Assembly: GCA_903813345.2 (NCBI GenBank)
Contig: CAIIXF020000003.1
Coordinates: 29,093,248-29,157,247, forward strand
Reading direction: 5' to 3'
Source of the DNA: Owenia fusiformis
Taxonomy: Eukaryota; Annelida; Polychaeta; Sabellida; Oweniidae
DNA: 64,000 bases
Shown here: piece after piece, positions 1 through 64,000 of the stretch
How the letters are laid out: each line of letters starts with the position of its first letter
Numbering within the stretch: position 1 is the first letter of the stretch
Notes under the pieces: generated by a model
The model's database searches: none
Told to the model about the DNA's origin: nothing
The model's input: the letters and a program-made list of their open reading frames with translations, nothing else
Translations under genes and position numbers: made by a program

Positions 1-217
1 TAAGACACTCATTTTAATGTTAAATAGGGTAATTTTGAGTAAAGATTTTGATAAAGAATGATACACTTGGCTCTTATTCATCAGTTTAATCTCATATAAG
101 CTTGTGGACTAACATAATTTTGGTGGTGCATAATTAACATACAGCGTGACATATGTTTAATGTTATGTTTATTCACTGCATATCTCTGTTTATTAATCAT
201 TGCTTTTCAATTTCCAG

Positions 218-3200
218 AGTGCACAGGAGGTATGAGGAGGACCATTATCGTGAGAGGGAATTCCGACCGGAACATCGTCCCGATCACTGGAGGGAGGGGC
301 ATTATGAAAACTTTGAAGTTCGCTGGAATCGTCAGTCGCCCCCTCCCCATCCGCATGATTACTTCAGGGAGAGGGAACGATCCCCACCCCCACCTTACCA
401 CCACCAGGTATTAAAATAATCACAATAAGGGTGTTCACTGGTATTTAAAGATGAGTTTAAGAATCTCGAATTCTCATGAATGCAAAAAACTTTCTTGTGA
501 GATTTCTTGCAAAATAAATAATAGTTTGTGTGATTAGTTTTTTATTGTCCACTGAATCTTTCTTAAGTTAGTGAACACCCTGTGATGATTATAGTTTGGA
601 AAATCCTAAGCAAATATGAATATAAAGTTACATTGAGTCTATGATAAAACATCATGTCATAAGTAAATCTTGAGTATTTTCACTCTGGATGTTTATTATT
701 TTCACTCACGAATTTTGAGTATTCTCACTCGTAAATGTTGAGTATTTTTCCTGAACTCATGAATGTTGAACATTTTCACACATGAGAGATGCTGCATTTA
801 TATCGATGAGCGATACAGATGAATTATTCATTAAAGAGGCACAGTCTATTTTCCCAAATCAACATACCCTGTTGTAGAGAAGTCCAAATGTACACCCTAT
901 ATGAAGTGAGTGAGGGGAGAGAAACCATATGGATACAGAGAAAGATGGGAAATTTTGACAAAAATCAAATAATAATAACACCACTGAACTGAACTGATGA
1001 CCTGACCTAGCCTGATACACATATAGCCATTTTTCCTCACTTATATTGCCATTTTTTTTCTTAAAATTCTGATCATTGGTTATAAAACATGTGAGCCTAC
1101 AGTGAGCCTATGGGACCGACCAGGCGTCTGTTCGTTGGTCCGTCCATCCGTCCCTTGGTCCGTCCGTCCGTAAACATGACTTACAATAGCTGTGTGGTTT
1201 TTTGGCTCACACAGTGAGCCTATGGGATCGACCAGGCATCTGTCTGTTCCGTCTGTTGGTCTGTCCATCCGTTGGTCTGTCCGTCCGTCAACATTGGCCG
1301 CACAAATTAAAACTGCTATTCGGATTGAGTCATATCCACACTCATTTTATGCATATCCATAATGCCTATTTGACCTATCATCGCCATTTCCCAAGTTCAC
1401 CCGGTTTCCGAGAAATTGCTGATTTTGACGTCAAAAAGTCAAATTTTCTGTAAATACTAGACACTCTGTTGAAGTAGAACTTTCAAATAACTTGTAGTAG
1501 TTGCTGTCTATGCAACTTATGTCCTCTGAAGATTTCAAAGCTCTTGGAATTACAGTTTTTGGTGTTTACTCTGTAAAATTTGACAAAAAGTAGTCATTTT
1601 CAGGAAACTTTCTCATGTATAAAGTCAATGGCAGGTTTTGTGATTGACAAGTTTCTCAAAGTTTGCCTCATACTTGATCATTTCTTGCAATGAATTACAT
1701 CATTACTAGATTTAAGCATTCCCTACATATTACTCAATATATGTCAGCATCAAATTTTTACCAGTTTTGAGATATTTGACGTCAAAAAACAGCAAAAATA
1801 AGTTATTTTTCAACTTGCTTCAATTTTTGCTTCAATATTTTTGGAAAATCATCTACAAGTTGCCAGGAGTTCAAATCTGACATTAGTTTTAGGATTTGAC
1901 CTTTACTTGACCTTCAGTGACCTTCGAAAGGTCAAAAAGTTTAGTTTTCAAATTGATTTTTGGATGTAAATTTTGGTTAGCTTAATCACAAGAGACCTTA
2001 CTGAGCTCTGAATAAGTACAATTTTCAAGGTCAAAGATCATCTAACTAGGTCACACAACTGTGCTATCTAAGTTTCTCAAAGTTAGAGACTACAAATCCA
2101 AATCAATATTTTTGTTTGAAAGTCAGGATAAACATTCCTCTGAAGGTTCCAAACTGTGTGAGCACAGGACCGTGGGTCCTTTTTTATTGTCTTACCTCAC
2201 CCTTGGTGTCCTCCGCTCACTTCATATAAGTTGATATTTGAACTAACTTTTTCTAAGAAGTCCTTTTGAATTCCTGAAAATCAGTTTTAAGAATAAAGTA
2301 TATATCAAATCATAACAAAATTCAAAAATACACATTTCCAGAAGTCACAAAAAGTGAGATCTTCACTTTGCTCAAAATAGCTTAATGTAGACAGTGCCAC
2401 TTAAAGGTTAATTATTAAAATATGCGATCATCTAACAGATTATATTTCCACTTTTAGGCAGAGATAGGCATATCCACGTAACTATACTACTCATTAAATG
2501 ATAAACAGGGTTGTTCAATAAATGTGAACTGCTGCAACTGGCTTAGCCTTGCCCCAAGTCAGTATTTTTTACTTTATCTGATCTTGAATTATTACCGCCT
2601 TGTGTAATCCGATACTTTCCACTGTTATTCTGATAAATTATGCACCAACTATTACGCATGCGCTAAAGCATTAGCCAATAGCGGTAGTCGTAAACGAAAA
2701 TCAATAAATAAATCAATGTGTTCGCCATGCAGTTGTGAAGTTATAACAATCATGCGGCATGCTTGCAGTCTGCAAATCCAGGTGTCTCCCTTACAAATAA
2801 AACGCATTCACCAGAAACATAATAACTTTTCATCATCCTTTTTACGGCATATCTTAACTATAAGTGTTTATATGTGAACTGATCAGTCATCAACTCTCTG
2901 ATATTAAACTAAATCGGTTCACAACATTCAAATTACTTTCAATTATATTAAGCAAATAAAACGTTTATCGATTTTGCGAGGGTCATTTTCAGTTTTCCTA
3001 GCTGATGAAAGTAAAGCGAGGTAGGATTTTTCCCATTATCAAAGGTTCAAATACTAACTTGCTGATTGGAGCAAAATCAACAACCGCATTACCTCGTGTG
3101 TTTGTAACCTAAATTTAGACATTGAAAGATCGCATGCTATTGGTCAAAATCACAGACATAAACAAACTGTCGGTAAAGCATGTGGCTTTCTCTTTGGTAC

Positions 3201-6200
3201 AAGGCGGTCATAATAGAAATCAAGATAAGTAAAAGAGACCGACTTGGGGCAAGGCTACAACTGGCTCTATTTTCCTTATTACCTGCAGGAATCCTTTCAT
3301 ATATCAACATGTTGCAGCGGAAGGTCTTAAGTTTTTGTTGGTACCATACATTCTTCTTAGTCTTGAAATTTATTGAAATTATAGCCCCTAGCCCAAAATT
3401 ACTGAAATTGGATACGTGAGCTTATCATCCGCATAAAAGCTATTGTGATCCAAAAAAATGTTCGAAGTTTCCATAGACGAAAATGTTTCCCATTGAAATC
3501 GCAACATACCTCTATAATCATCGACCAATTCTAATGAAATATGGCTCAAAACATTGAATGTTGGATTTTCTTTTGAATTTTGTAAGATATTTATGTGAAG
3601 GGCTTCTAAGATTCTTGGTCACAGGGGGTTACCTTGCCCCCCTCTAAACTTTTGTGTAGGTAACATGCCCCTTAACTAATGCATGGTTAAAACTGCTTCA
3701 AAATGGTCGATGAAAGTGTGAAATATGTTTTCTGCTCAAATAGTGTCCCATTCATCATATGGTAGCGTTTTAAACTTATATCTCTCACTGAAAGCTTTTT
3801 TAAGATCATCCAGTGTCTTTCGAGATTTTCCATGAATCACAGTGGTAAAATATCTAATTTTCAGGCATGTTTGTTAAAGTCTTGGGATTTCTTCAAAATT
3901 CAGGACTGATGTTAAATTATGGCATCAACAAAATTTTTAGACCTTTCTCTACAAGGCGTAATAAAATGAGTCAATTCCAATTATAAGCCTGTTGCAGGAG
4001 TTCACTTTTTTGGACCACCTGTATATATGGTGTCAACTAAGTCCCGTCCCCCTGCTACAGCTAAAACCTTAAAAGATGGTATATAGTGTGATATACCATT
4101 GGAAAAACCATTCAAAGTTACATTAACTCACCAACTCTGATGAATTCCCTATTGCCTAATTTTAAAATCCTACCAAATGTGTCAACTTTTTAGTTGTATG
4201 GTCACCTTGATTGATACAAAATGTAGCAATTTGTGACATTGATTGACAGGTATCAGATTTATGCCAAATCAACATAACTTTGGATGCTCTTTGCAATGAT
4301 ATATCACACTTGGTAGCAAATATTTTGGTTTAGGCTGTAGAAGGGGGACAGGACTTATTTGACACCCTGTAGATTCATTTATTCATACAACTGTCTAACC
4401 CCTGGTCAATGAGCCCCCCCCCCCATCAGGAAGGTACCTACCCTTGTTTGTATGTTTACTACGATTATTTACTAACATGAATTTCAGGAACATTTTCATG
4501 AGTTTAGGCATGAGGAGAACCGTTTCTTCCCAGAGCAGCATAGACCTCCACCCCATGAGCCCCCATATAGGGAGGTCCATAGAGAAGGTCACCATGAAGT
4601 CAGATTAGATATTCACCCAGATATCCATCATGAAATGTATAGAGAAAATATGAATCGTGAAAGGTAGTGCTGCATGGTATTACCATGGTATAATGCTTAT
4701 ATAAGTTATATGTAGTAGTACTATAGGAGCATGCTTGCCTGTCTGGGAATATGATGGTGGATTTGCTGTTATAAGGCGTCTCATAAGGACTTGTCAAAAC
4801 TTCATTATCAACCAGTTATGTCATGTTTGATCACATGCTGAAATGATAAGTTGGTCCATATTTAAATTCACCAGACATTGTCCTTTTGGTCAGTGCTAAT
4901 GCCTCATCATAATTCTGTGTATCGTTTATGTGTTGTGTTGTGTCATGGGTGTGAATCAAATCTTCTATAACAACAGATTTTCCAGAATTGTCCTGAGCCT
5001 ATTAAACCCACCTAAAAGGAACAGATGTTGTAAATTTATATAATGGCCATCACAATACACGTAGATGGTACACAGAATGTGAAGATTGTTCCATGGTTTT
5101 GCATGAAAAAGCATGATTTTTTTTTTTTTACCATTGTATTTCTTTGGTTGGTGATATTTGTCTGCCTCCTAAGAGTATTTTACAAAATATGTAAACAATT
5201 TGCAGAGATCTTGAAATATAACATCAAGTCAGGTAAATGTGACTTTCTTGAATTGGAACTAAACAATGAAATTGGCACATGCTAAGTTTACGTATAGTGT
5301 AGCATCCTTCAAAGAGTCTAAATGTATTGTGTTGTATGGGGATCAACATATTTTTCCTAAAAATACAAAGAAAATCTCACAATTTGGTTTAACCCATGAA
5401 ATTTACAAAAAGTAGGTTATTTTCTTTGGTATAAGTAAATATCTGAGAATAAATCATGAGGTTTTCTTAGTGTTTTTAAGAACAATAGCTTGATCCCCAA
5501 AGTGGACAAATCTTGCATTCCCAACCCTTGTAAACAAGCATTTAATGTGTTGTGGCCTATCTGTTGTATGCACTGTGCTTTACTTTCAACTAGGAACCAT
5601 ATTGGCCACGAGATAGACCTTTCCCACGCAACTATGATGGACCACCCCGACCTTATGATAACAGAGGCCCTCCTTCCCCAAGGTTTGTTAAAATAATATT
5701 GTTGGGACTGAAAAAAAGCCAACACAAATATGATCTTCCCCATGTTAATTTTATTTGTTGAATAGGGGTTGGAGATAAATGGACCACATACCTCCCTGTC
5801 ATATCCCCTGTCATTCACATAAGTCATATCGTAAAAGGTTATTCCATTCTTCATTGTCCTGATACTAATTAGCTCAGCTGTAGTCCTTCTTACGGAAATT
5901 ATATACAATGTCTATTGGTTTTATGTGTCTCAAGTTCAACAGTACTTCATGCGTTCAAAGTCTTGGCTCAATGCATTCACATGGGAGGGAGCAAACACAT
6001 GTTTTACAGTAAAACCTGTATATCCTGAACACCTCTATGCTGTGAACTCATCTCAATATGAAAGCTATTTTCAGTTCCATTTTTAATCTTCTATTTGTAT
6101 GTGTAGAACAATGGACTTGTAGTACATGTTGTTGTTTTGCTTGCATGCTAATGCTGACTATAGTTGTTCATATTCTTTGTATTACCGCTACATGCATGGT

Positions 6201-9200
6201 CATTTTGATTATTTTCAATGTGGTAATTGGTCTGGTTTGGTTTTCATGGGTTCCTACATAAGGTACAGGCTGCATACTTGTTAATTATGTTTTTTTTCGG
6301 TTGATTTATGACTAAAATTAGTTTATCATGAAATTATTTGTGACACTGACATTGAGCTCTAACTGGTTCAATTCTCTTTCTCTAAAACGTGGCTGATAAT
6401 GCTGATACCCAGCCACAAGCACATGTGCACTCGTTATAAAGTATTCTTTGTATAAATAAATAAATAAAAAAGAAATTCAATTCTCCAAAATGGTTCATTA
6501 TGTTTCATCATAAATAAGGAGTATTGGTATTTAAAATCAGAAATAAACATGAACTTCTTTATCGTACCTAACAAAAGGTACGATATTGTAGTCAGCTTGA
6601 CGGGCGGCGGGCGGGCGGCGTCTCACTTTTCAGCTTGTCTACAGTTTTCAAGTCCAAACCATTTGAGGGATTCATCTGAAATTTTCAGGGATGTTTCTAC
6701 ATATCAACGTCAAGAACTGATTAGTTTTTGGGCATTCTTGGTAAATCTTAAGGTGGCCATTTTGGATTTTCCGTCCTAAAATCTTCACTTTCAAGACTTG
6801 TCTACAGGTTTCCAGCCAAACCATTTGAGGGATTCATCTGAAATTTTCAGGGATGTTTCTACATATCAACGTCAAGAACTGATTAGTTTTTGGGCATTCT
6901 GGGTAAATCTTAAGGTGGCCATTTTGGATTTTCCATCCTAAAATCTTCACTTTCAAGACTTGTCTACAGGTTTCCAGCCAAACCATTTGAGGGATTCATC
7001 TGAAATTTTCAGGGATGTTTCTACATATCAATGTCAAGAACTGATTAGTTTTTGGGCATTCTGGGTAAATCTTAAGGTGGCCATTTTGGATTTTCCGTCC
7101 TAAAATCTTCACTTTCAAGACTTGTCTACAGGTTTTCAGCCAAACCATTTGAGGGATTCATCTGAAATTTTTAGCGATGTTTCTACATATCAATGTCAAG
7201 AACTGATTAGTTTTTGGGCATTCTGGGTAAATTTTAAGGTGGCCATTTTGGATTTTCCGTCCTAAAATCTTCACTTTCAAGACTTGTCTACAGGTTTTCA
7301 GCCAAACCATTTGAGGGATTCATCTGAAATTTTCAGGGATGTTTCTACATATCAACGTCAAGAACTGATTAGTTTTTGGGCATTCTGGGTAAATTTTAAG
7401 GTGGCCATTTTGGATTTTCCGTCCTAAAATCTTTACTTTCAAGACTTGTCTACAGGTTTCCAGCCAAACCTTTTGAGGGATTCATCTGAAATTTTCAGGG
7501 ATGTTTCTACATATCAACGTCAAGAACTGATTAGTTTTTGGGCATTCTGGGTAAATTTTGAGGTGGCCATTTTGGATTTTCCGTCCTAAAATCTTCGCTT
7601 TCAAGACTTGTCTACAGGTTTCCAGCCAAACCGTTCAAATTTTTACATATGTTACACAGTGATAAGTTCTAGAGCTGATTAACTTTTCTGCGGCCATCTT
7701 GCTTTCTTGGTCAACAAGACCACAATGCTGTGTTTTTTTATTGATTTACTCAATTTATTTGTTTCAATATAATATATTACAAAAGTAACTATTGATTGTC
7801 TGTAACATGAAAACATTTACTTCGACACACTTAATTATCTGTAAAAAAGATAAAATTCATCAAAATATTGAATACTTATTATTTAACAAGAAAATATATC
7901 AGGGTCAAGTACACCAAGTACATAAAAATAATTTGGAATTTCTCATCAAAGAAGCCCATATATATAGTGATTGATTCAAATGAATGACAATAAAGTAAGC
8001 TGTGCCATTTTGTCTTTGTTCTTAAACCACTCTTGCATCTTTTCATTGTGTTAGGTATGAACGTGAGCGTGAACGTGAACATCTTGAGGGCCCACCCCCT
8101 GGTCACCATCACCACCGGCAACATCATCATGGACAACACAGAGATGGACGTGAGAAGCTGCAACCAAATCGGGGAGAGATCATGGTAAAATCAAGGGGAG
8201 ATGAATGGATTGACCCCTGGCAGAGGTGAGATGTTACAAATGTTTACATTTGGGTCATAGTGTTTACTGGTTTGTTACATACATTTGTGCCCAATCTATG
8301 TCTTTCTCAGAGTCCATTTAAAAACTGGAACAGATGTTACTTTGCCATGTAAACTTACAGAGAAACAAAATATTTTACTTTTTGCAGTTTTTATTTAATT
8401 TTTACTCTCCTCTGCTGTTCATTTCACTTAAAATTTCCTGGTGTCTCTACAAATACACTTTTCCAAAACACATGTTATGATAGATAGCTGAGCTTCAGAT
8501 CAGAGAATCAGAGAGGTCTAGATCCAATAAAATGGCCGAACTGTTAAGAGTTAAATACCTTATGTACAGCACGCGTCTTTTGCTATTTCATAGGACCAAG
8601 TCTCCCAAGAGAAAGGATGGTTCAAGGAGCAGATCTAGATCTCGAGGACGACCTAAACATCGGGGTTCAAGATCACGAGGGAGCTCATATTCTTCATATA
8701 CCTCGAGGTGAGTATGCAAAATATAGAAAAATCAATCTATGATGAGTTGTTATGAATGCTTAACCAGACAGGTTTTATTTGTGTTTTGTCAGTTGATAAT
8801 AGATTATATAATATTAAGGATAGCTACATGTATAATTCTGCCTATTGGTTGTTTACTTTGGTTCTTGAAAAGCATCATCAAAGTTGTCATACATTTCTGG
8901 TCTGGTATAATTGAGCACAACTGATTCCAAAACTATACAGGCTTTCTCACTTTCTTAGGATATCCTATTAAGAGTCTATGTCACATTACTTTTACATATC
9001 TAGTGAAAATGTATTTATTTCAGCTCTTTCAGTTCAAGGTCAAGGTCATCAAGTTACTCGTCATACTCAAGTCGTTCCTCATACAGCAGATCTTCATCTT
9101 TTAGCTCTAGGTAAGAACAATATAATTTTTTTTACAAAAACAAGAAAACCCTATTGAAATTAATGCTCTGAACAGTTTAATTTTAAAGAGTATTGCTTTC

Positions 9201-12012
9201 ATGCCACTTTGTAATTGGCAATAATATGATTTAGTTTGAATACATTGAAATAAAGCTGTTAGTGTACCATAAAATTGTGAACTCTAATTTAGGTCAAGAT
9301 CACGTTCAATACCTAAGAAGACGAAAAAAGGTCCAGTTGTCCCTAGTGAGGGTGTAAAGAAGGTAGCACCTGTGGGTGCAGGCCCTAAGAAGGCCCCTTC
9401 AGTGGCACAAAGACCAGGACCTCCTGGGCCTCAAAGACCACCCCCCAAGGCAGGGTAAGTTATTCATGTGTTTGTTTTTGTGGAAGCATTTGTCACATAT
9501 TTGTTTTTTCGTTCTTGATTCTTTGGACATTTGCATTTTTTCTTGCTTCATTAAGGTACAATTATCACTCATGTTACATGATGAATTCATCTACATTTTT
9601 TCTCTCACTCCTAGAAAAGTATGAGTTAATGTTTCATTTCCTATTTTACTTCAGCGAGGCTCCAAGGAGTACTGTTGCTAGTAAACCTGCTATCAAACAA
9701 GGAGCAGTCAATGATAAACAACGCAAAGTGATCGGTCCCCAGCGCCCTCCAGCCCCCGCTGTTAAAGCTACAAAGCCTGCTACAGTTACCCCTGCCTCCA
9801 ATCAGAAAACCCAGAAAGCAGCCCCCAAAGGTGCCCCAGTTGCCGCCAAAGCTCAGTCTAAAACGCCCATTGGAGCCCCAGGAAAGATTCAGAAGACTGC
9901 TGCTGCACTGAAAGCAGGTCAGAAAGCGCCACCTGGTGCTGCCCAGAAGGCAGTACCTCCTAAGGGACCTGCACAGCCTAGAGTTACCCAGAAAGCAGCA
10001 GCAGCAGCAAAAGGAGGTAAACCTGGACCAGTATCTCCAGCAGCTACAAGAGGGAGACCAGCTACCAGAGGGGCGCAGAAAGCAGGGTAAGTTAGAATAG
10101 AGGATATTCTTAGCTATTGTCTTAACAGTGCATCTTGACAGCATATCATCATTATTTATACTTGACACTTGCTATAAGAGATGAGCTCCTCAGGGCACCT
10201 CAGTTTTTGTGTCAATTCTACTAAAATGGGGTACATACTATTAAATTCTTCAAAATTGCACAATAAACTACTTGTTCTGTCTCACTAGAACTTTATATTT
10301 ATGACACAACACTGTTCACCTTCTATCTATGTTACATTCAGAACACAGTTGGCGATCTAGCCAGAGCTCCAGTTCATCGTTGCGGAGGAGTGGCTCACCT
10401 AGTTTCCATAGCTCAATTGCCTCTAGTAATTGCATCTCAGTTAATATTTATATATCTTTGTTACACAGGAAACCTAGTCGACAATCTAGCTACAGTTCCA
10501 GTTCATCACGTTCAAGGAGTGGTTCATCTAGTTCACGTAGCTCAAGTGCCTCTAGCTATACAAGTACAGGATCTAGTTCATCAAGTGGAAGTGCAGATTC
10601 AGATCACCTTTACAGGGATATACCCAAGAATAAACCAAATGATCCAGTCACTAAGAAAGGTATGATTAAAAATTTCAGCAAGTTTAAAGTAAATTTGCAG
10701 GTTTTTCTATATTGAAGCATTTTAAAGAAGTCAGTCACCGTCGACCAATTAGAATTATGATTCGCACAGCTCTCGATATTTTTATAGAGTATTATGCTTC
10801 ATTGAATATCGTTACTAGTGTGTTTGTGTTTTATCATTTTCTTTATTTGGTGGGTGATAATAGGCTGCTCTGTTTAAATTCACAAGTCCCAAAACTGCGC
10901 TTTCAAAATTTATTTTGATTACAAGAGTCAATGAATGGTCATTTAAGGAAACCGATTTTGTGTGGAACACCCCCCCCCCCCCCCAGCACAGCTTTTATAT
11001 TTTATTGTTTGATTTCAGTCGTTAAAAAGGTGCCACCTGCTAAAGGTCCGGCTGCAAAACCAGTTGCTAAGCAACCTGTTGCTGCCAAGAAAGTGCCACC
11101 TGGTGTGCAAGCTAAAGCTCCAGCAAAGCAATCTGCTCCCTCTGGTCTTGCCCCAAAGACAGCCAATCAGCCTAAAGATCCACTGAAAGCTACAGGCCAG
11201 AAGCCAGCCATTAAACTCACTCTCGTGAGCAAGCCTAAGGTATGCAGACCCTCACGTCAGAAGCATTTATCAGAAATTCTAGTTAGAAAAACGGAGAAAT
11301 TGCAAAAATTGGCATGTTTTGACCAATTTTGATCTGAATTGGAAAATGGGAATTTGCACCAATAACTGGAGAGAGTAGAAATGTATATTATAATGTTGGA
11401 ATATTTCCAGCCTGGAGACAGAGTAAAGAAGAGGGCTGCTGATGCTAATGCTGCCTCCACTCAACCCCCTGCCAAGAAGAGCACTCCAGCCACTCCCACC
11501 CCAACAACGCCCAGTAAAGGTCAGAAATTAGTATTACATCTTTATTTTCCAATTATTTATGGATCATTTTTCAACTTAGGAACATATTATTATAAAGTTG
11601 CATAGAACTGCACAAGATGTCTTTACAAAATAGTAGTTATTTCTTTATGCCATGATAATCTAGAGGGCCAGGTCCAATACCAATCTGTCATTTGTTTGTC
11701 TCTAAAACATGCACTCCTGACATGTATATTAGTTTCGCTTTCACGACTCATGATATTAACGATGATTAATGATTTGAATTTTTTTCATTTTTAGATCCTA
11801 AAACCCCCACAAAAATACTACCTCCTATTCCCAAGAAAAAGTCTGCAGTTGAAGCTGCTAAGAAACCTGAGGCAAAAACAGCCCCTGTTCCCAAACCTGT
11901 GGCCCCCGCAGCAAAGAAAAAGAGCACATCCTCTCGCAGAGAGGAATTGTTAGCACAGTTGAAGGCTGTGGAGGATGCAATAGCAAGAAAAAGAACTAAA
12001 ATGAATCCCTAA
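218..12012 (+). CDS. ZC3H18: ZC3H18-like nuclear RNA-processing protein, 3' exons only
   Basis: Exons that join in phase: 218-407, 4488-4663 or 5594-5682 (see alternative exons), 8055-8225, 8594-8707, 9024-9110, 9293-9454, 9655-10086, 10469-10659, 11019-11239, 11411-11519, 11795-12012 (TAA 12010-12012). About 689 codons lie in the window; the 5' part with the CCCH zinc finger is upstream. In order the protein shows an Arg/Glu/His/Pro-rich region, a DEWIDPWQRTKSPKRK motif, two Ser/Arg tracts, a Lys/Pro/Ala-rich linker of about 140 residues, another RS tract ending SADSDHLYR, an IKLTL motif and a terminal helix SRREELLAQLKAVEDAIARK. Known family: vertebrate ZC3H18 has the same order (DEW-x-DPW, RS blocks, IKLTL, SRREELLKQLKAVEDAIARK) and links the cap-binding complex and ARS2 to the nuclear exosome. 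The name rests on these motifs recalled from memory. All exons have AG/GT borders; the intron before 8055 carries a 162-bp tandem repeat. Confidence 0.85.
408..1079. other. Intron sequence without recognised features
   Basis: AT-rich intron of the ZC3H18-like gene. Nothing coding was seen on either strand. Short similar blocks of the type 'gagtattttcactc' occur around 670-760. Confidence 0.6.
1080..2190 (+). repeat. Dispersed repeat with CCGT-rich head, intronic
   Basis: Two tandem copies (about 1085-1185 and 1203-1292) of a block starting cagtgagcctatggga and running into GTCC/GTCCGTCC simple repeats, followed by about 900 bp with many TGACCTT motifs. The end, gtgtgagcacaggacc, is roughly inverted relative to the ggctcacac near 1204. 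The part at about 1293-1445 is clearly related, on the opposite strand, to 53565-53775 (conceptual translations share HFM-IH and PGFR-IADF), so this is an interspersed family. No intact protein gene is present. Confidence 0.6.
2508..4022. mobile_element. Non-autonomous DNA transposon, interrupted by a nested element
   Basis: The left end (about 2508-2548, acagggttgttcaataaatg) and the right end (about 3983-4022) are imperfect inverted repeats of about 38 bp; both contain GTGAACT-x-CTGCAAC-x-GGCTTA when read inward. The terminal ACAGG is of Tc1/mariner style. No transposase frame was seen. A 714-bp element sits inside the left terminal repeat. Confidence 0.6.
2544..3257. mobile_element. Nested MITE with about 29-bp TIRs and 9-bp target duplication
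   Basis: Begins TAGCCTTGCCCCAAGTC and ends with the exact reverse complement; the terminal similarity extends to about 29 bp with a few mismatches. It is flanked on both sides by CAACTGGCT (2535-2543 and 3258-3266), a perfect 9-bp target-site duplication. A 9-bp duplication would suit a Mutator-like superfamily, which is an inference. The only long frame inside (3180-3419) crosses the element's end and is not convincing. Confidence 0.75.
4024..4372. mobile_element. Short MITE with Tc1/mariner-like termini
   Basis: The 5' end (TATATGGTGTCAACTAAGTCC, about 4024-4061) and the reverse complement of the 3' end (TACAGGGTGTCAAATAAGTCC) form terminal inverted repeats of about 36 bp. It is about 350 bp long and non-coding, and abuts the right end of the preceding element. 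Confidence 0.65.
4488..5682 (+). other. Two phase-equivalent alternative exons of the ZC3H18-like gene
   Basis: Exon 4488-4663 (176 nt, encodes a peptide rich in His, Glu, Pro and Arg) and exon 5594-5682 (89 nt, encodes EPYWPRDRPFPRNYDG and onward) both start in phase 0, matching the end of exon 218-407. Both leave two bases of an Arg codon that is completed by the first base of exon 8055-8225. Including both would shift the frame and reach a TAA within exon 8055-8225. From phase alone they look mutually exclusive. An unseen small exon between them with length 1 modulo 3 would also solve the phase problem. Confidence 0.5.
6595..7650. repeat. 162-bp tandem repeat, six copies, intronic
   Basis: The block 'atttgagggattcatctgaa' recurs at 6661, 6823, 6985, 7147, 7309 and 7471, exactly 162 bp apart, with a seventh degenerate copy near 7633. 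A GC-rich head with GGGCGGCGGGC (6600-6620) precedes the first copy. Copies differ by only a few substitutions, pointing to recent expansion. It lies in the intron before exon 8055-8225. Confidence 0.9.
10349..10468 (+). other. Duplicated RS exon head, possible in-frame alternative 3' splice extension
   Basis: This segment repeats the start of exon 10469-10659 at an offset of about 129 bp (shared Ser-rich codons, with GCCTCTAG at the end of both). An AG at 10347-10348 would start an exon in the correct phase, and the 120 nt up to the main acceptor stay open and in frame. Using it would add 40 residues beginning WRSSQSSSSSLRR. No good GT donor ends the upstream copy, so it is either an alternative 5' extension of the exon or a dead duplicate. 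Confidence 0.4.
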
Positions 12013-14150
12013 AATGTTCCCAACAATAGACCATGGTTTTATCCTTAAAAAATTACTAGGAAATTAATAATAGGTTCCTCCAACAAATAGACCATGGTCT
12101 TATACATGGAATTTGAAGAGCCCTGGAACTTCATTTTGGAGTTTCCAATGAACACATCATGGTATTGTGCTTGGAAAATGGGTTAGGGAATTAAAACAGG
12201 GTTCCAAGGCCATGGTCTTATACATGGAACATGGAAAGTCAGGAAAACTTTTCCAAGAAATGCACCATGGTATTGTGGGATGCCCTTTGTGGATAACACA
12301 CACCATATTCAAGGTCAATGCATATATAATCTTATTGGAATTACTTCTAAGTTAGGAGATCCTGACAGGCAGTGCTAATAACAAGACCTTGTTTCCTGCT
12401 AGGAAATTAAAGAAAAACTCTGGTGATTTGTACAAAATTGTAACATAGTGATGAAATAGTCTTGTATCAGGCCTTTGGTTTTAGCCAGTCTCTGTTCCCA
12501 TACTGAAGTTGGTTAAAGAAGGGCCTGCTACATGACTAATAAATGAATAACAATGATTTGAGACTTAAGCCTCAGTTATTTTTGCTCTATGGCGGCCATA
12601 GCATCATAAAATCGATATAGAAATTCTACGTCATGCTGCTTATCTCTACATTTTATGATGCATATTTCTTTCAATTTTTGGAAGCTGCGATTGCCGTAAG
12701 ATCAAATGTGACTGAGGAATTAACGTCAGATTGTACTTAGTTTTGAAAATGCAATCATGGATGTATTGTTAGGGAACTTTCTTGATGAAAGTCCATTTTA
12801 AATAGTTTGTATAATATTTGAGAGGTATTCTTAAATTATTGTAAATGTAATGGTATGGTAGGGATAATGAGAATGGTTAGATTTCAACATGCAATTTTAG
12901 TGAAAAACTGTTCTACTCAACCCACCTATCTTTATTGTTATGTTCAATTTATCTAACCTGGAGTGCAAAGTAGTATGTAAAATCTGTCTTATGACTGAGT
13001 CACATTTCCTCCAATTCATTAGCTGGCGCCCAGTTTTGAACAAAATAGTCAATCAGCCGTGCGCCGGCCGATGAATGGGAGCAAATGTGACTGAGGCATA
13101 AGTGAAACGCCTTTGGTACTTCATAATAATATTCTCCAGGGGGATGTCCAACTCCCAATGCTTCATATTGCAGGACTTTGACAAGTGATCTATTTACTGT
13201 GGTGTTCTACTTTACAGGTTTTACTGTGCTTTGATTTTAAAGTATGTAGAATTTGTTGGATTAGAAAATATACATCAACAGCATTTTAACATATCTTTTG
13301 CATTGCATGTATTATAACAAATTAAAATTTTGATAACCAATTCATAAATAGACTCTTGAAATGGTAAGGTGGTCTCCGTTATTTTATTCCACATTACAAG
13401 GATGGATTTTAGTAAAGTTTTATGACTTGATTGTCCCATACTACTAACATGACATTGTTTTAAGTTTGTATTACTGATGTTTTGCTGAATTTATTCAGTC
13501 TTATGAAATGATAAATTAACAAACTCTGGTTCAAAATCAAGTAAACCACGAATGTTTGTGTTAATTATAAATAGAATGAACAACTCAAAATGGCATTTCT
13601 CCTTTATTTGAAGTTATTGTCTTATACCTTTGTCGTTCTATGTGACCTCTAAATTCTGAAGTTGGTGCTGCATGCAAGGTTTTATATTATGTAGCCTTGA
13701 CTATTGATCTTTAATTGTTAGAAGAATGTGTCTAATTCCAGCCTATTGCCAGTTTGGAATCCCAGTCTTTAGTCATTTATAAGGACCTCTGTCCATATTC
13801 TTCAGTGGCCATCACCAAACACTCGTCTGTTTAATCCTAGTCACCAGTGTGTAATCCTAATCATTCATCTGTTGGATGCTCACATCACCTGTGTGTATCT
13901 CCATTCAAAGTTCTAATTGCTTTCACCACTGTGCAATACCAGTTGTTGAATTTAATTACAGTACCTCATCAGATGTTGAAATTGTATTATGCTGAACTTA
14001 ATAATGTATAAATGAACCATGGCGAGTACTGTGAAAGTGACATAAATAGATAGATTAGGCTGCCCTTCTGCACATGTTAGTCCCTCCTGTGGTTAAAAAT
14101 TAAATTTGTCATAACAATAAAAGACGAAGAATAGCTGGTATTAGACCTTT
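12013..14150 (+). other. Probable 3' UTR and downstream flank of the ZC3H18-like gene
   Basis: No coding sequence was seen. Near the start, an 'accatggt-ttat' type block recurs about four times between 12040 and 12280. Candidate poly(A) signals AATAAA are at 12538-12543 and 14116-14121; which is used cannot be told from sequence. Confidence 0.45.
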
Positions 14151-15589
14151 GGCTCATAAAATATTATAAAACTGGTAAGGCTGTGTACTAAATTGTGGCA
14201 TGAAAGATTTGAATATTTGTACAGAATGTATAGAAAATGTATCATGTGGTAAATAAATAGAAAATATATAAATAATATTATCCAATTTCTGTGCTAGTTT
14301 CAAATTATATGTCATGGTAGGGCCAAGCAAAAACACTTTTTCAATTGCTTCGTAAGTAAACAAAAAATAGTGATTTAACTCATACAAAAATGACACATGA
14401 GATAATTATTAACTTTGGAGGTATTCTGACACAGGTGACTTTGACTGTTTTTTTTGTTGTAAGTTAAACACTGTCACTCTGTACTGATACTCTCATACCC
14501 GATGCTCATATAAACAGGAAATACTCGAATCATTTAGTAAAACTAAATGATAGAATAAATTCCTTCCACTTTACAATAGTACTGAATATACCATTGGAAT
14601 GTGACAGGAATGTATGTGGATAACATAATGAACTTCTGCTAGCTGCATAAATCGGACTTTACTGAATAGAAGGTAATGGAACATGGTTACCATCGGCAAC
14701 TTGACCTTTTTTACCTGACAGTTTACCCAGCATCGCCACATCAGTGTTCATCCCATCATTATTTTGTAAATGAGGAATGGAAAGTTGATCAAAAATTGTG
14801 ATTGAAGCTGCAATTTTAAGAGATAAAGATTTACTTTATAAGTGCCTGTGTAAATTGGTGATTTTTTAAAAAAGCAGATGGTGCTTATTCATACTGAATG
14901 GTGAAACTTTTATCAGTTTTTCGGCAGGAATATATTGAAGCCCTCCGATCGTCCGTCTGTCCGGAAGATTACTCGAATACTAGTTGACGGATAATCTTAA
15001 TATTTGGTGGAAATATGTGTATAGTGGTGAATAGAAAAGTTTTTTCCAATATGGATGCATTCACTGTCAAACAAAGAAAGTAAAGCAATGTTTTAGAGGA
15101 TATGTTTCAAACTTTCTATAATTTTCTATAAATTATTCTTCATTAATCTATTCAAATTGATATTTTTGGGCTGCCAGAAGAAGGATAAGATATTCCATCT
15201 ATTAAGGTTTAATAATATGTGACTAAGTTGGATTTTGAGATATTACATTTTTTGATATATTCTAAGTCAATATCCTGATCCATCCTTGGCTCATCCCTAC
15301 AGTTTAAGAGTTACCTTCCTCCCGGGAAGATGGCTGCTGTCACTCTGGAGAATGCCATTCATTGTTGGAATATTGTAACTAGCAGTTTTGACATATAGAT
15401 TCTGTTTTATCGCACTTTCTATTCTAGTATATTTTCATTGACTTATGTTAATCGGGTGCATGATAAACATGTATGTTTATAACTATAAATAATCCTATTA
15501 TATTATATGTAGATGCGTTTATTCACAAAACAAAATTGTACACGAGTGTTATTTATAACCTGTATAAACATGTACATTTTGTACAAGAA
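14151..15589. other. Intergenic, nothing recognised
   Basis: AT-rich DNA between convergent genes (the ZC3H18-like gene on plus, the Sushi gene on minus). The open frames here are short and without protein-like composition. Confidence 0.5.
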
Positions 15590-16195
15590 GTAAACATGTA
15601 TACGCGTTCGTTTACTTCAAGAAATAAACCTGCATACGGGTGTGTTTATTTCAAGAAAGAAACCTGTATACGGGTGTGTTTATGTCAAGAAATAAATCTG
15701 CACACGGGTGTGTTTATTTCAAGAAATAAACAACTATAAGTTTGATTTGATTTGGAGAAATAAACATGTATACGGGTGCGTTTAGTACATGAAATGAAGA
15801 TGAATATGGAAAGATCTGGTATGGATATAGAATATTTCTTGAAAGAGTGTGTTTATTTGAAGAAATAAATCTGTGTACACGGGTGTGTTTATTTCAAGAA
15901 ATGAACAACAATATGGGTGATTTTATTTGAAGAAATAAACATGTATACGGATGCGTTTATTACAAGAAATAAACATGGATATGGGTGTGTTTATTTCAAA
16001 AAAGAAACTTGTATAACTATACGGGTGATTTTATTTGAAGAAATAAACATGTATACGGGTGCGTTTAGTACAAGAAATAAACATGGATATTGGAGTGTTT
16101 ATTTTTTGAAAGAATCCTGCTCATGGGTGCATTTAAACCTGAAATGAATGCGCTTACTGCAACAAATAACCATATATACAGGTGCATTTATTACC
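15590..16195. repeat. 34-bp minisatellite containing a small palindrome
   Basis: The unit resembles tcaagaaataaacctgtata followed by cgggtgtgtttatt. Its phase is visible at 15618, 15652, 15686 and 15720 (34-bp steps), and it continues with more divergence to about 16195. Each unit joins GTTTATTTC to GAAATAAAC, a near-perfect inverted repeat, so AATAAA occurs on both strands. Confidence 0.85.
16187..16192 (-). promoter_or_regulatory. Candidate poly(A) signal of the Sushi gene
   Basis: TTTATT on the plus strand reads AATAAA on the minus strand, 27 nt past the stop codon of the Sushi-domain gene. Further AATAAA copies lie in the adjoining minisatellite. Confidence 0.4.
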
Positions 16196-16218
16196 ATTAC
16201 AAAGTATAACACTATAGA

Positions 16219-19200
16219 TTACGGTGTGGAGTTCACGGATCCCTTTCTCCTGTCTTTCTTATTTTTCCTATCTTTCTTATTTTTTCTGTCCTTATTTTTG
16301 TTGCCTTTCTTTTTACCCCCCTTCTTCTTTTTAGGTTTTTTCGTACACGTTGTCAACTCCCCGTCCCACATGCCGTTGACACACGTTCTTGTAGCTGACC
16401 CTTGTAGGATAGGAAACTTCTTCTTGCATGAAAATGTCACCTGATCCCCGTGTTCGTAACTGTTTTTCATTTTTATACTTTTTGCTCCATTTGGAAGTGC
16501 AAGTGGTGAACATCCAGCTAAAATACGAATATAAATGTGTTGATGCAAACATAATAGAGTTGGTTACATAACTCCCCTATCACACCAAGCTAGTTCTCAA
16601 CCGTTCTTTCCAGTCTTACAAAATATGTCTAAAATAATTATCTAGTTCGTTTATAAACAGTCTTCAATACGTCAATCTCATTCTTAAGGTCGCACCATGT
16701 CGGTGCACAGGTAAGTTCAGTAATTGTTATCCGATTGGACAACGTCGTTATCGCGTACCTAATGGTTCGAAATACGGCAATTACGTTCGCAGTCAAGTAG
16801 GTAATCCCGTTTGAAGTACCTTGTCATACGATTTTATTGTAAAACGGTATGGTTTCCATCGAATTTTGAAATGGTTAAATCCTTCCCGTCTGAGCACGTC
16901 CATGAAGTTCGTAAACAGACCGTAGAAAGTTGCAGTTACGTTCATTCCGTTCGTTCACAGTTTAAAACCAGCTGGGTAACGTTTTTAAGAACCCAGTTGA
17001 ACAACGCAGTGACAACTAGTTTGGTTTGATAGCTATTTTTGCTAACTCGTTCATAAAAAGTCGTTATTCCGTCTACATAACGCATCCACGCAGTTCAATT
17101 GCGTCCTTAGTCGTTCTCAATACGTCCCTAGTAAAACTGAAGTACGACTGTTCCGTTCGTAGTACGTCCAGCTCGACTTATACGTTGTCACTCGTTATGA
17201 TTGCAGCAAGTTACGACCAAAAGAACAGTTGGAACGTGCTCTAGGTTCTGGAGAACCTACCCGTTCGAGTACGTTCATGAAGTTTGTAAATAGACCCAAA
17301 ACGGTCACATCCATCCGTTCGTACACAGTTTAAGCCCGTTTTCGAGAACGTAGTGAGAACTAGTTTGGTGGAATAAGGTGGGAGGTTATATAGTTGAGAA
17401 CGTACAGCAAGTTATAAGTAGCCGCTACTGTAATATATTTGTTAGCGTGGATCGTACATTTTGTATTTTAGAACGTACGTAACAGTAAGCTTTGAGTAGC
17501 CGCTACCCCCCCCCCACCTATAACACCAAACTAGTTCTCAACCGTTTTTCCAGTCCTACGAAAAGTCGTGAAACGGGCTAATCTGACTGGTAGAGAAATA
17601 TGTCTAAAATAATTAGCGACTTCGTTCATAAACGGTATGGTCGCCATCAAATTTTGAAATTATTCAAAATTCTAAATCACATTCCCGTCCGAGCACGTCC
17701 ATGAAGTTCGGAAATAGACCGTAGAAAGTTGCAGCTACGTTCATTCCGTTCGCACACAGTTTAAAACCCGTTTTTAAGAACGCAGTGCCAACTAGTTTGG
17801 CGTAGCCATATTTTTGCTAACTCGTTCATAAGCATGCTTTTATAAGTCCTTTATCAGTTTAAACCAGTTAGCTCTAAGTTCTGGAGCACGTACCCGTTCG
17901 AGTACGTTCATGAAGTTTGCAAATTGACCCTAAACGGTTCTAAGTTCGTCCAATCCGTTCGTACATAGTTTAAGGCCGTTTTCGAGAACGTAGTGAGAAC
18001 TAGTTTGGTCTTTCAGTAGGGTACTGTAATATATTTGCTAGAATCGATCGTGCATTGTACATTTGAAAACGCCCAGTAACATAGTAAACTTTGACTTGTC
18101 GCTATCGTAGTCGAGCTAGTAGCTAAAAGTCCATGTGACCCCCTCCCACTACTTGACTACACCGGTATGAAAACTTCTCACACAGTGGGGAGGTGTGAAG
18201 TGGGGTGGGGGGGCGAATGGCTTATAGCTTGCGCCTAGTACACGATAAAGAGATGAGTACAATTCAATAACTGTTCAAGTTCACAAACATATTAATAGCG
18301 AAATTGTATTAAAAATACAATATACAGGGTGACACAAAAGATGACACCCACCAAAATGCAACTCAACTTTTGTAACATAACTTCGTAAATGCTAATGATT
18401 TTGGCTTGTACTTTCAGGGAAATAAAGTTCATTCAAATAAACACAAAATAATGTAGTTGTCGTTGATAAAATCATTATAACTTATTTCAAAAATTATGTT
18501 ACAAAAGGTGAGTGTCATTTTTTGTGTAAGATCCAGTTGTGCCAGCGGAGTTGTAGAATGGAGTGTATAGTAGTTTTAATGTGCAAAAAATCAGAATTTT
18601 TTCAGACAAAAAAGTTATGAAACATTTTGTGGGTGGGTGTCATTTTTTGTGTCAAGCGGTATTATGAAAAATGTTTGCATTAAGACGGGTTAATGTTCAT
18701 TGTTCAAATGGGAAAGTGTTCAAATTTCAAATTAAGAGGTTCCCAGTTTCAAAAATAGGATACGATTATTTCAAATTAACATGAAAGTCAATGGAAAAAC
18801 AAGATCGGAAAACATATTCACATTTGGACGTGTTTGTGTTCACATGTAGAGGTGTAAATGTTCTTATTTAGACGTAGTGTTCACATTTGGACGTGTTTGT
18901 GTTCACATTTGGACGTGTTTGTGTTCACGTTTGGACGAGTGTTCATATTTTGACATTTTAGTGTTCACATTTGGACGTATTCGAGTTAAGGAGGTGTTTG
19001 GGTAAAGAGATTTTACAGTTTCTGCTGACTATTTCTTTCAGTATTTAACTCACCAAACTCCTCTTCGGGTGGTGGTTGGGGTTCTGTTACGACTTCATTT
19101 GTGGTTTCTTCTGGCTTTTCAGGTGTCTTGGTAGTTTTTGGTTTTTTAGGCTTGTCTACCTTTGGTTTGCTTGTGTCAGGCTTAGTTATCACAGGTCTAT

Positions 19201-20338
19201 CAGCGTTTGGTTTTCTATTTGTATCCTTAACGACGATTTTATTGGCGATTCTTTTGCATATGTCACTTATGCAGCTCTCATCCCGGCATGACATGCTGCT
19301 TCTTATGGAATCGAGAGGAAAGACGTATCCACGCTGAAGAAAATGAAAGAGTACATTTTAAAAAGTATACAGTCATCACCCAGGCGGCAGGCCCAAGTTG
19401 GTTAAATCTTCTACTGCAGTAATACAATATTAATGTAGAAATGAAATGAACTATTTAAAAAAATGTATACGAGATAAAGGTCCGATCAGTAAATAAGTTA
19501 ATAATATACTTAATATTTTAATGAATTACACATACTTTGTGAGCTTATTACCCCTTTAATTACTTAGAATATGATGTTAACTCGCATGTTTCGGTTGGAC
19601 CAAGAAAAGTCATGTGAAGGCATGATGTCAAGATTGGACCTTTAACCTTGAAAAAATATTCTTTGACCATTTATAGGTCAGCCTCATGATTACAAACTGA
19701 AAATATGTAAAATTAATTTGTATTTAACTAATTAATTGATATTAAAACATACCCCAGAACCCCAATTACGGAACATTTTGGGGCACCCACAACACCTTCT
19801 TGGATCTTTGCATGGTATTGGACTTAAGCAACCAGTATATCCGTATACATATTCAGCAAGACCTACAAACAAAAGAAATCCACATATAGTGTTATAATTA
19901 CATTTGCCTTTTATTTTTTCCCAGGGCCAGCAAAGGTTTTAGCTAAGGTAATTGTAATCTTTCACGTCAGATTCAGTGTTGTCTTCATTGAATATGAAAA
20001 CATTGCCTTTGTTTATCCTATGGTATATCTTACTCTTACTAAAAATCAAAGTACAGATACAAATAATTTTAATTGTTAGTTTTGTCACCTCCTACTCTTC
20101 TTATTATTAATCCCCTCAAAGGGACGTTAAACATATAAATAAATTTGAATGGCCTACAAGTACCCCCCCCCTCAAAGCACCATGCAGCATATGCTGTCAC
20201 ATGTCATCGTACAAAACAAATACCGTGCACAATTGTTTCATTTTCAGAAATTGAGTGATTTTCAGAAATTTGTGTTCTTATTTATTGCTTACCTAAAACG
20301 GCCAGACATATGGTAATGATTGTACTCCAAGTCGTCAT
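16219..20338 (-). CDS. Secreted Sushi (CCP) domain protein with Lys-rich tail
   Basis: Four exons join in phase: 20338-20293 (ATG, MTTWSTIITICLAVLG, a signal peptide), 19862-19753, 19333-19054 and 16517-16219, giving 244 residues. After the signal peptide comes a Cys-rich segment (GCLSPIPC, CCGCP, then SCRDESCISDIC), then a Lys/Pro/Thr-rich acidic-ended linker, then one Sushi/CCP domain at about 148-203 with cysteines 148, 176, 191 and 203, the LPNG motif and the G-x-W before the last Cys. Residues 204-244 are almost all Lys, Asn, Gly, Asp and Arg in repeats of KNKKDR. Sushi modules bind protein or glycan partners in extracellular space; the basic tail suggests a polyanion ligand, which is inference. 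The whole architecture is not one I recognise. The 2.5-kb last intron is built of repeats. Confidence 0.8.
16560..18130. repeat. Duplicated block rich in CGTTCGT motifs (last intron of Sushi gene)
   Basis: Sequence starting near 16576 (cctatcacaccaagctagtt) recurs near 17517, about 940 bp later. Inside, a block of the form 'cgtccatgaagttcg ... ccgttcg ... cagtttaa ... gaactagtttgg' occurs four times (near 16885, 17256, 17695 and 17888). The left edge (ctagttctcaacc) and the block ends (gagaactagtttgg) are inverted relative to each other. CpG content is locally higher than in the surroundings. No protein was recognised. Confidence 0.7.
18321..18665. mobile_element. MITE-like element with inverted termini
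   Basis: The left end, tatacagggtgacacaaaag followed by atgacaccc, and the right end, whose reverse complement reads taataccgcttgacacaaaa then aatgacaccc, form terminal inverted repeats of about 40 bp. It is non-coding, about 345 bp, and of Tc1/mariner-like style. A third related motif (gtgtcattttttgtgtaag) sits near 18510. Confidence 0.6.
18815..18990. repeat. 22-bp minisatellite
   Basis: Degenerate tandem copies of gtgttcacatttggacgtgt, about seven units, in the last intron of the Sushi gene just before exon 19333-19054. Confidence 0.75.
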
Positions 20339-20857
20339 ACTCCTTTGTTCAAATAATATTAAATAAAAATGTAAAAGTAGAAATATCAATAAATGCAGTA
20401 TGTCACTGAGATTTCCTCAGTCTATTAATTTACAAATATGTCAGCATATTCAAACAAACAACACATTTCAAAGTAATATTAATAAATGTAAGTGTCTCCT
20501 CTCTATTGACAAAACATGTTCTGCTATGTTTAACTTAACAATATGTTCAATAATCCCAAGTAGGCGTATTAGGTCTTTCTGGATAAAAATTGAAGGGTTG
20601 AACGGTAATAATGTACTTAGAAGTAGAGTAGGTCGCTTCTTGATATATTAGATGTACATATGGCTTACTTCTAATGTTTAGATTTGCTTACATTTTGTAT
20701 TCATTGGTATATATTACATTTGTACATAATTGCATTTATTACATTTGTGTATATATTACAACATTTGTATATATATATAACATATATATATATAAAATAT
20801 TATTATATTTATTGTCTTTGTATTTATATATTACACCTGTACATATATTACATTTAT
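20339..20857. other. 5' flank of the Sushi gene, then AT microsatellite
   Basis: 20339-20690 holds nothing recognised. 20695-20857 is a run of tacattt/tatata simple sequence ending directly at the left edge of a foldback element. Confidence 0.5.
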
Positions 20858-21925
20858 ATAGTAGCCGAGACAACACAAGTCCCAAGTCTGTATTTTTACT
20901 CTCATTTCTTCACTTTTAAGAGTTAAGTCACCACATTTTGCATGCATATTCCTTGCAGAAATCCTAACATAGAATTGTATTGGTTTTGATTATAACTTAT
21001 TTGTTGAAAATAGAGAAACATTTGATTCTGATTGGTCTATAATCAAAATTAGCCATTTTCAGCGACAAATGCATTATTTCAAATTTATATAAAAAATCAC
21101 TTCTTTTGGTGTAATAATTCCAAATTGACCACATGTTTCCTTTTTCAACAGAAGTGTAACTATTTTGGGGTAATTGAGACATATCCGAGAAAAATGGTAT
21201 GCAGAAACATGATATTTGAAATAAAACGGGGCCAAAAAAGACCCCTGAAGATGCCTTCATTATTTGAGATTTTTTGCGTGTTTCAATTTCCTAAAAAATG
21301 GATGGGGTAGGGGAGTGGCATACCCTTTGGGCTTATTCCAGTAACCATTTTGTTCAAATGAATGATGAAATATTTGGTATCATCTTAAAGCTTGTAATGT
21401 GTGCGTTAATTTGGTACCCGTATTATGACGTCAGATGCTATATTGTGACGTCACAGTAGTAACAAACGATCTTGAGGGGGAAATTAAGCACCAAAATGCG
21501 GCAAAATAATGGTGTGACTCCACCACTGTTTTGCCAATTCACTGCTTGCCACAATCAATGAATGCATTTCTCATTGGGGTACTCTTCCAATGCATGATCT
21601 GATGACTGGCAAAAAATATCTAGGATGATAGTTATTGTAAATAAGATTAGAGACACCATATTGTATCTATCATTTATAACTTCAATTTTTATTAATGACG
21701 TCAAAATGTTGCATTTGTTACACAAAATGGATAATTCTGATTATGGACGAATACAAATCAAATGTTTCTCTATTTTTAACAAATAAATTATAATCGAAAC
21801 CAATAAAATTCTATGTTAGGATTTCTTCAAGGAATATGCATGCAAAATATGATGACTTAACTCTTAAAAGTGAAGAAATGAGAGTAAAAATACAGACTTG
21901 GGACTTGTGTTGTCTCGGCTACTAT
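20858..21925. mobile_element. Foldback element with arms of about 250 bp
   Basis: 20858-21110 and 21680-21925 are inverted copies. The outermost bases read atagtagccgagacaacac on both ends when read inward, and the arms share gtcccaagtctgtattttta and later blocks with few mismatches. The 570-bp centre is unique and non-coding; it contains several TGACGTCA-like words. Confidence 0.8.
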
Positions 21926-22699
21926 GTATTACATTTTGTATAATGTTACATTTGTATATGTGCAAGATTAACGCTTGTTGTAATGATATGAATTGTTTTG
22001 ATTGATAATTGCTGTCAAATAACATTATCAGGAGAGTATAATTGAAAATTATATCAATAATGTCGCAACTGTCTCAGTTGGTTTTTCCAGGCACCTAATT
22101 ACGACTATTTCCCTTATACCTTCGTACTCAATCGGGCAAGTAAATGCTAAGAAAGGAAGAATATATTCCTAGTATAGAGGGCCCTAGTTCTTAAGTACAA
22201 GTTCTCTTGAAAATGTGTAGCTTATCCTCTCTATCATCGCCCACAATACCAAGTTAGGATTAGGTTATTCTGTTTTCACTTAACAGATAGTTTTCATTCA
22301 ATGCAATTAATAGAATCAGATTATACTCATCTTCAAAGCTTTATCAAGGTCCAGTTTCATGACATATAAACGTTAATTGTTTAACCAATTGATTAATTAA
22401 CATTGTTATAATTATCGATCACATCTATAAATCGCACTATACTTTTTTCATAATAGGGAGGCAGAATCAGATCTATTAGGAGTGAAAACAGTACAAGCAG
22501 TATGTACGATTGACCTCTTAATCTATTCTTTACAATCTCAAATACAATATTTCACGAACGATTCTCAATATGTCATAAATTGGTGAAGTTATTATGGATT
22601 AAGCGATTCATTTGTATGGGCGATTGCTCATACGTATAGGTTGGCGTTTCGAATTTACACGTAAGCTTAAACTCCCCATTACTGTTTCTATGTTAGCGA
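21926..22699. other. Intergenic, nothing recognised
   Basis: AT-rich sequence between the foldback element and a minisatellite, without protein-like frames. Confidence 0.5.
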
Positions 22700-22739
22700 G
22701 AACTTGTTAAAATGCATCTGAACATGTACTGCTCTCATA

Positions 22740-23190
22740 TTTGACAAGTATTTGATGCATTTGAACTTGTATTGCACGCACTTGAACGTGTATTGAACAC
22801 ATTTGAACCGCTTTTACACGCACCTGAATGTGTTTTGAACGCATTTGAAGGTGTATTGCATAGTACGCATCTTAACATGTATCGGACACATTATCCACGC
22901 CGTATTGCATGTATTTGAACGCCTATTACACGTATCTGAACATGATTTGAACATATAAAACGCATCTTATGCATTGGATGTTTTTGAAGTGAATTGTATG
23001 CCTTTGAACGTGTATTGCACGCGTCTGAACATGTATTGGACGCATTTGAATGTGTATTGCTCGCATCTGAACATGTATTGGACGCATTTGAACGTGTATT
23101 GCACGCATCTGAACATTTATTGCACGCATCTGAACATGTATTGGACGCATTTGAATGTGTATTGCTTGCATTTGAATGTATGTCTGTGAA
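22740..23190. repeat. 21-bp minisatellite
   Basis: Tandem units alternating cgcatctgaacatgtattgg-a and cgcatttgaacgtgtattgc-a; the units are cleanest at 23018-23180 and decay outward. The 21-bp length keeps all frames in step, which produces the spurious heptapeptide-repeat open frames on both strands. Confidence 0.85.
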
Positions 23191-24840
23191 ACCAGCTTGG
23201 AATATTCAGTGTTTGTCAATATAATATTTTCAAAACAATTTCAAGATTGTATCTTCCTATTTTGACATATTTTGATTTGACGACCTTTGAAAAGAGGTCA
23301 CTTGTGGATTTTGTTCAGTGTGGGCTGGCGCTGAAGACGAATTCATCAAATGGTAACTCAATCATTGTGACCAATTGCCTTGGAAAGGACTCTGAAGATT
23401 ACAAAAAATCTTAATAGTAATCGCAATTGTTGAAAATATCATCGTTGATGTTTAGGCGAATGTGGAACGTGAAAAAGTTTGTGTTGCTTTCGGGACAAAG
23501 GTAGAATATAACGCACGGGGAGGAGAAAGAAACGAAATCGAGTAATTACTCAAAATAATCTGGTTCGATAAATAATATCTGGCATTTTGAGGAGTATAAT
23601 ATCCCGATAATATTCCGAAAAGTGCAACAATGCTGTTAGACGTGGAACCCTCTGGAATTCTATCCATGGGCTTTCAATACAGAGAAGTTGCACAGTTGTT
23701 CTGGGGTAACTCTCATTTGATCCATCCTGGGCAGTTTCTCACTAAGCGTAACAACTTAAATGAACTTGATTCGGTTGGTCGATGTCGATATTGTATTTAC
23801 ATATGTTTTACTAATTCACATTGAACCTGCATTGATATTCTTGTGCTATGGCTATTAAAAATTCACGGTGATTTGTCAAGTTCAAATAATTAATTTTCAA
23901 TCGTGTAACAAGCTACATTGATTAATCTCAAAAATACCTTCGATTATATGATATTTGAAGGGCGTGCAGAATACATTCAGAGCAGAATGTTATAATATCA
24001 ATATTTATTTACATATTCATAAAAACAAACACATTCAATTGCAAAGTGATACATACGTTTTATTTACTCAAAATTCTCTACACGGACATCTAGTAGAAAA
24101 GTAGAAAAATACTGAAATCTTTACATGCAAGTTAAAACACACATCTAGGATTTCAAACGACGACATAATTCATTTTCAGTAATTACATACCAATGAACCT
24201 ATCAAAGACCATGATAGTTTTGAAGCAAAATAATCGATTAATACTTAGCTGGGATCGGACTACTTCATCATGAAACTATCGCCCATGCATATTTACCCAT
24301 CCTTGGTTCAAGGCCAGGGTATTTCACTTCTTTTTGAATTGAGGAATAAATGAAGCCCTTTGAAAGAAGGATTATTAACCCCCTTGGAGCCATTCCATCT
24401 CCCGGGTTCAATCTAGCCCACATTGTTAATCTTTCAAAATATCATATTTCATGTTGACCGTGTTATTTCATGTTGAAACCGTTCAAGACATTTTTTTCAA
24501 AAAGTCCATAGATTTTTTTTCAAAAGATACATGCCAAAAGCCCAAAACACATGAGAGTATAGTAAATGAATCGGAGAAATATTTACATTAGTTTTGCTTC
24601 AAGACTGTGAACTCCCCCCCCCCTCCTCGATCTTCATCAACACAACAAAGTAGATGAGGAGCGGGTCCAGGATCTTGAAGCAAGGCTATATTTACATGTT
24701 AATGTTATCCGATGCTACAAGCAATGGGTCCACAAAATTCACTTGTGTTGCCATCTATGTACTAAAACCAACGTTTTATTTGGGGTTTCGATCCATGACT
24801 TAGAGTAGATGGTACTTACTCACTTCGAGAGCCATGTTAG
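23191..24840. other. Intergenic, nothing recognised
   Basis: No coding exon, RNA gene or ordered repeat seen; only short poly-C and AT runs. Confidence 0.5.
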
Positions 24841-24845
24841 ATTTT

Positions 24846-25375
24846 GAAACTTATGGCTCTCAAACGGAGAAGTGAACAGCTGATCAATAGTGACCTTTGA
24901 AATTGAATTAAGTCGATCCGCGGCTTACTTTTGGTCTCTAACTGTGTCTTACATCAGTATCATCAATCCGTGTAAGTATTGGAGCGCTGGAGTACTTCTT
25001 TTTCGATCAAGACTTGTAAATTGTTCATCGAGTTAAAGTTTTACAGACCTATTTCCAATATGGCGGTTTGCGAGGTGCGAGATACGCAACGAACGAAATG
25101 AATTTTGAGAATTAGTTAGGTTCGGACAACCTCCGGAGATTTACGAAAATGTCCGAGCAGAAACCGCCATATTGGAATTTGGCAGTAAAACGATTCACTC
25201 GACTAACAATTACAAGTCTTGATCGAAAAAGGAGTACTCCAGCGCTCCAATACTTACACGGATTGATGATACTGATGTAAGACACAGTTAGAGACCAAAA
25301 GTAAGCCGCGGATCGACTTAATTCGATTTCAAAGGTCACGATCATTGAGCTGTCCAAATGCTCCGTGGGAAAGCT
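24846..25375. repeat. Long palindrome, arms of about 210 bp, spacer of about 90 bp
   Basis: About 24860-25066 pairs with 25158-25365. Matching blocks include aagtcgatccgcggcttact against its complement at about 25302-25320, and gtattggagcgctggagtac against its complement near 25232-25252. High arm identity points to a recent foldback insertion or inverted duplication. Confidence 0.85.
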
Positions 25376-26558
25376 ATTATATCAAAATCCAAATAGCTTT
25401 CGCAGGAAGTAAGATGGTACTATACACCAGTCTTTCAATGTTTGATTTTCAATATTACTAAACAGCATGATAAATTAATAAATAAGATAAATAACAGTAT
25501 TTCCTGTATGGATAATTGAATCGATAAATTAAAATAGTTATAAATAAATACTTGTACCGTACTTTAACAAATCGTGAATAAAATATGTAAATATGATACG
25601 ATACATGCTGTCGGATACTATAGCAACGTTCGATAACGCCACGTGACATACAAAATATGGTTTCTGTCAAAGGCTGTTTCGGGATAAATTAAATAAATAC
25701 ACAAAACATTCAAAATAAATACATAAATTATTATGATACAGCACACATACATGAACAGGTAATATACCTTAATAAGTTATTCAAAATAAATATACCACAC
25801 TAAGCGATTCATTCAACGCCAGCGAAATCTCAGATTTGAGAATTCATCATTGCACGATTCCGGCCTACAAGCACCCACAACTGTTCCACTCTATACAGGT
25901 TAAATAAATATCAACTAACTATATATACAAAAATATTAACATACACATTTAAAAAGTATTGTCTTACTTTTTACAAAACAGTATGAAAGATTTAAATATT
26001 AATTCAAATAATCAATTAATGTCTCGCCTTAAAGCGACCTTTAAATAATTTAATACAATAACTATTTTTACCGCGTACATATTTTTAAATTACTTATAAA
26101 ATGTCATTTTAAGTGGACACATGTTTTCAAATATTAATATATAAATACTTAATTGGTTACTCCATAGCAACGTTTTATAAATAACAATAATTATGATTTT
26201 GACAATTTAAATTGTACACTACACCCATAATGAGATAAAAAGAGAGATCAACTTGAAAAAAACTTTTTACACCGGAGTATTTGTTCCCAATTCCACGTCA
26301 ACTCAGTCAACGCGTGTTTTACAGACTTCCCTTATTTGGCACTTTTGTATCAGCACATAGTCAGCAGTACTTGTTCCATATTTGGCACATTTGTATTTGT
26401 TCAACAGCCTGAGATTACGCTTGTTTCGTCCAGTGCCTAGATTTAAATTTTATAGTCCTGTGACCTAACACAGGTCACAATTACTAATGGAAATGTTGTT
26501 TCTTCAAAAAAGTCAGGAATGAACAACATTTGGAATTTGTTATGATATAACGTTTTGA
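25376..26558. other. Probable 3' flank and UTR of the Scratch-like gene
   Basis: Very AT-rich, with many aaataaat words on the plus strand. The 3' UTR of the minus-strand Scratch-like gene must begin at 26558 and run leftward. I could not fix a poly(A) site. Confidence 0.4.
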
Positions 26559-29500
26559 TTATTGTCGATGTTGGCGAAGTCCCCTCATACACGACGATTC
26601 TTCATGTTTGTAAAGATAACTTTTCAGCGCAAACGCCTTGCCACACCTCCCACAAACAAAGGGTTTTGCGGAAGAGTGAGTTTGAATGTGCGCACGCAGG
26701 TTTGATTTGTCGGCAAATGCTTTTCCACATTTTGCACATTTGAATGGTTTCTCTCCAGTATGTGTGCGAAGATGGCCCTGTAACAGCCACGGTCTCGAGA
26801 ATTTCTTTCCACACACGGAACACTCACAACCTTGATTGTGCGTGCGCACATGCATACTGTACGCTGGCATTGACACGTAAACCTTCTCACAATGGGGACA
26901 TTTTCTGGCCTTTTTGTCGGTTACACTGCGATGGGTTTGTCGATGTCGTGCTAAGTTAGATGGGGTGCTATAGCTGCGGCCACATTCGACACATTCAAAT
27001 TCGTCCCCACTGCAACTTCCATCACTGAGAGATGCCCGGATGTTGTCGGTCATAGATGCCCGAATGTTCTCCGTGCTGAGGGACTGATCATATTCAGCAA
27101 GTGTAATACTAGGTGGTTTCACGATTGGACCACTCTGTATGAGCATAAGAAGATTTGGATTCTCGTAACTAGGTGAAGAATGGATGACTGATGGGCGCGG
27201 TGAAGGGACCGATTCAACAGCTGATTCTTCGCCGTCGCTCCGTTTAGCAATCTCGGATTCAGACATCTCACATTCCACATTTCGTGATAAGTCGTGTTGG
27301 GTTTCAAACACTTCATGGAATCTATCGAAGACAGGAGATAAGGGAGAGAGATCCGGACAGGCATCTGAAAGACATGAGAGAATAAATTGAGCGAGATAAT
27401 ACATTTAAGCGCCCCAATTTGTTTCATTAAACGAGCCAAACTGATATATGTGCTCATCATGGACAATTAGAAACTTACAAGCGAAAGCTGTTAATTGTGT
27501 CTTCTCTTGATTAATCATATTGATGCGTGATCATTTAAACAGAATAAACTTTAGCTTCATCCTGGCATATTGTTATCTAGTCATAATTCAGTCAACCTTA
27601 AGTTCTATAAACACATTAAGACACATATATATTGTGATGTTAGGCCCGTAGCCAGGATTTGCCAAGGGGGGGGGTTCAGTTTTCAAAAATTTCCAGGGGG
27701 GTTCACATTTGACAATTTTGGCCCAAATTTGGCTAAAATCACTTGAAAAGTGCTCAAAATGGTGAAAAACTGCATGATTTAGAAAGAACTTTTGGCCAGG
27801 GGGGGGGGGGTTCGCCCGAACCCTGCGAACCCCCCTTCTGGCTACGGGCCTGGATGTACATACATGTGTGTATCTAGTGTGTATTGTCTTCGAAATTGAC
27901 ATGATAGGCTAACGGGGCAATATAAAGACCCGGGTATAAAGATGACCTGTATCAAGTAATAGCATGGTTTAATTTGACTAAATGACAATAATCACAAGAA
28001 GTGTTGTGATTAAAACCATGACCATGATTTGAGAGGCTAGCTATGAGACAGGCGAGGCAAACGCCTCACCAAAACTTCACAGAAAAATATTTTTAGACTG
28101 AATCAGTGAAAATCATGTCACAGAAAACATCCTTTTTGACTTAACCAAAATAATTTTGTCTCGCCTTTTTTGGTTTTTGAATCTTGTCCCCTGATGACAT
28201 GAAAATCTCCAACCATCGACCAATTATTACTTTATCAGTGTCACTAATCACTTTTCATTAATCCAAACCACTCCACGGCTAATATGTTCAGCGTCTGGTA
28301 TAGCTTGCTGTTATGTTTATTCTAGTAAGACAGGTGTCTTGATGTGTTTACCATAAACCCTTTCAAAAGTCATATTATCCCAACATCCTTTGAGAATAAA
28401 GTAATTTTTTGCAGCTTTGACTATGTAAGTTGAAACGAGAGATGGACTGTGTTATCTATAGTTAAAGACAGCGACCAATGGTGTCAGAAAGTAAGTCACG
28501 TGTCATGTCCAACTTCTATATTTGGCAATACACGTAACGGGACACCTTTGGATAAGGCACATTTGTCACTTACTGTAAACTGCAACGCACGGAAGTAATC
28601 ATGCAAGTAATCATGGACAGAGAAGTTTGTTTAAAGAAATAAAAATGAGCTATTGGATTTTTAATAGTTTTAGATACTGGCTGCCTTGCTACCTGCTATG
28701 ATTTACTTTGTCAAGGATGTACTTTCGCCCTGCTTCGCTTTATCTTTTTTATATACTTTCAAATAAAACATATTCGGCTACAACGTACGAAAGTGAAAAA
28801 GAAAACATGGACAGAGAAAGTTGTTGAAATAAATGAAGCTGGGTTCTTATAAACATGTTAGGCTAAGCGATTGGGCGCCATAACAACGAGGTTGCGAGTT
28901 CGAGACGCGTGTGCTCTTTGTGTTTATTCATTAAATAGCTTTCAATAATGTTTAGATTGCCTGACTATGTCTACCGACCTTATTATGTCTTACTTTGTCA
29001 TGCATTTCGTTCTGCTTGGTTTTTTTCGATTAGTCTTGTATTTTTCTGTATAGTTTTTAATAAAATATGTTCTGTATATAATGCGTATGATATAGCTAAG
29101 AAAGAACTCGATTAAACATTACATTGATAGATGCATATTCTTATTCAAACAAAAAATGAATATTACAATGGTTGATAAAGTTGAAATCTATATATAAGGC
29201 CACAACCAATGCGTATCGTTCCACCAAGACTGCATCAGCCACAGACACCAAGTCGAAATTAAACCCCTTTAGTTTTTTGCCTAAGCCATCTTCATCTGAC
29301 ATATTAGTGGGACCAGATGCTAGTATATCTCTGCTAAAGAAGCCATCTGGTTTCAGAAGTCCTACGTTTTTTCCAAGTTAATAGGCTTACTGGGGTCAGA
29401 GGTCTCACACAGATACTATTTCTACTCCCATAAATTTACTACAAAGTGTGCGTATTTTCATCTAAGTTGTTTTTTAGAAACAACTGTTGCAGTCGAGAGT

Positions 29501-32500
29501 TGTCAATATCTTACTAGAAATAGGCTGCAATCTTTCATCATCAGTTTTTGAATGATTATCGAGTCAGGCATGTACTCTTATTGGGAATGGGTCTTCTTGT
29601 ACCATATTTAAACTCTTACAACTTATGATGTCGCTGGTGTCATAAGTGTATCCACTGTCCACACATTTTGTGTTGAAAATTACAGTAGCAAAATTGAATG
29701 AAATTATTGACTTTTTGAATCTCTTATAGTTTATGTTTTTGAGGCGATTGCCCCCCCCCCATGATGAAGAACATAATCCCTTCTTTGTCATCTTCAATCC
29801 CAAAACTACCCATTTCGATATAAAACGATTTGCGATTTCAAATTGAAGGATACTCTGTAAGGCGAATGTCTAATGGAGATAAGGTATATGATCCAAGAGT
29901 GCATATTTTTTATAAAGGGTCATAAAATAAGATATTGGATACTAGTATTTTCCGATATACCCCACCCCTCCCTTAAAAACTTGAACAAGAACCGGAGAGT
30001 ACGTAGCAATTCAGCTAAACAAAACGTAACTTTGATTGCTTAAGAAATCTGTTGCTAATCTTTAAAAGTACTGGAGCACTATCTTCCGATAAACATTTCC
30101 ACCTAGATGGGATCATCAGCTTTGTACAGGTAAGAAATACCATCTTAGTGTGCGTGGCTGAAACAACCTGTTGGCGATTCTCCTCGAAACCACATCCGTA
30201 AACTCATCAGTAACATGCTACGTAGTATAACATATACCTCAAAATCTTGAATCTTATATCGTACTTCTTATCTTGAAACAAGTGCATTTCGGCATTCAAA
30301 AATGAACGCCCAAACTTTTTCATTCGACTTCTCATTCGGGAGGCAATCTTTTTATCCGTGATCAAGCCATACTTTGATTTTTCTTTCGGTAGACATTTTG
30401 GAATCCTGGGCTAGTATGGCGATGATGTGGTTCATAATACATACATACATCATACCCTGGGAACATATATAAAAAATCTAGTCTGAGTCTACTAAGAAAA
30501 ATGATCTTTTTAGGGGACATATGCAGACTCGATTTTTATTCATGTTCCCAGACCTATGATACGGTTATTACATGAAAGATGCTTGTAAAATCAAAACGTA
30601 AATATGTGAACCATTCACCAAGAGTAGACAAGTGCTTACACAGTTAAGTGGTCTTTAATATCGTGAGAATAATCAAAGAAATAGAATTATGAAGTTTTAT
30701 ACTCGATCTTTTGATGGTCAAACTTAAAATTGTTCCTGTTCAATAGACCATCTCCAGAAACGCAAAAATGAATTTCAAGAGTACTTATTAATTAATATAA
30801 GTGCCTCGATTATAACACAAATAGGAATTGGGCCAGAACCAGAACCCTACATTTCCCAACTACTCGTGAATGGAAAGACAGGCGTTTCTTTATGTCATTA
30901 TTAGACATGCCTAACGAGCATTCTAGCCCTGTTCGTAGCAGATAAGCTCCGTGTAAGAAGCTACACTGTGACCCAGGATTACGCAAAAGCAATGACCTTT
31001 ATCTTAACATATTTATTTTTACGTTGAATTGATACGAGAGAAGCATTTACGATGAAAAATACCAAAGATGAGGCGTCTGTTTTTAGAATCTTAAGTGTGT
31101 AGAGTAGAGTGGGCAACATATCGACGGTAATAAACAATATTACAACTGTAGTAGCGTAACTACTATCTCTCACGTCTATAAAGTTGCTCCTCCAGAACAC
31201 TTCAACGCGCAGATCGTAATAGTACAAGGCAGCTGGAATTCGTGTAACAAGAACAGACAATGAAATTAAGTAAATACCCTTTAAGGTAGAGGCGCAGAAG
31301 TTTGGTAACTGAACGAAAAATAACGATGATCAAGTCATCGTTTTTGCACGGTTTGATCAGGCTTGTAAATGCAATATTCGTTTAAACGTAAAAATGATGC
31401 AGTTACAAAAAACTGAAAATTCCCATTTACCAGCAAAAGATATGAGGTTCTTTGGAATAACTGGGACTTGTAAATCAAGATGCCAAAATTGGTTTGGTTC
31501 GATCCATTCACTTTGAAACAGAGGCTGGAAAAGTTAACATTTTTGTACTTGAATGAATAATAGTGAGGTCAGTTTAGCCAATGTATCTACCTATGATAAC
31601 CCAGAGTAGTCAATATCCATCAATTATAACCTGTGCTAGATAAATAGTTTACCATGTTCTCAACTCAGTAGTAGTAAGTAGTAAGAGAAAAGTGGTTTCT
31701 GGCTCAGTGTTTACACAACATGTCCACCTTAATGAATCAAGTTATGTCATCACAGGGAACCTAGAAGTGAAGATGTTATGACTGCCTTTGGTGAATCACG
31801 TTATGTCAGCAGAGGCATCATCTCTAGAGGTGTAGATGTTATGACTAAAAGGCGATGATACAACTGATGATATCTTACTAATGCAAGATCGGGGTTTTCT
31901 TTCAGATCTAATGTTACGTTGGCTTTAAGCCATGATTCAGCTGTGAGATAATGCAGGAGTTATGAGCCAGATTTTGAAGTTTGATGAAATATACCTGGCT
32001 GAGTAAACACTTAATGGAATAACATGTAAATCAATGACGTAAACCACTTCCTTCATTGACTGGAGCTTCATAACGGTATCCCTATATACAGATCTTGAGA
32101 TAATTCAGCTTATATAACTCCTCACTTTTGTTGGTCTATGGAACTGAAACCACACCTTGTACCTATACACGCTTGTCATTATGGTCAAAGCCTCAAGCCC
32201 TTATAACCCCCCTCACCTCTGTAAACAAGACTAAACCCCTTACGTGATCCTTGAGCCCATTCGCAAATCGATGACGCAAATCAGTTCTTTCAGTGACATG
32301 GATATCATAAGGGTCCAATAGATTCCGAGAAAATCCAGATTCGTGAAAGTTGATTCGCATATAAATCTGAAAACTACGTCAATGTAGTCTATTTTTGCCA
32401 TACCTTTTTGTTATTTGTAAAAATAATTCTTTCAAAGTTACCTTTTCGATAGATCAATGATCAGACCTTTAATGGATACCCTCGTTTTATTTGGAAAAAT

Positions 32501-35500
32501 TAAAAGTGAAGTTCGATGAATTGGAAAGGAAGCCTTCAGAAGACGCCGAGAACAGTCTTAGATGTCATCTGTGGTGAAAACTCCCTTGCTAGTTGCATCT
32601 GAATTTTACAATATTCCAGGAACTCAAATTTCTGTAATTGATCATCGCAAGACACAAAAATACGTTTCCTGATATGATCAACATAGATAGAAACACATGG
32701 AAAGTTTTTGATTATTTCTTTAACGGTAAAAGCACATACAACAACCCGAAGTCGCCCCTAGATTAACACCGTGCGTGTGACAACTGTCAAAATATCAGTA
32801 ATCACTGGAGATGAAATTGTACCCTGAGTCAACATATTGATATCATTCCTGTATCAGAATTTGTGGTTTTAGAAAAATCGAACATAAAATCGGCCCTAGT
32901 TACCCCAGGGGGTAACCAAACACAAACTTCTTAGATAAACATTTGTATACAGGAAGATTAGTTGTCCTCCGTGTCTACAGCAACTGAAGTTTATGTCTGT
33001 TGCAGTATCACAGGCAATATTGTGATGAGTTGGCCAAAACATCCCCGCATACTAGAATAGTAGTATCGTTACAATTAGAAACATTCCTTTTTATCTATCG
33101 ATATGTTTAATACGTTCTGCTCTTTACCATTATGACATTCACTGAACTAATATTACTTTCTGTCAATCAAATTTTTACAAATGCATAGACTGAATCCCGT
33201 ACATGCCGTAACAAATCACCAGGTATCTTTACATGCACACAGCATATACGAAAATCAACGTTTAAGTCTCCAAAAAAATATTTATATGAAGACATGAAAG
33301 ATTGGGACAAAATTTTTGAACACCACCACGCAGAACAAAGCTTTGACCCACCAGGAAACATATCTGTATGCACCATGCTCGTACATTTTTTTGTATATAT
33401 TTACATCTGATATAGGATTGACTACTATGATGAGGAAACCCAACGATGATGGCACCATACAAGAAGCTTATCTGCAAGATAGGATTTTCAACCCAGATAG
33501 GCAGATGAGTAAATACCTGAAGCGAGTAACGCTCCCAGACACCGCTGGTGCACACAGGTGAGACAGGTGTCCAACGACAACTTGAAAAAACGATGATTAA
33601 TGTTTAACAAGACGAACATACCAGGAGAAATATCTGTGGTTATTCTGGTGATGGAAGACCCTGGGTTTCTTGTAGATTATCCAGGTCTAGTTGAATCAGA
33701 GACATACTGTTTTATAGCAAACTACAGAATGTAGGTCAACTTAACGCTTCCATCGGGTCCTTTAACAATAAGAACTTTTATCTGAAAGACCCCGAAACGA
33801 GGCCCTTTAAACTTATAGCTATAGTCTTCATCTTTTAATTACAGTATTACAAATAGAGTGGGGAGGAAAATATGTGCAAGATGCAAACAGGTTCCACCAT
33901 TTTGATTAAAAACAGGGTTATAAAAAGTTAAATCAACATTGTGTTTGGGTGAAAGAGGGTTAATCATCAACTACCTGATTGACTCAACAAACCATCTGTT
34001 TCAAAGACTACCTCGAGTCTACATTCATCATCACCGCAGAGTCTCATGTTTCCTGTAAAAAAACATAACACAAAGCAAAGGAAAATTTCAGCACACGCTC
34101 AGCCGGATGTAAGGTCATAGGGTAACATATGTGTTTTAGGTTTGAACTGTCAGTAAGAGTTTTGCGTCAGTGGTGAGAGAGTGAAAGAGGATTTTCAATC
34201 AAGGTTGTCATGGCTACCGTTATAATTACAGCAACCTGGTCCCATATCCATGCAAACTTGAGTTCTGTATGCTTTTGACAGGAATATCGGACGGCTGGAT
34301 CCATTTTATTGTATAATATGTATGGGAAATTAATGGATGTTTTTGTTTAACAGTGATTGTGTCATTATTTTGACATGCACACGACCATGTGACCTCAAGA
34401 AAGAATGGCACACCATGCCATCAGTAAATCGCCATCATAATTTGACAAATTGTAACTTATGCCCCCTCTTCTTTGAACCATTTTATTTTTTCACCGCACT
34501 ACACATTTATCTTAAGAATCTGCCTATCAACATATTAAGTCAAAAACAGACGAGTTTTTAGCTACTTGAAGAGAACACGTCTGGTCTTCTGCCGATCAGT
34601 CTGGGCTTAATTAAAAACCAGTCCCACGGATAGGACATCCGGGTATTGCCACTTTCATCTGTCAACAAGTAGTTATGTATTCCCACTTTACGACATCGTC
34701 TTGCCCCAGTGCTAGAAACACTTACCAGGGAAGATCCCAAATTGTGTGTGGCTTTTCAAAATGTCGAGTGGAACATAATTGCTTATATCTAAAATTTCAC
34801 AGATAAAAGCATAAGCCAAATGATGTGGCACCAATGCGAACTTTCAAGTGCCTATGTCCTCATATTTTGATAAAGAATTTTTCAGATTAGCTTTATAGAG
34901 GAATATGTCGCGATTGTGCTTCTGGCTTGTACCTTAAAATGGTATAATCATCGAAAATATTTGCTGCATACGAAAAGCATACTGCACATCATATGTGATG
35001 GTATGTTACAAGGCAGAACAAGGGAAAACACTTTTAAAAAGGTTAATTTGAATTTTTGAATTTATAATATCAATAATGCTATCATATTTTACAATTGAGA
35101 AACAAACGAAGCGGTGACATTGGTTAAAAGGTGAAAGATAGTGATAAACTAGAACATCAAGGTCTCTGGAACTTGGTCACACTCTTGATTATTCCCGTGA
35201 GAATCAAAACTCCACCACTGTGAAATATTTTGTATGGGCACATTCAGGGATGGTCAATTTCAGGTCATCAGTGCCATCAGCTGCTGCGTCTGAATCAGTT
35301 TGTTTTGAAATGAAACACATATCAACCTCGGTAGTTTGGATGATACCAGGTATAAGGACAAACTACTGATAGAGTAGCCTGGTGAACAGCTCAATCGGCC
35401 TGTAGAAGAGGTAACACGCATCAGCAAGCTATCGCAAACACATCACACACTGCAAGCATTTTGGGCGATTATGTCCCATCATCAATTTTGTGCGACTGCA

Positions 35501-38201
35501 ACGGGTCAGATTCTCCGAGTTAGTGAGTGACTGTGATAGCTTGATGAATGGGGCATCGGGACTATAAGTTTCTCTCTTCAATTTGACCTTTTATTTGTTT
35601 CGGTAAGTATTATAGATATCAAGAATATGAAATGTTGATTTTTGGAATTTTTGTCATAAAGCAATGTTGTAAATGTGGAGGACATCTTGGAACCAATTCA
35701 ATTTTTCAGTTACCATACCCAAAACCATCCAACCCTGGTGCTTCATATTATCAGTATTCTTTAAACAACAACAATTCCAACACTTTAGTTTCTCATATTA
35801 ACGAAACGATAAGCAATATTTCCCCAAAGTACATATTTCTTTTTCAAATGTCCCACCTAAATCTCGACGATTTGTATCTACCCCCCCCCCCCCTTATCTT
35901 GCTATGTAAGCTTGATAGGATCCAAGCAGAGAATTTAAGTGGTGCGGATGTTGTCCTAGAACTTGGAGTGACACGAGATGAACTTAGCTGGAAGAGATAA
36001 TCCGATAATCCCAGATTATCCGCCCCATGCCCACTGTGCTCCCTGACTGGAATAATTATCTCCAATCACACGTAATCATAATCACGATCGTCATCACCAT
36101 TGGTGTACCCTTTGAATAAAATGACACGTTTGGGACAAGTATCATTTTACATTAAGCCATTGTGTTGGTTCCCTTATGGTTTCTCAAACTCAAGTTAGGG
36201 AATAGGGGACCAGAATTCCCATGGGCCATAGTTGACAGAAGACTTAATTAGGGTGATAGATAGAGAATGTCGGGAGTTGAGATACTTGTAGGACCTCAAG
36301 ATTCAATTTTCACTTGTTTTTAGATCGATGCAAGATGAACAAATTGCGAATTTCGAAAATCGGAACCTCGTTTAAATCAACAGTCCCAAGAAAATATTCA
36401 ATATGAATGAAGATATTCTTTCTGAATGTAAGCCTGATAATGGTATTTTTGTGTGTTTGCATCAGACTGATAACACAATTAACAGATTCAATGAAAGTAT
36501 ATTGTTCCATACAGTATAGGAATGCTAGGCAAGCGTCCCTTTAATGAGTAGATTATTCGGGTAGCGCATATAGACTGAGTTATATCATTTTCAATAGAGT
36601 TTGCTTTTAAAACAGAGTTTTATACTTAAATGTACTAGGCTCTAACTTTCAGAGCAGACTGATTATGACCACATCTTTTTATGTTTTATCTAAAAATCAT
36701 GTCAAATTAAACAATGAAGACCTCGGTAATCTGCTAACAGAGAATTTGATGATGTTGTGAAATATGATGCGTTCCCACTTTGCCACAGGGGTCCAAGTTT
36801 CTCTACAAACTCAGTGAAAAACAATGACATATTTTTTAATAAACTGTCACATTCTAAATCGATCGATCACGCTCACTGCACAAATCCAAGATATGGTGCT
36901 CTACCAACAGAGATTTTTAATCTTTTAAATTCCAGCACAGACCAACATCATCATATTATCATGACATCCCAGGGTTGGAGTTGAAACCCAATACTATAAG
37001 TAAGTTAGTGGTTTTATCCCACTAGTGTGTTACCTTGGCTACCATGTCACTCAATGTTTAATTAATTGACTTATCAAGAGCTTCTGTCAGAATTTCATCT
37101 CTTTATGATCATATGGTCAGACAACCACCTCAGCCTCACCAAAAATGGCAAAACTATAGGGAACCAAAACACATCGGTAAAAATATCGATGACACCGTAG
37201 TACTAGGTGTAGTATTTTGATAGAGTGTATATACGATTATGAGATAATATTTCATACTATGACAATGGAACAACTATACTTATATAATTGGCAACTATTT
37301 GATAACTATTTGGTCTTATCCTTACGTTTAAACATTCTCATTTGTTTTTTCATCATTTTGAACTGTCGAATCAATAGGAATATAAGCAGGCATTGACCCT
37401 TTTACACGAGTATAAGGAACTTATCCATTTCAGTGTTTTTGTTGTTTTATTTAATTAATTGATATATTCTGGTTTAATTGTGGAGTGTATCGAATTCATC
37501 ACAAGGGGACAACCCCAATGTTCATTGTTCAAATGCAATAACCAAGTTTGGAGAAGAAATGTTGTCAGCTGTCATTAGTGTTCGCAGCCAGATACCCGTG
37601 AAGTACAATGTAGCATTCCAAAATGATCAAATTCTCATAGAAATCAAAGCATTTTCACATGTTAATCTGTCAAAGTTCAGTTTTAGGAGACTTTGTAAAA
37701 TCGAATTACGTATACGTAGTATTTCATGGAATTCCAAGATAAGTCTAAATGTATTATGAAGGTCACCTCGTGTCTTCTGGAGAAGTAAGACACGTTGCAA
37801 AATAGATAGAATATTGAAGCAATGCGTATCTGGATGCAACGATAGCAATTTTAGAATAATTGTTTCAAAAAGACAAACAGTTTATTACACGAACTTATAT
37901 TGGCACAATTGGAATACATCATGTTCATTTATTTATATTCAAATTGGTGTAATGCCTGAATGCCGCCTATGTTGAGAAAAAACCAGACCGTAATTGCGCG
38001 CTGCCTTCAAAGAACAACAACTTGTTTGCCTATCAAAACCAAGATGGATTCAATGAAGAGGTCAAGATTTCTACAGTCTTCTCTAGTTGATTCAAAGAAA
38101 TCAATGGACTTACCTTTAATATATTCTGCCTCTTCAAAACCGAAATCATCTGCATAGCTTGTCTTGTATCGTTTGTGCGTTAGGAGGAAAACTTTCGGCA
38201 T
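26559..38201 (-). CDS. scrt: Scratch/Snail-family C2H2 zinc-finger repressor
   Basis: Two exons: 38201-38114 (ATG; donor AAAG|GTAAGT, phase 1) and 27364-26559 (acceptor TTTCAG|AT, stop at 26561-26559), giving 297 residues. The N-terminus [13 protein letters not shown] is a SNAG-type repressor peptide. Fingers lie at about 154-174, 185-205, 211-231, 239-259 and 267-288, the last one C2HC. Family markers are YVSMPA in finger 2, [20 protein letters not shown] in finger 3, [10 protein letters not shown] in finger 4 and FALKSYL in finger 5. SMPA and ALKSYL are typical of Scratch, whereas Snail usually has SLGA and SRMSLL, so Scratch is preferred. In animals these are nuclear E-box-binding repressors in neural and mesodermal development. 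The middle (about 45-150) is Ser-rich and acidic, with a repeated NIRAS motif. The phase match across the 10.7-kb intron supports the model. Confidence 0.85.
27641..27855. mobile_element. Short inverted-repeat element with G-runs
   Basis: Starts taggcccgtagccagga and ends tctggctacgggcctgg, about 16-bp terminal inverted repeats around G-rich runs (27665-27674 and 27800-27811). About 215 bp, non-coding, inside the Scratch-like intron. Confidence 0.6.
27856..33415. other. Intron of the Scratch-like gene, no firm genes
   Basis: Mostly unrecognised AT-rich DNA. Small items: an inverted repeat 30455-30553 (ccctgggaacatatat against its partner near the right end), and a rough duplication of about 62 bp around 31730-31850 (atgaatcaagttatgtcat and gtgaatcacgttatgtcag). 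A segment at 29175-29375 is open on both strands but has no splice sites I trust. Confidence 0.5.
28858..28926 (+). repeat. Fragment of a tRNA-derived SINE
   Basis: Carries attgggcgcc, acgaggttgcgagttcgaga and cgcgtgtgct, nearly identical to the copy at 43323-43430. Only the half around the B box is clear; the A-box half is diverged or missing. Confidence 0.55.
33416..36000 (+). CDS. Possible 3' exons of an unidentified gene nested in the Scratch-like intron
   Basis: Two candidate exons agree in phase. 33416-33557 (acceptor GATATAG, donor CACAG|GTGAGA) encodes a hydrophilic peptide containing [20 protein letters not shown] and ending LPDTAGAHR. 35919-36000 (acceptor after a long C/T tract at 35881-35905) continues [20 protein letters not shown] and ends at TAA 35998-36000. 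AATAAA follows at 36115-36120. Composition is protein-like, unlike neighbouring frames, and a terminal exon with a poly(A) signal fits. I do not recognise the family. Upstream exons and a start codon were not found, so this may be the end of a longer plus-strand gene or a chance pairing. Confidence 0.4.
36115..36120 (+). promoter_or_regulatory. Candidate poly(A) signal of the nested gene
   Basis: AATAAA lies 115 nt past the TAA of the candidate terminal exon 35919-36000. Confidence 0.35.
36121..38113. other. 5' part of the Scratch-like intron, nothing recognised
   Basis: AT-rich; no exon with consistent splice sites on either strand. Confidence 0.5.
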
Positions 38202-38710
38202 TTTCGGAATGGTCTTATTGTAGTGTAATAGTGGCTAGTAACTCGTAAGGTGTGTTGTGACCCACTCTTTGCCAGCGTCTGTAAAGGTGTTCTTGAGTCA
38301 GGATGTTTTGCTAGCAGATAACGGAGCATACATAGCTGACTAGCAGCGGTTATCTGTCTGCTACTGGTATCAGGTATCACTCAGGCTTCTGGTTGAGCCC
38401 CTCCAAATCAAGTCAGGCCCAAAGTGGTCACATATTCAGTCCTTGAACAGTCTCGTTTTTTCATGTTTTACTATATTTTTACATCTAGATGTTTTGCGAT
38501 TGTAGCTTAAGTCAAATCAAGACTATTAATTGGAGGTAAATATCGACTTTTAACTTTCAAAATATAAGAATTCCACAAAAAGGTATCCTTTAATTGAATG
38601 GGCAACTGATGGCAAAAGAGAATTATGGTTAATAGGTGTTGTTCAATGTTCACACCTCTCGTTATTAATTAAGAAATTCGAGGGACATAAAAATCATTAG
38701 ACAAAATTGA
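38202..38710. other. 5' UTR or promoter region of the Scratch-like gene
   Basis: Sequence directly upstream (rightward) of the minus-strand start codon at 38201. No TATA box or other element could be assigned with confidence. Confidence 0.35.
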
Positions 38711-39432
38711 ATCAAAGGAGCACGTAGGTTATTGCAAACACTTTCAAACGATTCTAACTTGAATTCTGAATATTTTCTGATCATGAACTACGTGTATCTT
38801 TTAGATCCATTCTTTATCTTCAAGAAAAGTATATATATTGATAATTTAGTTAATCAGACCTAAGTGATATTGAAGGGACAATGGACCAATCAACATACTT
38901 TTTCAAAAATGTTGACCTAATTTTCACCAAAAATGCAACATTTTATTATATTGTTGATTGCATAATTAGAATGTGCTTTGAGACATGTTCGATTTCCTAA
39001 AAGGAAAAGTTGATTGCTCCAGGGACTTTAAAGATAATGAATTTGCAAGACCAAAATGAACTGAAATCAATGGATAGCATGAGATTTTTCAATGGAGAAA
39101 TAACACGAGGAACACTTATCTTAAAGCAATTAGGTTTTTCTTTCAAGAACTATTTGATACATCAAAATAGAAAATAGTAATGCATTAAACATTGTAAAAA
39201 ATTATTGCATTTTTGGTGAAAATGGGGTCAACATCTTTGAAAAAGTGTGTTGATGGCTTGATTGCTAGTTAAATATCTCCGAGTTTGTTAGACTTTTATT
39301 ATTACTGTATAAAATTTTCTTTGAGATAATGAATTGATCTAAAAGATAAACCTGTCTTCATTGTTAGAAAATAGTCATAATCCAAGATATAACCTTCTGA
39401 AATTGTTTGCGATAACCTACGTGCTCCTTTGA
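38711..39432. mobile_element. Foldback/MITE element of about 720 bp
   Basis: Ends are inverted: atcaaaggagcacgtaggtt at 38711 against its complement ending at 39432. A second inner pair (about 38885-38950 and 39180-39280) shares ttttcaccaaaaatgcaa and its complement. It is non-coding and lies upstream of the Scratch-like gene. Confidence 0.75.
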
Positions 39433-39708
39433 TTGCGCTGAATGGGCAAATGCTCTTTTATATGATTTTCTTCAGTTTAACATAATTATAGATAATATTA
39501 TAGAGCATGCGATGTTGAAAATGATGTCAAGATATCACTGTTTATCTGTTGGTGTATTATCCAGAGAAAATATCATAAATATAACTCGTGATCGAAATTG
39601 AATATGAATACTATACTACATGTATTTTTAAAGAAAAATGCAATTTAGATCTTATCTAAAACGGAGATGTCTAAGATGTCAAAGGTCACTGTCAAATAAT
39701 AATCAATC

Positions 39709-40735
39709 CTGCCATTTTTATGATATATTTCTTTTGTGATAGTATTGCTCCTGATTCATCCATGAACCACCCCATGTGCTTTCTTGCCATATCTATGTCA
39801 TACTTAAGTCTTTCTCTTCCTGAGTTTATTCAGTTTTGTACCATCTTCATGTCATACTTAAGTCTTTCTCTTCCGGATTCAGTTTTGTGCCATCTTTATG
39901 TCATACTTAAGTCATTCTCTTCCGGATTTTAGTTTTGTGCCATCTTTATGTCATACTTAAGTCTTTCTCTTCCGGATTCAGTTTTGTGCCATCTTCATGT
40001 CATACTTAAGTCATTCTCTTCCGGATTTTAGTTTTGTGCCATCTTTATGTCATACTTAAGTCTTTCTCTTCCAGAACGTTTCTTCTGTTTTGTGCCATCG
40101 TTATGTCATACTTAAGTCTTTCTCTTCCGGATTCAGTTTTGTGCCATCTTTATGTCATACTTAAGTCTTTCTCTTCCGGATTCAGTTTTGTGCCATTTTT
40201 ATGTCATACTTAACTCTTTCTTTTCCGGATTCAGTTTTGTGCCATCTTTACGTAATACTTCCTGCCATTTTTATGATATATTTCATTTTTGATAGTATTG
40301 TTCCTGATTCATCCATGAACCACCCCATGTGCCTTCTTGCCACATCTATGTCATACTTAAGTCTTTCTCTTCCAGAAAGTTTCTTTAGTTTTGTGCCATC
40401 TTTATGTCATACTTAAGTCTTTCTCTTCCGGATTTAGTTTTGTGCCATATTTATGTCACACTTAAGTTTTCTCTTCCGGATTCAGTGTTGTGCCATCTTT
40501 ATGTCATACTTAAATCTTTCTCTCCCAGAACGTTTCTTCAGTTTTGTGCCATTGTTATGTCATACTTAAGTCTTTCTCTTCCGGATTCAGTTTTGTGCCA
40601 TCTTTATGTCATACTTAAGTCTTTCTCTTCCAGGAAGTTTCTCCAGTTTTGTGCCATCTTTATGTCATACTTAAGCCTTTCTCTTCCGGATTCAGTTTTG
40701 AGCCATCTTTATGTCATTTTTCAGTTTCTTACTTT
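39709..40735. repeat. 49-bp tandem repeat with higher-order copy
   Basis: About 18 units of gtcatacttaagtctttctc followed by ttccggattcagttttgtgc and catctttat. Some units carry a variant 'ccagaa-gtttctt'. A non-unit segment (tgccatttttatgatatatt and onward to cttgcca) occurs at 39711 and again at about 40263, so a block of about 550 bp was duplicated. Confidence 0.9.
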
Positions 40736-41404
40736 CAATCGGCAGTAGTCACCTTGCTAGCAGGATAAAGATTTTGGGGATATGCACCATTGTGCTTAAG
40801 TATTAGTAAGTTTTTATTGAGTAAACTTTTGCATTTAGATTTTTTGGCTAGTACATGTATATGTATGATAGGAGATTTAGTGTCGAAATCTGGAGTTACA
40901 TGTACTTTATTTCCAATCAGTTATTTGCGTTAACCATGATTTCTTTTAGATATTGCTTCATTTCATCAAAAAATCATAATACATGAAAATATACAAAAAC
41001 ATACAAAAATATACAAAAACGATTGCTCTTAAAGGTGCAAGAATTAGTGCAGGTTAATTCAACGATCATCAACAAATGTCAAAATATATTTAAGTTTGGA
41101 TATTTCATCAAGACTAACATATATTTTATTATCTACAAAGAAGCCCCCTGGATGAACATTATTTCGGCTGATATTCCTCTTGAAACGTGGTGAATCTATA
41201 AGTGGGACTCCCTTTATAGAAGCTTTGAACTGAATTTACACTTCTTAATTCTGAACTTGAGAGTTTATCCATACATTTGAAGAAAATAGGTATGTTAAAG
41301 AAGATGTTAGGCCAAATATTGACCAGAAAAATAAAACTTTTTTAAGTTTTCTGGTGAACAATAATAATACTATCTTTGTCCATAAAAAAATAGATTACAA
41401 AAAA
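40736..41404 (-). other. 3' UTR/flank of carboxylesterase 1
   Basis: Lies past the stop codon at 41405. TTTATT at 41125-41130 (AATAAA on the minus strand), about 280 nt beyond the stop, is a plausible poly(A) signal. Confidence 0.4.
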
Positions 41405-47128
<5,724 letters not shown>

Positions 47129-47293
47129 TTTAATCTAAATGTATAGCTGTCAACAAATAAGTTCTTGAATGTGATGATGATGGTTTCTAGCTTTCATGCA
47201 TACGCTGTGTCGAATTGTCGCATTTGTGTTTCACATGATCAACTTAACCTTTTTATATACGGTATAAGCGATGAATTGTCATGTATATTTATA

Positions 47294-47946
47294 CACTGTT
47301 GCTCAGAAATATGAAATATTAGATTTTTCAGATTACAATTCAAGTTTTGGGGTCGTAACAGCCCATAACAGCACTAATACGGTATGTCTTCCTAGTGCTG
47401 CAATCAGAGCATCCATCCCGCGGGGAATGGTGTCAGTGAGATGTCTGACCTGTCCACGTGAAATAAGGTCCCACTTCTCAATCAGAGGATCCGTGTCACG
47501 AATTGCGTTTTCAGTCTCATCCCACATGTGCTCTGCAGGAGCCTGATCAGGTGACTTTGGTGCCTATGGTAGCTGCTTCGCATTGCCTGCCCTGGGGAAA
47601 TCTGCATAATGCAGCTATCATGCGCATGAGCTTCATCATGCTGCAGTTGAAAGTTACGCCCAAACACTCTGTTTGCATGGTAGGTCCAAAAGGTCACTGT
47701 ATCTCTCACAACTGACATTACAGTTGAGACTCACCAAGGGGGTACGAATCTCCTTGGTGAACACCACCTCAAATATGAACAGAACCTCCACGAGCTACTT
47801 TTAATAACAAACAGTTTTATGTGCAAATATGAAGAGGAAATCGGGAGGCAATAAACATTTTTCAACAAAATTATTATATATCATTTGTAAGAATTATACC
47901 AAACTATTAATATCTATAGAATATTCCATATTTATGAGCAACAGTG
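47294..47946 (-). mobile_element. Decayed Tc1/mariner-type transposon
   Basis: Terminal inverted repeats cactgttgctcagaaatatg (47294) and its complement ending at 47946, flanked by TA on both sides. On the minus strand, translated pieces resemble the C-terminal part of a DDE transposase: LQHDEAHAH near 47650 and, in another frame, SPDQAPAEHMWDE near 47530, followed by a DTIPRGMDALIAALG tail. Frames are broken and only about 650 bp remain, so it is dead. Confidence 0.75.
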
Positions 47947-48754
47947 TAAACTGACGTGTCGAAAACGTTTATGTGAGCATTGAAAATTCCAGTATGATCG
48001 TGAATCATTGTTTCATTTTGTTATTTATAAAAAATAAATGAATTGAACTTCTTTTACGAAAATACATTTAGTGCGTGTACTGAAACGAACTCGAATTTAA
48101 CAGTTTAAAGGATCAATATAACATAGAACTTTGTATTTTACTTTTCCAAACATATTCTTAGTTATTTCTAGAAGACGGATGTTGTTTGTTGTTTTTCTCA
48201 ACCTGCAGCTAAAAAGTTTTTGTAATGTAAGCCCAACGTAAAGTTTTCGAGGTAACCATCACATTACATCAATAATACATTATAATCGTTGACAGTCTAA
48301 TACCAATGTTAAAAAGCCAACGGGTCTGTCAGATTGGGCCCGTGTGATCAGTTCAGTCGAGTAAAACGACTGCTGCTAATAGAAATGACTATAATTCATA
48401 TGACCTTCAATTGCCGCTTTAAAAGTACCTTAACGTTTGTTCTAATTTCAAACCCTTAAATGTGTCAATCGGCCTTGATTCTTTCATCAGAAATTACCAT
48501 TATGCACATAAACATGACTATGACTAGGCTACGTGCGTGCACAGGTTTAAATCGAAAAACAGTTTTTGAAAAAGTATTTCATCACTTAAAAGAAATCTAG
48601 TGATCCAGTTTCGTGAGTGGGTCAGTTTCAAATCAGTGCATAAAACGTCTAGTCGGTGCACAAAGTGTGCGTACTTTAGCAGATATGACCTTGATATTAT
48701 GACAAGCTGTATGTGGCCTAGCAGAGGCATAGTTAGGCCATTTTTTCAGTGTAC
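47947..48754. other. Intergenic, nothing recognised
   Basis: AT-rich DNA between the mariner remnant and a foldback element. Confidence 0.5.
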
Positions 48755-49119
48755 GGTTCGTTTCGGTAACAAAATGTCGGAACATCGAAGGTACGGTTTT
48801 TCATTTTTGCTTATTTCGCTCGTTGTAGGCAGAATCCCAACGACATTTTTTCTCACAAACGTATACCTGTATCATATAATTTATAAGAAGTACATGTTTG
48901 CGAAAAAATAGCTCAGAAGACAGCAAAATCGTTGATCATATTCCTCACTTGAGTTACATAAACGGTTTAACCCAAACCGTTTCTGTAACTTAAGTGAGGA
49001 ATTAAATCGACGATTCTGTTGTCTTCTGAGCTATTTTTCGCAAACATGTACATTTTCTGAAACATATGATACTGATACATGTTTTTGAGAAAAAAAACGT
49101 GGGGATTGAGGTATATCCA

Positions 49120-49740
49120 GAATTATGGCAATGTCTATACTTTCTATACATTGTCTATACTTTCTATACTTTCGATCTCTTTTTTCATACTATCTGCCTT
49201 CGACGTTTCTATACTTTCTATACTTTCGAACTGCTTTTTCATACCAACCGCCTTTGACAAATCAGATGTCTATAGTTTCTATACTTTCGAAATGCCCTTT
49301 CATACTAACTGCCTTTGACAAAGCAGATGTCTATAGTTTCTATACTTTCTATACTTTCGATCTGCTTTTTCATATAACTGTCTTAGACAAATCAGATGTC
49401 TATAGTTTCTATACTTTCTATACTTTCTATCTGCTATTTCCCAGAACTGTCTTCGACATATCAGATGTCTATACTTTCTATACTTTCTATACTTTCGATC
49501 TGCTTTTTCCCATAACTGTCTTCGACAAATCAGATGTCTATAGTTTCTATACTTTCTATACTTTCGATCTGCTTTTCCCCATAACTGTCTTCGACAAATC
49601 AGATGTCTATAGTTTCTATACTTTCTATACTTTCGATCTGCTTTTCCCCATGACTGTCTTCGACAAATCAAATGTCTATAGTTTCTATACTTTCTATACT
49701 TTCGATCTGCTTTTCCCCATAACTGTCTTGATTCAGAAAG
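49120..49740. repeat. 69-bp minisatellite built on tctatactt
   Basis: About eight units of 69 bp (steps 49531, 49600, 49669) containing two to three copies of tctatacttt and a gacaaatcagatgtctatag core. Open frames of 239 codons (plus) and 123 codons (minus) arise from the 23-codon unit and are not considered genes. Confidence 0.9.
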
Positions 49741-49779
49741 TGACCGAGAAAGTTATGACGTCACATATTGTTTTACAAT

Positions 49780-49995
49780 GTACAGAAAGTATCGAAAGTA
49801 TAGAAAGTATAGACATAGAGATTTCACCAAAATGTAAAGTATAGAAAGTATCAAAAGTATCGAAAGTATAGACATAGGGAATTCACCAAAATCAAAAGTA
49901 TAGACAGTATAGACAGTATAGACATGTATAGACTTTAGAGAGTCCAATCGTCTAAGACTGAAAAAAGCAGTTCGAAAGTATAGAAAGTATAGAAT
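49780..49995. repeat. Inverted arm of the tctatactt minisatellite
   Basis: agaaagtatcgaaagtatag and similar words, the reverse complement of the core of 49120-49740, so the two tracts can form a hairpin. Confidence 0.75.
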
Positions 49996-50569
49996 ATGCC
50001 ATAAGTTTGGATATACATGTGCCTACAACGCGTGAAATAGGGAAAAAAGAAAAATCGTACCTTCGACGTTCCGACCGTTTCGGTAACCAGCGTAATCGAG
50101 CGTATATGTGTATATCAAGGATGTTTTGATACAATACATTACTCTCGTATGCAAATATATCATTTCGTCGAGAATACAGAGTGCGGAATACGGGATGCCA
50201 CATAACACACCTTATAATATTGTCAATATGAGGGTTATTTCTAATACTGAGAAATTCATCATCTGTTGAAATTAGATAGATACAAAATACATGCAGCACG
50301 GTTTTCTTAAAATAATTCCTAAAAACCGTGATATTATTGATATATCCGAATCCGTTCTGCCAATTTCCTATGTCCAATGATTCGGCAGATTACCTGGGAT
50401 AAGATTTAGGACTTATTTTAGTTCTTCTGTTCTTTAGCACTTGGATGGCTATCTAGGCAAGGGTAAGAAATCTGGAAAAAAAAAATTTTCACTTTGCGCA
50501 CACTTACCTACGCCACTGCCTAGGGTGATACATTCCAGTACTTTAAAGAACGCGTGATGCTTGATATAT

Positions 50570-53480
50570 ATAAGGGTTATGTACTGGGAGGTTTTGGATA
50601 TAGGGTATATCCCGAATATATAGGTTATTTACTGGGAGGGATTGAATATGGGTTTTATTCTGAGAGACAATATGATATTGACCGAGGGAGCGTAGCGACC
50701 GAGTGTCAATATCATATTGCCCAAGGTGTATACGTATTTTCCGAGGAATAAAACCCATATTCAATCCCAACCAGAAAAAACTAGTTATTCCATAATACAT
50801 CTAGAATGTTACATTTGGATAATGCAAACATTATATTAATAAATGCACATTGAAAGATAAAGTAAATAAATAAAATAACCGGGAAACCAAAAATAGGTTA
50901 AGGCAAAGGCTAAGTAAATCAAAAGTACAAAAAATGGCAGCCATATATTTTTTGATAAAGACAATGGTTTTAAAATCTGTTTACCTTGTATATGAATTGT
51001 ACATATGATTGGTATATCTTGACTTAGGAGAGGAAAACTTCAGTTAATTGATACACCCGGGTGTCTTATGTAACATGTGAAATGCCTACTAGATAGCAAA
51101 CAGCCAATCAGCTGTCAGCAGAGGATGTGGCTTAGCAGTAGTGGGGTATTTATAAACACAAGCACAAGGCATATTGCTGCTTTGTTTGCATGTTTTAACC
51201 TCTGACCTGAGAGCATTGGAGACTATTGGTCAATTTGAAATTAAATCCACATCCAACTGCTAATATTTAATGAGACCTTTAAATATTTCTTTTCAAGTTT
51301 GCTTGAAATATACTTCATGATACTTAAATATGATTTCATATTTGCATTCATTATGGTTTCATACATGACTGTAGCAAATTTGGGGCTTTGAATCTTCCTA
51401 GAATTCAGGATATTGGCAAAATCAAAATAAATTTACTGGTTTCAGTGATTCAAACATTTTCAACAGACATAATTGACTGTTCTTGGCTGTTCCATCTTCC
51501 TTTTATACCCGGTTTTAAGAAACATCTCAAAGTTAACATTACACATAAATATATTTTTATAATGAATTGTAGGTATATGGGTCCCTAAAGCTAACATGAA
51601 AACTGTGAAGTGAGGTTAATTTTTGAAAACATCAAGGAGTAGGGGTACTTCGATGTCACATTTGTATTACTCCAAAATTTCCATAAATCATCTTACCTTA
51701 CCAAGGAACATCAAAGTAGCATTAAATTGTGTACTTCTTGCATCGTTAGAGTATAATAAAGCTCAAAGCATTGTGAATTCTAAATATTTCATGTCCACCA
51801 TTTTGTTTGCTGGGACTATTTTTTAGTCCAGAGTAATCCTCATTCATGCATCCATTGTTTATCATTCATAAAGCCTCAATCATGTATCTATCATGATAAT
51901 TATACTGTAATGGATAAAATATACAAGTGACAATCCATGTCACTTGGTGTAGTCACAAAACTTGTATGAGGATTAATCAGGAAGTCTAGAAGTAGTTCTG
52001 GCAAACAAAATGGTGGACATGAAATATTTATAAGAAACTATGGTTTGAGATTTATTATACTCTAAAATCCAAGAAGTGCACATTTTCATGCTCCTTCGTT
52101 GTTCCTTGGTAAGGTAAGATCACAGGCTGGTATCGAAATATTTGTCCGCTGTGACGGAGCATGCTATTTTTCATAAAAACACTAAGAATACTTCACGATT
52201 TATTTTTTAACTAATATGTTTCGTTATACCATACAAAATTACTTACTCCATGCAATGGATATATCATTTGCGGGTAACTTTCACTTCTGTTTGAAGTCCA
52301 ATTACGCTGGGAAGAAAATCTATTGAAAATGGCGCCGGAGTATCATACTTCAAAATGTACCATTTCTTGTTTAACTTTCTAATGGCACGGTATAGTGACA
52401 CGATAATATTTACACATGGTTTCAGCATAACTATGAAGGTATAAATGAGATGTTGATGTATTTGGTCTTTGATTCTTTTATAAAAAATATTGTTTAATTT
52501 TTTTGTCCGCTGTGACGGAGCAGTTGCAAATGTGAACTGTGAAAATGCTCCGTCACAGCGGACAAAAAATATTAATATTATTTTTTATAAAAAAATTTAA
52601 AAGACCCAATGCATTAATATTTGATTAATACATTCAGAGTTATGCTGAAAACATATGTTAATATTATCGTGTCACTATATCATGCCATTAAAAAGTGATA
52701 CTCTGGCGCCGTTTTCAATAGATTTTACTCCTAGCGTTATTGAACTTCAAACAGAAGTGGAGGTTACACGCAAATGATATATCCATTGCATGGAGTAAGT
52801 AATTATCTTTGATATAACGAAACATATGAGTTAAAAAATAAATCGTGAAGCATTCTTAGTGTTTTTATGAAAAATAGCATGCTCCGTCACAGCGGACAAA
52901 TCTTTCGATACCAGCCTGTGAAGATGATTTGTTGAAATTTTGGATTCTTGCAAATGTGTGACTGTTGCAAGACTACTCCTTGAAACTTTCAAAAATTAGC
53001 CTCACTTCACACTCTTCATAGGCTTTGGGATCCATGCACCTCCAATGCATAGTTATGAAAAATGCGTTTAAATGTTAAGTTTTCTTTGACGTGTTTTTTA
53101 GTCAGGAAATGCATTTTCATATGAGGAAAACAGATAGTAAATCTTGTGAGTTTATCAAAAAATGTGGCTGCCATTTTTTGTACTTTTGATTAACTTTAAT
53201 GTCACCTTAATACGCTCCAATTTCCCGGGGATAATACGATTTTTCATGTAATACACTCCAATACGATTTATTTCCCGTGGACAATACGATTTATTCATGT
53301 AATATGATTAAATACGATTTTTTTTGTTCCTTTATATTTCCCTGGGAAAACGGAAAACAGTAGTATTATGGAATAAATCTATATCTCCCCGAGGGACCGA
53401 AGGGACCAAAGGGGGATATAAATATTTCCCAAGGGATATACCCTATATCCAAAGCTGACAGTACATAACTGGTGTATCTC
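50570..53480. mobile_element. 2.9-kb nested palindrome (foldback element)
   Basis: Outer ends pair: gttatgtactgggagg with ggatatagggtatatccc near 50578-50620 against their complements at about 53435-53470. Further pairs: 50925-51000 with 53100-53190 (aaaatggcagcca), 51590-51690 with 52926-53030, and 51695-51845 with 51965-52115, centre near 51905. Removing the insertion 52121-52920 makes the palindrome continuous. A smaller inverted repeat sits in the left arm (50638-50768) with gaccgagggagcgtagcgac at its loop. No credible gene inside. Confidence 0.75.
52121..52920. mobile_element. 800-bp palindromic insertion with 5-bp target duplication
   Basis: Begins cacaggctggtatcgaaa and ends with the reverse complement ccagcctgtg; it is palindromic almost throughout, centre near 52533. 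tttgtccgctgtgacggagc appears near both ends and, inverted, twice at the centre (about 52502-52521 and 52546-52566). AAGAT flanks both sides (52116-52120 and 52921-52925). Confidence 0.8.
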
Positions 53481-53564
53481 ATACACGAATGGGTTTGGGT
53501 TAGCCGAAACAATTTCATAATGGACAGGACATGCAAACAAAATTGTCTGATATTTAAGTCAAAA

Positions 53565-53775
53565 TTATTTTACGGCAAAATCGGCAATTAGTCGAAAACC
53601 GGGCGAAGGAAAATTGCGATGACAGGCACTATGTATACCCATAAAATGAATGTAGATATGACTAAATACGAATAACAATTTGCGCAGCCAATGTTGACAG
53701 ACGGACCAACGAGTGGACTGACAGACGGACGGACGCCTAGTCGATTCAAAGACTGCATCGCTAAGGATAACCATA
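53565..53775 (-). repeat. Second copy of the 1080-2190 dispersed repeat family
   Basis: On the minus strand it reads from CCGT-rich sequence into a segment whose conceptual translation (HFMGIHSAC, FPSPGFRLIADFAVK) matches that of 1293-1445. It lies just past the stop codon of esterase 2, possibly in its 3' UTR. Confidence 0.65.
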
Positions 53776-53975
53776 ACTCAAATGGATGATGACTGATTTT
53801 AAGATTATATTCAATATTCACCATTGATAAAACTGTAATATCCCAAAATTTTCCATATATATCAGCAACGGTATATATTTCCGAGTGACTAACAATATTA
53901 GTTATATTATATAGCAATTCGATATCAAGAGTTTTATAGGAACATTTATCGAAGGACAGTTCTGATCACATATTT

Positions 53976-56900
53976 TCACAGTTCATCTTTTTCTTTTTGT
54001 TCTTTAGCTTTGAGTCTTTGCTTTTCAATATTCGCCATAAACTTTTTCCAAAATTGGTATTTCTTATGGGAAAACATTTGAGAACGAGACACTCTTGGTT
54101 TTAATATCGCAAATTCTTCTTCTTCCAAGTCATACTCCGGCCAGTGTGGGAGATCCCCGTCATTTGGATTTCTAGAAAAGCAATACTATAAGTTATTGAA
54201 TGATTTGAAGTGCAATACAGGATATATTCTGCTCGAGAAATTCTGTATTGGAACGAGACGAAGTTGAGTGCCAATACAGTATACCGAGACAGAATATACC
54301 CTGTATTGCACTTCAATTCATTTAATAACATTTTTATCGTGTGATCTTAGGCCAATACATTCTACTCAGGAGATAATCCCTAAGAATTATTCTGTATTCG
54401 TACCAATATTTTCTGTATTGCTACGGAGATGATCAATGGGAACAATCTCAGTAGCAATACATATTGGTACAGCACAAGAACTGATCAATCAGAGGGCTTC
54501 ATTTTGCAGATCACACGATAAAAACGTATGATGGAACACGTGGTATATGATAAAATACACGTGATAATAAGATGAAAGAAGTAATTTGATGAAGCAAATC
54601 TGTATGTTTTTCAAATGAATTAAACAATTTGAGGTTTTGTGAATTAAAAATACCCTGTTGCTGCAAAGTTGGCCCAGTACTGCATCATTTGTTTGCTGAA
54701 CTCCTGTTCTGCTTCGTTGAATACATAGCCCTTTTCTTCATCTACCCAGATGTCTAGGAATCCAGTACCAAACATGAAGAAGACATCATCAAAGTGTGTG
54801 GACACAACGAACTCTGGTCTTTTAGGTTGAATGAAACTTGGATCGTGTGTGAAGACATAAAAGAAGGTCTTACCACCATTTGCTGTAAATGAAGAGACAT
54901 ATTTTTGTGATTGTCTGTCATTGGAAAAATAAGACAAAGCACAAGAGATATGAGAAATTATTAAAAAATCGATCGACAAAAACAATTTTTTCATTTGTGA
55001 GTTTGTGATACTTGGCAAATCAATGTAATGTGTCCTTTCGAGACACCCTGCACATATTTTAGCCCAATAAGTGTTGAGCAAAGAATGAACAAAGAACAAA
55101 ACCGTATACACGAGTTAAACCAGCATAACGAATGCGTAACAATTTTCAACGAGATGCAACATGATATTAACCAACCCTTTATGGTGTCCGTCAAATTGAG
55201 AGCTGGAAAAGCCATGTTAAAGTCACCGACTATATCAACGGCCTTTACTTTGTATAGACTCTCCACTTTAGGGGAATGGTTATCTTTGAAGTACATTTTT
55301 GCAATTTTCTCTAAATGTTTATTAGTGAGGGCATCATCTTTCATCAGCATTGAGAGTCCTAGTTTTATCTCATCTAAGAAATGTGCATACGTGTAATCTG
55401 CCACTTGGGTATCCCCTATAAACACAGAAACAATCTCTTCTACGATATGAGCATAAGTATAATCTGTGACAAATTACAATTTGTTAAAAAGCTATGAAGA
55501 AATCCGAAGAAATCTTTGTTTACTACAAGGTGTCTGTGTGATAAAATGCAACTGTCCCTGTTGAATTAGTTTTAAAATGGCACTCACCTGTACCTTGAAA
55601 AAATGTATACCCTTCCTGCTCCGCCACTCCAACCATCACCTCCTTATCACTGAAATCAGTTTTAGCATACAAATCCTTAGGGTGCTCAAGGAAGAACTGC
55701 CCGCCATCCACCGTTGCCCAGTCCATATACATATTACCGTTTCCTATCTTTTTAATATCCTCGACAGATTTCATCCTCAAGCATTGCACTTGTTCCATTA
55801 CTGTTTCATATTTGCAATCTGCAACCAAATATGGAGTGAAATTATGGAGATATCTCAAGGACCCGGAATCTAATATGTAACATCTAAAAACTATATATCG
55901 TGTATGATTAAACGATAAAACAACGAGAAACCGAGCCAATACACATCTAGACGAAAGTATTACCTAACTTTTCTACAGTCTCATCAAACCTCTCTTTTGG
56001 GTTGTCATTGATAAGTTTATCTGTGAGTATAGATCCACTCTGAAGAATGGCTCTCTTGAACAGGGGTTTACTTCCATGGGACACGAGATGAGCAGAAACA
56101 CTCCAACTACCTAAAGAGACATTGTCATGCATGGATGGGTTCAAAAACAACTTTTTGAAATCAAAAAAAAAGTTGCACGTATCATATTTTCAAAACATTG
56201 GGTAATACTAAAATATAAGCCAAAGTGATTTAAACTTTATATGAAATCATTTTCAGCTGCCATATCAAACTGTTTTCTTTACTTTTCTCTTACCTGCCCC
56301 CTCTCCTGCTATTGTTATTCGATCTGGATCTCCACCAAATGCATGTATGTTTTCGCTTGTCCATTTCAGTGCCATCTGTTGGTCAAGGAAGCCCATATTG
56401 CCGGGAATTTGGTTATCGCCGGAGTTCAGGAAACCTGTTGAGTGTTCATGTATTGCACATTACATGCTAAATTGTCATATCTTTATTGCCCTTTTTTATT
56501 TGAAGGAGATATATTTATTATGGTACAGTATAATATGGCAATAAAATTAAAGACTGGAATGAAATCGAATGAACAAGGCATAAGAAAATTATAGTACAAC
56601 CGAACCATCACGGTAAGAAAAATATGTGATAGTACCTAAATGTCCTGTTCTATAGTTGATTGATACAACCACCAAGTCTGTGAATGTACACAGAGCAGTT
56701 CCATTGTATGTATGACCAGTACCTGGAATTATCACATATGATATAGATAAAATGCTATAGATACAACCACCAAGTCTATGAATGTACACAGAGCAGTTCC
56801 ATTGTATGTATGACCAGTACCTGGAATTATCACATATGATATAAATAAAATAATATAGATACATCCACCAAGTCTATGAATGTACACAGAGCAGTTCCAT

Positions 56901-59900
56901 TGTATGTATGACCAGTACCTGGAATAATCACATATGATATAAATAGAATGCTATAGATACAACCACCAAGTCTGTGAATGTACACAGAGCAGTTCCATTG
57001 TATGTATGACCACTACCTGGAATTATCACATATGATATAAATAAAATAATATAGATACATCCACCAAGTCTATGAATGTACACAGAGCAGTTCCATTGTA
57101 TGTATGACCAGTACCTGGAATAATCACATATGATATAAATAAAATGCTATAGATACAACCACCATGTCTGTGAATGTACACAAAGCAGTTCCATTGTATA
57201 CGTGACCAGTACCTGGAATTATCACATATGATATAGATAAAATGCTATAGATACAACCACCAAGTCTATGAATGTACACAGAGCAGTTCCATTGTATGTA
57301 TGACCAGTACCTGGAATTATCACATATGATATAAATAAAATAATATAGATACAACCACCAAGTCTATGAATGTACACAGAGCAGTTCCATTGTATGTATG
57401 ACCACTACCTGGAATTATCATATATGATATAAATAAAATGCTATAGATACAACCACCAAGTCTATGAATGTACACAGAGCAGTTCCATTGTATGTATGAC
57501 CACTACCTGGAATTATCATATATGATATAAATAAAATGCTATAGATACATCCACCAAGTCTATGAATGTACACAGAGCAGTTCCATTGTATGTATGACCA
57601 CTACCTGGAATTATCATATATGATATAAATAAAATGCTATAGATACAACCACCTAGTCTATGAATGTACACAGAGCAGTTCCATTGTATACATGACCAGT
57701 ACCTAGAATTATCACATATGATATAAATAAAATAATATAGATACAACCACCAAGTCTGTGAATGTACACAAAGCAGTTCCATTGTATGTATGACCAGTAC
57801 CTAGAATTATCACATATGATATAAATAAAATGCTATAGATACAACCACCAAGTCTATGAATGTACACAGAGCAGTTCCATTGTATGTATGACCAGTACCT
57901 GAAATTATCACATATGATATAAATAAAATGCTATAGATACAACCACCAAGTCTATGAATGTACACAGAGCAGTTCCATTGTATACGTGACCAGTACCTGG
58001 AATTATCACATATGATATAAATAAAATGCTATAGATACAACCACCAAGTCTATGAATGTACACAGAGCAGTTCCATTGTATGTATGACCAGTACCTGAAA
58101 TTATCACATATGATATAAATAAAATGCTATAGATACAACCACCATGTCTGTGAATGTACACAGAGCAGTTCCATTGTATGTCTGACCACTACCTGGAATT
58201 ATCACATATGATATAAATAAAATGCTATATAGATACAACCACCAAGTCTATGAATGTACACAAAGCTTTTCCATTGTATTCATGACCACTACCTAGAATT
58301 ATCACATATGATATAAATAAAATAATATAGATACAACCACCAAGTCTGTGAATGTACACAAAGCAGTTCCATTGTATACATGACCAGTACCTGGAATTAT
58401 CGCATATGATATAAATAAAGAGCTATAGATACAACCACAAAGTCTATGAATGTACACAAAACAGTTCCATTGTATACATGACCACTACCTGGAATTATCA
58501 CATATGATATAAATAGAATGCTATAGATACAACCACCAAGTCTATGAATGTACACAAAGCAGTTCCATTGTATACATGACCAGTACCTAGAATTATCATA
58601 TATGATATAAATAAAATGCTAATAGATACAACCACCAAGTCTATGAATGTACACAAAGCAGTTCCATTGTATACGTGACCAGTACCTAGAATTATCATAT
58701 ATGATATAAATAAAATGCTAATAGATACAACCACCAAGTCTATGAATGTACACAAAGCAGTTCCATTGTATACATGACCAGTACCTGGAATTATCGCATA
58801 TGATATAAATAAAGAGCTATAGATACAACCACAAAGTCTATGAATGTACACAAAACAGTTCCATTGTATACATGACCACTACCTGGAATTATCACATATG
58901 ATATAAATAGAATGCTATAGATACAACCACCAAGTCTATGAATGTACACAAAGCAGTTCCATTGTATACATGACCAGTACCTAGAATTATCATATATGAT
59001 ATAAATAAAATGCTATAGATACATCCACCAAGTCTATGAATGTACACAGAGCAGTTCCATTGTATGTATGACCAGTACCTGGAATTATCACATATGATAT
59101 AAATAAAGAGCTATAGATACAACCACAAAGTCTGTGAATGTACACAAAGCAGTTCCATTGTATACATGACCAGTACCTGGAATTATCATATATGATATAA
59201 ATAAAATAATATAGATACAACCACCAAGTCTATGAATGTACACAAAGCAGTTCCATTGTATGTATGACCAGTACCTGAAATTATCACATATGATATAAAT
59301 AGAATGCTATAGATACAACCACCAAGTCTATGAATGTACACAAAGCAGTTCCATTGTATGTATGACCAGTACCTAGAATTATCACATATGATATAAATAA
59401 AATGCTATAGATACAACCACCAAGTCTATGAATGTACACAGAGCAGTTCCATTGTATGTATGACCAGTACCTGAAATTATCACATATGATATAAATAAAA
59501 TGCTATAGATACAACCACCAAGTCTATGAATGTACACAAAGCAGTTCCATTGTATTCATGACCACTACCTGGAATTATCATATATGATATAAATAAAATG
59601 CTATAGATACAACCACCAAGTCTGTGAAAGTACACAAAGCAGTTCCATTGTATGTATGACCAGTACCTGGAATAATCACATATTATATAAATAAAATAAT
59701 ATAGATACAACCACCAAGTCTGTGAATGTACGCAAAGCAGTTCCATTGTATGTATGACCAGTACCTGGAATTATCACATATTATATAAATAAAATGCTAT
59801 AGATACAACCACCAAGTCTATGAATGTACACAAAGCAGTTCCATTGTATACATGACCAGTACCTAGAATTATCACATATTATATAAATAAAATGCTATAG

Positions 59901-62900
59901 ATACAACCACCAAGTCTGTGAATGTACACAGAGCAGTTCCATTGTATGTATGACCACTACCTGGAATTATCATATATGATATAAATAAAATGCTATAGAT
60001 ACATCCACCAAGTCTATGAATGTACACAAAGCAGTTCCATTGTATGTATGACCAGTACCTGAAATTATCACATATGATATAAATAAAATGCTATAGATAC
60101 AACCACCAAGTCTATAAATGTACACAGAGCAGTTCCATTGTGTGTATGACCACTACCTGGAATTATCATATATGATATAAATAAAATGCTATAGATACAA
60201 CCACCAAGTCTATGAATGTACACAGAGCAGTTCCATTGTATGTATGACCACTACCTGGAATTATCATATATGATATAAATAAAATGCTATAGATACATCC
60301 ACCAAGTCTATGAATGTACACAGAGCAGTTCCATTGTATGTATGACCACTACCTGGAATTATCATATATGATATAAATAAAATGCTATAGATACAACCAC
60401 CAAGTCTATGAATGTACACAGAGCAGTTCCATTGTATGTATGACCAGTACCTGAAATTATCACATATGATATAAATAGAATGCTATAGATACAACCACCA
60501 AGTCTGTGAATGTACACAAAGCAGTTCCATTGTATACATGACCAGTACCTAGAATTATCACATATGATATAAATAAAATAATATAGATACAACCACCAAG
60601 TCTGTGAATGTACACAGAGCAGTTCCATTGTATATATGACCAGTACCTGAAATTATCACATATGATATAAATAAAATGCTATAGATACAACCACCAAGTC
60701 TATGAATGTACACAAAGCAGTTCCATTGTATGTATGACCAGTACCTGGAATTATCATATATGATATAAATAAAATAATATAGATACAACCACCAAGTCTA
60801 TGAATGTACACAGAGCAGTTCCATTGTATGTATGACCAGTACCTGGAATTATCATATATGATATAAATAAAATGCTATAGATACAACCACCAATTCTATG
60901 AATGTACACAAAGCAGTTCCATTGTATACATGACCACTACCTGGAATTATCACATATAATATGAATAAAATGCTATATAGATGCAACCACCAAGTCTGTG
61001 AATGTACACAAAGCAGTTCCATTGTATGTATGACCACTACCTGGAATTATCACATATGATATAAATAAAATGCTATATAGATACAACCACCAAGTCTGTG
61101 AATGTACAAAAAGCAGTTCCATTGTATGTATGACCAGTACCTAGAATATGATATGATATAAATAAAATGCTATAGATACAACCACCAAGTCTGTGAATGT
61201 ACACAAAGCAGTTCCATTGTATGTATGACCAGTACCTGGAATTATCACATATGATATAAATAAAATAATATAGATACAACCACCAAGTCTGTGAATGTAC
61301 ACAAAGCAGTTCCATTGTATACATGACCAGTACCTGGAATTATCACATATTATATAAATAGAATGCTATAGATACAACCACCAAGTCTATGAATGTACAC
61401 AAAGCAGTTCCATTGTATGTATGACCAGTACCTGGAATTATCATATATGATATAAATAAAATGCTATAGATACAACCACCAAGTCTATGAATGTACACAA
61501 AGCAGTTCCATTGTATACGTGACCAGTACCTAGAATTATCACATATGATATAAATAAAGAGCTATAGATACAACCACAAAGTCTATGAATGTATGATATA
61601 AATAAAATGCTATAGATACAACCACCAAGTCTATGAATGTACACAGAGCAGTTCCATTGTATGTATGACCAGTACCTGAAATTATCACATATGATATAAA
61701 TAGAATGCTATAGATACAACCACCAAGTCTATGAATGTACACAAAGCAGTTCCATTGTATGTATGACCAGTACCTAGAATTATCACATATGATATAAATA
61801 AAATGCTATAGATACAACCACCAAGTCTATGAATGTACACAGAGCAGTTCCATTGTATGTATGACCAGTACCTGAAATTATCACATATGATATAAATAAA
61901 ATGCTATAGATACAACCACCAAGTCTATGAATGTACACAAAGCAGTTCCATTGTATTCATGACCACTACCTGGAATTATCATATATGATATAAATAAAAT
62001 GCTATAGATACAACCACCAAGTCTGTGAAAGTACACAAAGCAGTTCCATTGTATGTATGACCAGTACCTGGAATAATCACATATTATATAAATAAAATAA
62101 TATAGATACAACCACCAAGTCTGTGAATGTACGCAAAGCAGTTCCATTGTATGTATGACCAGTACCTGGAATTATCACATATTATATAAATAAAATGCTA
62201 TAGATACAACCACCAAGTCTATGAATGTACACAAAGCAGTTCCATTGTATACATGACCAGTACCTAGAATTATCACATATTATATAAATAAAATGCTATA
62301 GATACAACCACCAAGTCTGTGAATGTACACAGAGCAGTTCCATTGTATGTATGACCACTACCTGGAATTATCATATATGATATAAATAAAATGCTATAGA
62401 TACATCCACCAAGTCTATGAATGTACACAAAGCAGTTCCATTGTATGTATGACCAGTACCTGAAATTATCACATATGATATAAATAAAATGCTATAGATA
62501 CAACCACCAAGTCTATAAATGTACACAGAGCAGTTCCATTGTGTGTATGACCACTACCTGGAATTATCATATATGATATAAATAAAATGCTATAGATACA
62601 ACCACCAAGTCTATGAATGTACACAGAGCAGTTCCATTGTATGTATGACCACTACCTGGAATTATCATATATGATATAAATAAAATGCTATAGATACATC
62701 CACCAAGTCTATGAATGTACACAGAGCAGTTCCATTGTATGTATGACCACTACCTGGAATTATCATATATGATATAAATAAAATGCTATAGATACAACCA
62801 CCAAGTCTATGAATGTACACAGAGCAGTTCCATTGTATGTATGACCAGTACCTGAAATTATCACATATGATATAAATAGAATGCTATAGATACAACCACC

Positions 62901-64000
62901 AAGTCTGTGAATGTACACAAAGCAGTTCCATTGTATACATGACCAGTACCTAGAATTATCACATATGATATAAATAAAATAATATAGATACAACCACCAA
63001 GTCTGTGAATGTACACAGAGCAGTTCCATTGTATGTATGACCAGTACCTGAAATTATCACATATGATATAAATAAAATGCTATAGATACAACCACCAAGT
63101 CTATGAATGTACACAAAGCAGTTCCATTGTATGTATGACCAGTACCTGGAATTATCATATATGATATAAATAAAATAATATAGATACAACCACCAAGTCT
63201 ATGAATGTACACAGAGCAGTTCCATTGTATGTATGACCAGTACCTGGAATCATCATATATGATATAAATAAAATGCTATAGATACAACCACCAATTCTAT
63301 GAATGTACACAAAGCAGTTCCATTGTATACATGACCACTACCTGGAATTATCACATATAATATGAATAAAATGATATATAGATGCAACCACCAAGTCTGT
63401 GAATGTACACAAAGCAGTTCCATTGTATGTATGACCACTACCTGGAATTATCACATATGATATAAATAAAATGCTATATAGATACAACCACCAAGTCTGT
63501 GAATGTACAAAAAGCAGTTCCATTGTATGTATGACCAGTACCTAGAATATGATATGATATAAATAAAATGCTATAGATACAACCACCAAGTCTGTGAATG
63601 TACACAAAGCAGTTCCATTGTATGTATGACCAGTACCTGGAATTATCACATATGATATAAATAAAATAATATAGATACAACCACCAAGTCTGTGAATGTA
63701 CACAAAGCAGTTCCATTGTATACATGACCAGTACCTGGAATTATCACATATTATATAAATAGAATGCTATAGATACAACCACCAAGTCTATGAATGTACA
63801 CAAAGCAGTTCCATTGTATGTATGACCAGTACCTGGAATTATCATATATGATATAAATAAAATGCTATAGATACAACCACCAAGTCTATGAATGTACACA
63901 AAGCAGTTCCATTGTATACGTGACCAGTACCTAGAATTATCACATATGATATAAATAAAGAGCTATAGATACAACCACAAAGTCTATGAATGTACACAAA
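53976..64000 (-). CDS. Carboxylesterase-like pseudoenzyme with KDEL end (esterase 2), 3' exons
   Basis: Seven exons in phase: 56722-56636, 56434-56294, 56110-55964, 55818-55588, 55415-55176, 54882-54654, 54171-53976; about 422 residues seen. The N-terminal exons, with signal peptide and HGGG loop, must lie beyond 64000. Four of the seven exons have the same lengths as in esterase 1 (87, 141, 147 and 229 nt) and all phases agree. The nucleophile elbow reads [16 protein letters not shown]: Gly replaces the catalytic Ser. The acid (AEQEG) and histidine ([12 protein letters not shown]) are kept. The last residues are EKDEL, an ER-retrieval signal, preceded by a Lys/Glu-rich helix. By analogy with neuroligins, which also lack the Ser, it is likely a non-catalytic or binding protein; ER luminal location is inferred from KDEL. 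The intron upstream of 56722 contains the 98-bp array. Confidence 0.88.
54178..54535. repeat. Inverted-repeat elements in the last intron of esterase 2
   Basis: gaagtgcaatacaggatata (near 54208) pairs with tatacc-ctgtattgcacttc (near 54295-54315), with ggaacgagacgaagttgag at the loop. tttttatcgtgtgatct (near 54331) pairs with agatcacacgataaaaa (near 54509). Together they look like two adjoining or nested short foldback elements. Confidence 0.65.
55416..55463 (-). other. Possible 48-nt alternative 3' splice extension in esterase 2
   Basis: Exon 55415-55176 is preceded by a partial tandem duplicate of its own start. A second acceptor TTGTCACAG|AT at 55464 gives the same phase and adds 16 codons ([16 protein letters not shown]), echoing [11 protein letters not shown] in the exon. 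The shorter form aligns better with esterase 1. Confidence 0.4.
56723..64000 (-). repeat. 98-bp exon-derived satellite array (about 74 units), continues past window
   Basis: On the minus strand each unit starts at AG|GTACTGGTCATACATACA, carries 61 bp that match the head of esterase 2 exon 56722-56636 (coding for [13 protein letters not shown][T/I]DLVVVS), then 37 bp (tatagcattttatttatatc through ataattccag) that match the end of the intron including its 3' splice site. The array abuts the true exon. Variation is mostly at a few positions (tgtatgtatg/tatacatg, cctgg/cctag/cctga, aatgct/aataat/agagct). A few units are 99-100 bp and two are shortened near 61145 and 61593. No unit carries the exon's 3' part or its donor. 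Confidence 0.95.
59193..63994. repeat. Higher-order tandem duplication of 2,401 bp within the array
   Basis: About 59193-61593 recurs at 61594-63994 with an exact 2,401-bp offset (e.g. caattctatg at 60891 and 63292; short unit at 61145 and 63546). Only a few substitutions were noticed (e.g. tatatatgacc against tatgtatgacc, and ctatatag against atatatag). The join at about 61593 (gaatgtatgatataaat) is a shortened unit, consistent with unequal exchange. Confidence 0.85.

Follow-up and report, generated by a model that had tools for sequence, protein, structure and literature searches.

A tandem array of exon-border copies, apparently within an intron of an esterase gene of Owenia fusiformis

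The window, by which we mean the whole stretch of 64,000 nucleotides of Owenia fusiformis DNA that was analysed, contains two adjacent esterase genes, both on the minus strand, and in one of them (esterase 2) exon 3 is preceded by at least 73 tandem copies of its own border with the intron. We consider it probable that a duplication across this border gave rise to a neutral, reshuffled array that is tolerated within an esterase 2 intron, and we put forward renewed splicing at the AG|GT borders of the units as part of this explanation. The anatomy of the array shows a tandem duplication that ended 61 bp into exon 3 and 37 bp before its acceptor and that was amplified in esterase 2 to 73 units or more. 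Statistics on this one sequence show that the copies drift neutrally while unequal exchange or conversion shuffles them and duplicates them in blocks. Esterase 2 may tolerate the array because no part of it reaches past the true acceptor and the whole would be removable with the intron. Should a decoy acceptor be used, the GT regenerated there might act as a donor and the unit be spliced out again, so that the message would end at the true exon regardless of the number of units.

The array is located on the minus strand, upstream of exon 3, where it fills the final 7.3 kb of the window, and homology with esterase 1 apparently places it in intron 2 of esterase 2. The coordinates of the array and of the features discussed below are collected in Table 1. 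TRF placed an array of period 98 bp between 56662 and 64000 and split it into two rows, one with 50.3 and one with 24.6 copies. Our own extraction of acceptor plus exon-head sites from the window resulted in 74 sites, of which 73 belong to the array and one is the real exon 3; this agrees with the count of about 74 copies beside this exon in the earlier note. Since the array reaches the end of the window, this number is a lower bound. The standard unit consists of 61 bp that align in register with the exon head and 37 bp of intron tail, and the tail ends with CAG in 58 of the 74 sites and with TAG in the other 16. Of the 73 successive spacings, 63 measure exactly 98 bp and the other ten deviate from this (95 bp twice, 99 bp twice, 100 bp five times and 146 bp once). 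The length of 98 bp is not a multiple of three. Past exon base 61 the real exon reads AATCAACTATAG and the copies read TATAGC or a near variant; because the real exon and the copies part ways at this point, the repeat junction lies inside the exon, where it had already been placed. Likewise, the unit is indeed the exon head with its own 3′ splice site, adjoining the real exon, and many near-identical acceptors precede the true one.

Table 1. Positions of the array, the two esterases and related features in the window
Feature	Position	Strand	Remarks
Tandem array of [61-bp exon-3 head + 37-bp intron tail]	56723..64000	-	TRF and site extraction; 73 copies, open at window end
Distal 24-unit block	61611..63994	-	4 mismatches in 2384 bp against proximal block, lag 2401 bp
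Proximal 24-unit block	59210..61593	-	Partner of distal block; inter-block junction out of register, spacing 146 bp
Esterase 2 exons 3-9	53976..56722	-	Open for 439 codons; every intron from 3 to 8 is GT-AG
Real exon 3 of esterase 2	56636..56722	-	87 bp; acceptor CAG|GTACTG, donor TAG|gtactatc; copied over its first 61 bp
Upstream arm of 10-bp inverted repeat around real exon 3, ATATGTGATA	56730..56739	-	
Downstream arm, in intron just past exon-3 donor, TATCACATAT	56622..56631	-	
Esterase 1, exons 1-5 modelled	45911-44027	-	
Esterase 1 exon 3, homologous, single-copy	44850..44936	-	Starts AG|GG, not AG|GT; preceding intron 353 bp

The copies differ from each other at a mean of 6.2 of the 92 positions compared, and the six copies nearest to the real exon 3 differ from the real site at 2 of 92. 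When the unit was compared by blastn (E up to 1) with the window, the array aside, 77 of the 82 rows fell within the homologous exon of esterase 1 and the other five looked like chance, being 13-28 bp long and having E of 0.03 or more; no further copies of the unit were detected in the window by this search. A search of viral contigs for an exact stretch of 28 bases returned no match, a result that is uninformative for an animal gene. Head-to-tail, near-identical, mutually shuffled and, as described below, devoid of coding constraint, the copies can be classed as tandem or satellite DNA.

The array contains two 24-unit blocks that are almost the same, and their presence reflects either the duplication of a large segment in very recent time or a doubling made locally by the assembly. 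An origin of the entire array, or of this block only, as an error of assembly appears to us very unlikely: near-identical blocks separated by an out-of-register junction would fit a mis-joined or haplotype-doubled array, but such a false doubling is plausible for the 24-unit block only, and the 74 sites comprise 43 distinct 92-mers, a diversity that an assembler would hardly create. Outside the block, similarity between copies was unrelated to how far apart they lie (Mantel rho -0.01, copies 24-73), the block being the sole exception. All four combinations of states were observed for 96 of 378 pairs of columns (69 copies, the five copies of odd length being left out), and therefore either the copies have traded variants among themselves or the same variants have originated repeatedly.

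Of the nine head sites that distinguish the real exon from esterase 1, four show the esterase 1 state in some copies (5, 24, 42 and 2 of the 73 copies, respectively), which suggests that the exon and the array probably exchanged sequence after the birth of the array. The real exon's state at head position 30 is found in 13 of the 15 nearest copies versus 9 of the 34 copies 24-57 (p = 1e-4, with both the site and the cut picked after inspection of the data). Both patterns bear on the proposal that the array is a store of exon-3 variants from which the exon head is rewritten through gene conversion, a proposal that we regard as very unlikely. The esterase 1 states and the shared state at position 30 would be expected from it, but recurrent mutation at these sites could have given the same result, the amino acids of the real exon have been kept, and rank tests toward the exon were weak or negative. 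These tests were performed on copies 24-72, that is, on 49 of the 73 copies with the doubled block counted once. For head differences, rho was 0.04 and 1971 of 5000 permutations were as high; for esterase 1-like states the values were 0.20 and 395 of 5000, and for tail differences 0.29 and 116 of 5000. Growth of the array from its exon end was considered as well and was not retained, the gradient tests being weak or mixed.

The earlier note had remarked that the coding part of the units stays close to the exon although nothing should select it unless it is used. Conservation through use was not supported by the analysis of the same 49 copies, among which pN was 0.059 and pS 0.051 (pN/pS 1.17). 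Mean diversity at codon positions 1, 2 and 3 was 0.060, 0.095 and 0.027; position 2 is thus the most variable and position 3 the least, the opposite of purifying selection. Of the 22 distinct changes relative to the real head, 15 are nonsynonymous, 6 are synonymous and one creates a stop, close to the approximately 70%, 26% and 4% expected from random change, and an in-frame stop within the head occurs in one of the 74 copies. Together, the pN/pS ratio, the pattern over codon positions and the near-random types of change rule out selection on the copied coding part. Polymorphic columns are similarly frequent in the exon-derived part (20 of 61) and in the intron-derived part (13 of 37, the five copies with shifted tails being left out of this count). 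The real exon 3, when compared with the exon 3 of the neighbouring paralogue, is strongly constrained (dN 0.015, dS 0.72). The heads of the two genes differ by 8 synonymous changes and 1 nonsynonymous change, versus 6 and 16 (stop included) for the copies (Fisher p = 0.004). The copies are without a coding role and their evolution is probably neutral; the peptide is still readable in them because the array is young and homogenised, not because it is selected.

The gene that carries the array belongs with the carboxylesterases and cholinesterases by its COesterase domain. Of the six ORF pieces scanned (exon 9 left out), five matched this Pfam family with E up to 0.001, the exon-3 piece only as a fragment with 21.3 bits, which is under the Pfam gathering score of 27, and the exon-7 piece had no Pfam match. 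The best relatives of esterase 2 among solved structures were carboxylesterases and cholinesterases, with neuroligins among the matches. In esterase 1, exon 2 covers positions 80-122 of the COesterase profile and exon 3 positions 114-150; exon 3 of esterase 2 covers 117-146. Since exon 3 of esterase 2 starts at profile position 117, upstream exons are needed, and they would lie beyond the array. Our model covers exons 3-9, exons 1 and 2 being outside the window, and the array could stand upstream of a 5′-truncated esterase 2.

If esterase 2 were dying or truncated at its 5′ end, there would be no splicing puzzle to explain. We consider this unlikely. The location of the first two exons outside the window leaves room for it, and so does the motif GEGAG, in which the active-site serine has been replaced by glycine (esterase 1 and the aligned solved esterase have GESAG), so that esterase 2 lacks the catalytic serine of GxSxG. 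However, the 439 open codons span seven exons joined by GT-AG introns, the predicted protein has KDEL at its C-terminus, and exons 3-5 show a pN of 0.13 against a pS of 0.67 relative to esterase 1. Moreover, esterase relatives without catalysis exist, for example the neuroligins, which are found among the solved matches.

Every one of the 74 borders carries the AGGT core of dual-specific splice sites, always as (C/T)AG|GT. Each unit therefore starts with GT and ends with AG, and at each border a decoy acceptor runs directly into a sequence resembling a donor. Of the eight GT dinucleotides in one unit, the one at the border pairs best with the 5′ end of U1 (-7.1 kcal/mol, the next best being -4.6). 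Over all borders the pairing energy was -7.1 in 37, -8.5 in 21, -5.5 in 15 and -6.9 in one. The 11 donors scored for comparison, five from introns 1-5 of esterase 1 and six from introns 3-8 of esterase 2, ranged from -5.1 to -13.3, and seven of them were weaker than -7.1. An alternative donor for intron 6 of esterase 2, about five bases upstream, scored -6.2. As a donor the border is nevertheless ordinary, its -7.1 being just inside the best quartile (-6.9) of 195 AGGT sites on the same strand outside the array. Conservation of the AGGT core in all copies gave no significant sign of selection (p = 0.19 given 33 variable columns out of 98). AG|GT starts are common in esterase 2, where exons 3, 4 and 5 all begin with GT; the AG|GG of esterase 1 exon 3, as against AG|GT in esterase 2, leaves the amino acid unchanged, in this single comparison. 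The donor of exon 3 itself has AGGTACT in common with the commonest unit border.

The consequences of splicing to a decoy can be predicted from the reading frame. In 60 of the 73 copies the first in-frame stop is encountered 86 nt past the acceptor, the other 13 have theirs within 284 nt, and therefore retained units would spoil the message. A wrong splice could, in principle, be spliced again without leaving a trace. Taken on its own, the proposal that splicing is repeated at the AG|GT borders is tentative, a possibility suggested by the sequence of the borders. It is at least as likely that the decoys are ignored through exon definition, which we hold to be quite possible. This would also be the case if the array were a plain intronic minisatellite that overlaps the exon border by chance, its decoys being ignored through exon definition with the help, perhaps, of a stem; such an origin is a serious possibility, although it is not the one we favour. 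The neutral behaviour of both exon-derived and intron-derived columns is consistent with it, and the remaining 26 bp of exon 3 with its donor TAG|gtactatc are present only on the last, real copy. The real exon is also bracketed by a 10-bp inverted repeat, and the fold of the surrounding 130 nt (56616-56745) had a z of -1.96. On the other hand, 8 of 200 shuffles folded equally well and the upstream arm of the inverted repeat is also present in many array copies, which makes the evidence for a stem weak. The local acceptor, furthermore, is much alike in all copies, down to the two differences of the nearest six, and each decoy resembles a short exon because another AG|GT comes mostly 98 nt later. 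A specific RNA fold of the unit was rejected as a candidate: the three of the 74 units that were folded (z of -0.15, -0.41 and 0.62) did no better than their shuffles.

A stronger version of repeated splicing, which seems to us improbable, would treat the array as a satellite that erases itself. Each unit would be a GT-AG mini-intron together with an AG-GT pseudo-exon, and splicing would ratchet unit by unit to the true exon. If this were so, the number of units would be invisible to the mature message and an exon border could seed an array of any length in a working gene. Recursive splicing is reported to use ratchet points of the form (Y)nNCAG|GTAAGT (PMC5126111, PMC10156609). As in the ratchet points of these reports, GT directly follows the acceptor in the esterase 2 array; unlike them, the fly consensus CAG|GTAAGT is not found at any of the 74 borders, all of which have GTACTG or GTAGTG directly after CAG or TAG, and dozens of borders follow each other within about 7 kb.

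The earlier note had taken an exon-border satellite of this size inside a gene to be a class not yet described. This was too strong, as a two-copy case and arrays with AGGT have been published. In a potato RdRp gene, a new intron arose when a segment spanning the junction between intron 1 and exon 2 was duplicated in tandem; the acceptor signals were inherited, a cryptic exonic site, GTAAG, was taken into service as the donor, and the splice was backed by RNA-seq (PMC4974935). The esterase 2 array resembles this case in that the duplicated segment consists of the end of an intron and the start of the next exon and inherits the acceptor signals of its parent. It differs in having at least 73 copies, where potato has one extra copy, and in that its best donor-like site is the border, whereas the donor in potato is exon-derived and RNA-supported (PMC4974935). 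In human UBC and VCX3A, tandem units each carry AGGT as dual-specific splice sites, and 77 human introns have a length that is a multiple of the surrounding repeat unit; the authors proposed that such expansions are less harmful since they are removable by splicing (PMC10809524). Here, too, there is one AGGT per unit, and the GT and AG of different units bound segments of whole units. However, UBC has 9 coding units, which yield ubiquitin when retained, and VCX3A has 8 units (PMC10809524); the 98-bp unit of esterase 2 is partly of intronic origin and its retention would bring a stop. Like the introns of Drosophila kl-3 and kl-5, which are filled by megabases of simple satellite repeats, the intron of esterase 2 would have its satellite transcribed and then removed, but the kl-3 and kl-5 satellites are simple repeats and, in the abstract of that paper, are not described as copies of the genes' own exon borders (PMC6508621).

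No exon-border satellite was noticed among the literature matches listed, in a search that lay mostly within papers free of subscription. What is new here is the presence of at least 73 copies derived from a genuine acceptor, apparently inside an intron, in which features of the potato type and of the UBC/VCX3A type are combined; the copy number is far above those cases. If splicing is indeed repeated at the AG|GT borders, one could understand why the gene stays intact although a repeat has expanded over one of its exon borders, and intron gain by tandem duplication would be extended to the scale of a satellite. The array also bears on the open question of how the spliceosome chooses one acceptor among many equals. 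Dozens of near-identical acceptors in a row, differing mainly in their downstream context, provide a natural test of this choice, and the single-copy intron of esterase 1 provides a paralogous control.

Duplication of an exon head seems to have occurred twice in esterase 2, with different fates. Exon 7 starts with two copies of a segment made of an acceptor, CAG, and the 31 nt that follow it. The two heads begin at 55463 and 55397, lie 66 bp apart and are, with the CAG, identical at 28 of 34 positions, a similarity that was equalled in none of 300 single-base shuffles. The same shuffle test, in which the start positions were one or two bases off in four of the nine exons, revealed nothing of this kind at the other eight starts examined, a set that leaves out exon 9 and the part of esterase 1 past exon 5. 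The duplicated unit of exon 7 is a multiple of three with an open reading frame, and its two copies differ over 33 nt by 4 synonymous and 3 nonsynonymous changes, the differences being mostly synonymous or conservative.

Esterase 1 and esterase 2, neighbouring carboxylesterase-like genes, both have a homologous exon 3. The synonymous differences between them were compared in this exon and in exons 4-5. Exon 3 differed at 10 of approximately 22 synonymous sites and exons 4-5 at 46 of approximately 62, the lower value being that of exon 3 (Fisher p = 0.02). The low synonymous difference of exon 3 could reflect either a constraint imposed by splicing or a past conversion. Besides the 98-bp array at exon 3, a second exon-head duplication was observed within esterase 2, at exon 7; its 66-bp unit is in frame and the two copies are identical at 28 of 34 nt.

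The catalytic serine, present in esterase 1 (GESAG), is replaced by glycine in esterase 2 (GEGAG). Esterase 2 ends in a C-terminal KDEL (at 53976, minus strand), unlike esterase 1, for which a hydrophobic end is predicted in the likely last ORF. Esterase 2 is perhaps a non-catalytic ER protein.

Positions of the esterase features, other tandem arrays and other coding ORFs
Feature	Position	Strand	Remark
162-bp array	6623-7632		6.2 copies
Sushi-domain ORF	16219-16563	minus	
C2H2 zinc-finger coding ORF	26559-27404	minus	
Exon 3 pair compared	44850-44936 (esterase 1); 56636-56722 (esterase 2)		
22-bp minisatellite	45932-46530		27 copies; immediately upstream of first modelled exon of esterase 1
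TCTATACTT-type arrays	49132-49941		9-bp and 69-bp units
Two-copy duplication, start of esterase 2 exon 7	55367-55466	minus	acceptor + exon head
GEGAG, catalytic serine position of esterase 2	56294-56306 with 56109-56110	minus	

Shortly after the TCTATACTT-type arrays comes an array whose GTATAGAAA units appear to be an inverted relative. Several frames of the 22-bp minisatellite are open on the minus strand. The 162-bp array contains AGGT 12 times on the plus strand and once on the minus strand.
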